Source: Candidatus Pelagibacter communis (GTDB lineage: Bacteria > Pseudomonadota > Alphaproteobacteria > Pelagibacterales > Pelagibacteraceae). Taken from it: a stretch of DNA of 64,000 nucleotides. The position numbers and the translations under genes are program-made. Below, piece by piece: positions 1-64,000 of this stretch. The DNA lies in contig NZ_CVSI01000058.1 in assembly GCF_001179985.1 (NCBI RefSeq), forward strand, positions 124,001-188,000, given 5' to 3'. The notes beneath the pieces are model-generated. The model did not search any database. It worked only from the letters and a program-made list of their open reading frames with translations, and was not told where the DNA came from. How positions within the stretch are numbered: the first letter of the stretch is position 1; each line of letters begins with the position of its first letter.

Positions 1-80
1 AGATTCTATTTAAAATACTTTTATTTTTGATCTCTTTATACTTTAAAAATTAGCTTATCTACTGTAATAGTATTCAAATT

Positions 81-157
<77 letters not shown>

Positions 158-160
158 TTT

Positions 161-448
161 ATGACAAAGAAAAAAGCAAAAATATATAAACCTACCAAAA
201 CATCAATGCAATCGGGTATTGGCAAAACTAAAAGGTGGATACTTGAATATATTGACGATTCGATATCTATTAACCCTTTAATGGGTTGGGAAAGCTCAAC
301 AAATACTCTATCTGAATTAAAACTTTTTTTTGATACTAAAGATCAAGCAATAGAATATGCTAATAAAAATAAAATTGAATTTGTTTTAATTGAAAATAAT
401 CAAAGATCTTTTGTTAAAAAATCGTATACTGACAATTTTTTAGAATAA
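161..448 (+). CDS. NADH dehydrogenase (complex I) NDUFS4-like accessory subunit
   Basis: A 95-residue protein of the ETC complex I subunit conserved region family, the bacterial counterpart of mitochondrial NDUFS4, an accessory protein on the peripheral arm of NADH:ubiquinone oxidoreductase. The family pattern is visible: an N-terminal A-x-IYKP-x-KTSMQSG stretch (residues 6-19), W26, the GW pair at 42-43 followed by Ser/Thr-rich residues, and a conserved A-x-x-YA helix near 63-67. Length is normal for the short bacterial form. It begins three bases after tRNA-Pro, and its stop codon abuts the next start codon, so the two genes are probably co-transcribed. No other complex I gene lies nearby. 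Confidence 0.85.
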   Translation: MTKKKAKIYKPTKTSMQSGIGKTKRWILEYIDDSISINPLMGWESSTNTLSELKLFFDTKDQAIEYANKNKIEFVLIENNQRSFVKKSYTDNFLE

Positions 449-1438
449 ATGTTTAAATTTTTTACAAATAAAAGGTGGTATCCTTGGAGCATATTTGGTT
501 CATTAATAATATTAGTTTCTACATGGTACCAAGTTCAACTTGACGTAATGATTAATGAATGGTTCGGTGAATTTTATGATACTTTACAAAAGGCCTTAAC
601 AACCCCTAACTCAGTATCAGAGAAAGAGTTTATATCTTATCTTTTAACATTTGCTAAAATTGCTGGTGTGTGGATGGTTATTTCTGTCGCTACAGATTAT
701 TTTACTAGTCATTGGACGTTTAGATGGAGAACAGCAATGGCTGATTATTACCATGAAAATTGGTATAAAGCTCGTTTAACAGAAGGGGCTTCACAGAGAG
801 TTCAAGAAGATACTTTAAAATTTGCGAGGATTATGGAAGGTTTGGGTGTGGAGCTTCTAAGAAGCTTAATGACACTCGTTGCGTTTTTACCAATATTGTG
901 GGGATTATCAAAACAAATTACCATGTTACCTTTTTTTGGTGAAGTTAATCATGCTTTAGTTTGGGTTGCTATAGTATCAGCCTTAGGTGGAACGTTATTA
1001 CTAGCTGCTGTTGGATTTAAATTACCTGGAATTGAATATGATATTCAAAAAGAAGAGGCAGCTTATAGAAAAGAACTAGTATTAGGAGAAGATAATATAA
1101 ATAATGCAGGATCAAGTAGTGTAAATTTTTTGTATGGAAACGTTCGTAAAATTCATTTTAAAATGTACTTTCACTATTTATATTTTAATGCAGTTAAATG
1201 GAGTTATTTGCAAGGTATGGTAATTGTACCATATGTAGCTTTAGCCCCAACAATAGTCACAGGAGCTATCACGTTAGGATTTGTTCAACAAATTGCAAGA
1301 GCTTTTAACAAGGTAGAAAACTCATTACAATATTTAGTAAGGAGTTGGCCAATAATAGTAGAGTTAATTTCTGTTCAAAGAAGATTGTCAGAATTTGAAA
1401 CTAAATTAAATAATGTGCCTGATGAAGTAAAAGCTTAA
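449..1438 (+). CDS. SbmA/BacA-like peptide transporter family membrane protein
   Basis: A 329-residue inner-membrane protein of the SbmA/BacA-like family. E. coli SbmA and rhizobial BacA import peptide antibiotics and modified peptides using the proton gradient. Hydrophobic segments lie near residues 14-30, 65-82, 137-155, 168-190 and 254-282. Family signatures are the FRWRTAMADYY stretch (91-101), QRVQED (116-121) and the EEAAYRKELVLGEDN block (about 202-216). It is shorter than the roughly 400-residue relatives but has no obvious internal break. It starts directly after the previous stop and overlaps glpX by one base (TAATG). The natural substrate cannot be read from the sequence. Confidence 0.85.
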   Translation: MFKFFTNKRWYPWSIFGSLIILVSTWYQVQLDVMINEWFGEFYDTLQKALTTPNSVSEKEFISYLLTFAKIAGVWMVISVATDYFTSHWTFRWRTAMADYYHENWYKARLTEGASQRVQEDTLKFARIMEGLGVELLRSLMTLVAFLPILWGLSKQITMLPFFGEVNHALVWVAIVSALGGTLLLAAVGFKLPGIEYDIQKEEAAYRKELVLGEDNINNAGSSSVNFLYGNVRKIHFKMYFHYLYFNAVKWSYLQGMVIVPYVALAPTIVTGAITLGFVQQIARAFNKVENSLQYLVRSWPIIVELISVQRRLSEFETKLNNVPDEVKA

Positions 1439-2388
1439 TGGACATTGAAGAAAAATTTTTAAAAGAATTTGTTAAAGTTACACAACAAGCATCAATAGCA
1501 ACACTTCCCAAAATTGGAAAAAAGAACAAAAATGAAGTGGACAAACTTGCAACAGATGCCATGAGAAAAGTTTTAAACAATATTGAAATGAAGGGAAGAG
1601 TTGTAATAGGAGAGGGAGAAATAGATGAAGCCCCAATGTTATATATTGGTGAAATTTTAGGAAATAATGACTTTCCAGAAATAGACATCGCTGTTGACCC
1701 CTTAGAGGGTACAAATTTTGCTGCTAATAATTTACCCGGGGCTTTGTCAGTTATTGCCGCTTCATACAAAAATAATTTATTAAATGCTCCAGAAACTTAT
1801 ATGAATAAAATAGCTTACGGATCTGATATAGAAAAAGGGGTTATTGATTTAGACTATGATTTTTCAAAAAATATAAAAAATTTGGCTGATTTTAAAAATA
1901 AAAAACTTGAGGACATAACTATATGTATTTTAGACAGATCTAGGCATAAAGATATTATTGAAGAAGCTGAAAAATTAAAACTAAAAACTAAATTAATTTC
2001 TGACGGAGATGTTTCAGGCGCACTATTAGTAACAGACAAAAAATATGAAGTAGATCTTTTTTTAGGTATAGGTGGTGGACCAGAAGGTGTTTTAGCTGCA
2101 TGTGCACTTGATGCTTATAATTGTGGTTTTCAAGGTCGATTTATATTTGATGATGATATTGCAACTAAAAGAGCAAAAGATATGGGCATCGTTGATTTAG
2201 AAAAAAAATATGAATTAAAAGATATTGTTAGAGGAGACAGCATATTCTGTGCTACGGGAATTACAAACGGCGAATTAGTCAAAGGTATAGAAATATCTGG
2301 TGATTATTTTATGACAGATACTTTTGTTACTCACAAAAGCAGGAACATTAAAAAAAAAATACAAGAGAAAGTACAAAAAATTACATGA
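1438..2388 (+). CDS. glpX: Class II fructose-1,6-bisphosphatase GlpX
   Basis: A 316-residue class II FBPase that hydrolyses fructose 1,6-bisphosphate to fructose 6-phosphate in gluconeogenesis. Diagnostic motifs are IGEGEIDEAPMLY (57-69), the metal-binding DPLEGT (87-92), a DRSRH stretch near residue 165 and GIGGGPEGVLAA (about 211-222). Length matches the family. It is coupled on both sides: TAATG overlap with the transporter upstream and ATGA overlap with recJ downstream. In many alphaproteobacteria glpX sits in a hom-glpX-recJ run; here hom is about 9.6 kb away on the other strand, beyond the accessory region. Confidence 0.97.
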   Translation: MDIEEKFLKEFVKVTQQASIATLPKIGKKNKNEVDKLATDAMRKVLNNIEMKGRVVIGEGEIDEAPMLYIGEILGNNDFPEIDIAVDPLEGTNFAANNLPGALSVIAASYKNNLLNAPETYMNKIAYGSDIEKGVIDLDYDFSKNIKNLADFKNKKLEDITICILDRSRHKDIIEEAEKLKLKTKLISDGDVSGALLVTDKKYEVDLFLGIGGGPEGVLAACALDAYNCGFQGRFIFDDDIATKRAKDMGIVDLEKKYELKDIVRGDSIFCATGITNGELVKGIEISGDYFMTDTFVTHKSRNIKKKIQEKVQKIT

Positions 2389-4070
2389 TATCTGTCTCAG
2401 GAAATAAATGGTCTGAGAGAAAATTAAATAATAGGATTATTGAAAAAATATCTGTAGATAATAACTTATCATACGATTTATCAAAACTCATTTTAGATAG
2501 AAATTATTCATTTGATGAGATAAAAGAATTAGATAACGAATTTCAATTAAATAATCCCTTTTTTAATAACAAGGACTTTTTGAAAGCTAAAAATTTATTA
2601 ATAAACATTATTAAAAAAAAGGAATTAGTTTTAGTTTATGGTGATTATGATGTTGATGGAGTTTGTTCTACTGCAATTTTAGTAAATTTTTTAAATTATA
2701 TTAAAATTCCAAATTATTATTTAATTCCAAATAGATTCGATGATGGATATGGTCCTAATTTAGACTTAATAAAAAAAAACTTAAAAAAAAATACAAAAAT
2801 TGTAATTTTTGTAGATTGTGGGAGTAATTCTACAGAAATTGTTAATTTTTTAAAAAAAAAAAAAATAGAAGTATTAATAATAGACCATCATCATATTAAC
2901 AATAAAATTTCATCAACATTAAATATGATAAATCCGATGAAAAATCCCAAAGATTATATGGGACAGAATATTTGTGCTGCTGCATTAACCTTTTATTTAA
3001 TAAATTTTTTGAATAATGAATTAAAAAAAAAAATTAATATTTATGATTTTCTTTTTTTTGCACTTTTAGGAACTATTTGTGACCTTATGCCCTTAAGACA
3101 TTCAAATAAACATATTTCAAAGATTGCTTTAAATAAATTTAATAAAATTGAAAATCCAGGTATTAAACAGTTATTAAACTTCTTATCTTTAAAGAGATCA
3201 GTCAACTATACAGATATTTCTTATTCTATAGGTCCAATGATTAATTCACCAGGTAGACTAAAAGATGCAAAACTTTCTGTTGAATTACTTTGTTCAAAAA
3301 ATTTAAATAGAATTAAAAAAATCGTAGAAGAAATACAAATTTTAAATCTTAAGAGAAAAAAAATTGAAAATTTTTGTATTAACCTTATAGATTTAAAAAA
3401 ATACGAGAATAATAAAGAAGTCATATTCGAAGAAAATGAATTATTTCACGAAGGTATTTTGGGTATTATTGCAGGTAAATTAAAAGACAAATTAAATAGA
3501 CCTGCTTTTGTAATCACAAAGTCTTTTAATTTTTATAAAGGTTCAATTCGATCTACTCGTCAATTTAAATTAAATAATTTATTAAATAAATTATTAAATT
3601 TTAAACTTATAGAAAGTGGGGGAGGTCATAATATGGCTGCTGGTTTTGTAGTAAAAAAAGAAAATTTAATTAAATTAAAAGAATTCATAAATACAGAATA
3701 TCGAAAGTCAAAAAAAATAAATACTTTTTATTATGATTTTAAAAAATTATTACCCAAAGATGATTCTTCTATCTTTATTGATTTAAAGAAATTAGAACCT
3801 TTTGGTCACGATAACCAACAGCCGTTATTTTTATTTGAAAATCTTAAGTCTATTAAAACAAAAATTATTAATAATCGACACATAAATTGTATTTTAAAAA
3901 ATAAAGAAAAAAGATCATTTCAATCGATCGCATTTGACGCAGTTAATACATCAATTGGTAATTATTTAGTTAATTATAAAAAAAAATTTAGTTTAATTGG
4001 CACTATTGATCAATATTTTTGGGATGGTAAAAAAAAAAATCAAATTATTATAAAAGATATATTGATATAA
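2385..4070 (+). CDS. recJ: Single-stranded-DNA-specific exonuclease RecJ
   Basis: A 561-residue 5'-3' single-strand exonuclease of the DHH family, acting in recombination and mismatch repair. The N-terminal catalytic domain carries the YGDYDVDG motif (85-92), an Asp-containing FVDCGSNS stretch near 145 and the IDHHH motif near 166-170. The DHHA1 subdomain shows GGGHNMAAGF near residue 417, followed by the C-terminal OB-like part. Length is normal for RecJ. The start codon overlaps the glpX stop as ATGA. The gene ends the operon, and tRNA-Glu begins 50 bp downstream. Confidence 0.97.
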   Translation: MISVSGNKWSERKLNNRIIEKISVDNNLSYDLSKLILDRNYSFDEIKELDNEFQLNNPFFNNKDFLKAKNLLINIIKKKELVLVYGDYDVDGVCSTAILVNFLNYIKIPNYYLIPNRFDDGYGPNLDLIKKNLKKNTKIVIFVDCGSNSTEIVNFLKKKKIEVLIIDHHHINNKISSTLNMINPMKNPKDYMGQNICAAALTFYLINFLNNELKKKINIYDFLFFALLGTICDLMPLRHSNKHISKIALNKFNKIENPGIKQLLNFLSLKRSVNYTDISYSIGPMINSPGRLKDAKLSVELLCSKNLNRIKKIVEEIQILNLKRKKIENFCINLIDLKKYENNKEVIFEENELFHEGILGIIAGKLKDKLNRPAFVITKSFNFYKGSIRSTRQFKLNNLLNKLLNFKLIESGGGHNMAAGFVVKKENLIKLKEFINTEYRKSKKINTFYYDFKKLLPKDDSSIFIDLKKLEPFGHDNQQPLFLFENLKSIKTKIINNRHINCILKNKEKRSFQSIAFDAVNTSIGNYLVNYKKKFSLIGTIDQYFWDGKKKNQIIIKDILI

Positions 4071-4120
4071 ATTCTTTAAACTTGATTAATATTTTTTTTT
4101 GCAATAAAAGACTGTTTTTT

Positions 4121-4195
4121 GGTCCCTTCGTCTATCGGTTAGGACACATGGTTTTCATCCATGAAAGAGGGGTTCGATTCCCCTAGGGACCGCCA
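4121..4195 (+). tRNA. tRNA-Glu (anticodon TTC)
   Basis: Acceptor stem GGTCCCT (4121-4127) pairs with AGGGACC (4185-4191), followed by discriminator G and encoded CCA (4193-4195). Anticodon stem CATGG/CCATG encloses loop TTTTCAT, anticodon TTC at 4154-4156. Its last 36 bases are repeated at 4837-4872, so this tRNA is the insertion site of the small element described below. Confidence 0.97.
4160..4195 (+). repeat. Left att-like core: 3' part of tRNA-Glu
   Basis: These 36 bases, from the 3' strand of the anticodon stem to the CCA, recur identically at 4837-4872. A duplication of a tRNA 3' end up to the CCA is the classical mark left by a tyrosine recombinase that integrates an element and restores the tRNA. 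Confidence 0.88.
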
Positions 4196-4198
4196 CTA

Positions 4199-4216
4199 GT
4201 TGCTAGATACAGCAAC
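4199..4216 (+). terminator. Small hairpin just downstream of tRNA-Glu
   Basis: GTTGCT (4199-4204) pairs with AGCAAC (4211-4216) across a 6-nt loop, starting three bases after the CCA. There is no clear T-run after it, so it may be a weak terminator or processing signal for the tRNA transcript, or simply part of the element end. Confidence 0.3.
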
Positions 4217-4250
4217 ACTTATTTAAATAATTGTGCTAAAAATTTCTCAC

Positions 4251-4271
4251 TGGGCACACTGTGGGCACACT
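4251..4271 (+). repeat. Paired TGGGCACACT repeats, left end of element
   Basis: Two direct copies of TGGGCACACT (4251-4260 and 4262-4271) separated by one G. A near-identical pair lies at 4758-4777. The left pair starts 55 bp from the left core and the right pair ends 59 bp before the right core. This is how arm-type integrase binding sites flank a core site; that role is an inference. Confidence 0.6.
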
Positions 4272-4273
4272 GG

Positions 4274-4279
4274 TATAAT
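4274..4279 (+). promoter_or_regulatory. TATAAT -10 element, probably leaderless
   Basis: A perfect TATAAT ends six bases before the ATG at 4286, so the expected transcription start falls on or next to the start codon. No consensus -35 is seen upstream; the GGGCACACT repeats occupy that position. The mRNA would be leaderless. Confidence 0.5.
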
Positions 4280-4285
4280 CATTAA

Positions 4286-4729
4286 ATGAAAAAACTTTTA
4301 GGGATCGTGGTTCTAGGTTTGTTGATAAGTACTAGTTCTTTTAGTCAATCAATGGTCAGTCTTAAAACTTACATGGAGAAAAATTATAATGATAAAGATT
4401 TCATTTATTATACTTATTATAGATGTACGGCTGTTTTGAATTATGCAAGAAGATCTACAACAGATGAAGAATTACGAAATAAATTTAAGGAAGCCGCTAA
4501 TGCTATAATGTCTTTTAGCATGAGAGTATTGTCAAAAAATATGAAATTGGATGCTGAGATTGCAATTCAAAGAGTTACTGATCATGTTGAATTAATACAC
4601 AGAAATTATATTAAGGATGGATATGAGTATCACGCAAAAACTGGCAATTATTTGACACCATATATGAAATCAGATTTGCTAATTTGTAAAGAATTATTCG
4701 AACCAATTATGAAAGATATTTTAGAATAA
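4286..4729 (+). CDS. Small secreted protein of unknown function, cargo of the mini-element
   Basis: I do not recognise this 147-residue protein. It starts with a clear Sec signal peptide: MKK, a hydrophobic core to about residue 16, and a likely cleavage near 18-22. The mature part of about 125 residues is Lys/Glu/Tyr-rich and mostly helical in appearance, with only two cysteines (C47 and C134) that could form a disulfide in the periplasm. A YYTYYRC stretch lies at 41-47. It is the only intact gene between the duplicated tRNA-Glu ends. No ribosome binding site is visible and a TATAAT lies just upstream, so expression from a leaderless mRNA is likely. Predicted location: periplasm or outer surface. 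Confidence 0.75.
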   Translation: MKKLLGIVVLGLLISTSSFSQSMVSLKTYMEKNYNDKDFIYYTYYRCTAVLNYARRSTTDEELRNKFKEAANAIMSFSMRVLSKNMKLDAEIAIQRVTDHVELIHRNYIKDGYEYHAKTGNYLTPYMKSDLLICKELFEPIMKDILE

Positions 4730-4734
4730 CCTAA

Positions 4735-4794
4735 ATGAAAAAACTTTTAGTGATTGCGGGCACACTCTGGGCACACTTGATTCTAATTTTTTGA
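4735..4794 (+). pseudogene. Signal-peptide remnant of a second secreted-protein gene
   Basis: The first 16 coding bases and the three bases before them are identical to the start of the 147-residue gene: 19 bp at 4732-4750 equal 4283-4301. The reading frame gives a signal-like start (MKKLLVIAGTLWAH) and stops after 19 residues. The right-hand GGGCACACT pair lies inside it. It may be a truncated paralogue left by recombination between tandem copies, or a repeat with no coding role. Confidence 0.4.
4758..4777 (+). repeat. Paired GGGCACACT repeats, right end of element
   Basis: GGGCACACT (4758-4766) and TGGGCACACT (4768-4777) lie in direct orientation, separated by one base. They match the pair at 4251-4271 in sequence, spacing and orientation. 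Confidence 0.6.
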
Positions 4795-4836
4795 TTTTGA
4801 AGTTGAAAAAAGCTATAAAATACAATGTTAATGATT

Positions 4837-4872
4837 CATGAAAGAGGGGTTCGATTCCCCTAGGGACCGCCA
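4837..4872 (+). repeat. Right att-like core: displaced 3' end of tRNA-Glu
   Basis: A 36-bp exact copy of 4160-4195, including T-arm, acceptor 3' strand and CCA, but with no 5' half of a tRNA before it. It lies two bases before the ATG of the GIY-YIG gene, so it is the original chromosomal tRNA end displaced by the insertion. Confidence 0.88.
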
Positions 4873-4874
4873 GT

Positions 4875-5138
4875 ATGAAATATTACGTTTATTTAATAGT
4901 AACAACACATACAAAAAGTAAAAAGGGGCTTTCTTATGTTGGGTGCACAAATAATATTAAAAAAAGACTATTTTTACATAACAATTCTAAAGGTGCTAAA
5001 TTCACTAGAGGGAGATATTGGCAACTTGCTTATACTAAGGGGTATGAATCTAAAAATATTGCTTTAAAAGAAGAATATATACTTAAACACAATTATAAAT
5101 TAAGAACCAAAATTAAAAAACTTTTTTTAGATAAATGA
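4875..5138 (+). CDS. GIY-YIG domain endonuclease-like protein (UPF0213/YhbQ type)
   Basis: An 87-residue single-domain GIY-YIG protein. The GIY position reads YVYLI (4-8) and the YIG position YVGCTNN (21-27). The catalytic-type Arg (R31), His (H35), the family pattern KGAKFTRGR (39-47) and a downstream Glu in LKEEYILKH (64-72) are present. Members of this small-family branch have been linked to DNA repair or nuclease activity, but the substrate is unclear. It begins two bases after the displaced tRNA-Glu end, so the insertion put new sequence directly upstream. Its stop overlaps the next start as ATGA, making it the first gene of a five-gene coupled run. Confidence 0.88.
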   Translation: MKYYVYLIVTTHTKSKKGLSYVGCTNNIKKRLFLHNNSKGAKFTRGRYWQLAYTKGYESKNIALKEEYILKHNYKLRTKIKKLFLDK

Positions 5139-7249
5139 AGATATCTGTTTTACTTCCCTATAAAGAAAATTTTTCATCTGTTAATGCTGGCGCCGTCTCT
5201 CTATTTGTAAAAGATACTATTCAAAATAGTAAATTTTCTAAAAGTTCTTTTATTTTTGGAAATATGACCAATCAAAAACCTTTTCTTAAAAACTATATTA
5301 ACATTGAATTAAACAGATCATTAATACAAAGTAATTCAAAGAATTACATAGTTAAGTTTTTGGAAAAAGAAAAAAAAATAAATTCTGACATAATTGAAAT
5401 ACATAATAGACCGAATTACATTAAATTTTTAAATAACTTACAAAATAAAAAAATTATTTTGTATTTTCATAATGACCCATTATCAATGAATGGATCTAAA
5501 TCAGTAGCAGACAGATTATTTTTATTAAATAAAATTGATAAAATTTTATTTAATAGTGAATGGTCTCAAGAACGATTTTTTATCGACATTGACAATAAAA
5601 AACTACTTAAACAAAAAACATCAGTTTGTTATCAGTCAACAAATAGAACTAAAATAAATTTTACCAAAAAAAAAAATTTAATTTCTTTTATAGGTAAATT
5701 AAATAGTGCAAAAGGCTATGATATTTTTGGAAAAACAATTATTAAAATTTTGAATAAATATAAAAACTGGAAAGCAATAGTAATTGGAGATGAACCAAGA
5801 GAGAAATTATTTTTTGAGCACAAAAATCTAAAAATTTCTGGTTATGTCAAACACGAAAAAGTATTAAATATTTTAAAAAAAGTTAGTATTTCTGTGGTTT
5901 GTTCGAGATGGGAAGAGCCTTTCGGTAGAACAAGTTTAGAGGCTGCTAGCAGGGGTTGCGCTGTAATCATAAGCAACAGGGGAGGATTACCTGAAACTTC
6001 TAAAAATGCTTTAATTTTAAAAAATCTTTCTTCAGAAGAATTATATAAAAAAATTGAAAGTCTTATTTTAAATAATAAATTATTACTAAAATACCAAAAA
6101 CTTAATTATAAAAATTTTGAGTTTGATCATGAGTATATTTCTAATTTAATTGATGAGATAAGAGATACATTTGTTGTCAATAAAAAATTTTATACCCATA
6201 AAGATCACTCTTTTAAAATTATGCATATAACTAATTTAAACGAGCGGTTTGATGGTAGGCTACATTACAATACTGGGCGTAGACTTAATAATGGTTTTAT
6301 AAGAAATGGTCACAATGTCTTAACATTAAGTGATAGAGATATTATTCATAATTATAAAAGTTTAAAAGATTTTTCTGGCAAACAGACCTTACAAAATAAA
6401 ATTATCGAATCATTCAATAATTTTAAACCAGATATAATAATTTTGGGACACGCTGATAGAGTTTTAAATTCAACATTATCGAAGATTAAAGACATCAATA
6501 AAAATGTAATTTTTTCTCAGTGGTTTTTAGACCCGTTATCAAAATTTGGACCAGATCATAAAAGTAATTCAAAAAGAATTTTAGATAAAATTAATTTTTT
6601 AGATACTACTTTTTTGACAACAGATCCATCTGCCTTATCTATAAATATACCTAACTCTTATTTCATGCCAAATCCTGCAGATAACTCATTTGAAACGTTA
6701 AATAACTTTAATAAAAATTGTCCATTTGATGTCTTTTTTGCAATGAGTCATGGCGTTCATAGAGGTCAATTAAAGTCAGGAAAAGGTGATGATAGAGAAA
6801 ATTTTATAAATAGACTAATTAATTTAAACAAAAATATAAAATTTGATGTTTATGGAATGAATAATGTTCAACCTATTTGGGCAGATCAGTTTATTAAGAA
6901 AATAGCCAATTCTTACATGGGATTAAATTTAAGCAGAGGAAAGCCTATAAAGTATTACAGCAGTGATAGAATAGTGCAGCTAGTCGGAAATGGTTTACTA
7001 ACATTTATAGATGAAAAAACTTTATTGACTGATTTTTTTTCAAATAAAGAAATTATCTTTTATAAAGATATCCATGACCTTAGTAATAAATTAAATAAAT
7101 ATAAAATTGATAAAAAAGAAGGAAAAAAAATAGCAAAAAATGGTAAAAAAAAATATTTAAAATATTTTAATTCAGATATCGTGTCTGAATATATTTTGTC
7201 TAAATCTTTTGACTATAAAATGAAAAAAACCGCAATTTGGAATCATTAA
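5135..7249 (+). CDS. Two-domain glycosyltransferase (GT4-like plus CgeB-like)
   Basis: A 704-residue cytoplasmic protein with two glycosyltransferase units. Residues 1-345 look like a GT-B/GT4 enzyme: an acceptor-side NAGAVSL stretch (17-23), HNDP near 112, a domain-2 start FIGKLNSAKGYD (185-196), and the nucleotide-sugar motif with E261 and E269 spaced E-x7-E followed by a Gly-rich NRGGLPE. Residues 361-700 restart with a Rossmann-like IMHITNLNERFDG and resemble CgeB-type glycosyltransferases. No membrane segment is evident. It is coupled to the nuclease gene upstream and lies 24 bp before an FkbM methyltransferase. A role in surface polysaccharide or glycan synthesis is likely; the sugar cannot be determined. 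Confidence 0.85.
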   Translation: MKISVLLPYKENFSSVNAGAVSLFVKDTIQNSKFSKSSFIFGNMTNQKPFLKNYINIELNRSLIQSNSKNYIVKFLEKEKKINSDIIEIHNRPNYIKFLNNLQNKKIILYFHNDPLSMNGSKSVADRLFLLNKIDKILFNSEWSQERFFIDIDNKKLLKQKTSVCYQSTNRTKINFTKKKNLISFIGKLNSAKGYDIFGKTIIKILNKYKNWKAIVIGDEPREKLFFEHKNLKISGYVKHEKVLNILKKVSISVVCSRWEEPFGRTSLEAASRGCAVIISNRGGLPETSKNALILKNLSSEELYKKIESLILNNKLLLKYQKLNYKNFEFDHEYISNLIDEIRDTFVVNKKFYTHKDHSFKIMHITNLNERFDGRLHYNTGRRLNNGFIRNGHNVLTLSDRDIIHNYKSLKDFSGKQTLQNKIIESFNNFKPDIIILGHADRVLNSTLSKIKDINKNVIFSQWFLDPLSKFGPDHKSNSKRILDKINFLDTTFLTTDPSALSINIPNSYFMPNPADNSFETLNNFNKNCPFDVFFAMSHGVHRGQLKSGKGDDRENFINRLINLNKNIKFDVYGMNNVQPIWADQFIKKIANSYMGLNLSRGKPIKYYSSDRIVQLVGNGLLTFIDEKTLLTDFFSNKEIIFYKDIHDLSNKLNKYKIDKKEGKKIAKNGKKKYLKYFNSDIVSEYILSKSFDYKMKKTAIWNH

Positions 7250-7273
7250 TTTAATAAACATAAAATTGAAATA

Positions 7274-8014
7274 ATGAAATTAGATGAAAAATTAAAAAAT
7301 AAGTATTTATCTAAAAAAAATATGAATTTTTTTAAATTAATTTATTTTTTTTATCAATATTTAAAATCTATTAAAATATTACATAAGAGACGCTTTCATT
7401 CAAATTGGGGCATAGATATGATGGCAGAAGACTATTTTAAAAATAAAAAAAACGGTTTTTTTGTTGATATAGGTTGTCATCAACCACTACTAAATAATAA
7501 TACTTATATTTTATATAAAAAAGGCTGGAGGGGTATTAATATTGATCTAGATTTCGGTGCAATTGATATGTTTAATTTCTTTAGGAAAGGTGACACCAAT
7601 ATACAAGCTGCAATATCTAATTCTGTTGATAAAAAAAATCTCTATTTTTTTCATAATCGTTCTGCAATCAATACTCTATCTCAAGCTGCGGCAAATAAAG
7701 CACGCGAGGTAAGACAAGTTGAAACCTTTACCTTAAATAATATTATTGAAAGTACTCATTTTAAAGATAAAGAAATAGATTTTTTAAGTATAGATGTTGA
7801 GGGTACAGAAATAGATGTTTTACAAGGATTAGATTTTAAAAAATATAAGCCTAAACTTGTTGTCCTGGAATTTATAGATTTTAATGTTTCTGAATATTAC
7901 AATTTAAAAATAGATAGTATTTTAAACTCATCAATAAATAAATTTATGGAAGATCAAAACTATAAATTAGTTAACTGGATACATGATGATCTAGTTTATG
8001 TACCTAACAACTAA
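7274..8014 (+). CDS. FkbM family methyltransferase
   Basis: A 246-residue SAM-dependent methyltransferase of the FkbM family. The SAM-binding motif is GFFVDIGCHQP (about 60-70), followed by the NNTYILYKKGWRGINID stretch and a later IDFLSIDVEGTEIDVLQG block (about 169-186), all typical of FkbM. Such enzymes usually O-methylate sugars of polysaccharides or natural products, which suits its place after a glycosyltransferase. The first 50 residues are basic and less conserved. It abuts the next gene (TAA directly followed by ATG). Confidence 0.9.
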   Translation: MKLDEKLKNKYLSKKNMNFFKLIYFFYQYLKSIKILHKRRFHSNWGIDMMAEDYFKNKKNGFFVDIGCHQPLLNNNTYILYKKGWRGINIDLDFGAIDMFNFFRKGDTNIQAAISNSVDKKNLYFFHNRSAINTLSQAAANKAREVRQVETFTLNNIIESTHFKDKEIDFLSIDVEGTEIDVLQGLDFKKYKPKLVVLEFIDFNVSEYYNLKIDSILNSSINKFMEDQNYKLVNWIHDDLVYVPNN

Positions 8015-8917
8015 ATGGAAATATATATAAAATTATTTGAAGTATTATTTCCTGTATTTTTCGTAGTAGGCATCGGATATTATTTGGGCAAAAATAATCC
8101 AAAAATAGATACTACTTTTATTACTAGTTTTGCTGCAAATATTGGAACTCCTGCAATGGTTATTTATGCAATAACCTCTACAGGTATAAACTTTGAAATA
8201 TTTCGAGATTATTTTTGGTATTATCTTTTAGCAATTTGCTTATTTGCTTTGGTAGGCATTTTTACTCTATATTTATTGAAAACTAAGGATATTGTTAGGG
8301 AGCTACCACCTTTAATTTTTCCTAATACTGGAAATATGGGGTTACCTATTTGTATGTTTGCATATGGTTCTAAAGGTTTGGGTGTATCAGCATCTATAAC
8401 TTCTCTAATTATACTATGCCACTTTACTTTAGGTGTTTTTTTAGCTGACAGAAAATTTAATTTAAATGTAATACTTAAAAATCCTCCATTTTATGCAATC
8501 ATATTTTCTGCAATTATGCTTTTCTACGGTATAAAAATGCCTGTATTTGTTGTTAACACCACAGAATGGTTAATGTACGTTACTATTTTTCTTATACTTA
8601 TGTCTCTGGGTATTGCCCTTACCCGATTAAAGGTATTTTCTTTGTCCAATGCTTTAATCTCGTCTTTTACAAGAATGATAATTGGTCCTGTTATTGGTTT
8701 TTTACTAATTTTTATTTTTGATCTTAAAGGATTTGCCGCTGGGGTACTTCTAATACAATGTTCAATGCCAAGCGCGGTTTTAAATTATTTAGTTGGTTCA
8801 ATATATTCACCTAAAAAAATAGTAGATAGTATAGCCAGCACCATTGTTGTTTCTACTTTAATTTCTTTTGTAACAATACCAATAGTAGTTTATATAGCAT
8901 TAAGATTTTTTTCTTAA
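8015..8917 (+). CDS. AEC family transporter (auxin efflux carrier type)
   Basis: A 300-residue inner-membrane carrier of the AEC family, with about ten hydrophobic segments in two repeats of five. The family mark FPNTGNMGLPICMFAYG (about 102-118) in the middle of the first repeat and QCSMPSAVLNYLV (about 247-259) in the second are recognisable. AEC proteins export or import organic acids and related anions (for example malate); the substrate here is unknown. The start follows the FkbM stop with no gap, and its stop overlaps the next start as TAATG, so it is translated as part of this operon. Confidence 0.9.
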   Translation: MEIYIKLFEVLFPVFFVVGIGYYLGKNNPKIDTTFITSFAANIGTPAMVIYAITSTGINFEIFRDYFWYYLLAICLFALVGIFTLYLLKTKDIVRELPPLIFPNTGNMGLPICMFAYGSKGLGVSASITSLIILCHFTLGVFLADRKFNLNVILKNPPFYAIIFSAIMLFYGIKMPVFVVNTTEWLMYVTIFLILMSLGIALTRLKVFSLSNALISSFTRMIIGPVIGFLLIFIFDLKGFAAGVLLIQCSMPSAVLNYLVGSIYSPKKIVDSIASTIVVSTLISFVTIPIVVYIALRFFS

Positions 8918-9771
8918 TGAAAGCTATAATTTTGAACTTATTAGCCTGGGTAATGTTACCCATCATGGATGGTTTTGCAAAATATTTAAGCGTTGAACTT
9001 CCAGTTCTTCAAATAACTTGGGCTAGATATTTTTTCACTGTAGTATTTACTTTTCCTTTAATGTTTTTTTTCTTTAAAAAATATTTAGTTTGGACTGACA
9101 AACCAAAATTACAATTAATTAGAGGTTTGATTTTATTAACCGCAAACATATGTTTTTTTTACTCAATTTCGGTTATTTCTCTTCCTAAAGCATTAACACT
9201 TGCATTTGTGGCTCCATTAGTTGTAACTGCTTTCTCACCTCTTTTTTTGGGTGAGTCAGTGGGCTACAGAAGATGGACAGCAGTTATCATTGGTTTTATA
9301 GGATCTCTTGTCGTTATTAGACCGGGTTTATTAGAAATAAATCTAGCAAGTTTAGCAGCACTTGGAACTGGTATTATGTATGGTTTTTATTTAATAATTA
9401 CTCGTAAACTTAGCACCTCAGATAACCCATTATTAACTTTATTATTAACAGGTGTAGTAGGGGCCATTATCGCTACAACATTCATACCTTTTGTTTGGGT
9501 TTCTCCAACTTTTAATCAATGGTTTATAATGGCAGCAATTGGATTATTCGCATGCATAGGTCATTTATTTATTATTTTATCTTTGAAGTATGCTGATGCA
9601 TCTAAATTAGCACCATTTAGTTATTTTGAGATCGTGACTAATATCATTATTGCTTATTATTTCTTTGGTGATTTTCCTGATAGTTGGACTTTTTTAGGCT
9701 TGTTTATTATAGTTTTTAGTGGAATATATATTTCTAGAAGAGAGAATATTGTTAAGAAAATAAAAATATAG
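8917..9771 (+). CDS. DMT superfamily transporter with two EamA domains
   Basis: A 284-residue inner-membrane transporter with ten hydrophobic segments forming two EamA repeats. The first has the ARYFFTVVFTFPL segment and a SLPKALTLAFVAPL stretch, the second the characteristic GHLFIILSLKYADASKLAPF and a C-terminal segment before a basic tail. DMT proteins move amino acids, nucleotides or other small metabolites; the substrate is not predictable. It is the last gene of the GIY-YIG to DMT operon and is followed by about 430 bp without a recognisable gene. Confidence 0.92.
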   Translation: MKAIILNLLAWVMLPIMDGFAKYLSVELPVLQITWARYFFTVVFTFPLMFFFFKKYLVWTDKPKLQLIRGLILLTANICFFYSISVISLPKALTLAFVAPLVVTAFSPLFLGESVGYRRWTAVIIGFIGSLVVIRPGLLEINLASLAALGTGIMYGFYLIITRKLSTSDNPLLTLLLTGVVGAIIATTFIPFVWVSPTFNQWFIMAAIGLFACIGHLFIILSLKYADASKLAPFSYFEIVTNIIIAYYFFGDFPDSWTFLGLFIIVFSGIYISRRENIVKKIKI

Positions 9772-10200
9772 GTAAATTTAGTTTACTAATTATGAAAGTT
9801 TTACTTTAATATTAAGACTTATACTATTGTTTTTATTGAATTTATTTACTTATTAGAAATTGATAAATCTAAATAAAATTAATTAATTAATAATACTAAT
9901 AAATTAATTGTTTTATTTACTAATATTAAAAAAACACTGAAATATAAGACTTTTTAGGGAAAAATATCGTTTGCAAACTATAAAATAGATTTTTCTAAAA
10001 GTGTTGATATTATTAAATAGTAGAGCGATGCAGTATTTGAATATGCCATTTAAACGAACATAGAAGGGTCAAATTTAAGCAAATTGTTTTATATGGTACA
10101 ACTAAAGGGTGAAATATAATAATTTCTTTTAATAATAGTAAATTGATCAATAATTGTTGATTTTATTAGCTTTTTTAAACATTATATCTACTAAAAAAGG
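9772..10200. other. 429-bp AT-rich gap without a recognisable gene
   Basis: The stretch is very AT-rich, has stop codons in every frame and no RNA gene I can identify. The only structure seen is a modest inverted repeat at 10146-10161 (ATCAA, 6-base spacer, TTGAT) downstream of the alkyltransferase gene. In a genome where most gaps are under 50 bp, a gap of this size suggests decayed sequence or unrecognised regulatory DNA. Confidence 0.6.
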
Positions 10201-10470
10201 TTAAATTTGAACTTTTTCAGACCTTAATAAACTTACTTTTTTTTTTACCCCACCTCTGCCAGAATAGCCACCAAGGCCTCCATCTGACCTAATTACTCTA
10301 TGACAGGGTATTTTGGGGGCATATGGGTTCATAGCACAGGCATTTGCTACAGCCCGCGCTGCTTCAGGCTGATTTATAGCTTTTGCAACATCTTTGTATG
10401 TTTTGACTGATCCTTTAGGGATCTTTTTGAGATATTTCCAGACTTTGATTTGAAATTTAGTGCCTTTCAT
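10201..10470 (-). CDS. Methylated-DNA-protein cysteine methyltransferase (MGMT, catalytic domain only)
   Basis: An 89-residue suicide alkyltransferase domain that removes O6-alkyl groups from guanine. It has the active-site PCHRV, the Arg-finger helix AARAVANA just before it, and the Gly-rich LGGYSGRGGVKKK after it. Only the C-terminal catalytic domain is present, with no N-terminal ribonuclease-like domain, as in the shortest Ogt/alkyltransferase-like proteins. I chose the ATG at 10470. The reading frame continues to a GTG at 10497, but that extension lies in a terminator-like hairpin and is not conserved in the family. A GC-rich structured RNA lies directly upstream on the same strand, so expression may be controlled by it. 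Confidence 0.85.
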   Translation of the reverse strand: MKGTKFQIKVWKYLKKIPKGSVKTYKDVAKAINQPEAARAVANACAMNPYAPKIPCHRVIRSDGGLGGYSGRGGVKKKVSLLRSEKVQI

Positions 10471-10474
10471 TGAG

Positions 10475-10518
10475 AAAAAACCCCTGTTTCTCTGCACTTT
10501 TTACGGTGCAAAGAACAG
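10475..10518 (-). terminator. Terminator-like hairpin before the alkyltransferase start
   Basis: On the minus strand, CTGTTCTTTGCAC (10518-10506) pairs with GTGCAGAGAAACAG (10497-10484) across the loop CGTAAAAA. That gives 13 pairs with one bulged A and one G-U pair, followed by GGG and six U (10480-10475). The start codon at 10470 follows within five bases. It could end the RNA upstream or act as an attenuator for the gene. Confidence 0.65.
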
Positions 10519-10657
10519 TAGTTTTGGCACGTCGTTGTATGCGCTACCGCCATGCCTTCCGCCCTACGATTTTAGCGCTACTCCGTAAGACTTTCTGCCC
10601 CCTGGGCTTGGTCCTCTCGGCCTTTCCCCAGTCGGCCAGTTAAGGGTTGCCCCTTAA
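10475..10657 (-). ncRNA. GC-rich structured RNA, family not recognised
   Basis: About 180 bases much richer in GC than the surroundings, with no open frame. On the minus strand a perfect 7-bp stem TTAAGGG/CCCTTAA (10657-10640) is capped by GCAA. A second hairpin (10631-10602), CTGGG/CCCAG with an inner GGCC/GG-A-CC stem, is capped by GAGA. Both are GNRA tetraloops only on this strand. GCGCTA (10578-10573) can pair with TAGCGC (10546-10541), and TTACGG (10588-10583) with CCGTAA (10506-10501) in the terminator hairpin. It lacks the signatures I know for SRP RNA, RNase P RNA and tmRNA. It may be an independent small RNA or a leader controlling the alkyltransferase gene. Confidence 0.6.
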
Positions 10658-10749
10658 TTAATTAAAATTAACAAATGATAATGGTTGTATGTATCACTTT
10701 TTGATTGATTTAAGGGGTCCCATGTGGATTGTGTTAATAACTTTTGTTA

Positions 10750-10800
10750 TTGACAAAGTATTTTTGATAATATATTACTAATGATAATTAATTGTTATCA
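10750..10800 (+). promoter_or_regulatory. Promoter and operator-like palindrome of the recombinase gene
   Basis: A consensus -35 TTGACA (10750-10755) is followed after 17 bp by TATTAC (10773-10778) as the likely -10. Just downstream is an inverted repeat, TGATAA (10782-10787), 7-bp spacer, TTATCA (10795-10800), where a bound repressor would block transcription. It resembles a Fur-type box only loosely. Confidence 0.45.
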
Positions 10801-10811
10801 ATACTAATTTT

Positions 10812-11765
10812 ATGAATGAACTGACAACAGATCTAAAATCGCTTCATGAGGCAACTTTAAATAACCTCAAAAGTTCAAAAGCAAATAACACTTTAAGAGC
10901 ATATAAATCAGACTTTAAAGATTTTGGAGCTTTTTGTGCTAAGCATGGTTTAAATTCGTTACCATCAGAACCTAAAATTGTTTCTTTATACCTAACTCAT
11001 CTTTCTAAAAATTCAAAAATCAGTACTTTAAGAAGAAGATTAGTGTCAATTAGCATGGTCCATAAACTAAAAGGTCATTATTTAGATACAAAACATCCAA
11101 TTATTGTTGAAAATTTAATGGGAATAAAAAGGGTAAATGGAAGCATTCAAAAAGGAAAAAAACCTATATTAATCAATCATTTAAAATCAATAATTAATGT
11201 AATTGATGAACAAAAAATTGAGGACATAAAGAAGTATAGAGATAAATCAATAATCTTAGTGGGCTTTGGAGGTGGTTTTAGACGAACTGAGCTAATTTCA
11301 ATTGATTATGAAGATTTAGAATTTGTACCTGAGGGGATCAAAATCACTGTTAAAAGATCAAAAACTGATCAATTTGGTGAAGGGATGATTAAAGGACTGC
11401 CCTACTTCACTAATGAAACTTATTGTCCAATTATTAATCTTAAAAAATGGTTAGAAATTTCTAGAATTAAATCTGGACCAATTTTTAGAAGATTTTCAAA
11501 AGGTTCATCATTAACTGACAAAAGATTAACTGATCAATCAGTAGTTTTATTAATGAAAGAATATTTAAATTTAGCAGGTATAGAAAATAAAAATTTCGCA
11601 GGTCATAGTCTAAGATCAGGTTTTGCAACTGTCGCTGCAGAGTCTGGTGCTGATGAACGTAGTATAATGGCAATGACTGGTCACAAAACAACTCAGATGG
11701 TTAGAAGATACATAAGAGAATCTAACATATTTAAAAATAATGCCTTAAATAAACTCAAAATTTAA
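10812..11765 (+). CDS. Tyrosine recombinase / site-specific integrase
   Basis: A 317-residue phage-type integrase. Residues 1-105 form the SAM-like core-binding domain (NTLRAYKSDFKDFGAFC at 26-42). The catalytic domain carries the full active site: R157 in GFRRTEL, the K183 region, H265-x-x-R268 in HSLRSG, H291 in GHK and nucleophile Y300 in RRYIRE. Length and motifs indicate an active enzyme. It stands alone: no excisionase, phage gene or recognisable att pair is adjacent. The nearest possible target is the tRNA-Glu mini-element 6 kb away, but no third att copy is seen here. Its 3' end lies one base from the convergent glycosyltransferase gene. Confidence 0.93.
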   Translation: MNELTTDLKSLHEATLNNLKSSKANNTLRAYKSDFKDFGAFCAKHGLNSLPSEPKIVSLYLTHLSKNSKISTLRRRLVSISMVHKLKGHYLDTKHPIIVENLMGIKRVNGSIQKGKKPILINHLKSIINVIDEQKIEDIKKYRDKSIILVGFGGGFRRTELISIDYEDLEFVPEGIKITVKRSKTDQFGEGMIKGLPYFTNETYCPIINLKKWLEISRIKSGPIFRRFSKGSSLTDKRLTDQSVVLLMKEYLNLAGIENKNFAGHSLRSGFATVAAESGADERSIMAMTGHKTTQMVRRYIRESNIFKNNALNKLKI

Positions 11766-11766
11766 A

Positions 11767-12648
11767 TTAATATAATATTAAATATAATTTAGACAAAAAC
11801 AAAAAAATAGATACAATACGCAATAAGTTTTTAAAAGATTTCCTAAAATTTAATTTTATAAGATTAATTAAAAACCTCTGAAGGTAATCAAAAAAATTAA
11901 TTATAATTTTTTTGTATAAATATAGAAAACTGGTTTTTTTACTATAATAAATATATTCAGAAATTTTATGAATTATTGACAATTTACATTTGAGGAAGAA
12001 CGTCAATTCAGATGACAATCCTTGCAAATGTATCATTTTAGAATCTGGAATTTCTATTATAGATTTTTTATTCGAAATGACTTTGTCACACAAATCATTA
12101 TCTTCAAAATACATAAAAAAATCTTTATCAAAGCCACCAATTTTTTCAAAAAAATCTCTTTTTATTAAAAAAGAACACCCAACAATAAATTCATAACAAG
12201 TGTCGCCTTCAGCTTTTTTATCATTTAATAGATTTTTTTTTAAAATTTTATTCTTTTTGATATGTGAAATATTACCATTAGATCTTCGTTTCCCCTCTTG
12301 ATCAAACAAACTTGGTGCTAAAATACCTACATTTTGGTATTTAAAAAATTTGTTATATAAAATTTGTATAGAATTAGGATCTACCATTATATCTGGACTT
12401 AATATTAAGACAAAGGGTGTGTTACATTCTTTTACACCCAAGTTATTTCCTAGTCCATAACCTAAATTTTTATCGGTTTTTATATATTTGATATTATCAA
12501 TATCTTTTATTATAGTTTGAATTTGATTCGACACAGAATTTTCAATAATTATAGTTTTGAATTTTTGAATTTGATTTAAGTTCTTTTTTATTAACTTATA
12601 GCTGTTATAAGATACGATTATTAATGTAATATCGTTAAAAATACTCAT
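11767..12648 (-). CDS. Family 2 glycosyltransferase (rhamnosyltransferase-like)
   Basis: A 293-residue GT-A enzyme. The N-terminal TLIIVSYNS (8-16) and KNLGYGLGNNLGV (about 59-71) mark the nucleotide-binding fold, LILSPDIMVD supplies the DxD-like site, and FMYFEDNDLCDKV near residue 195 the ED catalytic pair of the rhamnosyltransferase-like branch. The C-terminal 70 residues are basic and hydrophobic and may sit on the membrane. It is the last gene of a long minus-strand run, overlapping the upstream glycosyltransferase by one base (TAATG). A role in surface glycan assembly is likely; the sugar is unknown. Confidence 0.9.
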   Translation of the reverse strand: MSIFNDITLIIVSYNSYKLIKKNLNQIQKFKTIIIENSVSNQIQTIIKDIDNIKYIKTDKNLGYGLGNNLGVKECNTPFVLILSPDIMVDPNSIQILYNKFFKYQNVGILAPSLFDQEGKRRSNGNISHIKKNKILKKNLLNDKKAEGDTCYEFIVGCSFLIKRDFFEKIGGFDKDFFMYFEDNDLCDKVISNKKSIIEIPDSKMIHLQGLSSELTFFLKCKLSIIHKISEYIYYSKKTSFLYLYKKIIINFFDYLQRFLINLIKLNFRKSFKNLLRIVSIFLFLSKLYLILY

Positions 12649-13655
12649 TATTTACTTAATAAATTTATCCATTTTTTTTTAATTATCTCAAAATTATACT
12701 TTTTTGAATTAGAAATAGAATTTAAAATAAATTTCTTTTTAATTTTATCTTTTTTATTCATTAAATTAATCATCTTTAAAGAAAGAGATTTATAATCTTT
12801 TACAATTAAACCGTTATAATTATTCTTAATTAATTCTTTTAGAGCAGTTTTTCCAAAAGTAATAACTGGTAATCCACACGCATTAGCTTCAATAGCATTA
12901 AGACAAAAAGTTTCGTCGTAACCAAGACAAATCATTGCTAATGACTGATTATAAACTTTTCTTAATTTTTCTTTTTTAACTCTACCAAAAAAAAAAATAT
13001 TATATTTTTTGTAATAATTTTTTAATTTTCTAAATTTATTGTTATCAATACCAAAAATAAATAATTTGGTTTTTTTACTTTTTGGATAAATATAATTTAT
13101 CCATACATCTAAGGTCTCTTTTAACCCCTTTTCTCTCTGTACAGACCATATAAAATTATTTTTTCTTTTATAACTATATTTCTTTATAATGAATTTATTT
13201 GACAAGAAATTAGGTATAATAATTTTTTTATTAAAAAAATATAAATTTGAAGTCTTTCTTTCAAGATATTTACTTACAAAAACTGCAGTTATCTTATTTT
13301 TCAGAATCGATAACAATTTTTTTTTTCTTAAAGCTTTTTCAATTGCTAAAGTATTATGCATCCATAATATTTTTTTTGAATTTCTAAACAAATTAAAAAT
13401 ATTTGGATCATTTGAACTTACTATATAATCAAAATGATAATTATGATTTTCTTTCTTTAATTTAGATATTGGAAGATTTGTTAAATTTTTTCTTTTAATT
13501 ACTTTTTTACATATGGTCGAAAGATAAATATTATAATATTTAGATGAAAGATTTTTGCATAGTTCTAAGTTAAGAGTTTCTATGCCGCCTAATTTGCTAT
13601 TACCAATTGAATTTAAATCAAATTTTGATGGACAGTGAAATAATATATTCATCAA
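12648..13655 (-). CDS. Family 4 glycosyltransferase
   Basis: A 335-residue GT-B enzyme of the GT4 type. The N-terminal GGIETLNLELCKNL (about 23-36) matches the acceptor-side glycine motif, and the C-terminal half has LGYDETFCLNAIEANACGLPVITFG (about 241-265), where the two Glu of the E-x7-E nucleotide-sugar site are visible. It is strongly Lys/Asn/Phe-rich, reflecting the AT bias. The start codon overlaps the hom stop (4 bp), coupling this accessory gene to amino-acid biosynthesis genes. It probably acts on lipopolysaccharide or another surface glycan. Confidence 0.88.
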   Translation of the reverse strand: MMNILFHCPSKFDLNSIGNSKLGGIETLNLELCKNLSSKYYNIYLSTICKKVIKRKNLTNLPISKLKKENHNYHFDYIVSSNDPNIFNLFRNSKKILWMHNTLAIEKALRKKKLLSILKNKITAVFVSKYLERKTSNLYFFNKKIIIPNFLSNKFIIKKYSYKRKNNFIWSVQREKGLKETLDVWINYIYPKSKKTKLFIFGIDNNKFRKLKNYYKKYNIFFFGRVKKEKLRKVYNQSLAMICLGYDETFCLNAIEANACGLPVITFGKTALKELIKNNYNGLIVKDYKSLSLKMINLMNKKDKIKKKFILNSISNSKKYNFEIIKKKWINLLSK

Positions 13656-14944
13656 TTAAAAAGTCTTAATAACACAGGCCTCTTAAGAATCTTTTTGTTT
13701 TTTTTTAATGATTTTAGACAATTATCTGAATTAAGTTGTTTAGTTTTATGAGTAATAATTACTATAGATGCAGTTTTAAGTTTATTGTCAGGTATTTGTA
13801 TCATTCTTTGAATGGATATGTGGTTTTTTGCTAAACTTTTTGTTATTTCAGAAAGTACACCAGGTTTATCTTTAACCTCAAATCTTAGATAAAGAGAATT
13901 TTCATAGTTATTAATATTAAATGGAGAGATAAATTTCCTTTTATCACTAGATACCCCTAACGGATTTTTAATATTACCTCTTAAGACAGAAAGAAGATCT
14001 GACATTAAAGCAGATGATGTGGGCCCTGGTCCAGCACCCTCCCCTTGTAATATGCTTTCACCTACAGGCTTACCTTCTAATATAATCGCATTCATAACAC
14101 CATCAACATTACCAATATAGCTTTTCTTTTTAACTAAACATGGATGAACTCTCTCAAATAATTTGTTGTTTATAATTTCTGTTATACCTAATAACTTTAT
14201 TTTGAGATTTAATTGATTTGCTATCTCAAAATCTTTTGGTTCAATAAATTCAATGCCCTCCATAAGCAGATTATTTCTAGAAATTTTCTTTTTAAAAGCC
14301 AGAGAAGATAAAATTCTTACTTTTGCCAAGGTATCGTAACCATTTATATCTAATTTTGGATCACCAGGTTCCGCATATCCTAAAGATTGTGCTTTTTTTA
14401 ATACGTCTCTAAAATTATCACTAGTCTTATCCATCTCTGATAAAATATAATTGCATGTACCATTTAATATTCCATAGACTTTTGTAATTACATTTGTTGA
14501 TAAGCCTTCTTTTATAGTTCTTAATATTGGTATTCCTCCTCCTACAGATGCTTCAAATTCAAGATTTACTTTTTTGTTTTCTGCAATTTTACTTAAATAA
14601 TCACCATGTTTTGATATTAATGCTTTATTTGGTGTAATTACATGTATTTTATTATTGAGTGCTTTTTCAACAATTTTTTTCGATATGCCGTCTGATTGAC
14701 CAATACATTCAAATAAAATATTTATTTTTTTATTATCTAAAATTTTAAACGGATTTTTATAAAAAATCTTTTTATTAATTTTAAATTTTCTTTTTTTATT
14801 TTTATTTTTGGCAGATATAGCTATAACATTTATATCTTTGCCAGTTAGTAATTTTATCTCTTTTTTTTTAGTTTTTAGCTCATTTAAAAGGTAATTCCCA
14901 ATTTGACCTAATCCTACAACAGCAATATTTATATTATTTTTCAT
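13652..14944 (-). CDS. hom: Homoserine dehydrogenase
   Basis: A 430-residue NAD(P)-dependent enzyme reducing aspartate semialdehyde to homoserine, the branch point to threonine and methionine. The N-terminal Rossmann motif VVGLGQIGNYLL (9-20), the substrate site GILNGTCNYILSEM (about 158-171), and a C-terminal ACT domain (LRFEVKDKPGVLSEIT, about 350-365) for feedback control by threonine are all present. Length is normal. It overlaps the small lipoprotein gene upstream (ATGA) and a glycosyltransferase downstream. The same window carries metY, which uses the homoserine branch. Confidence 0.97.
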   Translation of the reverse strand: MKNNINIAVVGLGQIGNYLLNELKTKKKEIKLLTGKDINVIAISAKNKNKKRKFKINKKIFYKNPFKILDNKKINILFECIGQSDGISKKIVEKALNNKIHVITPNKALISKHGDYLSKIAENKKVNLEFEASVGGGIPILRTIKEGLSTNVITKVYGILNGTCNYILSEMDKTSDNFRDVLKKAQSLGYAEPGDPKLDINGYDTLAKVRILSSLAFKKKISRNNLLMEGIEFIEPKDFEIANQLNLKIKLLGITEIINNKLFERVHPCLVKKKSYIGNVDGVMNAIILEGKPVGESILQGEGAGPGPTSSALMSDLLSVLRGNIKNPLGVSSDKRKFISPFNINNYENSLYLRFEVKDKPGVLSEITKSLAKNHISIQRMIQIPDNKLKTASIVIITHKTKQLNSDNCLKSLKKNKKILKRPVLLRLFN

Positions 14945-15111
14945 TTGTTTATATCAGGATAATCTTTTTCTAATCCTTTTTTTTCTATTAATTCTTTAAA
15001 CTCATCAAATGTTAAGTTGTCACTAATATCAATCTTTATAGAATTATCGTCAGTGTTATTATAACTGCACGATAATAAAATTATGAAAATAATAAGTAAT
15101 AAAATTCGCAT
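14941..15111 (-). CDS. Small lipoprotein, function unknown
   Basis: A 56-residue open frame starting MRILLLIIIFIILLSCSYN. It has a short signal segment ending in the lipobox LLSC, so Cys15 would be lipidated, and a 41-residue acidic and basic mature part (LTFDEFKELIEKK in the middle). The start overlaps the argC stop by one base (TAATG) and the stop overlaps the hom start (ATGA), which is strong evidence that it is translated. I do not recognise a family. It could be a membrane-anchored accessory protein unrelated to amino-acid synthesis. Confidence 0.75.
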   Translation of the reverse strand: MRILLLIIFIILLSCSYNNTDDNSIKIDISDNLTFDEFKELIEKKGLEKDYPDINK

Positions 15112-16130
15112 TAAATCAAACCTTCATCAATTTTAAAGCCAAACTTAATATTCAAATTCTGTATTGCTTGACCTGCACCCCCTTTTATCAGGTTATCAAT
15201 AGTAGATATTATCACTAATCTATTTTTATTTCTTGTTTCACAAACAGAAATATCACAATAATTAGTATTTATTACATTTTTAGTACCAATAAGTGCATTT
15301 CTTTTATTAATACGAATAAATTTATGTTTTTTATAAAATTCCTTTAGAAATTTTACAATTTTTTCAGTACTTATCGTCTTTTCTTTTTCAACATATATTG
15401 TTGATAAAATTCCCCTAAACATAGGTAAAATATGAGGTGTAAAATTAAATCTTATTTTTTTTGATAAAAAAGATAGTTCTTGATCAATCTCAGCATTGTG
15501 CCGATGTTTAGAGATACCGTATGCACTTAATGTTTTAAATAAATTCATATCTTTTTTTTTTTTCAATATTGATCTACCAGCACCTGAATATCCTGATTTG
15601 GAGTCAATAATAAAGTTATTATTTTTTAAATATCTTTTTTTAAATAAAGGAAATAACGGGATGATTATTGAAGTTGGGTAGCAACCAGGACAAGCAATAA
15701 CTCTTTTATCTCTTATTAATTTTTGATTTAATTCAGATAAACCATATACACTTTCATTCAACAGTTTTTTCGATTTATGTTTAATTTTATAAAATTTTTC
15801 ATAAATATTTACTTTTTTAATTCTGAAATCAGCTGACAGATCTATCAACACATTTTTCTTATCTAAGTTATTTGCAATTATTTGACTTTGTCCATTTGGC
15901 AAAGCTGTAAAAATAACATCAACTTCCTTAAAATATTTATAATTAATCTTAATAATCTTTGGTAAATTATATTTTTTTAGTTCTTTATCGTAAAAATGTA
16001 TTTTTTTTCCAATCGATGAGTTCCCACAAAGATATTTAATTTTAATATATCTATGTTTGCATAAAAGTTTTACAAGTTGGATACCTATGTAACCAGTAGA
16101 CCCTGCAACTAAAACATTAAGACGATTCAT
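15111..16130 (-). CDS. argC: N-acetyl-gamma-glutamyl-phosphate reductase
   Basis: A 339-residue NADPH-dependent reductase forming N-acetylglutamate semialdehyde in arginine synthesis. The dinucleotide-binding VAGSTGYIGIQLVKLL (7-22), a DLSADFR stretch (about 96-102) and the catalytic cysteine in ACPGCYPTS (about 147-155) identify it, together with the late GAGQAIQNLN. Length matches the longer ArgC type. It lies 35 bp after rpsI in the same direction, so it is probably read from the rplM-rpsI promoter, and it overlaps the downstream lipoprotein gene by one base. Confidence 0.96.
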   Translation of the reverse strand: MNRLNVLVAGSTGYIGIQLVKLLCKHRYIKIKYLCGNSSIGKKIHFYDKELKKYNLPKIIKINYKYFKEVDVIFTALPNGQSQIIANNLDKKNVLIDLSADFRIKKVNIYEKFYKIKHKSKKLLNESVYGLSELNQKLIRDKRVIACPGCYPTSIIIPLFPLFKKRYLKNNNFIIDSKSGYSGAGRSILKKKKDMNLFKTLSAYGISKHRHNAEIDQELSFLSKKIRFNFTPHILPMFRGILSTIYVEKEKTISTEKIVKFLKEFYKKHKFIRINKRNALIGTKNVINTNYCDISVCETRNKNRLVIISTIDNLIKGGAGQAIQNLNIKFGFKIDEGLI

Positions 16131-16165
16131 ATTTATTATATTAACAGTTGAAATTTAAAAAGATA

Positions 16166-16588
16166 TTATCTTTTAGAAAACTGGAAACTTCTTCTAGCTT
16201 TTCTATGACCGTATTTTTTACGTTCAACAGCTCTAGAGTCTCTTGTGGTAAGTTTTTCTTTTTTTAGTGTTGGTTTTAAAGTGGAGTCAAACTGTAATAA
16301 TGCTTTTGAAATGCCGTGTATCATAGCGCCTACTTGTCCACTATGACCACCTCCCTTGACTGAACATTTTACGTCATATGATGTTGTTTGATTTATTATT
16401 TCAAATGGTTTGGTTAATTCACTTTTGTGATTTACTCTTTTAAAATACTCTTCATAATTTTTCCCGTTAACTATTATTATGCCTGTTCCCTTTTTTAACC
16501 AAACTTTAGCGATTGATTTTTTTCTTCTTCCTGTAGCATATTTGCTTTCTTTAAAATTTAAATTTTCAATATTTGGTGCCTGTCTCAT
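16166..16588 (-). CDS. rpsI: 30S ribosomal protein S9
   Basis: A 140-residue small-subunit protein whose C-terminal tail reaches the P-site tRNA. ATGRRKKSIAKVWLKKG (about 18-34), the GGGHSGQVGA block (about 89-98) and the basic end RKARRSFQFSKR, finishing in the S9-type Lys-Arg, are diagnostic. The start is one base after the rplM stop, the universal L13-S9 pair. Confidence 0.98.
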   Translation of the reverse strand: MRQAPNIENLNFKESKYATGRRKKSIAKVWLKKGTGIIIVNGKNYEEYFKRVNHKSELTKPFEIINQTTSYDVKCSVKGGGHSGQVGAMIHGISKALLQFDSTLKPTLKKEKLTTRDSRAVERKKYGHRKARRSFQFSKR

Positions 16589-16589
16589 T

Positions 16590-17048
16590 TTAATTTCTTA
16601 TTATATTTTTATTATTTAAATTTTTAACTTCTATAATTTCAGGATTTTGCGCTGAGTGTGGATGGTTTTCGCCAATATAAATTTTAAGTTTTGAAAGTTG
16701 TTTTTTTGCTAGAGGTCCACCAGGCAGCATTCTTTTAACTGCTAACTTTAAAATTTCCTCAGGTTTTTTTACACTAATTTTTTCTGGAGTTGTTTCTTTT
16801 ATTCCTCCTGGATAGCCAGTATGTCTGTAATATTTTTTATTTAAAAATTTGTTACCTGTGAATTTTATGTGTTCAATATTTTTCACAACAACAAAATCAC
16901 CATGATCCATGTGTGGTGTAAATTTAGCTGTATTCTTGCCTCTTAATATTTTTGTGATTATTGTAGCCAATCTACCAACGACAGCATTTTTAGCGTCGAT
17001 TTCATACCACTTAGAATTGATTTCGTCTTTTTTAACAAACTTCGTCAT
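16590..17048 (-). CDS. rplM: 50S ribosomal protein L13
   Basis: A 152-residue large-subunit assembly protein. Typical features are KWYEIDAKNAVVGRLATII (about 13-31), GKNTAKFTPHMDHGDFVVV (about 37-55) and the RMLPGGPLAKKQLSKLKIY block (about 108-126). It heads the minus-strand run rplM-rpsI-argC-lipoprotein-hom-glycosyltransferases. Its start is 157 bp from the divergent metY start, so the promoter must lie in that gap. Confidence 0.98.
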   Translation of the reverse strand: MTKFVKKDEINSKWYEIDAKNAVVGRLATIITKILRGKNTAKFTPHMDHGDFVVVKNIEHIKFTGNKFLNKKYYRHTGYPGGIKETTPEKISVKKPEEILKLAVKRMLPGGPLAKKQLSKLKIYIGENHPHSAQNPEIIEVKNLNNKNIIRN

Positions 17049-17146
17049 ATTGAGGCGGATTAATACTTAATAATATTACATTGTCAAATTATTATATTTA
17101 GCTTGTTATATCTATTATCATTATGATACCCTAAAAGGGTTTTAAA

Positions 17147-17199
17147 TGGGTGTTTGAACTTTATTGTGAACCACCATAAGCAAAACACAAAAAAAGGAG
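17147..17199 (+). promoter_or_regulatory. SAM-V riboswitch controlling metY translation
   Basis: The sequence matches the SAM-V class known from Pelagibacter. Stem P1 pairs GGTG (17149-17152) with CACC (17172-17175) around the conserved core TTTGAACTTTATTGTGAAC (17153-17171). A pseudoknot pairs TTGTG (17164-17168) with CACAA (17186-17190), followed by an A-run and the Shine-Dalgarno GGAG (17196-17199), six bases before the ATG. Binding of S-adenosylmethionine should stabilise the pseudoknot and block translation. A short ACCCT/AGGGT hairpin (17128-17140) precedes it. Confidence 0.88.
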
Positions 17200-17205
17200 T
17201 AAATT

Positions 17206-18531
17206 ATGAGTAAATCAAAAAATCCAGAAACAATAGCATTGCACGGAGGTGAATACAGAAGTGACCCAGCAACAACGGCTGTGGCTGTTCCAATTTATAG
17301 AACAACCTCCTATCAATTTAATAATACTGGTCATGCCGCAAATCTTTTTGCATTAAAAGAATTTGGAAACATTTATACGAGAATAATGAATCCAACAAAT
17401 GATGTATTAGAAAAAAGAGTGGCTGCGATAGAAAATGGATTAGCATGCGTAACAGTCGGATCTGGTCAAGCTGCATCAACATTTGCAATTGTTAATGTTT
17501 GTCAAGCTGGAGACAACTTTGTTAGTTCAACAGATTTATATGGTGGAACTGTAAATCTTTTTACGCATACTTTAAAAAAATTAGGTATAGAGGTAAGATA
17601 TGCCGACCCTTCAGATCCTAAAAATTTTGAAAAAGCAATCGATGAGAGAACAAGATGTTTTTACGCAGAAACATTGCCAAACCCGGCATTGAGAGTTTTT
17701 CCAATCAAAGAAGTATCTGATATTGGAAGAAAACATAATATACCATTAATAATGGATAACACGGCGGCACCGATTATTTGCAAACCTTTAGATCATGGTG
17801 CAGCAGTAGTAGTTCATTCTTTAACGAAATTTATCGGCGGACACGGTACTGTTATTGGTGGCTGTTTAGTTGATGGTGGTAATTTTGATTGGACAGCAGA
17901 TCCAAAAAGGCAGCCTTTATTTAATGAACCTGATATGAGTTATGGTGGAGCAAAATGGGGAGAAGTAGTTCCACAATTAACGGGAGCGAATGTTTCTTTT
18001 GCTGTAAGAGCTAGAGTTTGTTTATTACGTGACCTAGGGGCTCCTCTAGCACCAGATAATGCATGGGGAATTATACAAGGATTGGAGACCGCGCCATTAA
18101 GAATGAAACAACATTGCTCTAATGCAGAAAAAGCTGTTGATTTTTTAACAAAACATAAAAATGTAGAAAGAGTAATTTACCCTACACTTCATAAAGGTGC
18201 TGTTGGAGATAGAACGAAAAAATATTTTTCTGGTGGCAATGGCGCATTAATAGGCATTGAAGTAAAAGGCGGTGTTGAAGCTGGTAAAAAATTTATAGAA
18301 GCACTTAAAATGTTTTATCATGTGGCAAACATAGGAGATGCAAGAAGCTTAGCTATACATCCTGCGACTACTACACATAGTCAACTTACTGAAGAAGAGC
18401 TATTGGCAGCAGGAGTTACACCAGGATATGTTCGTTTATCGATTGGAATTGAGCATCCTGACGATATAATAGCTGACTTAAAACAAGCTTTAGATGCATC
18501 TGGTAAACCAAGTTTAAAAGCTGTTAGTTAA
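17206..18531 (+). CDS. metY: O-acetylhomoserine sulfhydrylase (aminocarboxypropyltransferase)
   Basis: A 441-residue PLP enzyme of the Cys/Met metabolism family that makes homocysteine from O-acetylhomoserine and sulfide, for methionine. Signatures are the N-terminal ETIALHGG, NIYTRIMNPTNDVLEKR (55-71), YGGTVNLF (112-119), and the PLP lysine K208 in VVHSLTKFIGGHG. Length fits MetY rather than the shorter cystathionine enzymes. It has one of the few good ribosome binding sites in the window (GGAG), embedded in the SAM-V riboswitch. It overlaps the convergent heme A synthase gene by 18 bp at its 3' end. Confidence 0.95.
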   Translation: MSKSKNPETIALHGGEYRSDPATTAVAVPIYRTTSYQFNNTGHAANLFALKEFGNIYTRIMNPTNDVLEKRVAAIENGLACVTVGSGQAASTFAIVNVCQAGDNFVSSTDLYGGTVNLFTHTLKKLGIEVRYADPSDPKNFEKAIDERTRCFYAETLPNPALRVFPIKEVSDIGRKHNIPLIMDNTAAPIICKPLDHGAAVVVHSLTKFIGGHGTVIGGCLVDGGNFDWTADPKRQPLFNEPDMSYGGAKWGEVVPQLTGANVSFAVRARVCLLRDLGAPLAPDNAWGIIQGLETAPLRMKQHCSNAEKAVDFLTKHKNVERVIYPTLHKGAVGDRTKKYFSGGNGALIGIEVKGGVEAGKKFIEALKMFYHVANIGDARSLAIHPATTTHSQLTEEELLAAGVTPGYVRLSIGIEHPDDIIADLKQALDASGKPSLKAVS

Positions 18532-19545
18532 TTTTCTATTGTTGAAGAATAATAGATAAACACTAATACTTATTAAGGCTATTGATCCAATTTGGTGCAT
18601 AGATGCTAAAAACATTTGTGCACCATTTAATATTGTCAAAACTCCTAAAATTATTTGAAATATTAAAGCCAAACCCAATAACTTTATAATATTATAAAAA
18701 TTTAATAATTTATCTTTAATTACAAAATATAAAATAATCGAAAATATAATCATTATTAAATACGCTAGGTTTCTATGAATAAATTGTACTAAAGAAGGAT
18801 CACTTAATGCAGCAAATTGAAAAAGATTAGAAAAAATATTATCATCAGGAAAGTAATTATTTCCCATTAATGGCCATGTGTTGTAAATTTTACCAGCATC
18901 CATTCCTGAAACAAAAGCTCCAAATATAATTTGTAAAAAAACTATAAATAAAAATATTGAAGGGAGTTTATATCCAATGGATTGTTCAATAATTTCGCAT
19001 TTATATTTATAATTTAAAATTTGCCATAAAATTAATGATAAAATTATAAAGGCAGTAACTAAATGCAATGATAATCGAAAATGACTTACGTCAACTCTAT
19101 TTACTAATCCACTCGAAACCATGAACCAGCCAAGAAAACCTTGAAAACAAATTAAAAAAAATATTAAAAAAAGCGATCTGGTTTTAGAGAACCCTTTTTT
19201 ATATACAAAATAAATCATTGGTATTAAAAAAAATATTCCTATTATTCGGCCTAGAAATCTGTGTGCCCACTCCCACCAAAATATAACTTTAAATTCTTTT
19301 AAACTCATATTAAAATTTTGTAATTTGTATTCTGGAATTTGTTTATATAAACTAAAATAATTTTCCCATTCGAAATTTGATAAAGGTGGCAAAAAACCTC
19401 TAAAAAGTTCCCACTCTGTTATAGATAAACCCGAGTCTGTCAGCCTAGTCAAACCGCCAACAATAATTATGCTAGAAACCAGTATAAACATTGCAACTAA
19501 CCAATAATATAAATATTGGTTTGTTTTTTTATTATTTAAGTACAT
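18514..19545 (-). CDS. ctaA: Heme A synthase (COX15/CtaA)
   Basis: A 343-residue inner-membrane enzyme oxidising heme O to heme A for cytochrome c oxidase. It has eight hydrophobic segments and the family marks VGGLTRLTDSGLSITEWELFRG (about 29-50), a WWEWAHRFLGR histidine motif (about 90-100) and a second His pair in VSHFRLSLHL and QFIHRNLAY. Length is normal for the alphaproteobacterial COX15 type. It lies opposite the chorismate mutase gene, 43 bp apart, and its end overlaps metY. Confidence 0.95.
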   Translation of the reverse strand: MYLNNKKTNQYLYYWLVAMFILVSSIIIVGGLTRLTDSGLSITEWELFRGFLPPLSNFEWENYFSLYKQIPEYKLQNFNMSLKEFKVIFWWEWAHRFLGRIIGIFFLIPMIYFVYKKGFSKTRSLFLIFFLICFQGFLGWFMVSSGLVNRVDVSHFRLSLHLVTAFIILSLILWQILNYKYKCEIIEQSIGYKLPSIFLFIVFLQIIFGAFVSGMDAGKIYNTWPLMGNNYFPDDNIFSNLFQFAALSDPSLVQFIHRNLAYLIMIIFSIILYFVIKDKLLNFYNIIKLLGLALIFQIILGVLTILNGAQMFLASMHQIGSIALISISVYLLFFNNRKLTNSF

Positions 19546-19588
19546 GATTAAATAGATATAATATCTTAATAAAATTCCAAAAGAATAA

Positions 19589-19885
19589 ATGTCGCCTAAT
19601 AATAAAAAAAAATTGTTAATTTTAAGAAAAAAATTAGATTTAATAGATAATAAGTTGCTAAACTTAATTAAAATAAGAGCAAGTCATGTAAAGAATGTTC
19701 TTTTGTTAAAAGAGTATAAGAATGAAATTATAGATAAAAAAAGAATAAAGATAATTCTTAAAAATATTAAAAGCAAATCACTAAAAAAAGGTATTGACCC
19801 AAAAATAAGTAACAGAATTTGGAAAAATATGATTTACGCTTTTGTTGATTATGAGTACAGAAACTTTAAAAAAAGGAAAAAATAA
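19589..19885 (+). CDS. Chorismate mutase (AroQ type)
   Basis: A 98-residue helical protein of the AroQ fold converting chorismate to prephenate for phenylalanine and tyrosine. The N-terminal helix LRKKLDLIDNKLLNLIKIRA (12-31) carries the conserved Arg/Asp pattern, followed by K42 and an Asp-Arg-like segment near 52. The C-terminal helix (SNRIWKNMIYAFVDYE) is typical. It is monofunctional and short. Its stop abuts the convergent rpmG stop with no gap. Confidence 0.88.
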   Translation: MSPNNKKKLLILRKKLDLIDNKLLNLIKIRASHVKNVLLLKEYKNEIIDKKRIKIILKNIKSKSLKKGIDPKISNRIWKNMIYAFVDYEYRNFKKRKK

Positions 19886-20077
19886 TTACTTACTGTGAGG
19901 TGGTAATTTTTTTTCTATAAAAACTTCGTGTTTTCTTGTAACGGGATTGTATTTCCTGGCTTTTAATTTTACCTTAGCTTTCTCACCACCAGAGGGCTTT
20001 TTTACGTAATAATAGAAAGCGCTGTCAGGTTTAGCCTCTGGTACTAATCTAACTTTGATATGTGATTTTTTTGCCAT
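19886..20077 (-). CDS. rpmG: 50S ribosomal protein L33
   Basis: A 63-residue basic protein starting MAKKSHIKVRLVPEA with the L33 core (FYYYVKK and the KLKARKYNPVTRKHEVFIEKK segment at about 36-56). It is the zinc-free form with no CxxC pairs. It directly follows the merR-type gene and is probably the last gene of the CBP3-rpmF-plsX-ihfA run. Confidence 0.96.
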   Translation of the reverse strand: MAKKSHIKVRLVPEAKPDSAFYYYVKKPSGGEKAKVKLKARKYNPVTRKHEVFIEKKLPPHSK

Positions 20078-20443
20078 TTAATTTTTTTTAATACTTTTTA
20101 ACAAATTGTTAATTTTATTCAATCTGAACTTAATATCTAACGAACTTATAATTTTTTTTTCTTTTTCGTCAATATTAAAATTGCTTCTACTTAATATCTT
20201 TTTAACACCATTTATAGTCATTCCTTGATTTTTAAGTAAGTATTGTATCTTTAACAGTATATTTATATTTTTATAATCATAATAACGTCTGTTATTAATT
20301 TTAATTGGTTTGATTTGTTTAAATTGTTTTTCCCAATATCTAATAGTGTGAGATTGATTATTTTGTTTATTTGGATTGTTGGTATTTAATATATTAACAA
20401 CTTCACTAATAGTTTTATATGATTCTTTTAATTTATTATTCAT
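20078..20443 (-). CDS. MerR family transcriptional regulator
   Basis: A 121-residue DNA-binding protein with a MerR-type winged helix: the ISEVVNIL helix (13-20), HTIRYWEKQFKQIKP (about 32-46), the NNRRYYDYKNINILLKI wing (about 50-66) and MTINGVKKIL. There is no C-terminal effector domain with cysteines, as in the MerR homologue that follows ihfA in many alphaproteobacteria. It overlaps ihfA by 8 bp. The regulated genes are unknown. Confidence 0.9.
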   Translation of the reverse strand: MNNKLKESYKTISEVVNILNTNNPNKQNNQSHTIRYWEKQFKQIKPIKINNRRYYDYKNINILLKIQYLLKNQGMTINGVKKILSRSNFNIDEKEKKIISSLDIKFRLNKINNLLKSIKKN

Positions 20444-20732
20444 TTTTTATATTAACAAATTTTTTAAAATCCTTCGAGGCTTTAAACAAAACTACATTTC
20501 TAGCAGATATCAATTTTTTTTCTTTTGTTTTTGGGTTTCTGCCTTCTCTTTTCTTTTTTTTTCTTAATTCAAATGTGCCAAAGTTAGAAATTTTTACTTT
20601 TTTATTTTTTTTTAAATTTTCAACTATTGTGTAAAGAATATCATCCAGAATTGTATTTAATATTCTTTTCGAAAATCCTAGCTTTATGTACATAGAATTT
20701 ATTATATCTTTTTTTGTTAAATTTATTCTCAT
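20436..20732 (-). CDS. ihfA: Integration host factor alpha subunit
   Basis: A 98-residue HU/IHF family DNA-bending protein. The beta-arm signature GRNPKTKEK and the preceding KVKISNFGTFELRKKKKREGR (about 45-65) identify it. The plsX neighbourhood indicates the alpha subunit, which pairs with IhfB. It starts inside the plsX stop (ATGA). In many alphaproteobacteria fabH lies between plsX and ihfA; it is missing here. Confidence 0.9.
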   Translation of the reverse strand: MRINLTKKDIINSMYIKLGFSKRILNTILDDILYTIVENLKKNKKVKISNFGTFELRKKKKREGRNPKTKEKKLISARNVVLFKASKDFKKFVNIKNE

Positions 20733-21736
20733 TTGATAATATTTTCTTTAATTTTTTGTATTAAATTGTTTTTAACTATTTTAATACAAACATTTAAAGA
20801 ATGGGAGAAACCAATGTGATCTGTTGATCCGTGACTTTTAACAACAGGTGAATCTAGTCCTATTAATATAGCTCCATTATAAAGTCTAGGATCAAGTTTC
20901 TTTTTGATTTTATTTAAATTCTTAATGTTGATTAGACTAGAAACTTTACCTAGAAAATTTGAAGTCATTGACTTCTTAAATTCTTTAATAATGAAATCAG
21001 CTGTACCCTCAGCTGTTTTTAATGCAATGTTGCCAGTAAAACCATCTGTAACTATTACATTTGCTTTGCCATCCATAATATGGTTACCTTCGATATAACC
21101 ATAAAAGTTAAAATTTTTATTTACTTCTTTTTGTAAATTCTGATATGCTTTTTTAATCACTTCGTTACCTTTTAATTCTTCTGAACCAATATTTAGAAGG
21201 GCTACAGTAGCGTTATCATTTGGATACAAAGATTTAAATAATGAAGATCCCATAATGGAAAAATCTATTAAATTTTTTTCATTACACTCAATATTTAAAC
21301 CAAGGTCCAATACAATATTAAAATTCTTTTTATTAGGCCATAAAGCAGCTAAAGCAGGCTTATCAATATTTTTAATCATCTTTAAGTTTAATTTTGATAT
21401 AACGAAAAGAGCTCCAGTGTTTCCTGCGGATATAGCAATATCTGACTCATTATTTTTAACACTTTGAATTGTTAACCACATACTTGTATCTTTTCCTTTT
21501 TTTGCAGCAGATAAAGGAGAGTCAGTATCTAGGATTTTGTTTTTAGTGTTTACAATATTAAATATTTTTTTGTTATAATTTTTTGGTAATAAAGGTTCTA
21601 TTTTTTCTAAGTCTCCAAATATATTATAAGAAATGTTACTATTTTCTTTATGATTTACAATTATACCTTCAATAACTTTTTTTGGAGAATTTTCACCACC
21701 CATTGCATCAACTGCAATTTTAATATTTTCTGACAT
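20729..21736 (-). CDS. plsX: Phosphate acyltransferase PlsX
   Basis: A 335-residue peripheral membrane enzyme making acyl-phosphate from acyl-ACP, the first step in phospholipid synthesis; its partner PlsY is encoded at 58728. The N-terminal IAVDAMGGENSP (6-17), the AISAGNTGALFV block (about 100-111), GNHIMDGKANVIVTDGFTGNIALKTAEG (about 216-243) and GLDSPVVKSHGS near 293 are conserved. Length is normal. It lies 6 bp after rpmF. Confidence 0.97.
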   Translation of the reverse strand: MSENIKIAVDAMGGENSPKKVIEGIIVNHKENSNISYNIFGDLEKIEPLLPKNYNKKIFNIVNTKNKILDTDSPLSAAKKGKDTSMWLTIQSVKNNESDIAISAGNTGALFVISKLNLKMIKNIDKPALAALWPNKKNFNIVLDLGLNIECNEKNLIDFSIMGSSLFKSLYPNDNATVALLNIGSEELKGNEVIKKAYQNLQKEVNKNFNFYGYIEGNHIMDGKANVIVTDGFTGNIALKTAEGTADFIIKEFKKSMTSNFLGKVSSLINIKNLNKIKKKLDPRLYNGAILIGLDSPVVKSHGSTDHIGFSHSLNVCIKIVKNNLIQKIKENIIK

Positions 21737-21742
21737 AAAAAA

Positions 21743-21922
21743 TTATTCCTTGGGATCTAAAACTTGTCTACCTTTATAGGCGCCAGTCTTCAAATCGATA
21801 TGATGCGATAATCTATATTCACCAGATTTTTTATCTTCAACAATATTTTTACCTACAAATTTAATGTGAGATCTTCTTTTACCAGATCTAGATTTAGTTG
21901 TTTTACGTTTAGGAACTGCCAT
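21743..21922 (-). CDS. rpmF: 50S ribosomal protein L32
   Basis: A 59-residue protein starting [19 protein letters not shown], which is diagnostic for L32. The middle reads [19 protein letters not shown] and the end VLDPKE. It is the alphaproteobacterial form without zinc cysteines. It sits just before plsX, the usual rpmF-plsX order, and 3 bp after the CBP3-like chaperone gene. Confidence 0.97.
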
Positions 21923-21925
21923 AGT

Positions 21926-22399
21926 TTAAAATTTATGATTTATTACACTTTTTGTAAATGAATTTAAAGATGTTTTTGATAAATATTTTGTATACTTTAT
22001 AAAATAATCAACAAAATTTTCGTTATTATCATTAATTTCTATAAAATATTTTAATACTGTATTTTTTTCATCAAAATTAGACTTTTCCCAATTTTCAAAT
22101 TTATTAATAATTGAATATAGTAAATTTACATAAGTTTTCATCTTTTTATTCACAGTTTGATCACCATATCCAATCTCTCTTATATCAAGTTCGATTTGCC
22201 TGAAAACATAATCATAAAAATTTTGCATATATTTTTGATTAATCTTTGATTTAAAATACTTAAAAAAAAAAGCTAAATGAAAAAAGAATATTAATAATCT
22301 ATCTGAAAAAGTATCTTTTTCAGTAAAATTAAAAAAAAGATTTTTATTTCTAGAGAGATTAACTAAATTATTATATATATTAATATATTCTGAATTCAT
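21926..22399 (-). CDS. Ubiquinol-cytochrome c chaperone family protein (CBP3-like)
   Basis: A 157-residue protein of the CBP3/UQCC1 family, which helps assemble cytochrome b of the bc1 complex. The core is recognisable: DRLLIFFFHLAFFFKYFKS (28-46), YDYVFRQIELDIREIGYGDQTVNKKMK (about 63-89) with the conserved REIGYGD, then a C-terminal helical part. Bacterial homologues have this length. Its start codon shares the tetranucleotide CATG with the divergent bamE start, so neither gene has room for a conventional leader. It heads the rpmF-plsX-ihfA run. Confidence 0.85.
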   Translation of the reverse strand: MNSEYINIYNNLVNLSRNKNLFFNFTEKDTFSDRLLIFFFHLAFFFKYFKSKINQKYMQNFYDYVFRQIELDIREIGYGDQTVNKKMKTYVNLLYSIINKFENWEKSNFDEKNTVLKYFIEINDNNENFVDYFIKYTKYLSKTSLNSFTKSVINHKF

Positions 22400-22865
22400 G
22401 AAATTATTATTTTATATATCTCTTTTTTTTTTAATATCAAATTGTTCTTTAAATTTAGTTGATGATCATCACGGTGTCTATTATTTAGACAAAAAAGAAA
22501 AGAAAATAATTGTGTCAGAGACAAATGTTAATGATATCTTAAGTATTTTTGGTGAACCCTCAACCAAAAGCACTTTTGATAATGATGTTTGGATATATAT
22601 AGAGAGAAAAATATCAAATACGCATTTTTTTGGTAAAAGACAATTAATAGTAAATAATGTGATGGTTTTAGAAATAGATGATAAAGGTATTCTAGCTAAA
22701 AAGGATTTCTATAATATTCAAGATATGAAAAATTTAAAATTTGATAATCAACGATCAGAAAGTATGAAAAAAAGAAACTTTGTATATAATTTTTTATCTA
22801 GTTTAAGACAAAGAGTTAATGATCCTCTAGGTATTAGACAAAAAAAAAGAAAACAAGGAAACTAA
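22398..22865 (+). CDS. bamE: Outer membrane assembly lipoprotein BamE (SmpA/OmlA family)
   Basis: A 155-residue lipoprotein with an N-terminal signal segment ending in the lipobox ISNC (Cys16). The SmpA/OmlA domain follows: SETNVNDILSIFGEPSTKS (about 41-59) and the VWIYIERK strand (about 65-72). BamE is a periplasmic accessory part of the outer-membrane beta-barrel assembly machine. The C-terminal basic tail (about 110-155) is an extension over the E. coli protein. It is a single gene ending 21 bp before the convergent pyrophosphatase gene. Confidence 0.88.
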   Translation: MKLLFYISLFFLISNCSLNLVDDHHGVYYLDKKEKKIIVSETNVNDILSIFGEPSTKSTFDNDVWIYIERKISNTHFFGKRQLIVNNVMVLEIDDKGILAKKDFYNIQDMKNLKFDNQRSESMKKRNFVYNFLSSLRQRVNDPLGIRQKKRKQGN

Positions 22866-22886
22866 AATATATTCATTAAGCGTTAA

Positions 22887-24992
22887 TTATACAGCAATTA
22901 CAGCTAATAATAATAATGCCACAATATTAGTAATTTTTATCATTGGATTGACAGCTGGACCGGCTGTATCTTTATATGGATCTCCTACAGTATCTCCAGT
23001 AACCGCCGCTTTATGAGCCTCTGAACCTTTTCCACCAAAATTTCCATCCTCGATATATTTTTTGGCATTATCCCACGCACCACCACCGGCAGTCATTGAA
23101 ACAGCTACAAATAATCCTGTAATAATTACACCTAATAACATTGCTCCAACAGCTGCTAGTGCTGCAACCTGTCCGCCTATAAATAAAATAGCAAAGTACA
23201 AAACAATTGGAGAAAGAACAGGTAGTAATGAGGGTAGTATCATCTCTTTAATTGCTGCAACCGTGAGTAAATCAACGAGTTTTGCATAATCAGGTTTTTG
23301 TTTTTTTTTCATTATACCTGGATATTTTTTAAACTGCCTTCTAACTTCAATGACAACTGCACCACCTGCTCTACCAACAGCTTGCATTCCCATTGAACCG
23401 AAGAGATAAGGTAGCATCCCTCCAATTAGAAGTCCAACTACTACGTATGGATTAGATAAATCAAAAGTAACAATTATTCCCTCTAAATTTGAACCAGCTA
23501 CTTTAGAAAAATGTTTAATGTCCTCTGTATAAGCTGCAAATAAAACTAATGCACCTAAACCAGCTGAACCAATAGCATATCCTTTTGTTACAGCTTTTGT
23601 AGTATTTCCAACTGCATCAAGTGCATCTGTTGTCTTTCTTACATTATTAGGTAGCTTCGACATTTCAGCAATTCCACCAGCATTATCAGTCACTGGTCCA
23701 TATGCATCTAGTGCCACAACCATTCCAGCGAGTGCTAACATAGTAGTTACAGCAATGGCTATACCATATAATCCAGCAATGTTATTTGTTGTGAGTATTC
23801 CCACAACAATAATTAATGCAGGTATCGCTGTTGCTTCCAAAGATATTGCTAACCCTTGTATAACATTTGTTCCATGACCAGTAGTTGATGAACCCGCAAC
23901 ACTTCTAACAGGTCTATAATTAGTGCCAGTATAATATTCTGTAACCCAAATTAATAATCCAGTGATTACTAAACCAATTATACCACAATAGTACAAACTC
24001 ATTCCTGTGAAAGATTTGTTTTTAAGATTATAAACATTATCTAATCCTAGAACATAGTCAGTAACTGGGTATAAAATTATTAATGAGGAAAAAGCAGAAA
24101 CTACGAAACCTTTATATAAGGCATTCATTACATTTTTGCTTTTTCCTAATTTCACAAAAAAAGTTCCGATTATTGATGTTAATATACAAGCACCTCCAAT
24201 AGAAAGAGGATATATCATCATACTCATGTCTCCTGGAAAAAATATAGATGACAAAACCATAGTTGCTACAATCGTAACAGCATATGTCTCAAATAAATCT
24301 GCAGCCATCCCAGCGCAATCTCCGACATTATCTCCAACATTATCTGCTATAACCGCAGGATTTCTTGGGTCGTCTTCGGGGATACCCGCCTCTACTTTAC
24401 CAACAAGATCAGCACCAACATCTGCACCTTTTGTAAATATTCCACCACCTAGCCTTGCAAATATAGAAATTAATGATGCACCAAAACCTAGTGCTACCAG
24501 CGCATTAACTATTTCTCTTTCATCAACTCTAAAACTTAATAATAAATAATAATAAACAGCGATTGACAATAGTGCTAATCCAGCAACTAACATTCCTGTA
24601 ACTGCTCCAGATTTAAATGCTATTGATAAACCACTAGCTAAACCTTTTCTAGATGCTTCGGCAGTTCTAACATTCGCTTGAACAGAAACTAACATACCTA
24701 CATAACCAGCAATGCCTGAGAGTGTTGCGCCAATTAAATACCCTAAACCTACTAAAGTATTAAATGAAAAACTTACAATAACTAAAACGACTACTCCAAC
24801 AATTGCAATTGTTTTATATTGTCTATTTAAATAAGCCTTAGCACCTATTTGTATAGCGGATGCAATCTCTTGCATTTTAGGATTACCCGCACTTGAGCTT
24901 AGAATGCTTTTGCCTGTAAAGAAACCGTAAACAATTGACAAAAGCCCTGCTAAGATTGTGTAAATTAATATTGTTTCAGTATTACTTGACAT
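22887..24992 (-). CDS. hppA: H+-translocating membrane pyrophosphatase, K+-independent type
   Basis: A 701-residue integral membrane pump with about 16 hydrophobic segments that couples pyrophosphate hydrolysis to proton export. The substrate site [25 protein letters not shown] (about residues 205-229), the mid-protein [16 protein letters not shown], and the final [19 protein letters not shown] are conserved. In GNTTKAVT the Lys and the Thr three residues later are the marks of the potassium-independent class. It lies 55 bp after thiL and may be part of that operon or have its own promoter. Confidence 0.97.
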
Positions 24993-25047
24993 AAATTAAA
25001 TTTTAAAAGCGGACAATACAAAATAGATCATAAAAGGCAATATAATA

Positions 25048-26013
25048 TTAAGTAAAAAAATGCTCATAGCCCGGCATTTTTGCTAATTTTAGTACTTTAT
25101 CGCCATTTAATAGCTTAGACTTAAATTTTTTTTTTGATAATATTTTTCCTATTTTAGTGATTTTTGTATTAGTTTTTCTTGAAATTTTTTGAATTTTTTG
25201 TTCATCGGATTTTTTTGCAGTAAATAAGATCTGATAATCGTCGCCGTTAAATATAAATTTATTTTTTTCTAAAGAGTTTTTTTTTAAAAAAATTTTTAAA
25301 TTATTTGATATTGGTATTTTATCACAATAGATTTCATAAGAAATATTTTGATTATTAATCATTTTATTTAAATCGATTAAAAGTCCATCAGAAATATCTA
25401 TAGATGTGTTTGCAAATTTAGTTAAATATTTTGAAAAATTTGAATTAATTTTTGGTAAATAAAATTTATTGATAAAATATTTTTTATTAATATTTATTTC
25501 AAAGTTTTTCTTTTGAAGATATTTTAAACCTAAATAACTATCACCTAACTCCCCAGTTAAGTATATATCATCATTAATTTTGGCATTGTTTCTTTTAACT
25601 ATTTTATTGCTAAAGCCTAGTGAAATAACAGTAAATGAGTTTATTTGAGAATAAACTGTGTCTCCACCTGATAATTTAATAGAAAATTTTTTTTGTTCAG
25701 ACTTCAATGAACTGATTATTTTGTTTATATTTTTTTTAGTGAAAGACTTTTTGTTTCCACTTCCAGAAATAAAATAAAATTTTGGAACAACACCTTTACA
25801 AATTAAATCAGATATTGAAGATCGTATAACCTTTTTAATTAATAATTTTGGGTTATCAAAACTAGGAAAATGAGTTTTTTCAACATAAGTATCAACAGAT
25901 ATTACAGTTTTACTTTTTTTATCAAAAAATACGTCGTCATTTAATTTTAATGCTGCTGAATTTTTTTTAACTAATTTTGCTAAATAATTTTTAATAAAAA
26001 TATTTTCATTCAT
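25048..26013 (-). CDS. thiL: Thiamine-monophosphate kinase
   Basis: A 321-residue ATP-dependent kinase turning thiamine phosphate into thiamine pyrophosphate. It shows the AIR-synthase-like fold marks: LKLNDDVFFD (19-28), VISVDTYVEKTHFP (about 34-47), SSISDLICKGVVPKFYFISG (about 66-85), SGGDTVYS near 114 and DISDGLLIDLNKM (about 207-219). Length matches ThiL. It overlaps nusB by 8 bp, the conserved ribH-nusB-thiL order. Confidence 0.95.
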   Translation of the reverse strand: MNENIFIKNYLAKLVKKNSAALKLNDDVFFDKKSKTVISVDTYVEKTHFPSFDNPKLLIKKVIRSSISDLICKGVVPKFYFISGSGNKKSFTKKNINKIISSLKSEQKKFSIKLSGGDTVYSQINSFTVISLGFSNKIVKRNNAKINDDIYLTGELGDSYLGLKYLQKKNFEININKKYFINKFYLPKINSNFSKYLTKFANTSIDISDGLLIDLNKMINNQNISYEIYCDKIPISNNLKIFLKKNSLEKNKFIFNGDDYQILFTAKKSDEQKIQKISRKTNTKITKIGKILSKKKFKSKLLNGDKVLKLAKMPGYEHFFT

Positions 26014-26410
26014 TTGTTAATCTTAAATTTTTTGAAATTTTGTCAAGTAGTGCGTTTAAATATTTTGTTTTATTATCATCTATAAAAAAATTAGATGCAT
26101 CTAAATATTCTTTTATAATTATTTTTGAGGAGGTAGTTGGTTTGTACAAAAGCTCGTAAATTGCACTTTTTAAAATGATTAAAAAAACATTGTCAAGTTT
26201 TTTAAAATTTATATCTGTGTCTAAATATTTTTTTATTTCCATAATTATAACTTCATTTCTTTCTATCGTACCAAAGACAACATCTTTTATAAATTTTTTA
26301 AACCTGTGTTTTGGAATTATTATCCTTTGATTGTCATTATAAAATTTTCCATATAAAATTTGGATAATTATTACCCTTGGGTTATTTCTAGGACTATAAA
26401 AAGGCTTCAT
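26006..26410 (-). CDS. nusB: Transcription antitermination factor NusB
   Basis: A 134-residue RNA-binding helical protein that joins NusE/S10 on boxA of rRNA operons. The ARVAAVQALY-like N-terminal helix is recognisable as NNPRVIIIQILYGKFY (about 8-23). The C-terminal LKSAIYELLYKPTTSSKIIIKEYLDASNFFID block (about 86-117) is typical. It is 12 bp after ribH and overlaps thiL. Confidence 0.9.
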   Translation of the reverse strand: MKPFYSPRNNPRVIIIQILYGKFYNDNQRIIIPKHRFKKFIKDVVFGTIERNEVIIMEIKKYLDTDINFKKLDNVFLIILKSAIYELLYKPTTSSKIIIKEYLDASNFFIDDNKTKYLNALLDKISKNLRLTNE

Positions 26411-26422
26411 TTTAAAATTAAT

Positions 26423-26809
26423 TTATTTATAAAGAATGCTATTCAGAGCTAATGCAGCCTCTTTACCCCTGTTTTTTCTTGCTAAAGCTTGCCTATAATT
26501 AAAACATGTTAAAATACAGTTCCCCACAGGCTTTTTACTATCTATACTTATATTCATGATCGCATCAATTACAGATTTTGATATTAAATCAAAATGTGCA
26601 GTTTTTCCTTTGATTACACAACCAATAGCAATGAAACCATCAAACTTTTTAATATTTTTTGAAATTATTACTGGTATTTCAAAAACACCAGGAACTTTAA
26701 TAATTTTTAAATGAGACTTTTTATTGATATATTTTTTAGCACTTTTTAATAAAGGCCCACTAATACCTTTATAATAATCAGATACAACTATAAGAACTTT
26801 TTTTTTCAT
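26423..26809 (-). CDS. ribH: 6,7-dimethyl-8-ribityllumazine synthase
   Basis: A 128-residue enzyme, slightly short, catalysing the penultimate step of riboflavin synthesis. VPGVFEIPVIISKNI (39-53), the catalytic GCVIKGKTAHFDLI stretch (about 63-76) with its His, and GNCILTCFNYRQALAR (about 96-111) are present. Its start overlaps the ribBA stop (ATGA), and nusB follows. Confidence 0.96.
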   Translation of the reverse strand: MKKKVLIVVSDYYKGISGPLLKSAKKYINKKSHLKIIKVPGVFEIPVIISKNIKKFDGFIAIGCVIKGKTAHFDLISKSVIDAIMNISIDSKKPVGNCILTCFNYRQALARKNRGKEAALALNSILYK

Positions 26810-27906
26810 TTAATAATCTCTTGTTTTACAATTTTTATATCAAATCCTTCTAGACCTACAACTTTTTTTGGTGATCTTGTAACTAAAATCATATTTTTTA
26901 TTTTTAATGATTTTATTATTTGTGCACCAATCCCATAATTCCTTATCAATTGATCTGGTCTTTTTTTAATTTTTTCTGATTTCAAATCACGTAGAGTTGC
27001 TGATACAGACTTGATGTTAGTATCTCTAATAAATATTAATACACAATTATTAAATTTTTGAAAGTATCTTAAAGTTTTGCTAAAAGAATTTGGTAGATTT
27101 ATTCCCATAAGATAATTTTCAACAATATTTGAAGATATAACTCTTACCCTAATATTCTTATTAGATTTAATTTTACCTTTGACTAAAGCGAAATTCTCTG
27201 ATCCATCTAACAAGTTTTCAAACACCTTAATTAAAAATTTTTGGTTATTTATTGTTATATGATCTTTTTTTTTTAATTTGATCAATTTTTCATTTTTTAG
27301 TCTATAAGAAATCAAGTCTTCAATTTTTCCAATCTTTAAGTCATGCTTTTTTGCAAAATCAAAAAGCTCTCTCCCCTTTGCCATAACACCATCGTCATTC
27401 ATTATTTCGCATATAACAGCTGATGGATTTTTATTTGCAAGTTTAGAAATATCTACAGACGCTTCTGTGTGTCCTGCTCTAACTAATACACCACCGTCTT
27501 TTGATATAATTGGAAAAATATGTCCAGGAGAGACAATTTCTTCTTTCTTAACCTTATCCTTAATAGCTGTTTTGATAGTTTTTGACCTATCTTTGGCTGA
27601 AATACCAGTTGTAACACCTTTTTTTGCCTCAATAGAAACGGTAAAAGCTGTTTGATTTCTTGAATTATTTATTGGGGACATCAATGATAAATTTAATTTT
27701 TTTGCTTGTTTGTCTGTAATAGCTAAGCAAATTAATCCTCTGCCAAATTTAGCCATAAAATTAATTTTACTAGAAGATATATATGATGCAGGAACAACTA
27801 AATCTCCCTCATTTTCACGATTTTCATCATCAACAAGGATAAACATTTCACCCTTTTTTGCAGACTTTATAATTTTATCTATTGGAGTGTAATTACTTTT
27901 TACCAT
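26806..27906 (-). CDS. ribBA: 3,4-dihydroxy-2-butanone 4-phosphate synthase with degenerate GTP cyclohydrolase II-like domain
   Basis: A 366-residue two-domain protein. Residues 1-200 are an intact RibB domain, with DDENRENEGD (26-35) and the GHTEASVDI stretch near 143-151, making dihydroxybutanone phosphate from ribulose 5-phosphate. The C-terminal part is only RibA-like: the usual zinc site (Cys spaced as in GDVFGSxRCDCG) is absent and no cysteine cluster replaces it. GTP cyclohydrolase II activity is therefore doubtful and must come from another gene. Its position in ribD-ribE-ribBA-ribH is canonical; it overlaps ribE by 14 bp and ribH by 4 bp. Confidence 0.93.
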   Translation of the reverse strand: MVKSNYTPIDKIIKSAKKGEMFILVDDENRENEGDLVVPASYISSSKINFMAKFGRGLICLAITDKQAKKLNLSLMSPINNSRNQTAFTVSIEAKKGVTTGISAKDRSKTIKTAIKDKVKKEEIVSPGHIFPIISKDGGVLVRAGHTEASVDISKLANKNPSAVICEIMNDDGVMAKGRELFDFAKKHDLKIGKIEDLISYRLKNEKLIKLKKKDHITINNQKFLIKVFENLLDGSENFALVKGKIKSNKNIRVRVISSNIVENYLMGINLPNSFSKTLRYFQKFNNCVLIFIRDTNIKSVSATLRDLKSEKIKKRPDQLIRNYGIGAQIIKSLKIKNMILVTRSPKKVVGLEGFDIKIVKQEIIK

Positions 27907-28483
27907 AATGTTTTTTTATATATTTTGATAAGATATCAATTTCAACATTGACAATTTGTCCCTTTTTAAGATCTGATAAATTTGTAAGTTTTAAACTGTG
28001 AGGAATTAACCATACTTGAAATCCTTTTTTAGTAACTTTAGATATTGTCAAAGATACACCATTTAAAAGTATAGATGCTTTAGGTATTAAATATGATAAA
28101 TTTTTTTTATCAATTGTAAAATCATATATTCTAGATTTACCTTTTTTAATAATTCTATTTACCTTTGATGTGCAGTCAACATGTCCCTGGCATAAATGAC
28201 CAGAAATTTTCTGACCATATTTTAAGGGTAATTCAAGATTTATCTTATCACCTAATGAAATATTTTTAAATTTAGATCTATTCATTGTCTCTTTTAATAA
28301 ATAAAATTCCATTAATTTGTTTTTTAGAGATACCATTGTTAAACAAACACCATCGCAACATATTGAAACACCTAAGTCTTTTTTATTAACTTTAAGATTA
28401 CTTTTGATGAAAATATTTACACCTCTAGTGCTTTTTTTTATCTTATTTACAATCCCTTTATTAAAAATAATACCATTAAACAT
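27893..28483 (-). CDS. ribE: Riboflavin synthase, alpha chain
   Basis: A 196-residue enzyme that dismutates two molecules of 6,7-dimethyl-8-ribityllumazine into riboflavin. It has two lumazine-binding repeats. The first opens MFNGIIFNKGIVNKI and contains GVSICCDGVCLTMV (about 38-51). The second contains GHLCQGHVDCTSKV (about 95-108) and LLNGVSLTISKV (about 138-149). Length is normal. It lies two bases after ribD and overlaps ribBA. Confidence 0.96.
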   Translation of the reverse strand: MFNGIIFNKGIVNKIKKSTRGVNIFIKSNLKVNKKDLGVSICCDGVCLTMVSLKNKLMEFYLLKETMNRSKFKNISLGDKINLELPLKYGQKISGHLCQGHVDCTSKVNRIIKKGKSRIYDFTIDKKNLSYLIPKASILLNGVSLTISKVTKKGFQVWLIPHSLKLTNLSDLKKGQIVNVEIDILSKYIKKHYGKK

Positions 28484-28485
28484 AA

Positions 28486-29568
28486 TTAACTATAGTTAAT
28501 AACTTTATCCTTATTAAGGTAAACATCTAAATTCATTTTATTTTTAAATTTTTTATTTAGTTGATTAACTATTTCCTTAATCTTCAATTGTCCATTTGTA
28601 TTTAGGTTTTTACCACTTTTAAACAAAAAAAACTGATTAATATGTTTTTTTTGTATTAAAGATTTAGTCAATTCTTTGCCACCTTCTATTAGAAGATAAT
28701 TTATATTCAATTTAAATAATTTCTTTTTAATTTCCTTAAAATCTAGATTATTTTGCTTATCTAAATTAACTTTATAATATTTTATCTTATTTTTTTTAAG
28801 TACAGACAATTTTTTTTTACTCGAATAGTTATAAAAAAAAATGCATCTTATTTTTTTGTTTTTAAATATATTAAGATTTTTTTTATAATTTAGGTTTTTA
28901 TCTAAAATAATTTTTATAGGTGAAAAATTTTGCAAGCCATTAATCCTACAATCCAAAAAAGGATTATCTTTATTTAAAGTTTTAGATGAGATTAGTATTG
29001 CATTATTCCTATATCTTAATAAGTGCGAGGTTTTTCGAGATAATTCATTAGTTATATTTTTATTTTTTTTTGAGTAAATATAATAATCATTGGAGCAAGC
29101 TAATTTGGCAGTTATGTAAGGTAATTTGTTTTTTCTAATATAAAAGTAACTTTTATAAAAGTCTGTAATTTCTTTCATCTTGACTTGTTTTGTAGAAATA
29201 TTAAATTTTTTCAAAACTATTTTTAGCTTTTTTGCAGTTCTTTTATCAATATCATTAGATCCATATACAATTTTTGATATTTTATTTTTAATTATTAAAT
29301 CAGTACAAGGTGGAGTTTTTCCATGATGTGTACATGGTTCAAGAGTTACATAAATAGTCGAGTCTTTTAAATCATTTCTATTTGCTAATCGAATAGCATT
29401 CGCTTCTGCATGAGGTCTTCCATTAATTGAGGTTTTTGAGAGTGATATAATTTTATTATTCTTAACTATAACACAACCAACAGAAGGATTTTCTCTGGTC
29501 AAACACTCATTTTGTTTGGCCAGATTTAAAGCTAATTTTAGGTAAAATTTATCGTTTCTTGAAGACAT
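28486..29568 (-). CDS. ribD: Bifunctional pyrimidine deaminase/reductase RibD
   Basis: A 360-residue enzyme for the deamination and reduction steps of riboflavin synthesis. The N-terminal deaminase domain carries HAEANAI (about 49-55) and [18 protein letters not shown] (about 74-91), the zinc ligands. The C-terminal reductase has [12 protein letters not shown] near 154 and [15 protein letters not shown] near 304. Length is normal. It overlaps nrdR by 20 bp. Confidence 0.96.
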
Positions 29569-30007
29569 CTATCTTGTCTACAAATTGAACGAAATCTTTT
29601 TCTTCTCTAAAATTTCTATACACGGATGCAAATCTAACATAAGCAACAGGATCTAAATTTTTAAGACCATCCATTACCATAGTTCCTATTGTGCTAGATG
29701 AAATTTCACTTTGTCCAATTTCTTCCAATGAATTGGATATTTTGGTTATAAATTTTTCTACTGTATCTGTATCTATTGGCCTTTTCTTTAATGCTATGTA
29801 AATTGATTTAGACAGCTTTTCTCTATCAAAAGGAGACTTTCTTCCATTTTTTTTAACAATAACAAGTTCTCTTATTTGAATTCTTTCAAATGTTGTAAAT
29901 CTCTCACCACATGTAGTACAAAGTCTTCTTCGTCTAATTGCTGTGCCATCTTCTGTTGGTCTAGAATCCACAACTGAAGTTTCCCCTTTTTTACACGGAC
30001 AAATCAT
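29549..30007 (-). CDS. nrdR: Transcriptional repressor NrdR
   Basis: A 152-residue zinc-ribbon plus ATP-cone protein that represses ribonucleotide reductase genes according to the ATP/dATP level. The ribbon has C3, C5, C30 and C33, so the first knuckle reads CPC instead of the usual C-x-x-C, one residue short. [17 protein letters not shown] (12-28), RFTTFER (36-42) and the ATP-cone from about 49 are otherwise normal. It lies between glyA and ribD, a common alphaproteobacterial arrangement. Confidence 0.95.
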
Positions 30008-30014
30008 TTTTAAC

Positions 30015-31325
30015 TTATTTTAAATTTTTATATATCGGAAACTTAGAGCAAAGATCGATAACTTCTTTTCTTACTTCATTCTCAACTTTACTATTATCCT
30101 CTTGGTTAGTTGATAATCCTTTAATTACTTTAGTAATCAAATTACCTACTAATTTAAATTCCTCTAATCCAAATCCTCTTGTTGTTGCTGCTTGGGTTCC
30201 TAATCTAATTCCAGATGTAATCATTGGGCTTTCTGTATCAAAAGGTATTCCATTTTTATTACAAGTAATGTTAGCTCTACATAAACTATCTGCTGCCATA
30301 TTCCCTTTTACATTAAATGGACGTAAATCAACTAACATTAAGTGTGTATCCGTACCTCCAGAATAAATTTTAAATCCATTATTTTTTAATGTTTCAGCTA
30401 ACATCTTAGCGTTTGCAAGAACGTTAGATATATAATTTCTAAAATCTGGTTTTAGCGCTTCCAAAAAACCAACTGCCTTAGCAGCTATCACATGCATTAG
30501 TGGCCCGCCTTGGTATCCTGGAAAAACTGCAGAATTAAATTTTTTAGATAAATCTTCTCTGTTTGTTAAAATTATTCCACCTCGTGCACTTCTAAAAACT
30601 TTATGAGTTGTTGAAGTTACCACATCTGCATGGTCAACTGGATTTGGATAACCTTTACCAGCTACTAGACCAGAGAAATGTGCCATATCTACCATCAAGT
30701 AGGCTCCAACTTTTTCAGCAATTTCTTTAAATCTTTTAAAATCTATAACTCTAGAATAAGCGCTTCCTCCTGCAATTATTAACTTGGGCTTATATTCGAT
30801 AGCTTTATTTTCAATATCTTTGTAATCTAATAATTCAGTTTCCTTATCTACTTCATAACTAATTGCGTTAAACCATTTACCAGAAACAGATGCTTTTGAA
30901 CCATGAGTTAAGTGACCACCAGAATTTAAACTCATGCCTAAAATAGTATCACCTGGTTTTAATAATGCTAAAAAAACAGCTCCATTTGCCTGTGCACCAG
31001 AGTGCGGTTGAACATTTGCAAATTTACAATTAAATAATTTTTTAACTCTTTCTATTGCTAAACTTTCTGCTGTATCCACATGATCACAACCATTGTAGTA
31101 TCTTTTGCCTGGATAGCCTTCTGCATATTTATTAGTAAGAACTGAGCCTTGGGCTTGTAGCAGAGCGTTCGAAACTATATTTTCAGAGGCTATAAGTTCA
31201 ATATGTTGTTGTTGTCTTAATAATTCATCATTAATAGCTTTATAGATCTCTGGATCAGATGAAGATAAATTATTTTCAAAAAAGCTTTGAAAGTCAGGAT
31301 TTATATATTTTTTTTCACTAGACAT
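30015..31325 (-). CDS. glyA: Serine hydroxymethyltransferase
   Basis: A 436-residue PLP enzyme converting serine and tetrahydrofolate to glycine and 5,10-methylene-THF. [31 protein letters not shown] (about residues 42-72, quoted only in outline: [19 protein letters not shown]) and the PLP-lysine segment [16 protein letters not shown] (about 236-251) are diagnostic. Length is normal. It lies in one run with rpiB upstream and nrdR downstream. It links with the sarcosine oxidase genes elsewhere in the window, which feed glycine and one-carbon units. Confidence 0.98.
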
Positions 31326-31329
31326 ATAT

Positions 31330-31752
31330 TTAAAATTTTTTAATTCTCCTTAAGTGTCTACCACCTTCAAATTTAGTTTTCAAAAAAATATTAACTAATT
31401 TTAGAGCTAAGTTTTTTCTAATTAGCCTAGATCCTATTGTAATAATATTTGCGTTATTATGCAATCTAGATAATTTAGTATTTTTCATATTATAACACAC
31501 CGCAGCTCTTATATTTTTTACTTTATTTGCAGCCATTGCCATACCTGTCCCAGACCCACAAACAAGAATTCCAAAATTTGTTTTATTTTTGGACACTTTA
31601 TTAGCTAATTTTTTCGCATAAATTGGGTAGTCTACAGATTTATCGCTAAAAGGGCCTAAATTATCAATCTTATAATTTTTTTTTTTTAAATCTTCAAAAA
31701 TATAATTTTTTAAATCAAAGCCTGCATGATCTGATGAAATAAAAATTTTCAA
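31330..31752 (-). CDS. rpiB: Ribose-5-phosphate isomerase B
   Basis: A 140-residue RpiB/LacA family isomerase interconverting ribose 5-phosphate and ribulose 5-phosphate. [14 protein letters not shown] (5-18), [10 protein letters not shown] near 41, and the catalytic-loop [17 protein letters not shown] (about 61-77) with its Cys are typical. The product is the substrate of RibB encoded downstream in the same run. It lies four bases before glyA. Confidence 0.95.
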
Positions 31753-31753
31753 T

Positions 31754-32344
31754 TTAATTAAATTTGTAATTTAAAACACAAGCTACTAAATGAATCCTGT
31801 CTTCTTCACCACCATTAAAAGCATTATGATATTTTCTATTATTGGTAATCCAGACCGAACCATCTGCTGGCAAATGTTTGGCGATATTATCTATAACCAT
31901 AATTGAGCCTGGATTTGTTATTATAGGAATATGCAATCTAGGTTCAGGATCTCTATGCCAACTTAATGTAGACCTAGGTTTTTTTAGTAAAATCCTCACT
32001 CGACCGATTTTATAATTTTTTTGTAAAGTATCTACTACCTCCTTAAAGTATGTATCTTTATAATCACTAACAAATTCTGAATAAGCTGCCTCATCAATCA
32101 TTTGGTCTCTAATAACTTCTTTTCCAGTTTGATCTGGCTTAGTCCAAAAAACACCCCTTGCTTTATTACCTTTAATAGAGTCTGGATCTCCAGGTATTTG
32201 TGTCAATGAAATAGCACCAAAATTAGATACACCTTCAACACCTTGAAAATCTCTGATTTTTAATATTTGTTGATATGCTTCTTTAAGTTTTTTAATATCA
32301 AATTTTATGTTTTGTTTTTGGAAATCATTAAATGATAGTGACAT
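31754..32344 (-). CDS. Putative 2-oxoglutarate/Fe(II) oxygenase, aspartyl/asparaginyl beta-hydroxylase-like
   Basis: A 196-residue soluble protein with a double-stranded beta-helix signature: STLSWHRDPEPRLHIPII (125-142) gives H130-x-D132, KYHNAFNGGEEDRIHLVACV (171-190) gives H173 and R183. These fit the iron ligands (H-x-D, H) and 2-oxoglutarate-binding Arg of the Asp/Asn beta-hydroxylase family. The target is unknown. It is the first gene of the minus run that continues to rpiB, glyA and riboflavin genes, two bases from rpiB. Its upstream gap of 67 bp, shared with the divergent hemB, must hold the operon promoter. Confidence 0.72.
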   Translation of the reverse strand: MSLSFNDFQKQNIKFDIKKLKEAYQQILKIRDFQGVEGVSNFGAISLTQIPGDPDSIKGNKARGVFWTKPDQTGKEVIRDQMIDEAAYSEFVSDYKDTYFKEVVDTLQKNYKIGRVRILLKKPRSTLSWHRDPEPRLHIPIITNPGSIMVIDNIAKHLPADGSVWITNNRKYHNAFNGGEEDRIHLVACVLNYKFN

Positions 32345-32411
32345 AGTATCCTTTTATTAATAACTTATAGACTATATTTATATATATTACTATTGTCGCA
32401 TATAATAAACA

Positions 32412-33404
32412 ATGATTATCACTGGAAAATACCCAAAATTAAGATTGAGAAGATCTAGAAAAGAGGATTGGTCTAGAAGACTTATCAGAGAAAATACTCT
32501 CTCGGGAAGTGATTTCGTATTACCCATTTTTCTTACGGAAGGTAAAAATAAAAAAAATGAAATAAAATCTATGAAAGGTGTTTACAGGTACAGTGTTGAT
32601 AATTTATCTAGTATCATTGACCGTGCACTTAAAAATAAAATTCCTATGATAGCACTTTTTCCCAATACTAATAAAAAACTTAAAGACGCTTATGGAACAG
32701 AAGCTTTAAATGAAAATAATTTAGTATCAAGAGCAATAGTAACAATAAAAAAAAAGTATAAAAATAAAATAGGTATTATGTGTGACGTTGCACTAGATCC
32801 TTATACATCACATGGTCATGATGGATTGATTAATAAAAATGAAATTTTAAACGACAAAACAATAAAAATTTTAATTAAACAATCTTTATTACAGGCACAA
32901 ATGGGATGTGACGTAATCGCGCCTTCAGATATGATGGATGGAAGAATTGGTGAAATTAGAAATGAATTAGATAAAAATGGATATGAAAAAATACAAATAC
33001 TTTCATATGCTATAAAATATTCCTCTTCTTTTTATGGACCTTTTAGAAATGCCATTGGTTCAAAAAATTTATTAAAAGGAGATAAAAAAACATATCAGAT
33101 GGATTATAGTAATGTACATGAGGCAATAAGAGAGGTAGCTCTAGATATAAAAGAAGGTGCTGACATGGTTATGGTAAAACCAGGATTACCATATATTGAT
33201 ATAATAAAAGAAGTTAAAAATAATTTTAAAATACCAGTATTAGCTTACCAAGTATCTGGAGAATATAGCTTAATATCAAATGCTATTAAGAATAAAATTC
33301 TAACAAAAGACTCAATTTATGAAACATTGCTTTCATTTAAAAGAGCTGGAGCTAATGCAATAATAAGCTATTATGCTGATTATTTAGACAAAATTTTAAA
33401 ATAG
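32412..33404 (+). CDS. hemB: Delta-aminolevulinic acid dehydratase (porphobilinogen synthase)
   Basis: A 330-residue enzyme joining two aminolevulinate molecules into porphobilinogen. LRRSRKEDWSRRLIREN (about 12-28), DVALDPYTSHGHDGL (about 125-139), APSDMMDGRIGEIR (about 176-189), the Schiff-base region YQMDYSNVHEAIRE (about 233-246) and MVKPGLPYIDII (about 255-266) are conserved. The DVALDPYTSHGHDG stretch, lacking the cysteine cluster, indicates the magnesium-dependent type. Its stop abuts the convergent recO end with no gap. Confidence 0.97.
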   Translation: MIITGKYPKLRLRRSRKEDWSRRLIRENTLSGSDFVLPIFLTEGKNKKNEIKSMKGVYRYSVDNLSSIIDRALKNKIPMIALFPNTNKKLKDAYGTEALNENNLVSRAIVTIKKKYKNKIGIMCDVALDPYTSHGHDGLINKNEILNDKTIKILIKQSLLQAQMGCDVIAPSDMMDGRIGEIRNELDKNGYEKIQILSYAIKYSSSFYGPFRNAIGSKNLLKGDKKTYQMDYSNVHEAIREVALDIKEGADMVMVKPGLPYIDIIKEVKNNFKIPVLAYQVSGEYSLISNAIKNKILTKDSIYETLLSFKRAGANAIISYYADYLDKILK

Positions 33405-34085
33405 TTACTTAAAGTAGTTAATAAAATTTTGTCTAGATAGAGGAAAGTTAATATTGTTTGGTATAAAAATATTTTTTTTCATGTATTCGCTTAATAAAGT
33501 TAAAGAGTTAAAAATGTCTCTGTCAGATATATCTACATTATTGTCGTCTATTAAAAAATTAGGTACAATTAATTTTTTTGAGGATGTTTCAATATAATAT
33601 CTCTTATCATTTTTAAACATTTCGTATTTACAAAATTCTGCAATGTCTAAATCAAATCCAATATATTTTAATAATTTAAGTTCCCAATAAATATAATTTG
33701 TTTTCCAATTTTTATTGTTTAAAAGAAAAAAAAAATTATCTATTAAATTATAGATTTTTAAATTTTTTTCTCCATCTACTGTCAAAATTTTAATCAATTC
33801 TAAAGTAGATACAATACAATTAAGCTTTATTTTATCAGAGAAAAATTCAGACGTACGAGGTTTTATAATTTCCACTTTAAAGTAACCAAGGGCATTTTCA
33901 CTTTTCGAATGATACTCTAAATATAATTCATTACCTTTTTGCAAATAATTTTTAATCTTTTTAGATGTAGCGCCATAAATTATACCTGAACACTTTCCAT
34001 GTTTTTGTGTGTAAAAATTTACAATAATTGAATTTTCTTGGAAAGGAATTTTAGATAATAAGTATCCACTATCTGTCCAAATCAT
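33405..34085 (-). CDS. recO: DNA repair protein RecO
   Basis: A 226-residue mediator protein that loads RecA with RecF/RecR. The N-terminal OB fold starts MIWTDSGYLLSKIPFQENSIIV-like (WTDSGYLLSKIPFQENS, 3-19) with HGKCSGIIYGATSK (about 30-43), and the helical C-terminal part lacks the zinc cysteines of some homologues. It overlaps rnc directly (ATGA). The usual alphaproteobacterial neighbour era is missing between rnc and recO. Confidence 0.9.
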   Translation of the reverse strand: MIWTDSGYLLSKIPFQENSIIVNFYTQKHGKCSGIIYGATSKKIKNYLQKGNELYLEYHSKSENALGYFKVEIIKPRTSEFFSDKIKLNCIVSTLELIKILTVDGEKNLKIYNLIDNFFFLLNNKNWKTNYIYWELKLLKYIGFDLDIAEFCKYEMFKNDKRYYIETSSKKLIVPNFLIDDNNVDISDRDIFNSLTLLSEYMKKNIFIPNNINFPLSRQNFINYFK

Positions 34086-34747
34086 TTTATTTTTAAAATT
34101 CCTAAAAGTTTTTTTGCAGCCAACTGTTCGGCTTGTTTTTTTGAATTAGCTGTAGCAACTATACTTTTTGAGTTTTTAATCTTTACAGAAACTTTAATCA
34201 ATGGTTTATGTCTCGGTCCTTTGTTATCTATCAAATGATAAGATGGTAAAGTTTTATGAAATTTAAGAGAATATTCTTGTAATTTTGTTTTAGAATCTCT
34301 TTCAGATATAAGGCTATTGTTTAGATATTTTCGCCAATATTTTATTATAAATTTTTCCACAACGTCCAGTCCTTGATCTAAATAAATACATCCGATTATT
34401 GCTTCTAAACAATCTGACAAAACCTTTTTTTCTACACTTGTATTATTTTTAGAATTTTTTAATAAAATATAATCTTGAAGTCTTATATCATTTGCAATTT
34501 TTGCACATTGATTCTTATTAACAAGTGAAGCTAGTTTCTTATCTAAATCACCTTCTTTATCAGCTGGAAAAAAATTTAGTAAATTTTGAGAGATTATTAG
34601 ACCCAATACTCTATCCCCTAAAAATTCTAATTTTTCATTATTATCTAACGGGTCGTAACTTTTGTGAGTAAATCCTTTTATTAATAAACTTTGATTTTTA
34701 AAATTAATTCCTATTTTTTTTTGAAAATTGATCAAATTATTTTTCAT
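34082..34747 (-). CDS. rnc: Ribonuclease III
   Basis: A 221-residue double-strand-specific RNase for rRNA and mRNA processing. The catalytic signature is EKLEFLGDRVLGLIIS (38-53), with the second acidic pair in DCLEAIIGCIYLD (about 112-124). A dsRNA-binding domain fills the C terminus (DSKTKLQEYSL, then KKQAEQLAAKKLL). Length is normal. It overlaps lepB by one base and recO by four. Confidence 0.97.
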   Translation of the reverse strand: MKNNLINFQKKIGINFKNQSLLIKGFTHKSYDPLDNNEKLEFLGDRVLGLIISQNLLNFFPADKEGDLDKKLASLVNKNQCAKIANDIRLQDYILLKNSKNNTSVEKKVLSDCLEAIIGCIYLDQGLDVVEKFIIKYWRKYLNNSLISERDSKTKLQEYSLKFHKTLPSYHLIDNKGPRHKPLIKVSVKIKNSKSIVATANSKKQAEQLAAKKLLGILKIK

Positions 34748-35475
34748 TAATTAATTTTTTTAAAAAATCGGTCCACTCTTAAAATATTCTTCCAATTCAT
34801 GATATTAAAGATACTCCCTTCTTTAATATTAGTTGAAAAAAAAATGAATTGCGCCTTACCTACTAAATTATTTTTATGAACAAATCCTACGCTAGATAAA
34901 AATCTACTATCTTTTGAACAATCTCTGTTATCACCAAGAAAAAAATAATGATCTTTTGGAACTATGAACTCATCAGAATTTTGATAACTTCCATAGTTAA
35001 AATATGTAATCAAATATTCCTTTTTATTTAATAACATTTCCTTAAAAACAGTGGTATCTACATTTGTTTCTCCGCAATAAATTTTAGACTTATAGTTAAT
35101 TTTAGACTTTAAAATTTCAACATTATTTAAATATAAGTTACCATCAATAAATTGAATTTTATCTCCTGGAAGACCAATTAATCTTTTTATATAATCTGTT
35201 CTATTATCTGTCGGTGTTTTAAATACAATTACATCACCACGTATTGGTTCTGAAAAAAAAATTCTATTTTTAATGGGCCCTAAACTAAAAGGAAAAGAAT
35301 GTTTACTATAACCATAAGATAATTTTGTAACAAACAATCTATCGCCCACTAATAATGAAGGTTCCATAGATGATGATGGGATATAAAAAGGTTGTAAAAG
35401 CAGAGACCTTATTAAAATAGCTATAACTAGTGCATAAAATAAAGTTTTTAAATTTTCAATAATAATTTTTTTCAT
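34747..35475 (-). CDS. lepB: Signal peptidase I
   Basis: A 242-residue inner-membrane serine protease that cleaves Sec and Tat signal peptides. One N-terminal membrane segment (about 8-27) precedes the nucleophile S36 in PSSSMEPSLLVGD, and the general-base lysine lies in TDYIKRLIGLPGDKI near residue 96. The later GDNRDCSKDSR box is intact. It overlaps acpS by four bases and rnc by one. Confidence 0.97.
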   Translation of the reverse strand: MKKIIIENLKTLFYALVIAILIRSLLLQPFYIPSSSMEPSLLVGDRLFVTKLSYGYSKHSFPFSLGPIKNRIFFSEPIRGDVIVFKTPTDNRTDYIKRLIGLPGDKIQFIDGNLYLNNVEILKSKINYKSKIYCGETNVDTTVFKEMLLNKKEYLITYFNYGSYQNSDEFIVPKDHYFFLGDNRDCSKDSRFLSSVGFVHKNNLVGKAQFIFFSTNIKEGSIFNIMNWKNILRVDRFFKKIN

Positions 35476-35861
35476 TTTAATTTTTGTAAAATTACATAAG
35501 AGATAGAATGTTTTTTTTCATCTGATAATGACAAATGAGCTTTAAATTTATTTAACTTATATTTTTTTTTAAGTAAGTTCCTTACCTTTTGATTAAATGA
35601 AAAATATGGTTTTCCTTTTTTATCATTTAAAATTGATATATCTGAAAAACATAAATTATCTCTAAAACCACTCCCTAATGATTTAACAAAGGCTTCTTTT
35701 GCAGAAAATCTCTTTGACAAAAATAGGACTTTATTCCTTTTTTTTCTTAAAACACGATACTCTTTTGAACTGCAAATCCGATTTATAAATGTTTTATTAT
35801 TTAATAATTTTTTAAATCGTTTATTTTCGATAATATCAACACCTATACCAAATATTTTCAT
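35472..35861 (-). CDS. acpS: Holo-[acyl-carrier-protein] synthase
   Basis: A 129-residue phosphopantetheinyl transferase that activates acyl carrier protein. GIGVDIIENKRF (5-16) holds the magnesium Asp, and KRFSAKEAFVKSLG (about 49-62) the conserved Glu/Lys pair. Length matches AcpS. It abuts pdxJ, whose stop is directly next to its start, and overlaps lepB (ATGA). Confidence 0.95.
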   Translation of the reverse strand: MKIFGIGVDIIENKRFKKLLNNKTFINRICSSKEYRVLRKKRNKVLFLSKRFSAKEAFVKSLGSGFRDNLCFSDISILNDKKGKPYFSFNQKVRNLLKKKYKLNKFKAHLSLSDEKKHSISYVILQKLK

Positions 35862-36575
35862 TTATTTAATTATCTTCATAAAATTTTGTATTACCTTAGA
35901 TATACCAATTTTTGTACTTTCACCTATTATGAAATGTCCAATGTTGTATTCACTGATATGAGGGATTTTACACAAAATTCGTGTAGTTTTATAATCTAAA
36001 CCATGTCCAGCGTGTATTTCAATATTATTTATTAATCCAAATTTAGAACACTTCTTTATTTTAATAAGTTCTTTTTTAAAATCTTTATTATTCTTAACAA
36101 GCCTAGATATTTTTCCAGTATGTAATTCAACACACTTTGCACCAATTTTTTTAGAAAGTATAATATTACTTATTGACGGATCTATGAACAAACTGGTTCG
36201 GATTTTTTTTTTATTTAGCTTCGTTACAATCATTTTAATTATCTTATAATTTTTCTTTAAGTTTAAACCGCCCTCAGTAGTAATTTCATTTCTTTTTTCT
36301 GGAACCAAACAAACAAATTTTGGTCTGTTTTTAATTGCAATATTCATCATTTTTAAATTTGCAGCCATTTCCATATTGATATTAAATTTTTTTTTACATA
36401 AATCAGATAGATCTTGATCATTGATATGTCTTCTATCTTCTCTCAAATGAACCGTGATAGAATCTGCTTTAGACTTTTTAACGATATTTGCAATTTCAAT
36501 AATATTAGGATGATTTTCACCTCGTGCATTTCTTAGAGTAGCGATATGATCAATGTTGATACCAAGTTTTTTCAT
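35862..36575 (-). CDS. pdxJ: Pyridoxine 5'-phosphate synthase
   Basis: A 237-residue TIM-barrel enzyme closing the ring in de novo vitamin B6 synthesis. LGINIDHIATLRNARG (3-18), DSITVHLREDRRHI (about 36-49), the VPEKRNEITTEGGL segment (about 94-107) and EIHAGHGLDY (about 201-210) are diagnostic. It overlaps pyrE by four bases and acpS follows directly. Confidence 0.97.
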   Translation of the reverse strand: MKKLGINIDHIATLRNARGENHPNIIEIANIVKKSKADSITVHLREDRRHINDQDLSDLCKKKFNINMEMAANLKMMNIAIKNRPKFVCLVPEKRNEITTEGGLNLKKNYKIIKMIVTKLNKKKIRTSLFIDPSISNIILSKKIGAKCVELHTGKISRLVKNNKDFKKELIKIKKCSKFGLINNIEIHAGHGLDYKTTRILCKIPHISEYNIGHFIIGESTKIGISKVIQNFMKIIK

Positions 36576-37153
36576 CGTAAAAATCTACTACCTGGTTTTG
36601 TAATAGGTATTTTTTTTAGCTGGTCAGGCAAATCTTTTTTATTGTAAGTGGGAATTTTTAATTCTACCTGAGATATTATTTTATCTTTAATGTTTTCATT
36701 ATTAGATCTGTCTATTAAACAAGCAAAACCAATTAATTTAGCTTTGAATTTTTTTATAAGTTTCACACATTCTAAACTTGATTTTCCAGTTGTAATAACA
36801 TCCTCAACAATTAATACTCTTGAATTTTTCTTTATTGAAAAGCCTCTCCTTAAAGTAAATTTTTTATTAACTCTTTCACAAAAAATTGTTTCTATGGAAA
36901 GAATTCTACCTATTTCATAACCTACGATAATACCACCCATTGCAGGAGAAAGAATTAAATCTATTTTTTTAAATTTTTTTTTTACCTTTATAGCAAGTGA
37001 ATTTATGAATTTTTTTGAAAATTTTGGTTGGCTTAACAATTTTGCACACTGAACATAATGAGCTGAATGTAGACCTGAAGATAGAACAAAATGTCCTTTT
37101 AATAAAGCATTAGTTTTTTTTAAGACCTTTAAAGAATTTTTTAAAGAAAGCAT
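36572..37153 (-). CDS. pyrE: Orotate phosphoribosyltransferase
   Basis: A 193-residue enzyme attaching orotate to PRPP in pyrimidine synthesis. FVLSSGLHSAHYVQCAKL (22-39), SPAMGGIIVGYEIGR (about 74-88) and the PRPP loop VLIVEDVITTGKSSLE (about 113-128) are conserved. The only suitable start gives a 44-bp overlap with the 3' end of relA/spoT, in another frame. That is longer than the usual 4-bp overlaps here but leaves the conserved part intact. Confidence 0.95.
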   Translation of the reverse strand: MLSLKNSLKVLKKTNALLKGHFVLSSGLHSAHYVQCAKLLSQPKFSKKFINSLAIKVKKKFKKIDLILSPAMGGIIVGYEIGRILSIETIFCERVNKKFTLRRGFSIKKNSRVLIVEDVITTGKSSLECVKLIKKFKAKLIGFACLIDRSNNENIKDKIISQVELKIPTYNKKDLPDQLKKIPITKPGSRFLR

Positions 37154-38870
37154 ATTTTTTATTAGTATGTCTAATTATTTTAAACTTATACTGTCTCTGT
37201 TTTAGCTCACTTAAAAGTTTTGTAAAGTTTTTGAGATCAAAAATAATAAGATTAAATTTAAAATTTATCGAAGTTTTCGTTTTTTCCGTCATTTCAACAC
37301 TTGAAATGTTAATTTCATTTTCACCTACTAGTGTTGTTACATCTCCAAGAATACCTGGTTTATCTGGCAGAGAAATCCATAATGAAGTATTATATTTTTT
37401 GTCAATTTTTTTTGTGTTTTCTCTATACTGCCAATATTTTCTAATTGCAGATCTAGCCTTCCCTGTTTTTGTTGATGATAGCCAATGTAATGAAGGTGAA
37501 ACTTTTTTTGAAGTTATAATTTTAATTAAATCACCATTTCTTAATTCACTTTGTAGTGGACTTTCTTTTCCATTGATTTCACAACCTATTGCAGTATCTC
37601 CAACTTGTGTATGTACCGCATAAGCAAAATCAATTGGTGTAGCGTTTTTAGGTAATTTAATAACAGAACCTTTTGGGGTAAAACAAAAAACATTTTCTTG
37701 AAACATTTGAAGCTTAGTGTACTCAAAATAGTGTTCAGGATTTTCATTTCTCTCAATAATATCAACTAAATCTTTAAGCCAGTCATACTCTTTCCATGTT
37801 AATGAATTGAATTTTTCATTTGATTTATATTTCCAATGCGAAGCTATCCCTCTTTGAGCAAATTCATGCATTTGCATTGTCCTTAATTGTATTTCAATTG
37901 GTCTTTTGTTTGGACCTATTATTGCTGTATGTAAAGATTGGTATTTGTTTATTTTGGGTGATGAAATGTAATCTTTAAATCTTCCAGGTATACAATTCCA
38001 TTTTGAATGAAAAACACCAAGTGCCTTATAACAGTCACTTACATCTTCAACAATAACTCTGAAACCAATTATATCTGTAATTTGTTCTAAAGAGGTTCTT
38101 TTTTTTTGTATTTTTCTCCAGATAGAAAAAGGTGTCTTTTCTCTTCCTATAATTTTTACTTTTATATCAGAATTACTCAATGTTTTTGTAAATTCTTCTG
38201 AAAGGGAATTGAAGTTCATTAAGTTATTATATTTAATTTCATCCAATCTATTCTTTATTAAAGTTCTTGCTCCGTTATTTAATATTTCAAAAGAAAGATC
38301 TTCCAGTTCATCTCTTATTCTGTTCATTCCCATTCTATCCGCAAGAGGAGAGTAAATTTCCATAGTTTCTTGAGCTTTACGTATTTTCTTACTTTCATCT
38401 TTTAAATATTTAATAGTCCTCATGTTATGTAATCTGTCTGCAAGTTTGACCAATAGAACTCTAATATCTTTAGAAGTAGCAATTATTAACTTTCTAAAAT
38501 TTTCTGCTTTAGAAAATTTTTTTTTATCTTCATCAGCTATAGCCTGATTTTCAAAAACTGATATTTTTGTAACACCTTCGACTAAGTCAGCAACCTCTTG
38601 ACCAAATTCTTCTTTAATAGTTTGATAAGTTGCGTGAGTATCTTCAATGGTATCATGAAGAAGTCCTGTTGTTATTGTTGCACTGTCTAATTTTAAATCA
38701 GATAAAATGTCTGCAACAGCAACAGGATGATTTATATACGGCACACCTTCATCTCTTTTTTGTTTTTTATGAGCATTAAGAGCAAAATTGTAAGCCTTGG
38801 TTAGCGCTTGAGGATTTAAAAATCTGTTATATTCTTTTACTTTATTAATTAATTCTTCAGATTTAAGCAT
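37110..38870 (-). CDS. relA/spoT: Bifunctional (p)ppGpp synthetase/hydrolase, RelA/SpoT family
   Basis: A 586-residue stringent-response enzyme. The hydrolase HD domain is intact (HPVAVADIL near 47, GLLHDTIEDTH near 69). The synthetase domain follows (TDIIGFRVIVEDVSDCYKA, then NKYQSLHTAIIG and EIQLRTMQMHEFA). A TGS domain (FTPKGSVIKLPKNATPIDFA) comes next and an ACT domain (LWISLPDKPGILGDVTTLVG) ends the protein. Only about 40 residues separate TGS and ACT, so the helical and zinc-finger/CC modules of 700-residue homologues are missing. Both activities are expected; ribosome sensing may be altered. Confidence 0.95.
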   Translation of the reverse strand: MLKSEELINKVKEYNRFLNPQALTKAYNFALNAHKKQKRDEGVPYINHPVAVADILSDLKLDSATITTGLLHDTIEDTHATYQTIKEEFGQEVADLVEGVTKISVFENQAIADEDKKKFSKAENFRKLIIATSKDIRVLLVKLADRLHNMRTIKYLKDESKKIRKAQETMEIYSPLADRMGMNRIRDELEDLSFEILNNGARTLIKNRLDEIKYNNLMNFNSLSEEFTKTLSNSDIKVKIIGREKTPFSIWRKIQKKRTSLEQITDIIGFRVIVEDVSDCYKALGVFHSKWNCIPGRFKDYISSPKINKYQSLHTAIIGPNKRPIEIQLRTMQMHEFAQRGIASHWKYKSNEKFNSLTWKEYDWLKDLVDIIERNENPEHYFEYTKLQMFQENVFCFTPKGSVIKLPKNATPIDFAYAVHTQVGDTAIGCEINGKESPLQSELRNGDLIKIITSKKVSPSLHWLSSTKTGKARSAIRKYWQYRENTKKIDKKYNTSLWISLPDKPGILGDVTTLVGENEINISSVEMTEKTKTSINFKFNLIIFDLKNFTKLLSELKQRQYKFKIIRHTNKKYAFFKKFFKGLKKN

Positions 38871-38890
38871 AGTTATTTATATCACTTATT

Positions 38891-39442
38891 TTAATAAATT
38901 TTAATACCCCTAAGGGATTTAAAATTAAGATTTTTTAATAAATTATCTATAGATATGTTATTTTTAGGATGTTTCCATGTTTTTTCAATTTCATAAAGTG
39001 GTACTAAAACAAAATTACGCTTCAATAATCTTGGGTGAGGAATTTTTATATAATTTTTATCAAGTTTAATTCCTTTAAAATCAATAATGTCAATATCACA
39101 TGTTCTAGGAAAATTTTTTAATGTTTTTTTTCTTCCAAGTTTTTTTTCTATTATTTTTATTATTTTAAGCAACGATATGACATTTAGTTTTGTATAGCAT
39201 CTTAAAATAATGTTTAAGTATTTTGGATATTTTACATTTGGCCATGAGTTGGTTTCATAAAAATTAGAAATTTTGTCTATTAAACAGAAAGTATGTAATA
39301 AATAGCAAGCTTTATTAATATTATTTTTTCTATTACCAAGATTTGAGCCAATTCCTAAATAAACTGGTTCAGGATGATTTTCTAAAATATCTTGCTTTAT
39401 CTCTATTCCAATCTCTTCTTTTAATCGTTTGTCTTTTATCAT
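38891..39442 (-). CDS. folK: 2-amino-4-hydroxy-6-hydroxymethyldihydropteridine pyrophosphokinase
   Basis: A 183-residue folate-pathway kinase. [15 protein letters not shown] (28-42), the FYETNSWPN stretch (about 61-69), and the signature [14 protein letters not shown] (about 110-123) with [17 protein letters not shown] (about 136-152) are clear. The family core begins at residue 28; the first 26 residues lie inside smpB (74-bp overlap). No ATG closer to the core exists, so either the extension is real or a non-ATG start is used. Relatives in other alphaproteobacteria are followed by rpoZ before relA; rpoZ is not here. Confidence 0.92.
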
Positions 39443-39842
39443 ATTGTTTTTTACCTTTTGCTACAGCTATCTCAATTTTAGCTTTTCCTTTTTTAAAATA
39501 CATTTTAGTAGGTATTAAGGTGAAGCCTTCCCTTTGCATTTTGCCAATTAGCTTATTTATCTCTTTTTTGTTAAGTAAAAGCTTTCTTTCCTCAACAGTG
39601 TTATGGTTTAACATGCTCGCCTCTTTATAAGATGATATGTGAGAGTTAATCAAATAAAGTTCTCCATTTTTTTCTATTGCATATGAGTCGGCAATGCTAA
39701 CTTCCCCATTTCTAACAGATTTTATTTCTGATCCTTTTAACATTATGCCTGCTTCATAAATATCTTCAAAAAAATAATTGAAAGATGCTTTTCTGTTGAG
39801 ACATATTATCTTTAAACCAGACCTGGTTTTATTTTTCATCAA
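39369..39842 (-). CDS. smpB: SsrA-binding protein SmpB
   Basis: A 157-residue tmRNA-binding protein needed for trans-translation. [27 protein letters not shown] is the N-terminal core (about 16-42), with [10 protein letters not shown] (about 46-55), the [11 protein letters not shown] segment (about 86-96) and the basic tail [14 protein letters not shown]. Length is normal. It is coupled to dapA upstream (ATGA). No tmRNA gene was recognised in this window. Confidence 0.97.
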
Positions 39843-40723
39843 TTTATTAATTTTGCAATGTATAAAGCTTTATCAATTTCTTGTTTAGTTTCCTTTTTAA
39901 TATTTACCAAAGGAAGTCTTATATCATCATTACAAAGTCCTAGAACTTTTGCGGCATATTTTACTGGCGCTGGATTGCTTTCAATAAATAGTGCTTTATG
40001 TAATGGTTGTAAATTTTTATCTAACAACTCTGCTTTGGAAATATCTTTGTCACTGCTTGATTTTGATAATTTCTGCATTTCTGAACATTGTTTGGGAGCT
40101 ATATTTGCTGTAACAGATATAATTCCTACACCTCCCCTTTTATTAAATTCTAAAGCCAAACCATCTTCACCCGTTAATTGAATAAAATCTGGACCTAATT
40201 TTTTTATAGTTTGATCTAACCTATTAAGATCACCAGTAGCATCTTTAACACCAGCAATATTTTTTAGTTCAAATAATCTAGCCATAGTGTCTACTGTCAT
40301 ATCAATCACACATCTGCTAGGTATATTGTAGATGATAATTGGCAGGCTGGTATTATCATTTATTGCTTTGTAATGTTGATATAAACCCTCCTGTGTAGGC
40401 TTGTTATAATAAGGTGTAACAACCAATACTCCATCTGCGCCTGCTTTTTCAGCATGCTTTGTTAGTGAAACAGCTTCTTCTGTAGAATTAGAACCTGTTC
40501 CAGCTATGACTGGAATTTTTCCAGCTGATTCCTTTATACAAATTTCAATCACTTTTTGATGTTCGTCATGACTTAAAGTTGGCGACTCTCCTGTAGTGCC
40601 AGCGGGAACTAATCCGTTAGTGCCATTTTCAATATGAAAATTAATTAATTTTATATAGTTTTCTTCATCTAATATATTATCCTTAAAAGGAGTAATTAAA
40701 GCGACATTTGATCCTTTAAACAT
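39839..40723 (-). CDS. dapA: 4-hydroxy-tetrahydrodipicolinate synthase
   Basis: A 294-residue TIM-barrel enzyme for the first committed step to lysine and diaminopimelate. [20 protein letters not shown] (4-23), the [14 protein letters not shown] loop (about 42-55), catalytic Tyr in [15 protein letters not shown] (about 106-120), YNIPSRC (about 132-138) and the Schiff-base lysine in AGVKDATGD (about 157-165) are present. It heads the long minus run to recO; its start lies 41 bp from the divergent lytic transglycosylase gene. Confidence 0.97.
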
Positions 40724-40764
40724 ATGACTTTATAACATAAATTATTGATTCATTTACTAAAATT

Positions 40765-42990
40765 ATGGTTAAAAACAAAAAAAACATCATTCTAATTATA
40801 GCATTTTATTTAATAAATTTTCTGTTTAATGCACATAGTGAGAATTTAATTATACCGAAGAAAAAACCACAAATTAGTAATGAAACAAAAGTTTTAAGCG
40901 AACTTAAAAGTGAAATATTACCTCTAAAAAAACCTCTGCAATCAAAAAATGAGGTCATCCAGAGTCAAAAAAGTGAGAAAAAAAAACAATTCACAGATAT
41001 ATTAATCCCAAAAAGTAAACCTTTAATAGTCACTAAAAAAATAGAAAACAAAAGTAAAACTTATAAATCAAAATTTTATAATAAAAAAGATCTAGAGATA
41101 GCAAGAAAATCAATACAGCTTATAGAAAAGAAAAAATGGAAAACCGCAATAACAGCTTCAAAGAAAGCAAAAGACAAATCTATTTATAATTTTATAGTTT
41201 GGAGATATTTATTAGAAAGAACTAATAATGCTGATTTTAGTCTTTACAATGAATTTTTGGAAAGAAATAAAAGTTATCCTAGGATAGGACGAATAAAATA
41301 TTTATCAGAAAAAAAATTGTCAACCAAAAATATTAGTCCAAAAAAAATTATTAAAATGTTTGAAGATAGTGAGCCCTTGAGTGGATTTGGTGAAATGATT
41401 TTAGGTGAAAGTCTTATCAAGACAGGTAATGAGAAAGAAGGTGTCGATTTAATTAAGAAAGGCTGGATTAGAGCCGATCTAAATAAAAGCGAACTAAGAA
41501 TTTATAAAAAAAAATATAATAAATATTTAGTTTCAGAAGATCATATTAAAAGAGCTGAATATTTAGCCTGGGAAAATAAATATTGGGATTTAAAGAGAAT
41601 GTTGCGATATTTACCAAAAGACTACCAAGCGCTTTATAATGCTAGACAACTTTTAATGAGTAGGTCTTATGGTGTTGATGCGGCTATCTCAAAGGTTCCT
41701 GAAAAGTTTAAAAATGATGCTGGCTTAAATTATGATAGACTAAAGTGGAGAAGAAAAAGAGGTAGAGTTGATAGTTCATTAGAAATTTTATTGAAAATAA
41801 AAAATAATAAGTATTATTTAGTTAGACCAGAAAAATGGTGGTTGGAAAGATCAATTATCGCAAGATCTTTAATATATAAACAAAAATATCAAACATCTTA
41901 TAAAATAGTTAATAACCATGCCCTCGATAAAGGTACACCAGAGTTTGCAGAAGCAGAGTGGTTAAGTGGATGGATTTGTATAAGTTTCTTGAATGATCCA
42001 ATAAGAGCTAGAGAACACTTTAAAGCTTTTTATGAAAATGTCGGTTATCCAATAAGTTTATCTAGAGGTGCCTATTGGATTGCTAGAAGTTATGAATCTT
42101 TAAATGATACAGTTACAGCAAATAAATATTATAAAATTGCTTCGAGTTACCCAACAACCTATTATGGTCAGTTAGCTCACTTGAAAATTTCAAAAAATGA
42201 AAAATTTAATTTGGAAAAAACAATGGATGTAGATGAAAATTACAAAAAAATATTTATTAAAAAAGATTTGTATAAACTTGTACATTTATTGCATGAATTA
42301 AACAAAGATAAATATACAAAACATATTTTAAGGTATTTGGCTTTGGATAATATAGAAAAAGGAAGTGAAATTTTGTCAGCTCAATTGGCAACAGATATAG
42401 GGAGGTATGATTTTGCTATACAAATTTCTAAGATAGCTTCTTATGAAAAAAGATTCCATAATAAATATAATTATCCTATAGTAAGCACTCCAAAATATGT
42501 CGGAGGTAGAAAAATACCTGATCAAGCATTAATTTTAGCAGTCATTAGACAAGAAAGTGAGTTTGATTTTAAAGCAAATAGTCATGCTGGAGCTAAAGGT
42601 ATGATGCAATTAATGACATACACAGCTAAGGTAGTAGCTAAACAGGCTAAACTACCATATTCAAAAACAAGATTAACACAAGATCCTGAATATAATATAA
42701 ATTTAGGTTCTCATTATTTAGCAGGCTTAATATTGGAATATGATGGATCATATCCATTTGCAATTGCAGCCTATAATGCAGGTCCTAAGAGAGTGAGATA
42801 TTGGAAAAAATTAAATAAAAATCCACAAAAAAAACAAATTGATTATGTAGATTGGATTGAGCTTATAAAATTTAAAGAAACAAGAAATTATGTTCAAAGA
42901 GTTTTAGAAAATTACAATGTATATAGATATATTCTTAATCAAGAACCGTTGGAAATAAAAGATTTTTTTGAAAATGACCCTTTGTACTAA
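40765..42990 (+). CDS. Soluble lytic murein transglycosylase (SLT type)
   Basis: A 741-residue periplasmic peptidoglycan lyase. A signal segment (NIILIIAFYLINFLFNAHS, about 6-24) is followed by a Lys/Pro-rich linker (about 28-100), a long helical superhelix like the U-shaped domain of Slt70, and a C-terminal catalytic domain. There the glutamate lies in LAVIRQESEFDFKANSHAGAKG-like sequence (RQESEFDFKANSHAG, from about residue 594), followed by GMMQLM and AAYNAGPKRV. It is a single plus-strand gene opposite dapA. It probably recycles or remodels murein during growth or division. Confidence 0.93.
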   Translation: MVKNKKNIILIIAFYLINFLFNAHSENLIIPKKKPQISNETKVLSELKSEILPLKKPLQSKNEVIQSQKSEKKKQFTDILIPKSKPLIVTKKIENKSKTYKSKFYNKKDLEIARKSIQLIEKKKWKTAITASKKAKDKSIYNFIVWRYLLERTNNADFSLYNEFLERNKSYPRIGRIKYLSEKKLSTKNISPKKIIKMFEDSEPLSGFGEMILGESLIKTGNEKEGVDLIKKGWIRADLNKSELRIYKKKYNKYLVSEDHIKRAEYLAWENKYWDLKRMLRYLPKDYQALYNARQLLMSRSYGVDAAISKVPEKFKNDAGLNYDRLKWRRKRGRVDSSLEILLKIKNNKYYLVRPEKWWLERSIIARSLIYKQKYQTSYKIVNNHALDKGTPEFAEAEWLSGWICISFLNDPIRAREHFKAFYENVGYPISLSRGAYWIARSYESLNDTVTANKYYKIASSYPTTYYGQLAHLKISKNEKFNLEKTMDVDENYKKIFIKKDLYKLVHLLHELNKDKYTKHILRYLALDNIEKGSEILSAQLATDIGRYDFAIQISKIASYEKRFHNKYNYPIVSTPKYVGGRKIPDQALILAVIRQESEFDFKANSHAGAKGMMQLMTYTAKVVAKQAKLPYSKTRLTQDPEYNINLGSHYLAGLILEYDGSYPFAIAAYNAGPKRVRYWKKLNKNPQKKQIDYVDWIELIKFKETRNYVQRVLENYNVYRYILNQEPLEIKDFFENDPLY

Positions 42991-42994
42991 ATTA

Positions 42995-43086
42995 TGGCGG
43001 AAGAGGAGGGATTCGAACCCTCGGTACAAGTTTCCTCGCACGGTCATTTAGCAAACGACTGGTTTAAACCTCTCACCCACTCTTCC
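42995..43086 (-). tRNA. tRNA-Ser (anticodon GCT)
   Basis: Minus-strand tRNA of 92 bases with a long variable arm, as for serine. The acceptor stem pairs GGAAGAG (43086-43080) with CTCTTCC (43005-42999), then G and an encoded CCA (42997-42995). The anticodon stem GTCGT/ATGAC encloses TTGCTAA, giving GCT. The T-arm GGTTCGAATCC is present. Confidence 0.96.
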
Positions 43087-43111
43087 TTATTTAACTGTGT
43101 AACTTGAAATC

Positions 43112-43125
43112 ATTGAATATTCAAT
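43112..43125. promoter_or_regulatory. 14-bp palindrome upstream of the sarcosine oxidase operon
   Basis: ATTGAATATTCAAT is a perfect palindrome 24 bp before the soxB ATG. A 13-bp piece overlapping its right half (43117-43129) recurs at 43161-43173 inside the first codons of soxB. The arrangement could be an operator for a repressor of the sox genes; low base complexity makes chance possible. Confidence 0.35.
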
Positions 43126-43149
43126 ATTTATGAAGTAATTTTGTTCAAA

Positions 43150-44403
43150 ATGAAAAATAAATATTCAATATTTTCACTAATTAAAAATGCTCTTAGTGGA
43201 CACGAAAATTGGCAAAGAGCTTGGAGAGATCCAGAACCAAAAAAAGAGTACGACGCAATAATAATTGGTGGTGGAGGTCATGGACTTGCAACTGCTTATT
43301 ATTTAGCCAAGAAACATAAAATGACTAATATTGCGGTTGTCGAGAAAGGATGGATCGGTGGAGGAAATACCGGTAGAAACACAACAATAATTAGATCGAA
43401 CTATTTATGGGATGCCAGTGCTGGACTTTACGATCATGCGCTTAAAATTTGGGAAGGATTATCTCAGGAATTAAATTACAATGTTATGTTTAGTCAAAGA
43501 GGTGTTGTGAACCTTGCACACAATCTTCAAGATGTAAGAGATTTAAAAAGAAGAACTCATGCAAATAGATTAAATGGAATTGATGCTGTCTGGTTAAATA
43601 CAGAGGAAGTTAAAAAATTTTGTCCAATTATTAATACATCCCCAAGTATTAGATACCCTGTACTTGGAGGAACATTACAAAGAAGAGCTGGTACAGCAAG
43701 ACATGATGCTGTTGCATGGGGTTATGCTCGTGGCGCAGATAAAATGGGAGTTGATATTATACAAAATTGTGAAGTTAAAGGTATTAAAAGAAATAATGAT
43801 ACAGTTGAGGGTATAGAAACAACAAAAGGTTTTATAAAAACAAAAAAAATTGGTGTTGTTGCTGCAGGACATTCTAGTGTTATAGCAAATATGGCGGGTA
43901 TAAGATTGCCGTTAGAAAGTAAACCTCTCCAAGCATTAGTATCTGAGCCGGTTAAACCAATAATTGATACAGTTGTAATGTCAAACGCTGTACATGCTTA
44001 TGTAAGTCAATCTGACAAAGGTGAACTTGTAATTGGAGCAGGTACAGACTCTTATGTTTCTTATACTCAAAAAGGCAGTCATAATATTGTCGAAGAAACT
44101 TTAAGAGCAATATTAGAATTATATCCAATATTTAGTAGAATGAAAATGCTGAGACAATGGGGAGGTATTGTAGATATTTGTCCAGACGCAAGTCCAATAA
44201 TTAGCAAAACTCAAGTTAAAGGTTTGTATTTTAATTGTGGTTGGGGTACTGGCGGTTTTAAAGCTACACCTGGTTCTGGAGATTTATTCGCGCACACTAT
44301 AGCTAATGACGAACCGCATAAATTAAATGCAGCATTTAACTTAAATAGATTTGTTAGCGGTGATCTAGTAGATGAACATGGTGCTGCAGCAGTAGCACAC
44401 TAA
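43150..44403 (+). CDS. soxB: Sarcosine oxidase beta subunit
   Basis: A 417-residue flavoprotein subunit of the heterotetrameric sarcosine oxidase, which demethylates sarcosine to glycine and passes a one-carbon unit to tetrahydrofolate. The FAD-binding [20 protein letters not shown] (about 37-56) and [15 protein letters not shown] (about 63-77) are intact, and the C-terminal [16 protein letters not shown] is typical. I chose the ATG at 43150 (MKNKYSIF) over a TTG three codons earlier. No clear Shine-Dalgarno is visible. The stop overlaps the soxD start. A palindrome lies upstream. Confidence 0.96.
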
Positions 44404-44678
44404 TGTTTATAATTAATTGTCCATATTGTGGTGAAAGAGATCAAACAGAATTTTCTTGTGGTGGTGAAGCTCACATTGAAAGACCAAAACAACCTACAGA
44501 ATTAAGCGACGATCAATGGGCTGAATATCTTTTTATGAGAAAAAACATAAAAGGTATTCAATTTGAAAGATGGAACCACATTCATGGATGCAGAAAATGG
44601 TTCAATGTGGTTAGAGATACTTCAAATGATAAGATACATGCAGTTTATAAAATGGGAGAAAGACCACCCATAAAATAA
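44403..44678 (+). CDS. soxD: Sarcosine oxidase delta subunit
   Basis: A 91-residue zinc-binding small subunit of heterotetrameric sarcosine oxidase. The N-terminal IINCPYCGERDQTEFSCGGEAHIERP has C6, C9 and later Cys/His ligands (positions about 6-23), and the C-terminal part includes HIHGCRKWFNVVRDT. Length is normal. It overlaps soxB by one base and is two bases before soxA. Confidence 0.96.
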   Translation: MFIINCPYCGERDQTEFSCGGEAHIERPKQPTELSDDQWAEYLFMRKNIKGIQFERWNHIHGCRKWFNVVRDTSNDKIHAVYKMGERPPIK

Positions 44679-44680
44679 TT

Positions 44681-47600
44681 ATGAGTAACAATTTAAGAAT
44701 TAATAAAAACAATTTTATAGATCAAACTGTTAGAATTTCCTTCAAGTTTAATGGTAAAAAGCTTTTTGGTTACAAAGGTGATACATTAGCCTCTGCATTA
44801 TTGGCAAATAATATTCATTTAGTGGGAAGAAGTTTTAAATATCATAGACCCAGAGGAATAATGACCTGTGGTTCAGAAGAGCCTAATGCAATTATTCAAG
44901 TTGGGAAAGATCCTGCATTAACCGATCCAAACGTAAGAGCTACTGAGATTGAACTATATGAAGGTTTAGAAGCCTTTAGCCAAAACTGTTGGCCAAGTGT
45001 AAATTTTGATATTGGAGGTATAAATAATTTTCTATCCCCTCTTCTACCTGCAGGATTTTATTATAAAACCTTTATGTGGCCGGCAAGTTTTTGGGAGAAA
45101 TATGAATTTTTTATTAGACATTCAGCTGGATTAGGCAAATCTCCAACTAAACCAGATCAAGATTTGTATGATCATCAATATGTACATTGTGATGTTTTAG
45201 TAATTGGCGGTGGTATCTCTGGCATATTATCAGCTAAATTATCAGCAGAAAAAGGTCTTAATACAATACTGATAGATGACAAAAGTTATCTTGGAGGATC
45301 AACAATATATCAAGATGATGATATTTTTAAAATAAATAATGAAACCTCAAATGTATGGTTAAAAAATCAAATAGAGAAACTTAAAAGAATACCAAACTTA
45401 ACAATTAAAAACAGAACAAGTGTTGCTGCTTTTCATGGTTATAATTATCTTTTAGCAAGAGAAAATTTAACTGATCATTTAAGTGCTCATGAAAGAAAAG
45501 GGAAAATTAGACAAAGATTGCTAAAAATAAGAGCTAAAAAGGTTGTGATAGCAACTGGTGCTATTGAACGACCTTTAATTTTTAGTAACAATGATAGACC
45601 AGGGATAATTTTATCATCATCTATAAAAAAATATATTGATTACTATGGCGTAAAAACTGGAGAAAATATTTCATTATTTACTAATAATGATAGTGCTTAT
45701 GAAACAGCAATTTCATTAAATAAAAGTGGAGTTAAAGTAAAAGTAATTATAGATATTAGAGAAAATCCTAGCTCAATACTTTCAGAAAAAATAGAAAAAA
45801 CAGGAATAAAAATATTAAGAGGATATACAATAACTAATACTGATGGGTACAAAAGAATTAAATCTATCGATGTTATGAAGTTATCAAAAGATGGTGGTAG
45901 CGTTATTGGTAAAAAAGTTACCTATAAATGTGATTGTTTAGGAATTTCTGGTGGATGGACGCCAATGGTTCATTTGTTTACTCAATCAGGTGGAAAATTA
46001 AAATTCAGGAATAATGATAATGTTTTTATTCCTGACGAAAATAAAACACCGTCAGAACAAATTAGCGTGGGGTCATCAAATGGAGACTTTGAATTAGATG
46101 ATGTTATAAATAATACTGTCAAAAATATTAAAATTTTTCTTGGCTTAGATAAAAATAAATATGAAAATTTAGATATTAAATGTTCAAAAGAAAAACAAAA
46201 AAGAAACATATGGTTGTTACCTTCAAATGAGGCTATATCTAAAACAAAACCATTCTTAGATTTCCAAAATGACTCGACTGCTAAAGATGTAAAGCTAGCT
46301 CTGAGAGAAGGCTTTAAATCAATAGAACATGTAAAAAGATATACTACAACAGGAATGGGAACTGATCAGGGTAAACTATCAAATATGCATGCACTGGGTA
46401 TAATTGCTGATACAACTGGTACAAATATGGGAGAGCTAGGCACAACTACCTTTAGGCCTCCTTATACACCGTTAACATTTGGAGCAATAGTAGGAAGAAA
46501 CGTTGGTGAGTTTTTTGATCATACAAGAAGAACCGCTATTCATGATTGGCATGTGGAAAATAAAGCAGAATTTGAAAATGTTGGACAGTGGAAAAGACCT
46601 TGGTATTTTCCTAAGAATGGAGAAACTATGTACGAAGCTGTTCAAAGAGAGAGTAAAGCTGCAAGAGTAAGTGCTGGAATACTTGATGCCTCTACTTTAG
46701 GAAAAATTGATATACAAGGTGAGGATGCGTCCGAATTTTTAAATAGAGTTTATACTAATGCATGGTCAAAACTAGCAATTGGTAAATGTAGATATGGCTT
46801 GATGCTAAATGAAGATGGCATGGTTTATGATGATGGTGTTACTACAAGACTTGGAGAAAATCATTATATAATGACGACTACGACTGGTGGTGCAGCCAAT
46901 GTTTTATCAAAACTTGAAGATTATTTACAGACAGAATGGCCAGAATTAAATGTATATTTAACTACTGTTACAGATCAATATTCAACAATGAGCATTTGTG
47001 GACCAAATTCTAAAAAAATTATTAAAAAAATAATACCAAGTTTAGATCTTTCAGATGAAAGTTTCCCACATATGTCCTTTAAAAATTCAAAAATAGATAA
47101 TGTTAATTGTCGTATTATGAGAATTAGTTTTACTGGAGAGCATAGTTACGAAATTAATGTTCAGTCTAATTACGCCAAAGATGTTTGGGAGAGATGTATA
47201 GAAGCAGGTAAAGAATTTAATATTACACCATATGGAACTGAAACTATGCATTTACTTAGAGCTGAAAAAGGTTTCATAATCACAGGTCAAGATACAGATG
47301 GAACATTAACACCTTCAGATCTTCAAATGGACTGGATTATTGGAAAAAAGAAATATGATTTTATAGGTAAAAGATCATTATACAGGAGTGATACGATAAG
47401 AGAAGATAGAAAACAATTAGTTGGATTATTAACAGATGATCCAAAGGAAGTTTTAGAAGAAGGAGCTCAACTTGTTGAAAGTTTAGAAAAGCCAATTGAT
47501 ATGTTGGGTCATGTTACCTCTAGTTATTTTAGTCCAAATCTTAATAAATCTATTGCTCTAGCTGTAGTAAGGAGCGGAAAAAAATTAAAAGGTAAAAAAT

Positions 47601-47689
47601 TAATAGTTCCTATGGAAAATAAAAATATCAATGTAACTATTACAGACACTGTTTTTTATGATAAGGAAAATAAAAGATTAAATGCTTAA
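44681..47689 (+). CDS. soxA: Sarcosine oxidase alpha subunit
   Basis: A 1002-residue large subunit. The N-terminal domain has a 2Fe-2S-like fold region (GKKLFGYKGDTLASALLAN, about 24-42, and YHRPRGIMTCGSEEPNA). The central part is an NAD-binding fold beginning LVIGGGISGILSAKLSAEKG near 174. The C-terminal 400 residues form the aminomethyltransferase-like folate domain (ASEFLNRVYTNAWSKL, GCV_T family). It oxidises sarcosine together with SoxB and forms 5,10-methylene-THF. It overlaps soxG by 8 bp. Confidence 0.96.
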   Translation: MSNNLRINKNNFIDQTVRISFKFNGKKLFGYKGDTLASALLANNIHLVGRSFKYHRPRGIMTCGSEEPNAIIQVGKDPALTDPNVRATEIELYEGLEAFSQNCWPSVNFDIGGINNFLSPLLPAGFYYKTFMWPASFWEKYEFFIRHSAGLGKSPTKPDQDLYDHQYVHCDVLVIGGGISGILSAKLSAEKGLNTILIDDKSYLGGSTIYQDDDIFKINNETSNVWLKNQIEKLKRIPNLTIKNRTSVAAFHGYNYLLARENLTDHLSAHERKGKIRQRLLKIRAKKVVIATGAIERPLIFSNNDRPGIILSSSIKKYIDYYGVKTGENISLFTNNDSAYETAISLNKSGVKVKVIIDIRENPSSILSEKIEKTGIKILRGYTITNTDGYKRIKSIDVMKLSKDGGSVIGKKVTYKCDCLGISGGWTPMVHLFTQSGGKLKFRNNDNVFIPDENKTPSEQISVGSSNGDFELDDVINNTVKNIKIFLGLDKNKYENLDIKCSKEKQKRNIWLLPSNEAISKTKPFLDFQNDSTAKDVKLALREGFKSIEHVKRYTTTGMGTDQGKLSNMHALGIIADTTGTNMGELGTTTFRPPYTPLTFGAIVGRNVGEFFDHTRRTAIHDWHVENKAEFENVGQWKRPWYFPKNGETMYEAVQRESKAARVSAGILDASTLGKIDIQGEDASEFLNRVYTNAWSKLAIGKCRYGLMLNEDGMVYDDGVTTRLGENHYIMTTTTGGAANVLSKLEDYLQTEWPELNVYLTTVTDQYSTMSICGPNSKKIIKKIIPSLDLSDESFPHMSFKNSKIDNVNCRIMRISFTGEHSYEINVQSNYAKDVWERCIEAGKEFNITPYGTETMHLLRAEKGFIITGQDTDGTLTPSDLQMDWIIGKKKYDFIGKRSLYRSDTIREDRKQLVGLLTDDPKEVLEEGAQLVESLEKPIDMLGHVTSSYFSPNLNKSIALAVVRSGKKLKGKKLIVPMENKNINVTITDTVFYDKENKRLNA

Positions 47690-48245
47690 TTTTAATTCAT
47701 CAATTAAGGAAGAAAAAAAATACAATGATTTAAATATTATTGAAGTTGAGCCTATAATTAAAATTAACCTTAGAAGTAATAAAAGAGAATTCTCTACAAA
47801 AATTGGAAAAATATTATCAATTTTACCGCCAAACGAAGCAAATACTTCATCTGGTAACGAAAAATTTAATTTATTGTGGTTGAGTCCAGATGAATGGTTA
47901 ATTTACTCTAATGATAAAAAAATGACTTTAGATGACCAAATAAATTTAGAAGATAAATTATTTAATGAAATTTCAAAATTAAATCAAGGAGCTGTAACAA
48001 ATGTTTCCGATCACTGGATAATGATTAATTTAAAAGGAAATAAAGTGTACGATTTATTGTCTAAAAGTTGCCCTTATAATTTTAATTATTATAAAAAGAA
48101 AAAAGGATCTGTTGCTCAAACAATTGTTAATCACATAGATGTAATCCTACACAACAAAGAGGATAACAACATTAATCTATTTGTCAGAAGGTCATTTTCA
48201 GAAGATTTATGGCTCTGGTTGAATGATAGTGCTAGATTCATCTGA
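47682..48245 (+). CDS. soxG: Sarcosine oxidase gamma subunit
   Basis: A 187-residue small subunit with a GCV_T-like fold. The family pattern LLWLSPDEWLIYS (about 65-77) and the C-terminal LFVRRSFSEDLWLWLNDSARF (about 165-185, with RSFSEDLW) are diagnostic. It completes the soxBDAG set, overlaps soxA, and is followed 60 bp later by an uptake system that may supply the operon's substrate or a related amino acid. Confidence 0.92.
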   Translation: MLNFNSSIKEEKKYNDLNIIEVEPIIKINLRSNKREFSTKIGKILSILPPNEANTSSGNEKFNLLWLSPDEWLIYSNDKKMTLDDQINLEDKLFNEISKLNQGAVTNVSDHWIMINLKGNKVYDLLSKSCPYNFNYYKKKKGSVAQTIVNHIDVILHNKEDNNINLFVRRSFSEDLWLWLNDSARFI

Positions 48246-48305
48246 TTATTTATGTGCGTCAAGGTTAACCTGGAAATCTTTGCTTATTTTAAGTACTAAC
48301 TAAAT

Positions 48306-49070
48306 ATGAAAAAAATCATAGTATTTATATTTAGTTTATTCTTTGCATTACCCTCTTATTCATCAAGTCTTGATAAAATTTTGTCCTCTGGCGAGCTAAG
48401 AGTTGGAACAACTGGAGATTGGGATCCTATGACAATTAAAGATCCTGCAACTAATAAATATAGAGGTTTTGATATAGATGTCATGAATGAATTAGCAAAA
48501 GATATGGGTGTAACAATTAAATTTGTGCCTGCTGAGTGGAAGACTATAGTATCTGGTATTACTTCAGGAAGATATGATATCTCAACAAGTGTTACTAAAA
48601 CACCTAAAAGAGCAGAAGTTGCAGGCTTTACTGACACTTACTATAAATATGGAACAGTGCCCCTTGTTCTTAAGAAAAATTTAAAAAAATTCCCAACTTG
48701 GGACTCTTTAAATGATAGTAAAGTAACGATTGCAACTACACTTGGAACTTCACAAGAAGAAAAAGCAAAAGAATTTTTTCCAAAATCAAAACTAAATTCC
48801 GTTGAAGCACCTGCAAGAGATTTTCAAGAAGTTTTAGCCGGTAGAGCAGATGGAAATATAACCAGCTCAACAGAGGCTAATAAATTAGTCATTAAATATC
48901 CTCAATTGGCAATTGTTCCAGATGGTGAAAAAAATCCTGCATTTTTAGCAATGATGGTTGGTAAAGGTGATGATAAATGGAAAAATTACGTTAATGAATG
49001 GATAAGTAATAAAAAATCGTCTGGTTTTTTTACAGAACTTTTAGCAAAATATAATCTAAAGAGCTTATAA
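48306..49070 (+). CDS. Periplasmic substrate-binding protein, family 3 (amino acid type)
   Basis: A 254-residue binding protein with a signal peptide ([20 protein letters not shown], cleavage about 19-21). The mature part is a family 3 solute-binding fold: [33 protein letters not shown] (about 57-73), ISGRYDIS-like repeat [19 protein letters not shown] and [17 protein letters not shown]. It resembles amino-acid or cyclohexadienyl-dehydratase-like binding proteins. It lies between soxG and an ABC permease gene (40 bp gap). The ligand cannot be determined; a methylated amine or amino acid would fit the context. Confidence 0.88.
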
Positions 49071-49110
49071 TAAATTAGATATTAATATTTAATACTTTAT
49101 AAATATATGT

Positions 49111-49848
49111 GTGAAAAATATTATTTTTCTAATATTTATATTATTATTTCTTAATTCTTGTTCTAAACAAGAGTTAGACTGGTTAATTTTATCTCCAAAT
49201 AATGTAGATGGATTAACAAATCTGAAATTTCTCATAAGTGGATTTACAACAACAATATACATATCCTTAGTTTCAATATTTATCTCAATAATTCTAGGTC
49301 TAATAATTGCAATTCCATCATTAGCAAAAAATAAATTTCTTACTTATATAAATATTGGCTATGTAGAAATCATTAGAGCGATACCATTATTAGTTTTAAT
49401 CTTATGGATTTATTATGGTTTACCAATAATGACAGGTATAAGTTTTAGTCCATTTGTGTCTGGTATTATAGCTTTATCAATAAGTGAAAGTGCTTTTCAA
49501 GCTGAAATATTTAGAGCTGGAATAAATTCAATTAAAAAATCTCAATGGGAAGCTGGTAGTTCTCTTGGGTTCTCTTTTTTTAAAAAATTAAGACTCATAA
49601 TATTACCACAAGCTATTAAAAATATACTTCCTGCTATTGGTAATCAATTTGTATATGTTTTAAAAATGTCATCCCTTGTTTCAATTATAGGAATTGGTGA
49701 TTTAACGAGAAAAGCAAATGAGCTTGTTGTTACAACTTATAGACCATTAGAAATTTATACTTTTTTAATATTTGAATATCTAATTTTAATTTTAGTAGTT
49801 TCTTATTTTGTAAGAAAATTTGAAAAAAAATTAGCAAAGTCTAACTAG
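49111..49848 (+). CDS. Amino acid ABC transporter permease (His/Glu/Gln/Arg type)
   Basis: A 245-residue inner-membrane permease starting with GTG. After an N-terminal hydrophobic stretch ending in LNSCSKQ, which looks like a lipobox (Cys at 17), come about five membrane segments. The ATPase-contacting EAA loop EAGSSLGFSFFKKLRLIILPQAIKNILPAIGNQ (from about 147) is clear, as is the FRAGINSI motif before it. It partners the binding protein just upstream. No ATP-binding subunit is encoded in the window, so one must come from elsewhere. Its 3' end overlaps the convergent MATE gene by 8 bp. Confidence 0.88.
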   Translation: MKNIIFLIFILLFLNSCSKQELDWLILSPNNVDGLTNLKFLISGFTTTIYISLVSIFISIILGLIIAIPSLAKNKFLTYINIGYVEIIRAIPLLVLILWIYYGLPIMTGISFSPFVSGIIALSISESAFQAEIFRAGINSIKKSQWEAGSSLGFSFFKKLRLIILPQAIKNILPAIGNQFVYVLKMSSLVSIIGIGDLTRKANELVVTTYRPLEIYTFLIFEYLILILVVSYFVRKFEKKLAKSN

Positions 49849-51196
49849 TTTTTTTAAATACTGAATTAAAAAAAGATCCAATAAAGATTAATATGCAAAA
49901 TCCCATAAACCAATTAGTGAACAACAAAGTATAGAAAATATCTTCATATGATCCATCTTTAATATTTATTACATACCATAAACATAAAAATGGTAGAGCT
50001 GTTAATCTTAAGATACCAAGGTATAAACTATATATTGGCCTTTTTACTGATTGAAATAAGGCTGTTGTTATAAAGAAAGTAGGATAAATGGGACCTATCA
50101 AAGCTGCAATTTTTAAATAAATTGTACCATAACTAATTGTATTCAAATCTTCTGTGAATAAACTTATGAGAAATGATGCATTAAAATAAATTATGATACC
50201 TGCTAATGTCATAAAAGAACAACCAAATTTGAGAGCTTTTAAATATAATTCTCTAATTCGCTCATAATTTTTAGCTCCAAAATTTTGACTTGAGATAGAA
50301 AGTACAGCCGTATTTAATCCAATAACTGGTAACAAAAAAACTTGTTCAATTCTTAAAGCAGTACCATAACCAGCTGCAGCCAAATCGCCAAATTTTCCTA
50401 CAAAATATAAAACATTAAACAATCCAACACCAATTAAAAGCATACTAAACATAACTGGAACAGATTGAAATATTAGGTTTTTAAAGTAAAAAATTTTTGG
50501 TTTAAAGCATTCAAAAAGTAGATACTGTTTTAATTTACAACAATAAACTTTGTAAATTAAATAAGTTGCACCTAAAAATTGGCATATAACTGTTGCTATG
50601 GCAATTCCAGAAATACCAAAGGCAGGTATAAAACCATATCCAAATATGAATATAGGATTTAAGATTATGTTTAAAAAAAAGGTAAAAACCAAAACATTTC
50701 TGTAACTCTTTGTATCTCCTTGAGCATTTAGAGTGCCATTTAAAGATGTTTGTATTAAAACTAAAACAGTGCAGTAAAATATTATATCCAGATACTCTCT
50801 TGTTAATAAAATATTTTCTAAACTAGAACCCATTAGTCCCAATAAAAAATCTGATATATTTAAACCAACATAGGTAACTAAAAGAGAAACGAAAACAGCA
50901 TATAGAAAAGATTGCCCAACAAACATTGATGCTCTTTTTTCATTCTTTTCACCAATTGAATTTCCGATTAAGGTATTTGTAGCAGCGCCTACTCCAACAC
51001 CAATTGCAATTATGATAAAATATATTGGAAAAGATTTAGCCAAAGCACTAAGAGCTTCAGGTGATATTTTACCAGCGAAATAGGTATCAACTAAATTATA
51101 AAAAGTTTGAAATAATGATCCAATACTAGCAGGAACTGTTACTTTTCTTAATAATGGCCAAATGGGATCTCTTAATAAATTAATTTTTTTATACAT
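49841..51196 (-). CDS. MATE family efflux transporter
   Basis: A 451-residue inner-membrane pump with twelve hydrophobic segments in two six-helix halves. Family marks are PASIGSLFQTFYNLVDTYFAG (about 21-41, with P21 and D37) and the repeat in the second half (IFQSVPVMFSMLLIGVGLFNVLYFVG, quoted as SVPVMFSMLLIGVGLFN). MATE pumps export cationic drugs and metabolites with H+ or Na+. Substrate unknown. It is 6 bp after trhO in the minus run gatCAB-methyltransferase-trhO-MATE. Confidence 0.93.
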   Translation of the reverse strand: MYKKINLLRDPIWPLLRKVTVPASIGSLFQTFYNLVDTYFAGKISPEALSALAKSFPIYFIIIAIGVGVGAATNTLIGNSIGEKNEKRASMFVGQSFLYAVFVSLLVTYVGLNISDFLLGLMGSSLENILLTREYLDIIFYCTVLVLIQTSLNGTLNAQGDTKSYRNVLVFTFFLNIILNPIFIFGYGFIPAFGISGIAIATVICQFLGATYLIYKVYCCKLKQYLLFECFKPKIFYFKNLIFQSVPVMFSMLLIGVGLFNVLYFVGKFGDLAAAGYGTALRIEQVFLLPVIGLNTAVLSISSQNFGAKNYERIRELYLKALKFGCSFMTLAGIIIYFNASFLISLFTEDLNTISYGTIYLKIAALIGPIYPTFFITTALFQSVKRPIYSLYLGILRLTALPFLCLWYVINIKDGSYEDIFYTLLFTNWFMGFCILIFIGSFFNSVFKKTS

Positions 51197-51202
51197 ATTA
51201 TT

Positions 51203-52102
51203 TTATTTTTCAATTTGATAAAAATATTTTTGACCTTTCTTTTTAGATAGGTTGATTTGTTTTTGTCTCATACGAAATCTTTGTTTTTGTTTATCAGTTA
51301 ATTTATGAAAACAATTAGAACAGCTGACTCCTTCCTCATATTGCTTGTTTTTTTTTTCTAATTTCGTAATAGGTTCTCTACAACCAGCACAAACTTTTAA
51401 ATTACCAGGTTTTAGACCATGTTTTACCGATACTCTATTGTCAAAGACAAAACAATCACCTTTCCATAAACTTTTTTTTTTATCAATTTTATTTAAATAA
51501 TTAATGATACCTCCATTTAATTGATAAACATTTTTAAAACCTTTATTTCTCAAATAAAAACTTGCCTTTTCACATCTAATACCACCGGTACAAAACATAC
51601 CTATGTTATTATTTTTTTTTAGTGATTTAAAATATTTTGGAAAGTCTCTAAAATTATTAAGTTTTGGATTTATTGATCCTTTAAAAGTACCAACTCTAAA
51701 TTCAAAACTTTTTCTGGTATCAATAATGACAGTGTTTTTTTTTTTAATAAAATTATTCCAATTTTCAGGATCAATTTGATTATCAATAATTCTTTTTTTT
51801 AATTTAATACCAATAGGAACAAGTTCTTTTTTAATTTTAATTTTACCTTTGTGAAAAGCTTGATATTTATAATGTGATAAATTTTGGCTATCAAAGTTCT
51901 TTAAATTTAAAATTTTTTTTATATTTTTTCTTATTGAAATATATCTATCAATTTTAAAGTTTATTGTTCCATTTACACCTTCAGGGGATAATATTATAGT
52001 CCCTCTAAAATTTTCTTGTTTTAGATAATTATCAAGTAATTCCTTTTTCTTTCTAAGATTTGTAATCTTTTTAAATTTGTAAAAACCAAAAATATTATAC
52101 AT
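51203..52102 (-). CDS. trhO: tRNA uridine(34) hydroxylase TrhO (rhodanese domain, YceA type)
   Basis: A 299-residue rhodanese-domain protein of the UPF0176 family that makes 5-hydroxyuridine at the wobble position of tRNAs. An N-terminal acylphosphatase-like part has GTIILSPEGVNGTINF (about 34-49). The rhodanese domain has TVIIDTRKSFEFRVGTF and the active Cys in MFCTGGIRCEKAS (about 169-181), and a C-terminal zinc-like CAGCREPI / CSNCFHK pair follows. It directly follows the O-methyltransferase gene. Length is within the family range. Confidence 0.92.
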   Translation of the reverse strand: MYNIFGFYKFKKITNLRKKKELLDNYLKQENFRGTIILSPEGVNGTINFKIDRYISIRKNIKKILNLKNFDSQNLSHYKYQAFHKGKIKIKKELVPIGIKLKKRIIDNQIDPENWNNFIKKKNTVIIDTRKSFEFRVGTFKGSINPKLNNFRDFPKYFKSLKKNNNIGMFCTGGIRCEKASFYLRNKGFKNVYQLNGGIINYLNKIDKKKSLWKGDCFVFDNRVSVKHGLKPGNLKVCAGCREPITKLEKKNKQYEEGVSCSNCFHKLTDKQKQRFRMRQKQINLSKKKGQKYFYQIEK

Positions 52103-52758
52103 TATAATTTTCTACAAATTGATAAACCATCACCAATTGGTAAAATGATATTTTCTACTCTATTGTCTTTATCGATATGTGAATTAAATTCCCGAATTTT
52201 AATAGTAAGTTTGTCATTTTTATTTTTGTCTATAACGTCACCGTACCATAAAACATTATCTGTTATAATTATCCCTGATTTTTTTAACATTTTTAAAGAT
52301 TTTTCAAAATAATTTATATAATTTTCCTTATCAGCATCAATAAATACTAAGTCAAAAACTTCTTTGTTTTCAAGAAGCTCATCTAGTCCATCACTGGCAT
52401 TTTTTAATAAAAGATTTATTTTGTTTTCAAGATTAGCTTTAACAAAAAAATTTTTAGCTATTTCAGATGTTTGTTTGTTTTTGTCTATAGCTATTAAATT
52501 TGAATCATTATTCATAGCTAATCCCATTGTTAAAGCGCTTAAACCTGTAAATGTTCCAATTTCTAAAATTTTTTTTGGATTATATAATTTTATTATAAGG
52601 TGTAATAGATGGCATTGACTTAATGAAATTTGCATTTTTTTCTTTTCACCCAAAGTTTTGTTATATTTAATAATCTCCCTCTGAATCGGATTGAGTTTAT
52701 AAGAATGATTGTTTATATATTCTTCGAGTTCGTTTGTAATCTTAATGTTAGAACCCAT
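52102..52758 (-). CDS. SAM-dependent O-methyltransferase (caffeoyl-CoA/COMT-like family 3)
   Basis: A 218-residue soluble methyltransferase. The SAM site is KILEIGTFTGLSALTMGLAM (about 60-79). The metal-binding region FDLVFIDADKENYINYFE (about 135-152) and GIIITDNVLWYGDV (about 161-174) are those of the divalent-cation-dependent O-methyltransferase family 3, related to catechol and caffeoyl-CoA enzymes. Bacterial homologues include tRNA 5-hydroxyuridine methyltransferase TrmR, and the neighbouring trhO makes exactly that substrate, so TrmR-like action is a reasonable inference. It ends one base before trhO's start codon overlap. Confidence 0.85.
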   Translation of the reverse strand: MGSNIKITNELEEYINNHSYKLNPIQREIIKYNKTLGEKKKMQISLSQCHLLHLIIKLYNPKKILEIGTFTGLSALTMGLAMNNDSNLIAIDKNKQTSEIAKNFFVKANLENKINLLLKNASDGLDELLENKEVFDLVFIDADKENYINYFEKSLKMLKKSGIIITDNVLWYGDVIDKNKNDKLTIKIREFNSHIDKDNRVENIILPIGDGLSICRKL

Positions 52759-52759
52759 T

Positions 52760-54226
52760 TTACTTAAATTTTTTTTTCAAAATTTCATTAACAAGTTTTG
52801 GATTTGCTTTACCATTTGAATTTTTCATAACTTGACCAACAAAAAAACCAAATAATTTGTCTTTTCCTGATTTATAAGCTTCAACATTTTTTGGGTTTTC
52901 GGTGATTACTTTATCAATTAAATTTTCTAATTCCTTAGGATCACTTTGTTGTTTTAAACCTTTTTCTTCTACAATAGTTATTGGATCTTTATCTCCATCT
53001 CTCATTATTTCAAACACAGATTTAGCAATCTTGCCTGAAATAGTTCCATCTTTGATTAAATTAATTAATTTTGATAAATTTTTTGAGGAAATTGGACTTT
53101 CTGTTATTTCAATATTTTTTTCATTTAATAATGCAAATAACTCTCCTGTTATCCAGTTTGTAGCTAATTTTACATCAGAGTTTTTTGAAACTTCCTCAAA
53201 ATATTTTGAAATTTCAATGTCTGAAACTAGTATATTTGCCTCATAAGGTGATAGTTTAAATTTTTCAATAAATCTTTTCTTTTTTTCATCAGGAAGCTCA
53301 GGAATATCTTTTTTTATTTGATCTATATAATTATCATTTAATTCAAGCGGTAAAAGATCCGGATCTGGAAAATATCTATAATCATGTGCATCTTCTTTAG
53401 ATCTCATAGATCTTGTTTCATTTTTTTTGGTATCAAATAATCTTGTTTCTTGATCAATAGAGCCACCCTCTTCAATTACGTCTACTTGACGATTAGCTTC
53501 GAAATCTATGGCCATTTGCATAAATTTAATAGAATTGACATTTTTAATTTCACATCTTGTGCCTAGTTTTTTATCTCCTTTTTTTCGAACAGAAACGTTT
53601 ACATCAGCTCTTAATGAGCCTTCTTGCATATTACCATCGCAAGTTCCTAAATATCTCATTATCGATCTTAATTTTTTAATATATGCATTTACTTCATCTA
53701 AAGATCTTAAATCAGGTTTGCTAACTATTTCCATTAAAGCTACACCTGATCTATTTAAGTCAACTAATGTGCTTTGAGGATCTATATCATGAATACTTTT
53801 TCCTGCATCTTGCTCCAAATGAAGTCTTTCAATTCCAATATTTTTTTCCCCATTCGGCATATCTAATGTAACAGAACCCTCACCCACAATTGGATTTTTA
53901 TATTGAGAAATTTGATAACCTTGAGGCAAATCAGCATAAAAATAATTTTTTCGATCAAATATTGATCTTTTGTTAATCTTAGCTTTTAATCCAATACCTG
54001 TCTTAACAGCTTGTTTGATACAATGTTCGTTAATTACTGGCAACATTCCAGGGAATGCTGCATCGACCAAGCTAACTTGAGTATTAGGTTCTGATCCAAA
54101 TTTTGTTGATGAAGTTGAAAATAATTTAGACTCAGATAAGACTTGTGCATGAACTTCAAGACCAATAATAACTTCATATTTGTTATCATTTCTTATTATT
54201 AGATATTCACCATTATTTTTACTCAC
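52760..54226 (-). CDS. gatB: Aspartyl/glutamyl-tRNA amidotransferase subunit B
   Basis: A 488-residue subunit that activates mischarged Glu-tRNA(Gln) or Asp-tRNA(Asn) for amidation. [21 protein letters not shown] (about 18-38), the [18 protein letters not shown] segment (about 92-109), the signature [25 protein letters not shown] (from about 205) and a C-terminal YqeY-like domain are all present. It overlaps gatA (ATGA). GatCAB indicates that tRNA-Gln and possibly tRNA-Asn are charged indirectly. Confidence 0.98.
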
Positions 54227-55683
54227 TTAATCCACCAATCAGTTATATTATTTTTAAAGCTTATATTTTTTTCTAAAGCAAATGCGATATTTAAAATACT
54301 TTGCTCATCAAATGCCTTTCCAATAACTTGTAAACCTAGTGGGTAACCTTTTTTGTCATGACCCGCTGGAATTGATATAGCAGGTAAGCCTGCAAGATTA
54401 ATTGGAACTGTGAAAATATCATTCAAATACATTGATACTGGATCGTTTAATTTTTCTCCAATCTTAAAAGCAGAGCTTGGTGTAGATGGAGTTAATATAG
54501 CGTCTACTTTTTTATAAGCCTCATCAAAATCATTTTTGATTAGTCTTCTTACTTTTTGAGCTTTTAAATAATATGCATCGTAATAACCTGATGATAAAAC
54601 ATATGTTCCAATCATAATTCTTCGCTTTACTTCATCACCAAAACCCTCTGATCTTGTTTTTTCGTACATGTCTATAAGATTTTCACCTTTTGATCTAAAA
54701 CCATATTTTACACCATCGTATCGAGCAAGATTTGATGAGGCTTCTGCAGGAGCTACAATGTAATATGTTGGTAAAGCATAATTGGTATTAGGTAAACTTA
54801 TTTCAATAATTTGACCTCCATTTTCTTTAATAATTTTTATTCCTTTTTCCCATAGCTCATCAATTTCTTTTGGCATTCCATCAACTCTATATTCTTTTGG
54901 TATGCCTATTTTTTTTCCTTTAATATTCTCATTTAAATTAGTTAAATAATTTTCTCTTTTGAAATCAACAGAAGTTGAATCTTTTATATCGTAAGTACTC
55001 ATAATTTCGAACATCAAAGAACAATCTTTGACATCATGAGTCATGGGTCCTGCTTGATCCAAAGATGATGCAAATGCTACTATACCATACCTGGAGCAAC
55101 TACCGTATGTTGGTTTTAAACCAACTGTACCGGTAAAGGACGCTGGTTGTCTAATAGATCCACCTGTATCTGTACCTATTGTTGCTGGAGTTAATTTTGC
55201 AGCCAATGCTGATGATGATCCACCAGAAGATCCACCAGGTACTAAATTCTCAGATACTGGATTTTGAACGTTCCCAAAATAACTTGTTTCATTAGAAGAA
55301 CCCATTGCAAATTCATCACAGTTTAACTTTCCAATTATAATACCTCCTTCATCTAGAATATTTTGGGTTACTGTTGACTCATAAGTTGGAACGAAATTTT
55401 CAAGAATTTTACTTCCGGCTGTAGTTCTAATATTTTTTGTACAAAACAAGTCTTTTACGGCAATAGGTATACCAGGTAATTTTTTTTTAAAGTCTGGTTT
55501 TTGATCAAATATTTTTGCTTTTTTAATTGCATTTTCATAATTTTCAGAAATATAAGTATTAAGTTTTTTTGATTTTTTCGATCTTTCAATAAAAGCAATA
55601 GTTACCTCGGTTGACGATAATTCTTTTTTTTTAATTTTGTCTACAAGTTCAACTAATTTTAAATCTGTTATATTGCTCATCAT
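54223..55683 (-). CDS. gatA: Aspartyl/glutamyl-tRNA amidotransferase subunit A
   Basis: A 486-residue amidase subunit releasing ammonia from glutamine. The catalytic Ser-cisSer-Lys triad is visible: Lys in [10 protein letters not shown] (about 70-79), and the serines in [33 protein letters not shown] (from about 149; cited here by its GGSSGGSS and TDTGGSIRQ parts). Length and motifs are normal. It overlaps gatC upstream and gatB downstream by four bases each. Confidence 0.98.
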
Positions 55684-55967
55684 TCAACTACCTTAGGCAC
55701 AACAAAAAAATCTTTATTTTTGTCTGGTGAATTTTTTAAAATATCCTCACGAATATTTTCAGATTTTATCTCGTCTTTACGTAGTTTTAATGTAGTTTCA
55801 GCAATTGAGGTTAATGGTTCAGTATTTTTTGTATCTAATTCATTTAATTTTTCAATAAAAGAAAAGATTGAATTTAAATCTTTGCCTAATTTTTTAGCTT
55901 TATTATCATCGATTGAAATCCTAGATAATTTAGATATGTGCTTTACTGTTTTAAGATCAATTGTCAT
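55680..55967 (-). CDS. gatC: Aspartyl/glutamyl-tRNA amidotransferase subunit C
   Basis: A 95-residue stabilising subunit. The pattern TVKHISKLSRISIDDNKAKK (7-26), FSFIEKLNELDT and the C-terminal LRKDEI...FFVVPKVVE are typical. It heads the gatCAB run and is divergent from ruvX, 45 bp apart, a common alphaproteobacterial layout. Confidence 0.95.
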   Translation of the reverse strand: MTIDLKTVKHISKLSRISIDDNKAKKLGKDLNSIFSFIEKLNELDTKNTEPLTSIAETTLKLRKDEIKSENIREDILKNSPDKNKDFFVVPKVVE

Positions 55968-56012
55968 ATGATATGAATATCAAAAACTATCATTAAATCT
56001 GAAAAATACAAT

Positions 56013-56468
56013 ATGATCACTATTGAGAGTCTTAAGAAAAAAATTGACATTAATGCGAGATTAATTGGTTTGGATTTAGGGTCAAAACGTATAGGTGTAG
56101 CAATTTGTGATGATAGAAGAAAAATATCTACTCCATTTAAAACAATAGATTATAAGAATATGCAATATCTATTGGATCAATTAACAAACATTATTTATGA
56201 AAATAACGTGTCTGGAATTATAATTGGATACCCAATTAATATGGATGGCAGTTTAGGAAGAGCAGCTCAATCTGTTACCGATAAAGCAAATATGATATCG
56301 AAAAACTTAGAGATTGATGTTGTACTTTGGGATGAGAGAATGTCAACCAAAGGTGCTTTTAATATCTCTAAAGAATTAGACGTTAATGTAACCAAAAGAG
56401 AGAAAAAAATTGATGAAAACGCTGCATCATTCATTTTACAAGGGGCAATCGATTATCTTAATAATTAA
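56013..56468 (+). CDS. ruvX: Putative pre-16S rRNA nuclease / Holliday junction resolvase-like RuvX (YqgF)
   Basis: A 151-residue YqgF family protein with an RNase H-like fold. LIGLDLGSKRIGVAICD (17-33) holds the first catalytic Asp, IIGYPINMDGSLGRAAQ (about 68-84) the middle motif, and LWDERMSTKGAF (about 106-117) the second acidic pair. YqgF in E. coli trims the 5' end of 16S rRNA. It is followed 41 bp later by pyrB. Confidence 0.95.
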   Translation: MITIESLKKKIDINARLIGLDLGSKRIGVAICDDRRKISTPFKTIDYKNMQYLLDQLTNIIYENNVSGIIIGYPINMDGSLGRAAQSVTDKANMISKNLEIDVVLWDERMSTKGAFNISKELDVNVTKREKKIDENAASFILQGAIDYLNN

Positions 56469-56509
56469 GCTTGCATTAAACATGCTTTGAAGTTATAGAG
56501 TTAGTTTTA

Positions 56510-57448
56510 ATGGCCAATTCAAAAAATGCTGTTAAAATTTCTAAAAAACATCTTTTAGGTATTCAGGATCTATCAATCTCTGATGTAAAGACTATTCTTT
56601 CAGAATCAAAAAACTTCATAGCTTTGAACAAAAGCAAAAATAAAAAAATAGATATCTTGAGAGGTAAAACACAAATAAATTTATTTTTTGAACCATCTAC
56701 TAGAACTCAAAGTTCATTTGAGCTTGCTGGAAAGAGATTGGGTGCTGATGTTATGTCAATGAATATAACTAATTCAGCAATTAAAAAAGGAGAAACTTTA
56801 GTAGACACTGCAATGACTTTAAATGCGATGCACCCTGATATTATTGTTGTAAGACATCAAGACTCAGGTGCCTCAAATTTATTGTCACAAAAAGTTAACT
56901 GTGCGGTATTAAATGCAGGCGATGGCAGAAGAGAACATCCCACTCAAGCTTTGCTTGATGCTTTAACAATTATGGAAAAGAAAAATAAAATAGAAGGTCT
57001 TAAAATTGCAATTTGTGGAGATATACTTCATTCAAGAGTTGCTAGATCAAATATTTATTTATTAAATATGTTGGGTGCAGATATAAATATAGTTGCACCA
57101 TCTAATTTGATGCCAAAAGATCTAGAAAAATTTGGTGTCACCACTTTTACAAATATGAAAGAAGGAGTGAAAGATTGTGATATTGTGATGATGTTAAGAT
57201 TACAAAATGAAAGAATGACAAGTTCATTTCTCTCATCAAATAGAGAGTATTATGAATATTATGGGCTTACACCAGATAAATTAGAGAAAGCAAAAAGTGA
57301 TGCAATAATTATGCACCCTGGTCCTATGAATAGAGGAATAGAAATAGATACAAAATTAGCTGATGATATTAATAAAAGTGTAATTAAAGAACAGGTTGAA
57401 TTAGGTGTTGCTGTAAGGATGGCCTGTCTAAAGTTATTTTGTGAATGA
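56510..57448 (+). CDS. pyrB: Aspartate carbamoyltransferase catalytic subunit
   Basis: A 312-residue enzyme condensing carbamoyl phosphate with aspartate in pyrimidine synthesis. The carbamoyl-phosphate loop [20 protein letters not shown] (about 58-77), [12 protein letters not shown] (about 137-148) and [12 protein letters not shown] (about 270-281) are conserved. It overlaps the dihydroorotase-like gene by four bases, as in other alphaproteobacteria where PyrB pairs with a non-catalytic PyrC-like partner. No pyrI is present. Confidence 0.97.
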
Positions 57449-58734
57449 TGAAAAAACAATATTTTTTAAATGCAAAAATAATAGATCCTAAAAACTCTAT
57501 AGATGAAATTGGCGGTTTGATTATTGGTGAAAATGGAAAAATTGAAGCAATAGGTAAAAAAGTAAATCAGAATAATATTCCTTCAAGAGAAAAATATGTA
57601 GATCTTAAAGAAAAATTTATATTTCCTGGTCTTGTTGATATGAGGGTATTTGTAGGTGAGCCAGGCTACGAATATAAAGAAAATTTCAGAACATTAAGTA
57701 ATGCAGCGCTAGCTGGGGGTGTTACATCAGTAGTTACAATGCCTAATACTTCACCTGTTATAGATAATGTTTCTATGGTTGACTTTCTTAAAAGAAGAGG
57801 AAGAGATAAATCAAAAATTAATATATTTCCAACCGCAAGTTTAACAAAAAGTCTGGAAGGAACTAATATGAATGAATTTGGTCTTTTAAATAAAAAAGGA
57901 ATAATAGGTTATACAGATGGTACGCAAACTATTCAAAATACAAGATTAATGTCCAGAATTATGAGATCTGCTTTTGATTTAGATGCATTAGTAATACAAC
58001 ATGCAGAAGATAATGAATTATCAAAAGATGGACAAGTAAATGACGGGATAATCGCAACTAAACTTGGTCTTCAAGGCATACCTGACTACGCAGAAAAAAT
58101 TATTATCGAAAGAGATTTGACTTTGCTAGAGGATTTCAATTGTAGATATCATATAGCTCAAATATCATCAGAAAAGTCTGTTGAAATAATTAAAAATAGA
58201 AAAGAAATTGTAAAATTTACAACTGGTGTTTCAATTAATAATTTATCATTAAACCAAAATGATATAGGAGACTTTCGTACTTTCCTTAAATTATCCCCTC
58301 CTCTAAGGACAGAAGAGGACAGATTGTCTCTAATAAAGGGTATAAACCAAAATTTGATAGATGTAATTGTCTCAGATCATAAACCTGAAGATGAGGAGTC
58401 AAAAAGATTAACATTTTCACAAGCTGCAACAGGTGCCTCTGGTATAGAAACTCTTTTACCACTTGCATTAGAATTATTTCACAACGGATCAATAAAATTA
58501 AATAAGATAATTGAGTGTCTGACATGCAACCCTGCTAAAATTTTAAAAATTAATAAAGGAAGTCTTTCTGTAGGAAGTGATGCAGACTTTTGTATTGTTG
58601 ATATATACAAGCCATGGGTAGTTAAAAAAGAAAAAATGATATCAAAATCTAAGAATACTTGTATAGAGGACAAAAAACTACAAGGTAAAGTATTAAGCAC
58701 TTTTATTAATGGAGTAGAGTTATTTAAATGTTAA
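57445..58734 (+). CDS. pyrC: Dihydroorotase-like protein, probably non-catalytic PyrC'/PyrX
   Basis: A 429-residue amidohydrolase-fold protein in the place of pyrC next to pyrB. The hallmark metal-binding H-x-H-x-R is replaced: the stretch reads [14 protein letters not shown] (61-74), so R67, F69 and G71 stand where two His and the substrate Arg should be. H in IQHAEDNEL and D in VSDHKPEDE remain. This matches the alphaproteobacterial PyrX-type partner that stabilises aspartate carbamoyltransferase without dihydroorotase activity. A separate active dihydroorotase should exist elsewhere. It overlaps pyrB (4 bp) and plsY (7 bp). Confidence 0.9.
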
Positions 58735-59315
58735 ATTTAGAAATTACTTTTATTATTATTATTTCTTATTTATTTGGCTCTATTCCATTTGGGCTTATCT
58801 TAACTAAAATTTTTATCGGTAAGGATATTAGAAAAATAGGTTCTGGAAATATTGGAGCGACTAATGTTTTAAGATCAGGAAATAAACTTATAGGATACTT
58901 AACATTAGCTCTTGATATTTTAAAAGCTGTAGTGCCTATTTTGTTTATTAATTTTTATTATAATGATCAATTATACTTAGCTTCTTTATCAGTTTTTATA
59001 GGTCATGTTTTTCCGGTTTGGCTTAAATTTAAAGGTGGTAAAGGTGTAGCGACTTATGTTGGAATTTTATTTTGTTTAAATTATTTGTCAGGAATAGTGT
59101 TTTGTGTAACTTGGTTATTAATTTTTTTTATATTTAAATACTCTTCTTTAAGTTCAATTGTATCAAGTTTTTGTATACCTATTTTTCAATTTTTTTTAAT
59201 TTCAGATCCCTTTTATTATTTCTACTTTATAATGTTCATAATGATTTTTTATACACATAGAGAAAATATAAAACGCCTAATAAATAAGACAGAATCTAAG
59301 ACAAAAATTTATTAA
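58728..59315 (+). CDS. plsY: Acyl-phosphate glycerol-3-phosphate acyltransferase PlsY
   Basis: A 195-residue inner-membrane acyltransferase using acyl-phosphate (made by PlsX, 20729) to acylate glycerol 3-phosphate. It has five hydrophobic segments and the three PlsY motifs: SYLFGSIPFGLIL (about 12-24), GSGNIGATNVLR (about 37-48) and GGKGVATYVG (about 103-112). It overlaps the pyrC-like gene by 7 bp. In many alphaproteobacteria dprA lies between plsY and topA; here the gap to topA is only 36 bp. Confidence 0.96.
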   Translation: MLNLEITFIIIISYLFGSIPFGLILTKIFIGKDIRKIGSGNIGATNVLRSGNKLIGYLTLALDILKAVVPILFINFYYNDQLYLASLSVFIGHVFPVWLKFKGGKGVATYVGILFCLNYLSGIVFCVTWLLIFFIFKYSSLSSIVSSFCIPIFQFFLISDPFYYFYFIMFIMIFYTHRENIKRLINKTESKTKIY

Positions 59316-59351
59316 TTTGACTATCTAGGTCTTTAATGTACTTTTATTATA

Positions 59352-61913
59352 ATGAATTTAGTCATTGTTGAAAGTCCAGCCAAAGCAAAAACAATAAATA
59401 AATATTTAGGTAAAGATTATACAGTTCTTGCAAGTTACGGTCATATAAGAGATTTACCATCTAAAAATGGATCTGTAGATCCAGAAAATAAATTCAAAAT
59501 GATATGGGAAGTAGATAGTTTTTCGAAAAAATATTTAAAAGAGATTACAGATGTTGCAAAAGACTCTGATAAAATTATTTTAGCTACCGACCCTGATCGT
59601 GAAGGAGAAGCAATAGCATGGCATGTCAAAGAATTTTTAGATGAAAAAAAAATACTTAAAGATAAAAAAATTGAAAGAGTAGTATTTAACGAAATCACAA
59701 AAAAAGCAGTTATAAATGGCATAGAAAATCCTAGATCACTTGAAGGTCAACTTGTTGATGCTTACATGGCAAGAAGAGCTTTAGATTATTTAGTAGGTTT
59801 TAACATTTCACCAATATTATGGACTAAATTACCAGGCTCTAAGTCAGCTGGTAGAGTTCAATCAGTAGCTTTAAGATTGTTAACTGAAAGAGAACATGAA
59901 ATTGAGGTATTTAATCCAGAAGAATTTTGGACAATAAATGTAAATTTTATTACTTCTTCAAAAAATATTTTAACTTCATCAATATCTGAATTAAACGGAG
60001 AAAAAATTGAAAAATTTAGTTTTAGAAACAAAGAAGATATAAATAGTGCCATTTCAAAAATTAAGGAAAAAAAATATTTAATTAAAGATATAACTTCAAA
60101 AATATATACAAGGAACCCGTCAGGTCCTTTTACAACTTCAACTCTCCAGCAATCTGCTTCAAGTAAATTAGGTTTTGGTGCTTCAAGAACAATGCAAATT
60201 GCACAAAGACTCTATCAAGGTATTGAGATAGACGGGGATACCAAAGGTTTAATAACTTATATGAGAACTGATGGCACTAATATATCCAAAGAAGCTATTC
60301 CATTATTTAGAAAATATATAGAGGAAAATTATGGTGATGATTATCTTCCCGAGCAAGCCAATAATTATTCTGGTAAAAAAGCAAAAAATGCACAAGAAGC
60401 ACATGAAGCAATAAGACCAACGGAAATAAAAAATTCACCTGAAAGTATAAAAAAATATTTAAGTACAGATCAGTATAAATTATATGATCTTATTTGGTCT
60501 AGAGCTCTATCATCTCAAATGCAGCCAGCTAAATTCGATAGAAAAACTATATTAATTACCTCAGAAGATGGGAAGAACATATTAAAATCTAGTGGTTCAA
60601 CTATAAAATTTGATGGGTTTTTAAAACTTCAAAAAATTGATGAAAATGATGATGAAAAAATATTACCTGAAGTATCTAAGGGACCTATCGAAATAAAAGA
60701 ATTTAATGATGAGCAACATTTTACACAACCACCTCCACGATTTTCAGAAGCAAGTTTAGTTAAAAAATTAGAGGAATTAGGAATTGGTCGTCCTTCAACA
60801 TATGCAAGTATTATCTCTGTTATATCTAATAGAGGATATGCTGATATAGTAAATAAGAGATTTTTCCCAACCGATAGAGGAAAATTACTATCTGCCTTTT
60901 TGGAGAAACTGTTTTCAAGATATGTTGACTATGATTTTACTGCTAAACTTGAGGATCAATTAGATGATATCACCTCTGGGAAAGAAAATTGGATAAAAGT
61001 TTTAGATCAATTTTGGATAGATTTTAATAAGAATGTTTTAAATGTAAAAGAAAAGAGAACACGAGAAGTACTTGATTTATTAAATGAAAGTTTGGGAAAG
61101 TTAATATTTGATACAGATGAAAATGGTAAAATTGATAGAAAATGTAAGGTTTGTCAAACAGGAGAATTAAGTTTAAAAAATAGCTTTAGAGGAGGTGCAT
61201 TTATTGGGTGTTCTGGTTATCCAGAGTGTAAATTTACAAGACCTCTTTCTAAAATTAAAGCATCACAACAAGTGAATCTAGCAGAACCTAAATTAATAGG
61301 AAAAAATGATATCGGAAAGGAAATATTTTTAAAAAATGGAAGATTTGGTCCTTATTTGCAATACGAACTAAGCGATGAAGAAATAGAAAATATTAAAAAA
61401 ACGAAAACTAAAACCAAAAAGAAAAAGAAAGAAGAAAGTAACTATAAAAATGTATCAATACCAAAAGGTTTAGATATAGAAAATGTTGATCTTGATAAGG
61501 CAAAATATTTATGTTCACTTCCCAAAATAATTGGTAAACATCCAGATTTAGAAAAAGATATTACAATAAATGTTGGTCGATTTGGTCCATATTTGAAATG
61601 CGATAATAAATCTGCAAGATTAGAAAGTATTGATGAATTGTTTAATATTGGATTAAACAGAGCAATAACTTTAATATCAGAAGCTAAGCCAGGTAGAATT
61701 TCATCTTCTATTATAAAAGATTTAGGTGAACACCCAGAAGACAAAAAACCTGTTAGAATTATGAAGGGTCAGTACGGACCTTACATTAAATACAAATCAT
61801 TAAATGCTACAATTCCTGAAGAGAAAGATCCAGCTGAAATAACAATGGAAGAGGCATTGATTTTGATTGAGAAAAGAAAAGAATACGATAGAAGTAAAAA
61901 GAAAAAAAAATAA
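59352..61913 (+). CDS. topA: DNA topoisomerase I
   Basis: An 853-residue type IA topoisomerase relaxing negative supercoils. The Toprim domain begins NLVIVESPAKAKTINKYLG (2-20) with the acidic DPDREGEAIAWH (about 79-90). The catalytic tyrosine lies in LITYMRTDGTNIS (about 302-314). C-terminal zinc-finger repeats include one with four cysteines (CKVCQTG, then CSGYPEC, about 599-626) and later repeats of the GRFGPYL type. A Lys-rich end follows. The ridA gene begins directly after its stop. Confidence 0.97.
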   Translation: MNLVIVESPAKAKTINKYLGKDYTVLASYGHIRDLPSKNGSVDPENKFKMIWEVDSFSKKYLKEITDVAKDSDKIILATDPDREGEAIAWHVKEFLDEKKILKDKKIERVVFNEITKKAVINGIENPRSLEGQLVDAYMARRALDYLVGFNISPILWTKLPGSKSAGRVQSVALRLLTEREHEIEVFNPEEFWTINVNFITSSKNILTSSISELNGEKIEKFSFRNKEDINSAISKIKEKKYLIKDITSKIYTRNPSGPFTTSTLQQSASSKLGFGASRTMQIAQRLYQGIEIDGDTKGLITYMRTDGTNISKEAIPLFRKYIEENYGDDYLPEQANNYSGKKAKNAQEAHEAIRPTEIKNSPESIKKYLSTDQYKLYDLIWSRALSSQMQPAKFDRKTILITSEDGKNILKSSGSTIKFDGFLKLQKIDENDDEKILPEVSKGPIEIKEFNDEQHFTQPPPRFSEASLVKKLEELGIGRPSTYASIISVISNRGYADIVNKRFFPTDRGKLLSAFLEKLFSRYVDYDFTAKLEDQLDDITSGKENWIKVLDQFWIDFNKNVLNVKEKRTREVLDLLNESLGKLIFDTDENGKIDRKCKVCQTGELSLKNSFRGGAFIGCSGYPECKFTRPLSKIKASQQVNLAEPKLIGKNDIGKEIFLKNGRFGPYLQYELSDEEIENIKKTKTKTKKKKKEESNYKNVSIPKGLDIENVDLDKAKYLCSLPKIIGKHPDLEKDITINVGRFGPYLKCDNKSARLESIDELFNIGLNRAITLISEAKPGRISSSIIKDLGEHPEDKKPVRIMKGQYGPYIKYKSLNATIPEEKDPAEITMEEALILIEKRKEYDRSKKKKK

Positions 61914-62375
61914 ATGAGTGCTGATAAAAAATTAAAAGAAAATAAGATTGTTTTACCTGAAGCACCAACACCAGTAGGATCATACCTAGCAAGTAAAATT
62001 GTTGGAAAATTATTATATATTTCAGGACAAATTTCTATGAACTCAAACGGTGAGTTAATAAAAGGTAAGTTAGGTAAAGATTTAAATACAGAAGAGGGAT
62101 ATAAAGCAGCAGAAAGATGTGCGCTAAGTATTTTAGCTCAAGCAAAGAAAATATTATCTGGAGATCTAGATAAAATCAAATCTTGTGTAAAAATAGTTGG
62201 TTTTGTTAATTCGACAAATGATTTTATTGAACAACCAAAAGTAATTAATGGCGCGTCTGATATGTTGGTGAAAATTCTCGAAGATAAAGGAATGCATACT
62301 AGAGCGGCAGTTAGTGTTAATAGCTTACCGTTAGGTGTTGCGGTCGAGATTGATGCAATTTTTGAAATAAAATAA
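61914..62375 (+). CDS. RidA family protein (YjgF/UK114)
   Basis: A 153-residue Rid family protein, probably an imine/enamine deaminase or a related ligand-binding trimer. Motifs include PEAPTPVGSYLASKIVGKLLYISGQI (about 16-41; PVGSYLASKIVG cited), GKDLNTEEGYKAAERCALSI (about 56-75) and VVSVNSLPLGVAVEIDAI-like TRAAVSVNSLPLGVAVEID near the end. The catalytic Arg of canonical RidA enamine deaminases (position before VAVEID) is replaced by a Leu-Gly context typical of Rid1-3 paralogues, so activity is uncertain. It ends exactly where ugd ends on the other strand. Confidence 0.85.
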   Translation: MSADKKLKENKIVLPEAPTPVGSYLASKIVGKLLYISGQISMNSNGELIKGKLGKDLNTEEGYKAAERCALSILAQAKKILSGDLDKIKSCVKIVGFVNSTNDFIEQPKVINGASDMLVKILEDKGMHTRAAVSVNSLPLGVAVEIDAIFEIK

Positions 62376-63674
62376 CTATCTTCCTATACCAAAATAGTTA
62401 ATACCTTTTTTTTTCATTGATTTTGGAGAATATAGATTACGCATATCAAACACCTTAAAATTGCTCTTTTTAATTAATTTTTTAAAATTTAAAGTTTTAA
62501 ATTCATTCCATTCAGTGTGAAGAATTATTAAATCTGATCTAAGGCATGCTTGAGATACATTTTTACAATATTTAACTCTTTTAAATTTCTTAAATTCATT
62601 TTTTTTACCTGACGGATCAAAATAATTGATAATAGCTCCCTTTTTTAATAATTTTGGTATCATATATAAACTCGATGCTTCTCTCATATCGTCAGTGTTA
62701 GGCTTAAAAGTAACTCCTAAAAAAGTTATTAATTTATTTTTTAGATTATTATTTAAAATTTTGTATACTTTTTCTGTTAATAATTTTTTTCTATCTTCAT
62801 TTGATTTAATTACAGCTTTTATAATTGATAAATTTGATTTGAACTTATTTGAGGTGTCTATTATTGCTCTAGTATCCTTAGGAAAACATGAGCCTCCGTA
62901 TGCCGGGCCAGCTCTTAAAAATCTATCCCCTATTCGTTGATCTGAACCCATACCTTGAGAAATTTCTTTAATATCAACATTTGTTTTTTCACAAAGATTT
63001 GCTAATTCATTGATATAGGATATCTTTGTAGCTAGAAAAGCATTTGATGCATATTTAATTAGTTCAGCTCCACGTCTTGAGGTTCTAAAATATCTGCTTG
63101 TCTTTTTAACTATAGGTAAATAAAGGTTCTTAAGATATTTATTTGCCTTATTACTATCAGTTCCGACTACAACTCTATCAGGGCTCAAAAAATCTCTTAT
63201 TGCCTCACCCTCTCTTAAAAATTCAGGATTAGAAACAACATCTACCAATTTTTTTCTTTTTTGTTTTATCAAAATTTTTTCAATTTTATCACCAGTAGTG
63301 ACAGGTACTGTGGACTTTGTGATAACAACTTTGTATTTTTTTATGAGTTTTTTTAAATTATTGGCAACATTAAAAACATATTTCAAATCAGCCGAGTTAC
63401 TATTTTTTTTAGTGGGAGTACCAACACAGATAAATATAATATCAGAGTTTTCTACTGCCTCTTTTAAATTATTAGTAAAAATTAATCTTTTTTGTTTATA
63501 ATTGCGCTTTAGAATTTCCTCTAAACCAGGTTCATATATGGGCACTATTCCTTTATCAAGAGCATTAATTTTTTCAATATCATTATCTACGCAATAAACA
63601 GTATTTCCAAGATCTGAAAAACAAACCCCACTAACCAAGCCAACATAACCTGTTCCTATCATACACAGTTTCAT
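62376..63674 (-). CDS. ugd: UDP-glucose 6-dehydrogenase
   Basis: A 432-residue enzyme oxidising UDP-glucose to UDP-glucuronate for surface polysaccharides. The start is the ATG at 63674 (MKLCMIGTGYVGLVSG); the open frame runs 17 codons further but has no family match there. The NAD site GTGYVGLVSGVCFSDLG (8-24), the catalytic Cys in GPAYGGSCFPKDTRAI (about 249-264) and FLGVTFKPNTDDMREA (about 308-323) are conserved. Its start overlaps the galU stop by 4 bp (ATGA), so the pair provides UDP-glucose and then UDP-glucuronate. Confidence 0.97.
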   Translation of the reverse strand: MKLCMIGTGYVGLVSGVCFSDLGNTVYCVDNDIEKINALDKGIVPIYEPGLEEILKRNYKQKRLIFTNNLKEAVENSDIIFICVGTPTKKNSNSADLKYVFNVANNLKKLIKKYKVVITKSTVPVTTGDKIEKILIKQKRKKLVDVVSNPEFLREGEAIRDFLSPDRVVVGTDSNKANKYLKNLYLPIVKKTSRYFRTSRRGAELIKYASNAFLATKISYINELANLCEKTNVDIKEISQGMGSDQRIGDRFLRAGPAYGGSCFPKDTRAIIDTSNKFKSNLSIIKAVIKSNEDRKKLLTEKVYKILNNNLKNKLITFLGVTFKPNTDDMREASSLYMIPKLLKKGAIINYFDPSGKKNEFKKFKRVKYCKNVSQACLRSDLIILHTEWNEFKTLNFKKLIKKSNFKVFDMRNLYSPKSMKKKGINYFGIGR

Positions 63675-64000
63675 AACTTTGATATTTCTATTCCTGATTT
63701 GATATACCCAGACATACTTCCACAATCTAAATATTTACCACGGAATTTATGTCCAATAAATTTATCCCCGTCGTTTATCAATTTTTTAATTGCATCTGTA
63801 ATATGAATTTCACCACCTTTACCTGGTTTAAGATTTTTTAATTTAGAAAATATTTTTTTTGGAAGAATATATCTACCTATTACTGCATTTGTAGAAGGTG
63901 CTTTTTTAATAGTTGGTTTTTCAATTACATCTTTAATAAAAAAATTATCCTTATTAAGTCTTTTGGATACCGAATATATGCCCCATCTACTTACATTGTT
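63671..64000 (-). CDS. galU: UTP-glucose-1-phosphate uridylyltransferase, C-terminal part (runs off the window)
   Basis: The last 109 residues of a GalU-type nucleotidyltransferase, cut by the window edge. The translation has VIEKPTIKKAPSTNAVIGRY followed by ILPKKIF, then KPGKGGEIHITDAIKKL and GKYLDCGSMSGYIKS, all GalU signatures including the sugar-binding EKP and GGE(I) segments. It forms UDP-glucose, which the ugd product oxidises. The stop codon overlaps the ugd start. Confidence 0.93.
   Translation of the reverse strand, partial: NNVSRWGIYSVSKRLNKDNFFIKDVIEKPTIKKAPSTNAVIGRYILPKKIFSKLKNLKPGKGGEIHITDAIKKLINDGDKFIGHKFRGKYLDCGSMSGYIKSGIEISKL

Follow-up and report, generated by a model that had tools for sequence, protein, structure and literature searches.

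What moves a stretch of DNA that is bounded by duplicated tRNA ends and carries no integrase of its own? SAR11 bacteria are among the most abundant bacterial groups in the ocean, and their genomes are streamlined with few known mobile elements. The window analyzed here is a 64,000-nucleotide stretch of Candidatus Pelagibacter communis, and forms part of a 945-kb draft genome that is 75.5% complete. A preliminary description had proposed that a 677-bp insert lies between identical 36-nt ends of tRNA-Glu, with an intact tRNA on one side, its displaced 3′ end on the other, and the right copy of the repeat two bases before a GIY-YIG gene. Each of these points is confirmed by the following features (positions are those of the window).

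4121 to 4195, + strand: intact tRNA-Glu(ttc), the target gene, on the attL side (ARAGORN)
4160 to 4195, + strand: left 36-nt copy of the core repeat, the 3′ end of tRNA-Glu (exact repeat)
4199 to 4216, + strand: terminator-like hairpin directly after the tRNA, within the element
4837 to 4872, + strand: right 36-nt copy of the core repeat, the displaced 3′ end of tRNA-Glu, attR (exact repeat)
4875 to 5138, + strand: GIY-YIG gene, 87 aa, the host gene beside the site (Pfam PF01541)

The core copies lie 677 nt apart with zero mismatches, and the base adjoining them differs on both sides. The right copy ends at 4872 and is followed by GT and then by the GIY-YIG ATG at 4875. By arithmetic, about 3e-10 exact 36-nt repeats are expected per 64 kb at the base composition of the window. 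A chance repeat was dropped as an explanation, as was an assembly artefact given that seven independent records contain such an element. The 677-bp insert at tRNA-Glu with its duplicated core is real. The arrangement of an intact tRNA on one side and a copy of its 3′ end on the other is found in the window and in six further carriers, with a few mismatches in the right core of one of them (AG-435-I03). The hairpin after the tRNA is weak or absent in some of the other elements.

Is the same site unoccupied in related genomes? We surveyed 399 genomes of the genus for the 27-nt core with up to one mismatch. The core is present in 276 genomes, as one copy in 273 and as two copies in three (the window genome, G011 and G368); a decayed second copy, like that of AG-435-I03, would escape this survey, and the arm pair described below occurs in no other genome of the 399. 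An ancestral fixed duplication was dropped in view of these single-copy genomes. All of the 19 single-copy loci that were inspected are empty: each has a single core, and GGGCAC does not occur in the 200 nt that follow the CCA. The GIY-YIG gene is about 75 nt or less from the CCA in 16 of the 19, its match starts no more than 5 nt after the CCA in 12, and it was not found in three. In five comparisons of occupied and empty loci, made against two empty genomes, the host sequence restarts right after the CCA. AG-435-I03 is 98% identical to the empty locus of G205 upstream and 90.8% identical downstream of the right core, compared to 44.8% when the element left end is used instead, and the four carriers with end types B and C (defined below) are 96-98% identical to the empty locus of G080 upstream and 86-91% identical downstream. 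The preliminary description had named one arrangement shared by every related genome as the finding that would overturn it, and this is not the arrangement observed. In the window, a recJ-like gene (2385-4070) lies between glpX and tRNA-Glu; it was detected in four of the 19 empty loci and not in the G011 and G368 loci.

If the insert is an integrated element, its ends may hold the sites on which an integrase acts. An inner direct-repeat pair, GGGCACACTNTGGGCACACT, which was overlooked in the preliminary description, lies inside each end of the element.

4252 to 4271, + strand: left candidate arm-type pair, GGGCACACTGTGGGCACACT, 56 nt inside the CCA (repeat search, motif scan)
4758 to 4777, + strand: right candidate arm-type pair, GGGCACACTCTGGGCACACT (repeat search, motif scan)
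4778 to 4836, + strand: conserved right end, type A, common to AG-426-E17 and AG-435-I03

The left and right repeats are near-identical and direct. Of the 399 genus genomes, two contain the strict pair GGGCACANNNTGGGCACA and three the degenerate pair GGGCACNNTNTGGGCACNNT. The degenerate pair has exactly two sites per genome, and all six of these sites lie at ends of tRNA-Glu elements. The reversed control pattern of GGGCACNNTNTGGGCACNNT has no match in the same 399 genomes. GTDB species genomes were then scanned for a tRNA-like end with GTTCGA, the CCA and an arm pair 32-62 nt further, which returned 19 loci: six Pelagibacteraceae records, all at tRNA-Glu, and 13 others. An integrase ORF has its near edge 40-500 nt inside in seven of the 13 non-SAR11 loci; no integrase was detected in the stretches examined for L193, L197 (only 292 nt), L200, L201 and L204, and the match at L205, which lies inside a gene, is probably due to chance. 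Six acidobacterial loci (L189-L191, L194, L195 and L204) have the tRNA and arm-pair layout at tRNA-Asp, with an integrase just inside in five of six, and two Acinetobacter loci (L198 and L200) have it at tRNA-Leu, with an integrase just inside in one of two. These loci appear to be islands with the arm motif of the SAR11 elements.

Together with the window, the six Pelagibacteraceae carriers give seven SAR11 elements of 677-1,964 bp, all at tRNA-Glu. Their ends fall into three types, A, B and C, which are names coined in this analysis.

Window element: 677 bp, end type A
AG-426-E17 element: 1493 bp, end type A
AG-435-I03 element: 1564 bp, end type A
AG-892-J03 element: 1594 bp, end type B
AG-422-F10 element: 1639 bp, end type B
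AG-900-P18 (G011) element: 1845 bp, end type C
AG-894-A03 (G368) element: 1964 bp, end type B

The geometry of the ends is nearly fixed. The right pair lies 71 or 72 nt from the core TTCGA in all seven elements, and the left pair lies 45 nt from the CCA in four elements and 56 nt from it in the other three; the two distances differ by 11 nt, about one helical turn. A nucleoprotein complex of a tyrosine integrase that spans arm and core sites would require phasing of this kind. Judged by sequence, layout and association, the core appears to be flanked by arm-type sites, as in an element that targets a tRNA gene.

The same motif is found in viruses. An arm-type pair is present in 121 IMG/VR stretches, 45 of which hold a detected integrase. 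A tyrosine integrase lies within 1 kb of the motif in 38 of the 121, whereas 14.9 such cases would be expected if the positions in these stretches were random, and no integrase was found within 1 kb in the remaining 83. In eight viral stretches, two pairs lie 211-266 nt apart; both pairs share a strand in every case, with no opposite-strand example. Three of the eight have a like spacing (218), possibly through relatedness. Examination of six two-pair stretches by eye revealed a tRNA-like TTCGA core between the pairs in three and the TTCAA form in one. An actinobacterial prophage has one pair that overlaps the 3′ end of its integrase gene and a second pair at the far end, and its integrase has an Arm-DNA-bind_4 domain (Pfam). 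Among five motif-associated integrases (L189, L191, L196, L144 and L103), an arm-binding domain is present in two, one of them below the Pfam cut-off. Two same-strand pairs around a tRNA-like core correspond to the layout of an attP, and from this layout and the association with integrases, we read the inner pairs of the SAR11 elements as putative arm-type sites of a tyrosine integrase.

How the elements came to be distributed among SAR11 hosts can be approached by comparing the ends with the host DNA around them. Outside the element, the window and AG-426-E17 are 73.9% identical in the 150 nt upstream of the tRNA and 73.7% identical in the 150 nt past the right core. The element ends are 90.8% identical on the left (shuffled background 45.7%, maximum 53.6%) and 95.7% identical on the right, and the element middles, of unequal lengths, do not match (28.8%). 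In addition, AG-900-P18 has type C ends only 53-61% similar to the type B ends, in a host that is 92-96% identical upstream to the type B hosts. In a glpX tree of the seven carriers and 19 empties, the occupancy label needs four changes, three of them forced by well-supported branches. The carriers fall into two clades, with end type A in one and types B and C in the other. The principal argument against rapid spread between clades is this tracking of host clades by end types, with which vertical inheritance of the ends and replacement of the cargo would be compatible. The tracking also fits a history in which a few old integrations were followed by exchange of cargo or of the whole locus through homologous recombination, with no present site-specific movement. 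The conserved flanking genes agree with that history, as does a cargo leader conserved at the DNA level (below), which could be a handle for cargo exchange. However, homologous exchange should carry the flank along, and the sharp change in similarity at the core between the window and AG-426-E17 therefore counts against it, though selection on the ends could also yield such a change. The type C ends of AG-900-P18 in a host so close to those with type B ends argue in the same direction, and we regard this passive history as distinctly unlikely.

The absence of an integrase, claimed in the preliminary description for the window, extends to the whole family: none was found within any of the seven elements in the ORF lists or in PF00589 searches of the seven genomes. 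The integrase match at L188 is the 317-aa host recombinase described below, which lies outside the element. What the elements carry instead is varied, and in the window consists of the following.

4251 to 4279, + strand: promoter-like site, with a −35 TGGGCA (the first arm repeat), a 17-nt spacer and an extended −10, TGGTATAAT
4286 to 4729, + strand: cargo gene, 147 aa, with a signal-like start (ORF list); ATG 14 nt after the left pair
4736 to 4757, + strand: probable remnant of a second cargo gene start, which runs into the right arm pair (repeat search)

The cargo gene at 4286-4729 is the sole sizeable gene between the cores, and its start resembles a signal peptide by eye. Two cysteines are invariant in an alignment of the window cargo with 11 relatives, and the predicted structure is helical with a mean pLDDT of 84. 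We found no PDB fold match at E ≤ 0.001, no Pfam family (best E 0.13) and no PADLOC family for this protein; NCBIfam (E 0.01) and PHROG (E 0.0088) matches were disregarded as weak. Relatives at 22-29% identity occur elsewhere in SAR11 genomes. No tRNA-Glu end was found in their stretches, and among L003-L013 only L004 has a tRNA. A second copy of the cargo start at 4732-4759 (89% over 28 nt) is probably the remnant of a lost second cargo gene. The preliminary description's view that the insert carries only a gene for a small secreted protein is correct for the window and does not extend to the other elements. AG-435-I03, AG-892-J03 and AG-422-F10 carry trypsin-like proteases (Trypsin_2) with signal-like starts, the middles of the latter two elements being 60% alike, and AG-900-P18 carries a T5orf172/MUG113 protein with a small partner. 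The remaining cargo consists of ORFs without a family, with several small ORFs in some elements, and in AG-894-A03 the cargo is in the opposite orientation. In PADLOC, RT-Protease_XI is matched in its protease part by the three cargo proteases, which also match certain further models. The AG-900-P18 protein matches PDC-S57, a candidate defence model, at 8.2e-24, and the match covers its T5orf172 part. The cargo may have a role in defence, although we do not adopt this reading.

The first 29 nt of the window cargo gene, ATGAAAAAACTTTTAGGGATCGTGGTTCT, encode an MKKLLGIVV leader and have exact or near copies in six of ten SAR11 genomes scanned, both in elements and in chromosomal genes (window 4286-4314; L199 1666-1694 and 1902-1930; G385:C1:829624; G298:C1:764736). 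This leader may be a recombination handle for swapping secreted cargo. The chromosomal leader genes adjoin tRNA genes, namely tRNA-Leu in L241 (G298) and tRNA-Thr in L242 (G385), and L242 has further small secreted-looking genes beside the leader gene. L241 and L242 are possible further hotspots.

The cargo is positioned precisely with respect to the left end. In five of the seven elements, an extended −10 TGnTATAAT (TATAGT in one) lies at a constant offset in a promoter-like layout, in which the first arm repeat provides the −35-like TGGGCA and the spacer measures 17 nt, and the cargo ATG is exactly 14 nt past the left pair and 6 nt past the −10. The exceptions to the layout are AG-894-A03, with its inverted cargo, and AG-900-P18. 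A scan for the promoter consensus found seven sites compared to 5.9 expected in shuffles and is weak by itself; what suggests a promoter is that the position stays constant in five elements whose cargo differs. With the −10 only 6 nt before the ATG, a leaderless cargo mRNA is predicted. Moreover, the left arm repeat coincides with the −35, and an integrase and RNA polymerase are therefore predicted to compete for the same DNA.

Could these elements instead be scars of larger islands or prophages at tRNA-Glu that have lost everything but the att ends and a few genes? The preliminary description had offered the scar of a larger prophage as one option. Elements of this kind are described in PMC5704250 as CIMEs, which are flanked by att sites, are defined as having lost integration and transfer genes with attL and attR kept, lack a recombinase, and are viewed there as relics of islands. 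The SAR11 elements resemble CIMEs in that att sites are retained, no integrase is present in any of the seven, and no transfer gene was recognized among the cargo scanned. The truncated second gene start in the window copy and the altered right core of AG-435-I03 also point toward decay. Unlike CIMEs, however, the SAR11 family has common end types, a fixed geometry, a size of 0.7-2.0 kb and varied cargo. Separate decays would need to halt at equal spacing with both arm pairs intact, and in five of the seven elements 4-12 nt separate the cargo stop codon from the right pair (by arithmetic; 28 nt in the window, with AG-894-A03 inverted). No larger or integrase-bearing element between two cores, and no larger relative at tRNA-Glu that could be an ICE or IME source, was found among the 276 site-bearing genomes (at most one mismatch); the ORF lists showed no remnant of an integrase, and no tandem ICE or IME partner was seen. 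An origin as scars fits less well with seven elements that share end types and spacing around different open-frame cargo, and we consider it rather unlikely.

An integrase acting in trans would have to come from elsewhere. No arm pair lies beside an integrase in the SAR11 genomes scanned, and no autonomous relative of the elements was found in scans of SAR11 genomes, IMG/VR and INPHARED. The core occurs in 12 IMG/VR stretches, 11 of which hold it inside an intact tRNA-Glu gene (ARAGORN), ten of these within phage tRNA clusters; L068 has a lone tRNA-Glu near a contig end, and in L069 the locus ends within the core, next to a tRNA-Arg. These stretches yielded no helper, nor did the INPHARED core matches, which are only 17 tRNA-Asp genes of Caulobacter phages. 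Searched as an exact string, a 26-nt piece of the type A right end has no match in IMG/VR, where the tRNA-plus-arm pattern occurs in two stretches (examined with ARAGORN). The carriers AG-422-F10 and AG-892-J03 possess phage-type integrases near tRNA-Leu(tag), tRNA-Leu(gag) and tRNA-Met (L223 5550-6890, L224 2895-4136 and L225 3300-4577, respectively), in loci that are probable prophages or islands. With no arm pair in the stretches examined, these integrases were rejected as helpers on present evidence.

A tyrosine recombinase of the host is encoded 6 kb from the window element.

10812 to 11765, + strand: SAR11 tyrosine recombinase, 317 aa, SAM_1 and Phage_integrase domains, outside the element (Pfam)

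That this enzyme is itself the helper would agree with its presence in ten of ten near-complete genomes (67-94% identical to that of the window) and in six of seven carriers, and with its position about 1-8 kb from tRNA-Glu in the ten genomes with both positions recorded on the same contig. It is the sole PF00589 match in eight of the ten near-complete genomes, with others present in G082 and G253. However, the protein appears Xer-like, having SAM_1 and a catalytic domain without an arm-binding domain by Pfam, and the arm-type pairs point to a three-domain integrase. It also occurs in genomes without any element, and it was not detected in the carrier G368 (86% complete), the only match there being another protein. 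We therefore judge the host recombinase highly improbable as the helper and favor a phage-borne integrase, which we infer would act from outside the element.

Phage satellites (PICI, P4-like and PICMI) and the marine VEIMEs and tycheposons are presented in PMC10803314 and PMC11389934 as small, site-specific, cargo-carrying and helper-dependent, some of them being marine. According to the account in PMC10803314, known satellites need the integrase and excision factors they encode, whereas none of the seven SAR11 elements has an integrase and no excision, replication or packaging genes were recognized in them. Tycheposons as described in PMC10872708 measure 4-200 kbp and have a tyrosine recombinase, unlike the SAR11 elements of 0.7-2.0 kb with no recombinase. 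CALIN arrays and integron cassettes are small gene units moved by an integrase in trans in the description of PMC11389934; the SAR11 elements differ from these in their tRNA-Glu core, the arm pairs at their ends, the presence of one unit per site and a promoter-like site of their own. MITEs, characterized in the same source as short, non-autonomous and recognized via their end sequences, differ from the SAR11 elements, which carry protein genes, occupy one tRNA gene only and have direct, tRNA-derived end repeats. For SAR11 itself, PMC2217521 reports that HVR2 has an integrase gene, that tRNA genes border HVR4 and that attC is lacking; no counterpart to such cassettes appears among these observations. 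A search of open-access papers by title and the start of the abstract returned no description of such elements, with subscription papers mostly outside this scope.

Taken together, we think it quite probable that the elements are non-autonomous SAR11 cargo cassettes, flanked by att sites, that depend for their movement on an integrase provided in trans. The preliminary description had suggested a minimal cargo element moved in trans. Its first part is borne out by seven elements with common end types and spacing and with different open cargo; its second part, the helper not having been found, keeps the standing of an inference. Each cassette comprises a core that equals or nearly equals the 3′ end of tRNA-Glu, a left end, a right end and exchangeable cargo, and each end has one putative arm-type pair whose spacing from the core is fixed, at 45 or 56 nt for the left end and 71-72 nt for the right. 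In the mechanism we propose, circularization would join the ends into a compact attP in the order pair, core, pair, with 159 or 171 nt between the pair starts. Integration and excision of the cassette would then be carried out in trans by an arm-binding tyrosine integrase, most likely from a phage or other mobile element. In most members, the left arm pair would double as the −35 of the extended −10 promoter and the cargo mRNA would be leaderless, such that the cargo would be expressed once integrated and would be off while the integrase sits on the left arm pair. A wider reading, which we offer tentatively and regard as somewhat short of probable, is that SAR11 possesses a standardized, integrase-free cassette system, in which genes that often encode secreted proteins are plugged at a fixed offset into a 159-171-nt attP-promoter module with one tRNA target. 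As the arm sites in such a system would double as the cargo −35, the helper integrase would both move the cassette and switch its cargo.

We know of no att-defined cargo carriers smaller than these elements of 0.7-2.0 kb. How SAR11 bacteria gain and swap genes is an open question, and the cassettes would give them a defined route of gene exchange. They also point to an integrase whose target, tRNA-Glu, and arm sites can be predicted. The cassette ends can be used to seek the helper and to count occupancy in metagenomes, and may possibly serve as an insertion site for genetic tools.
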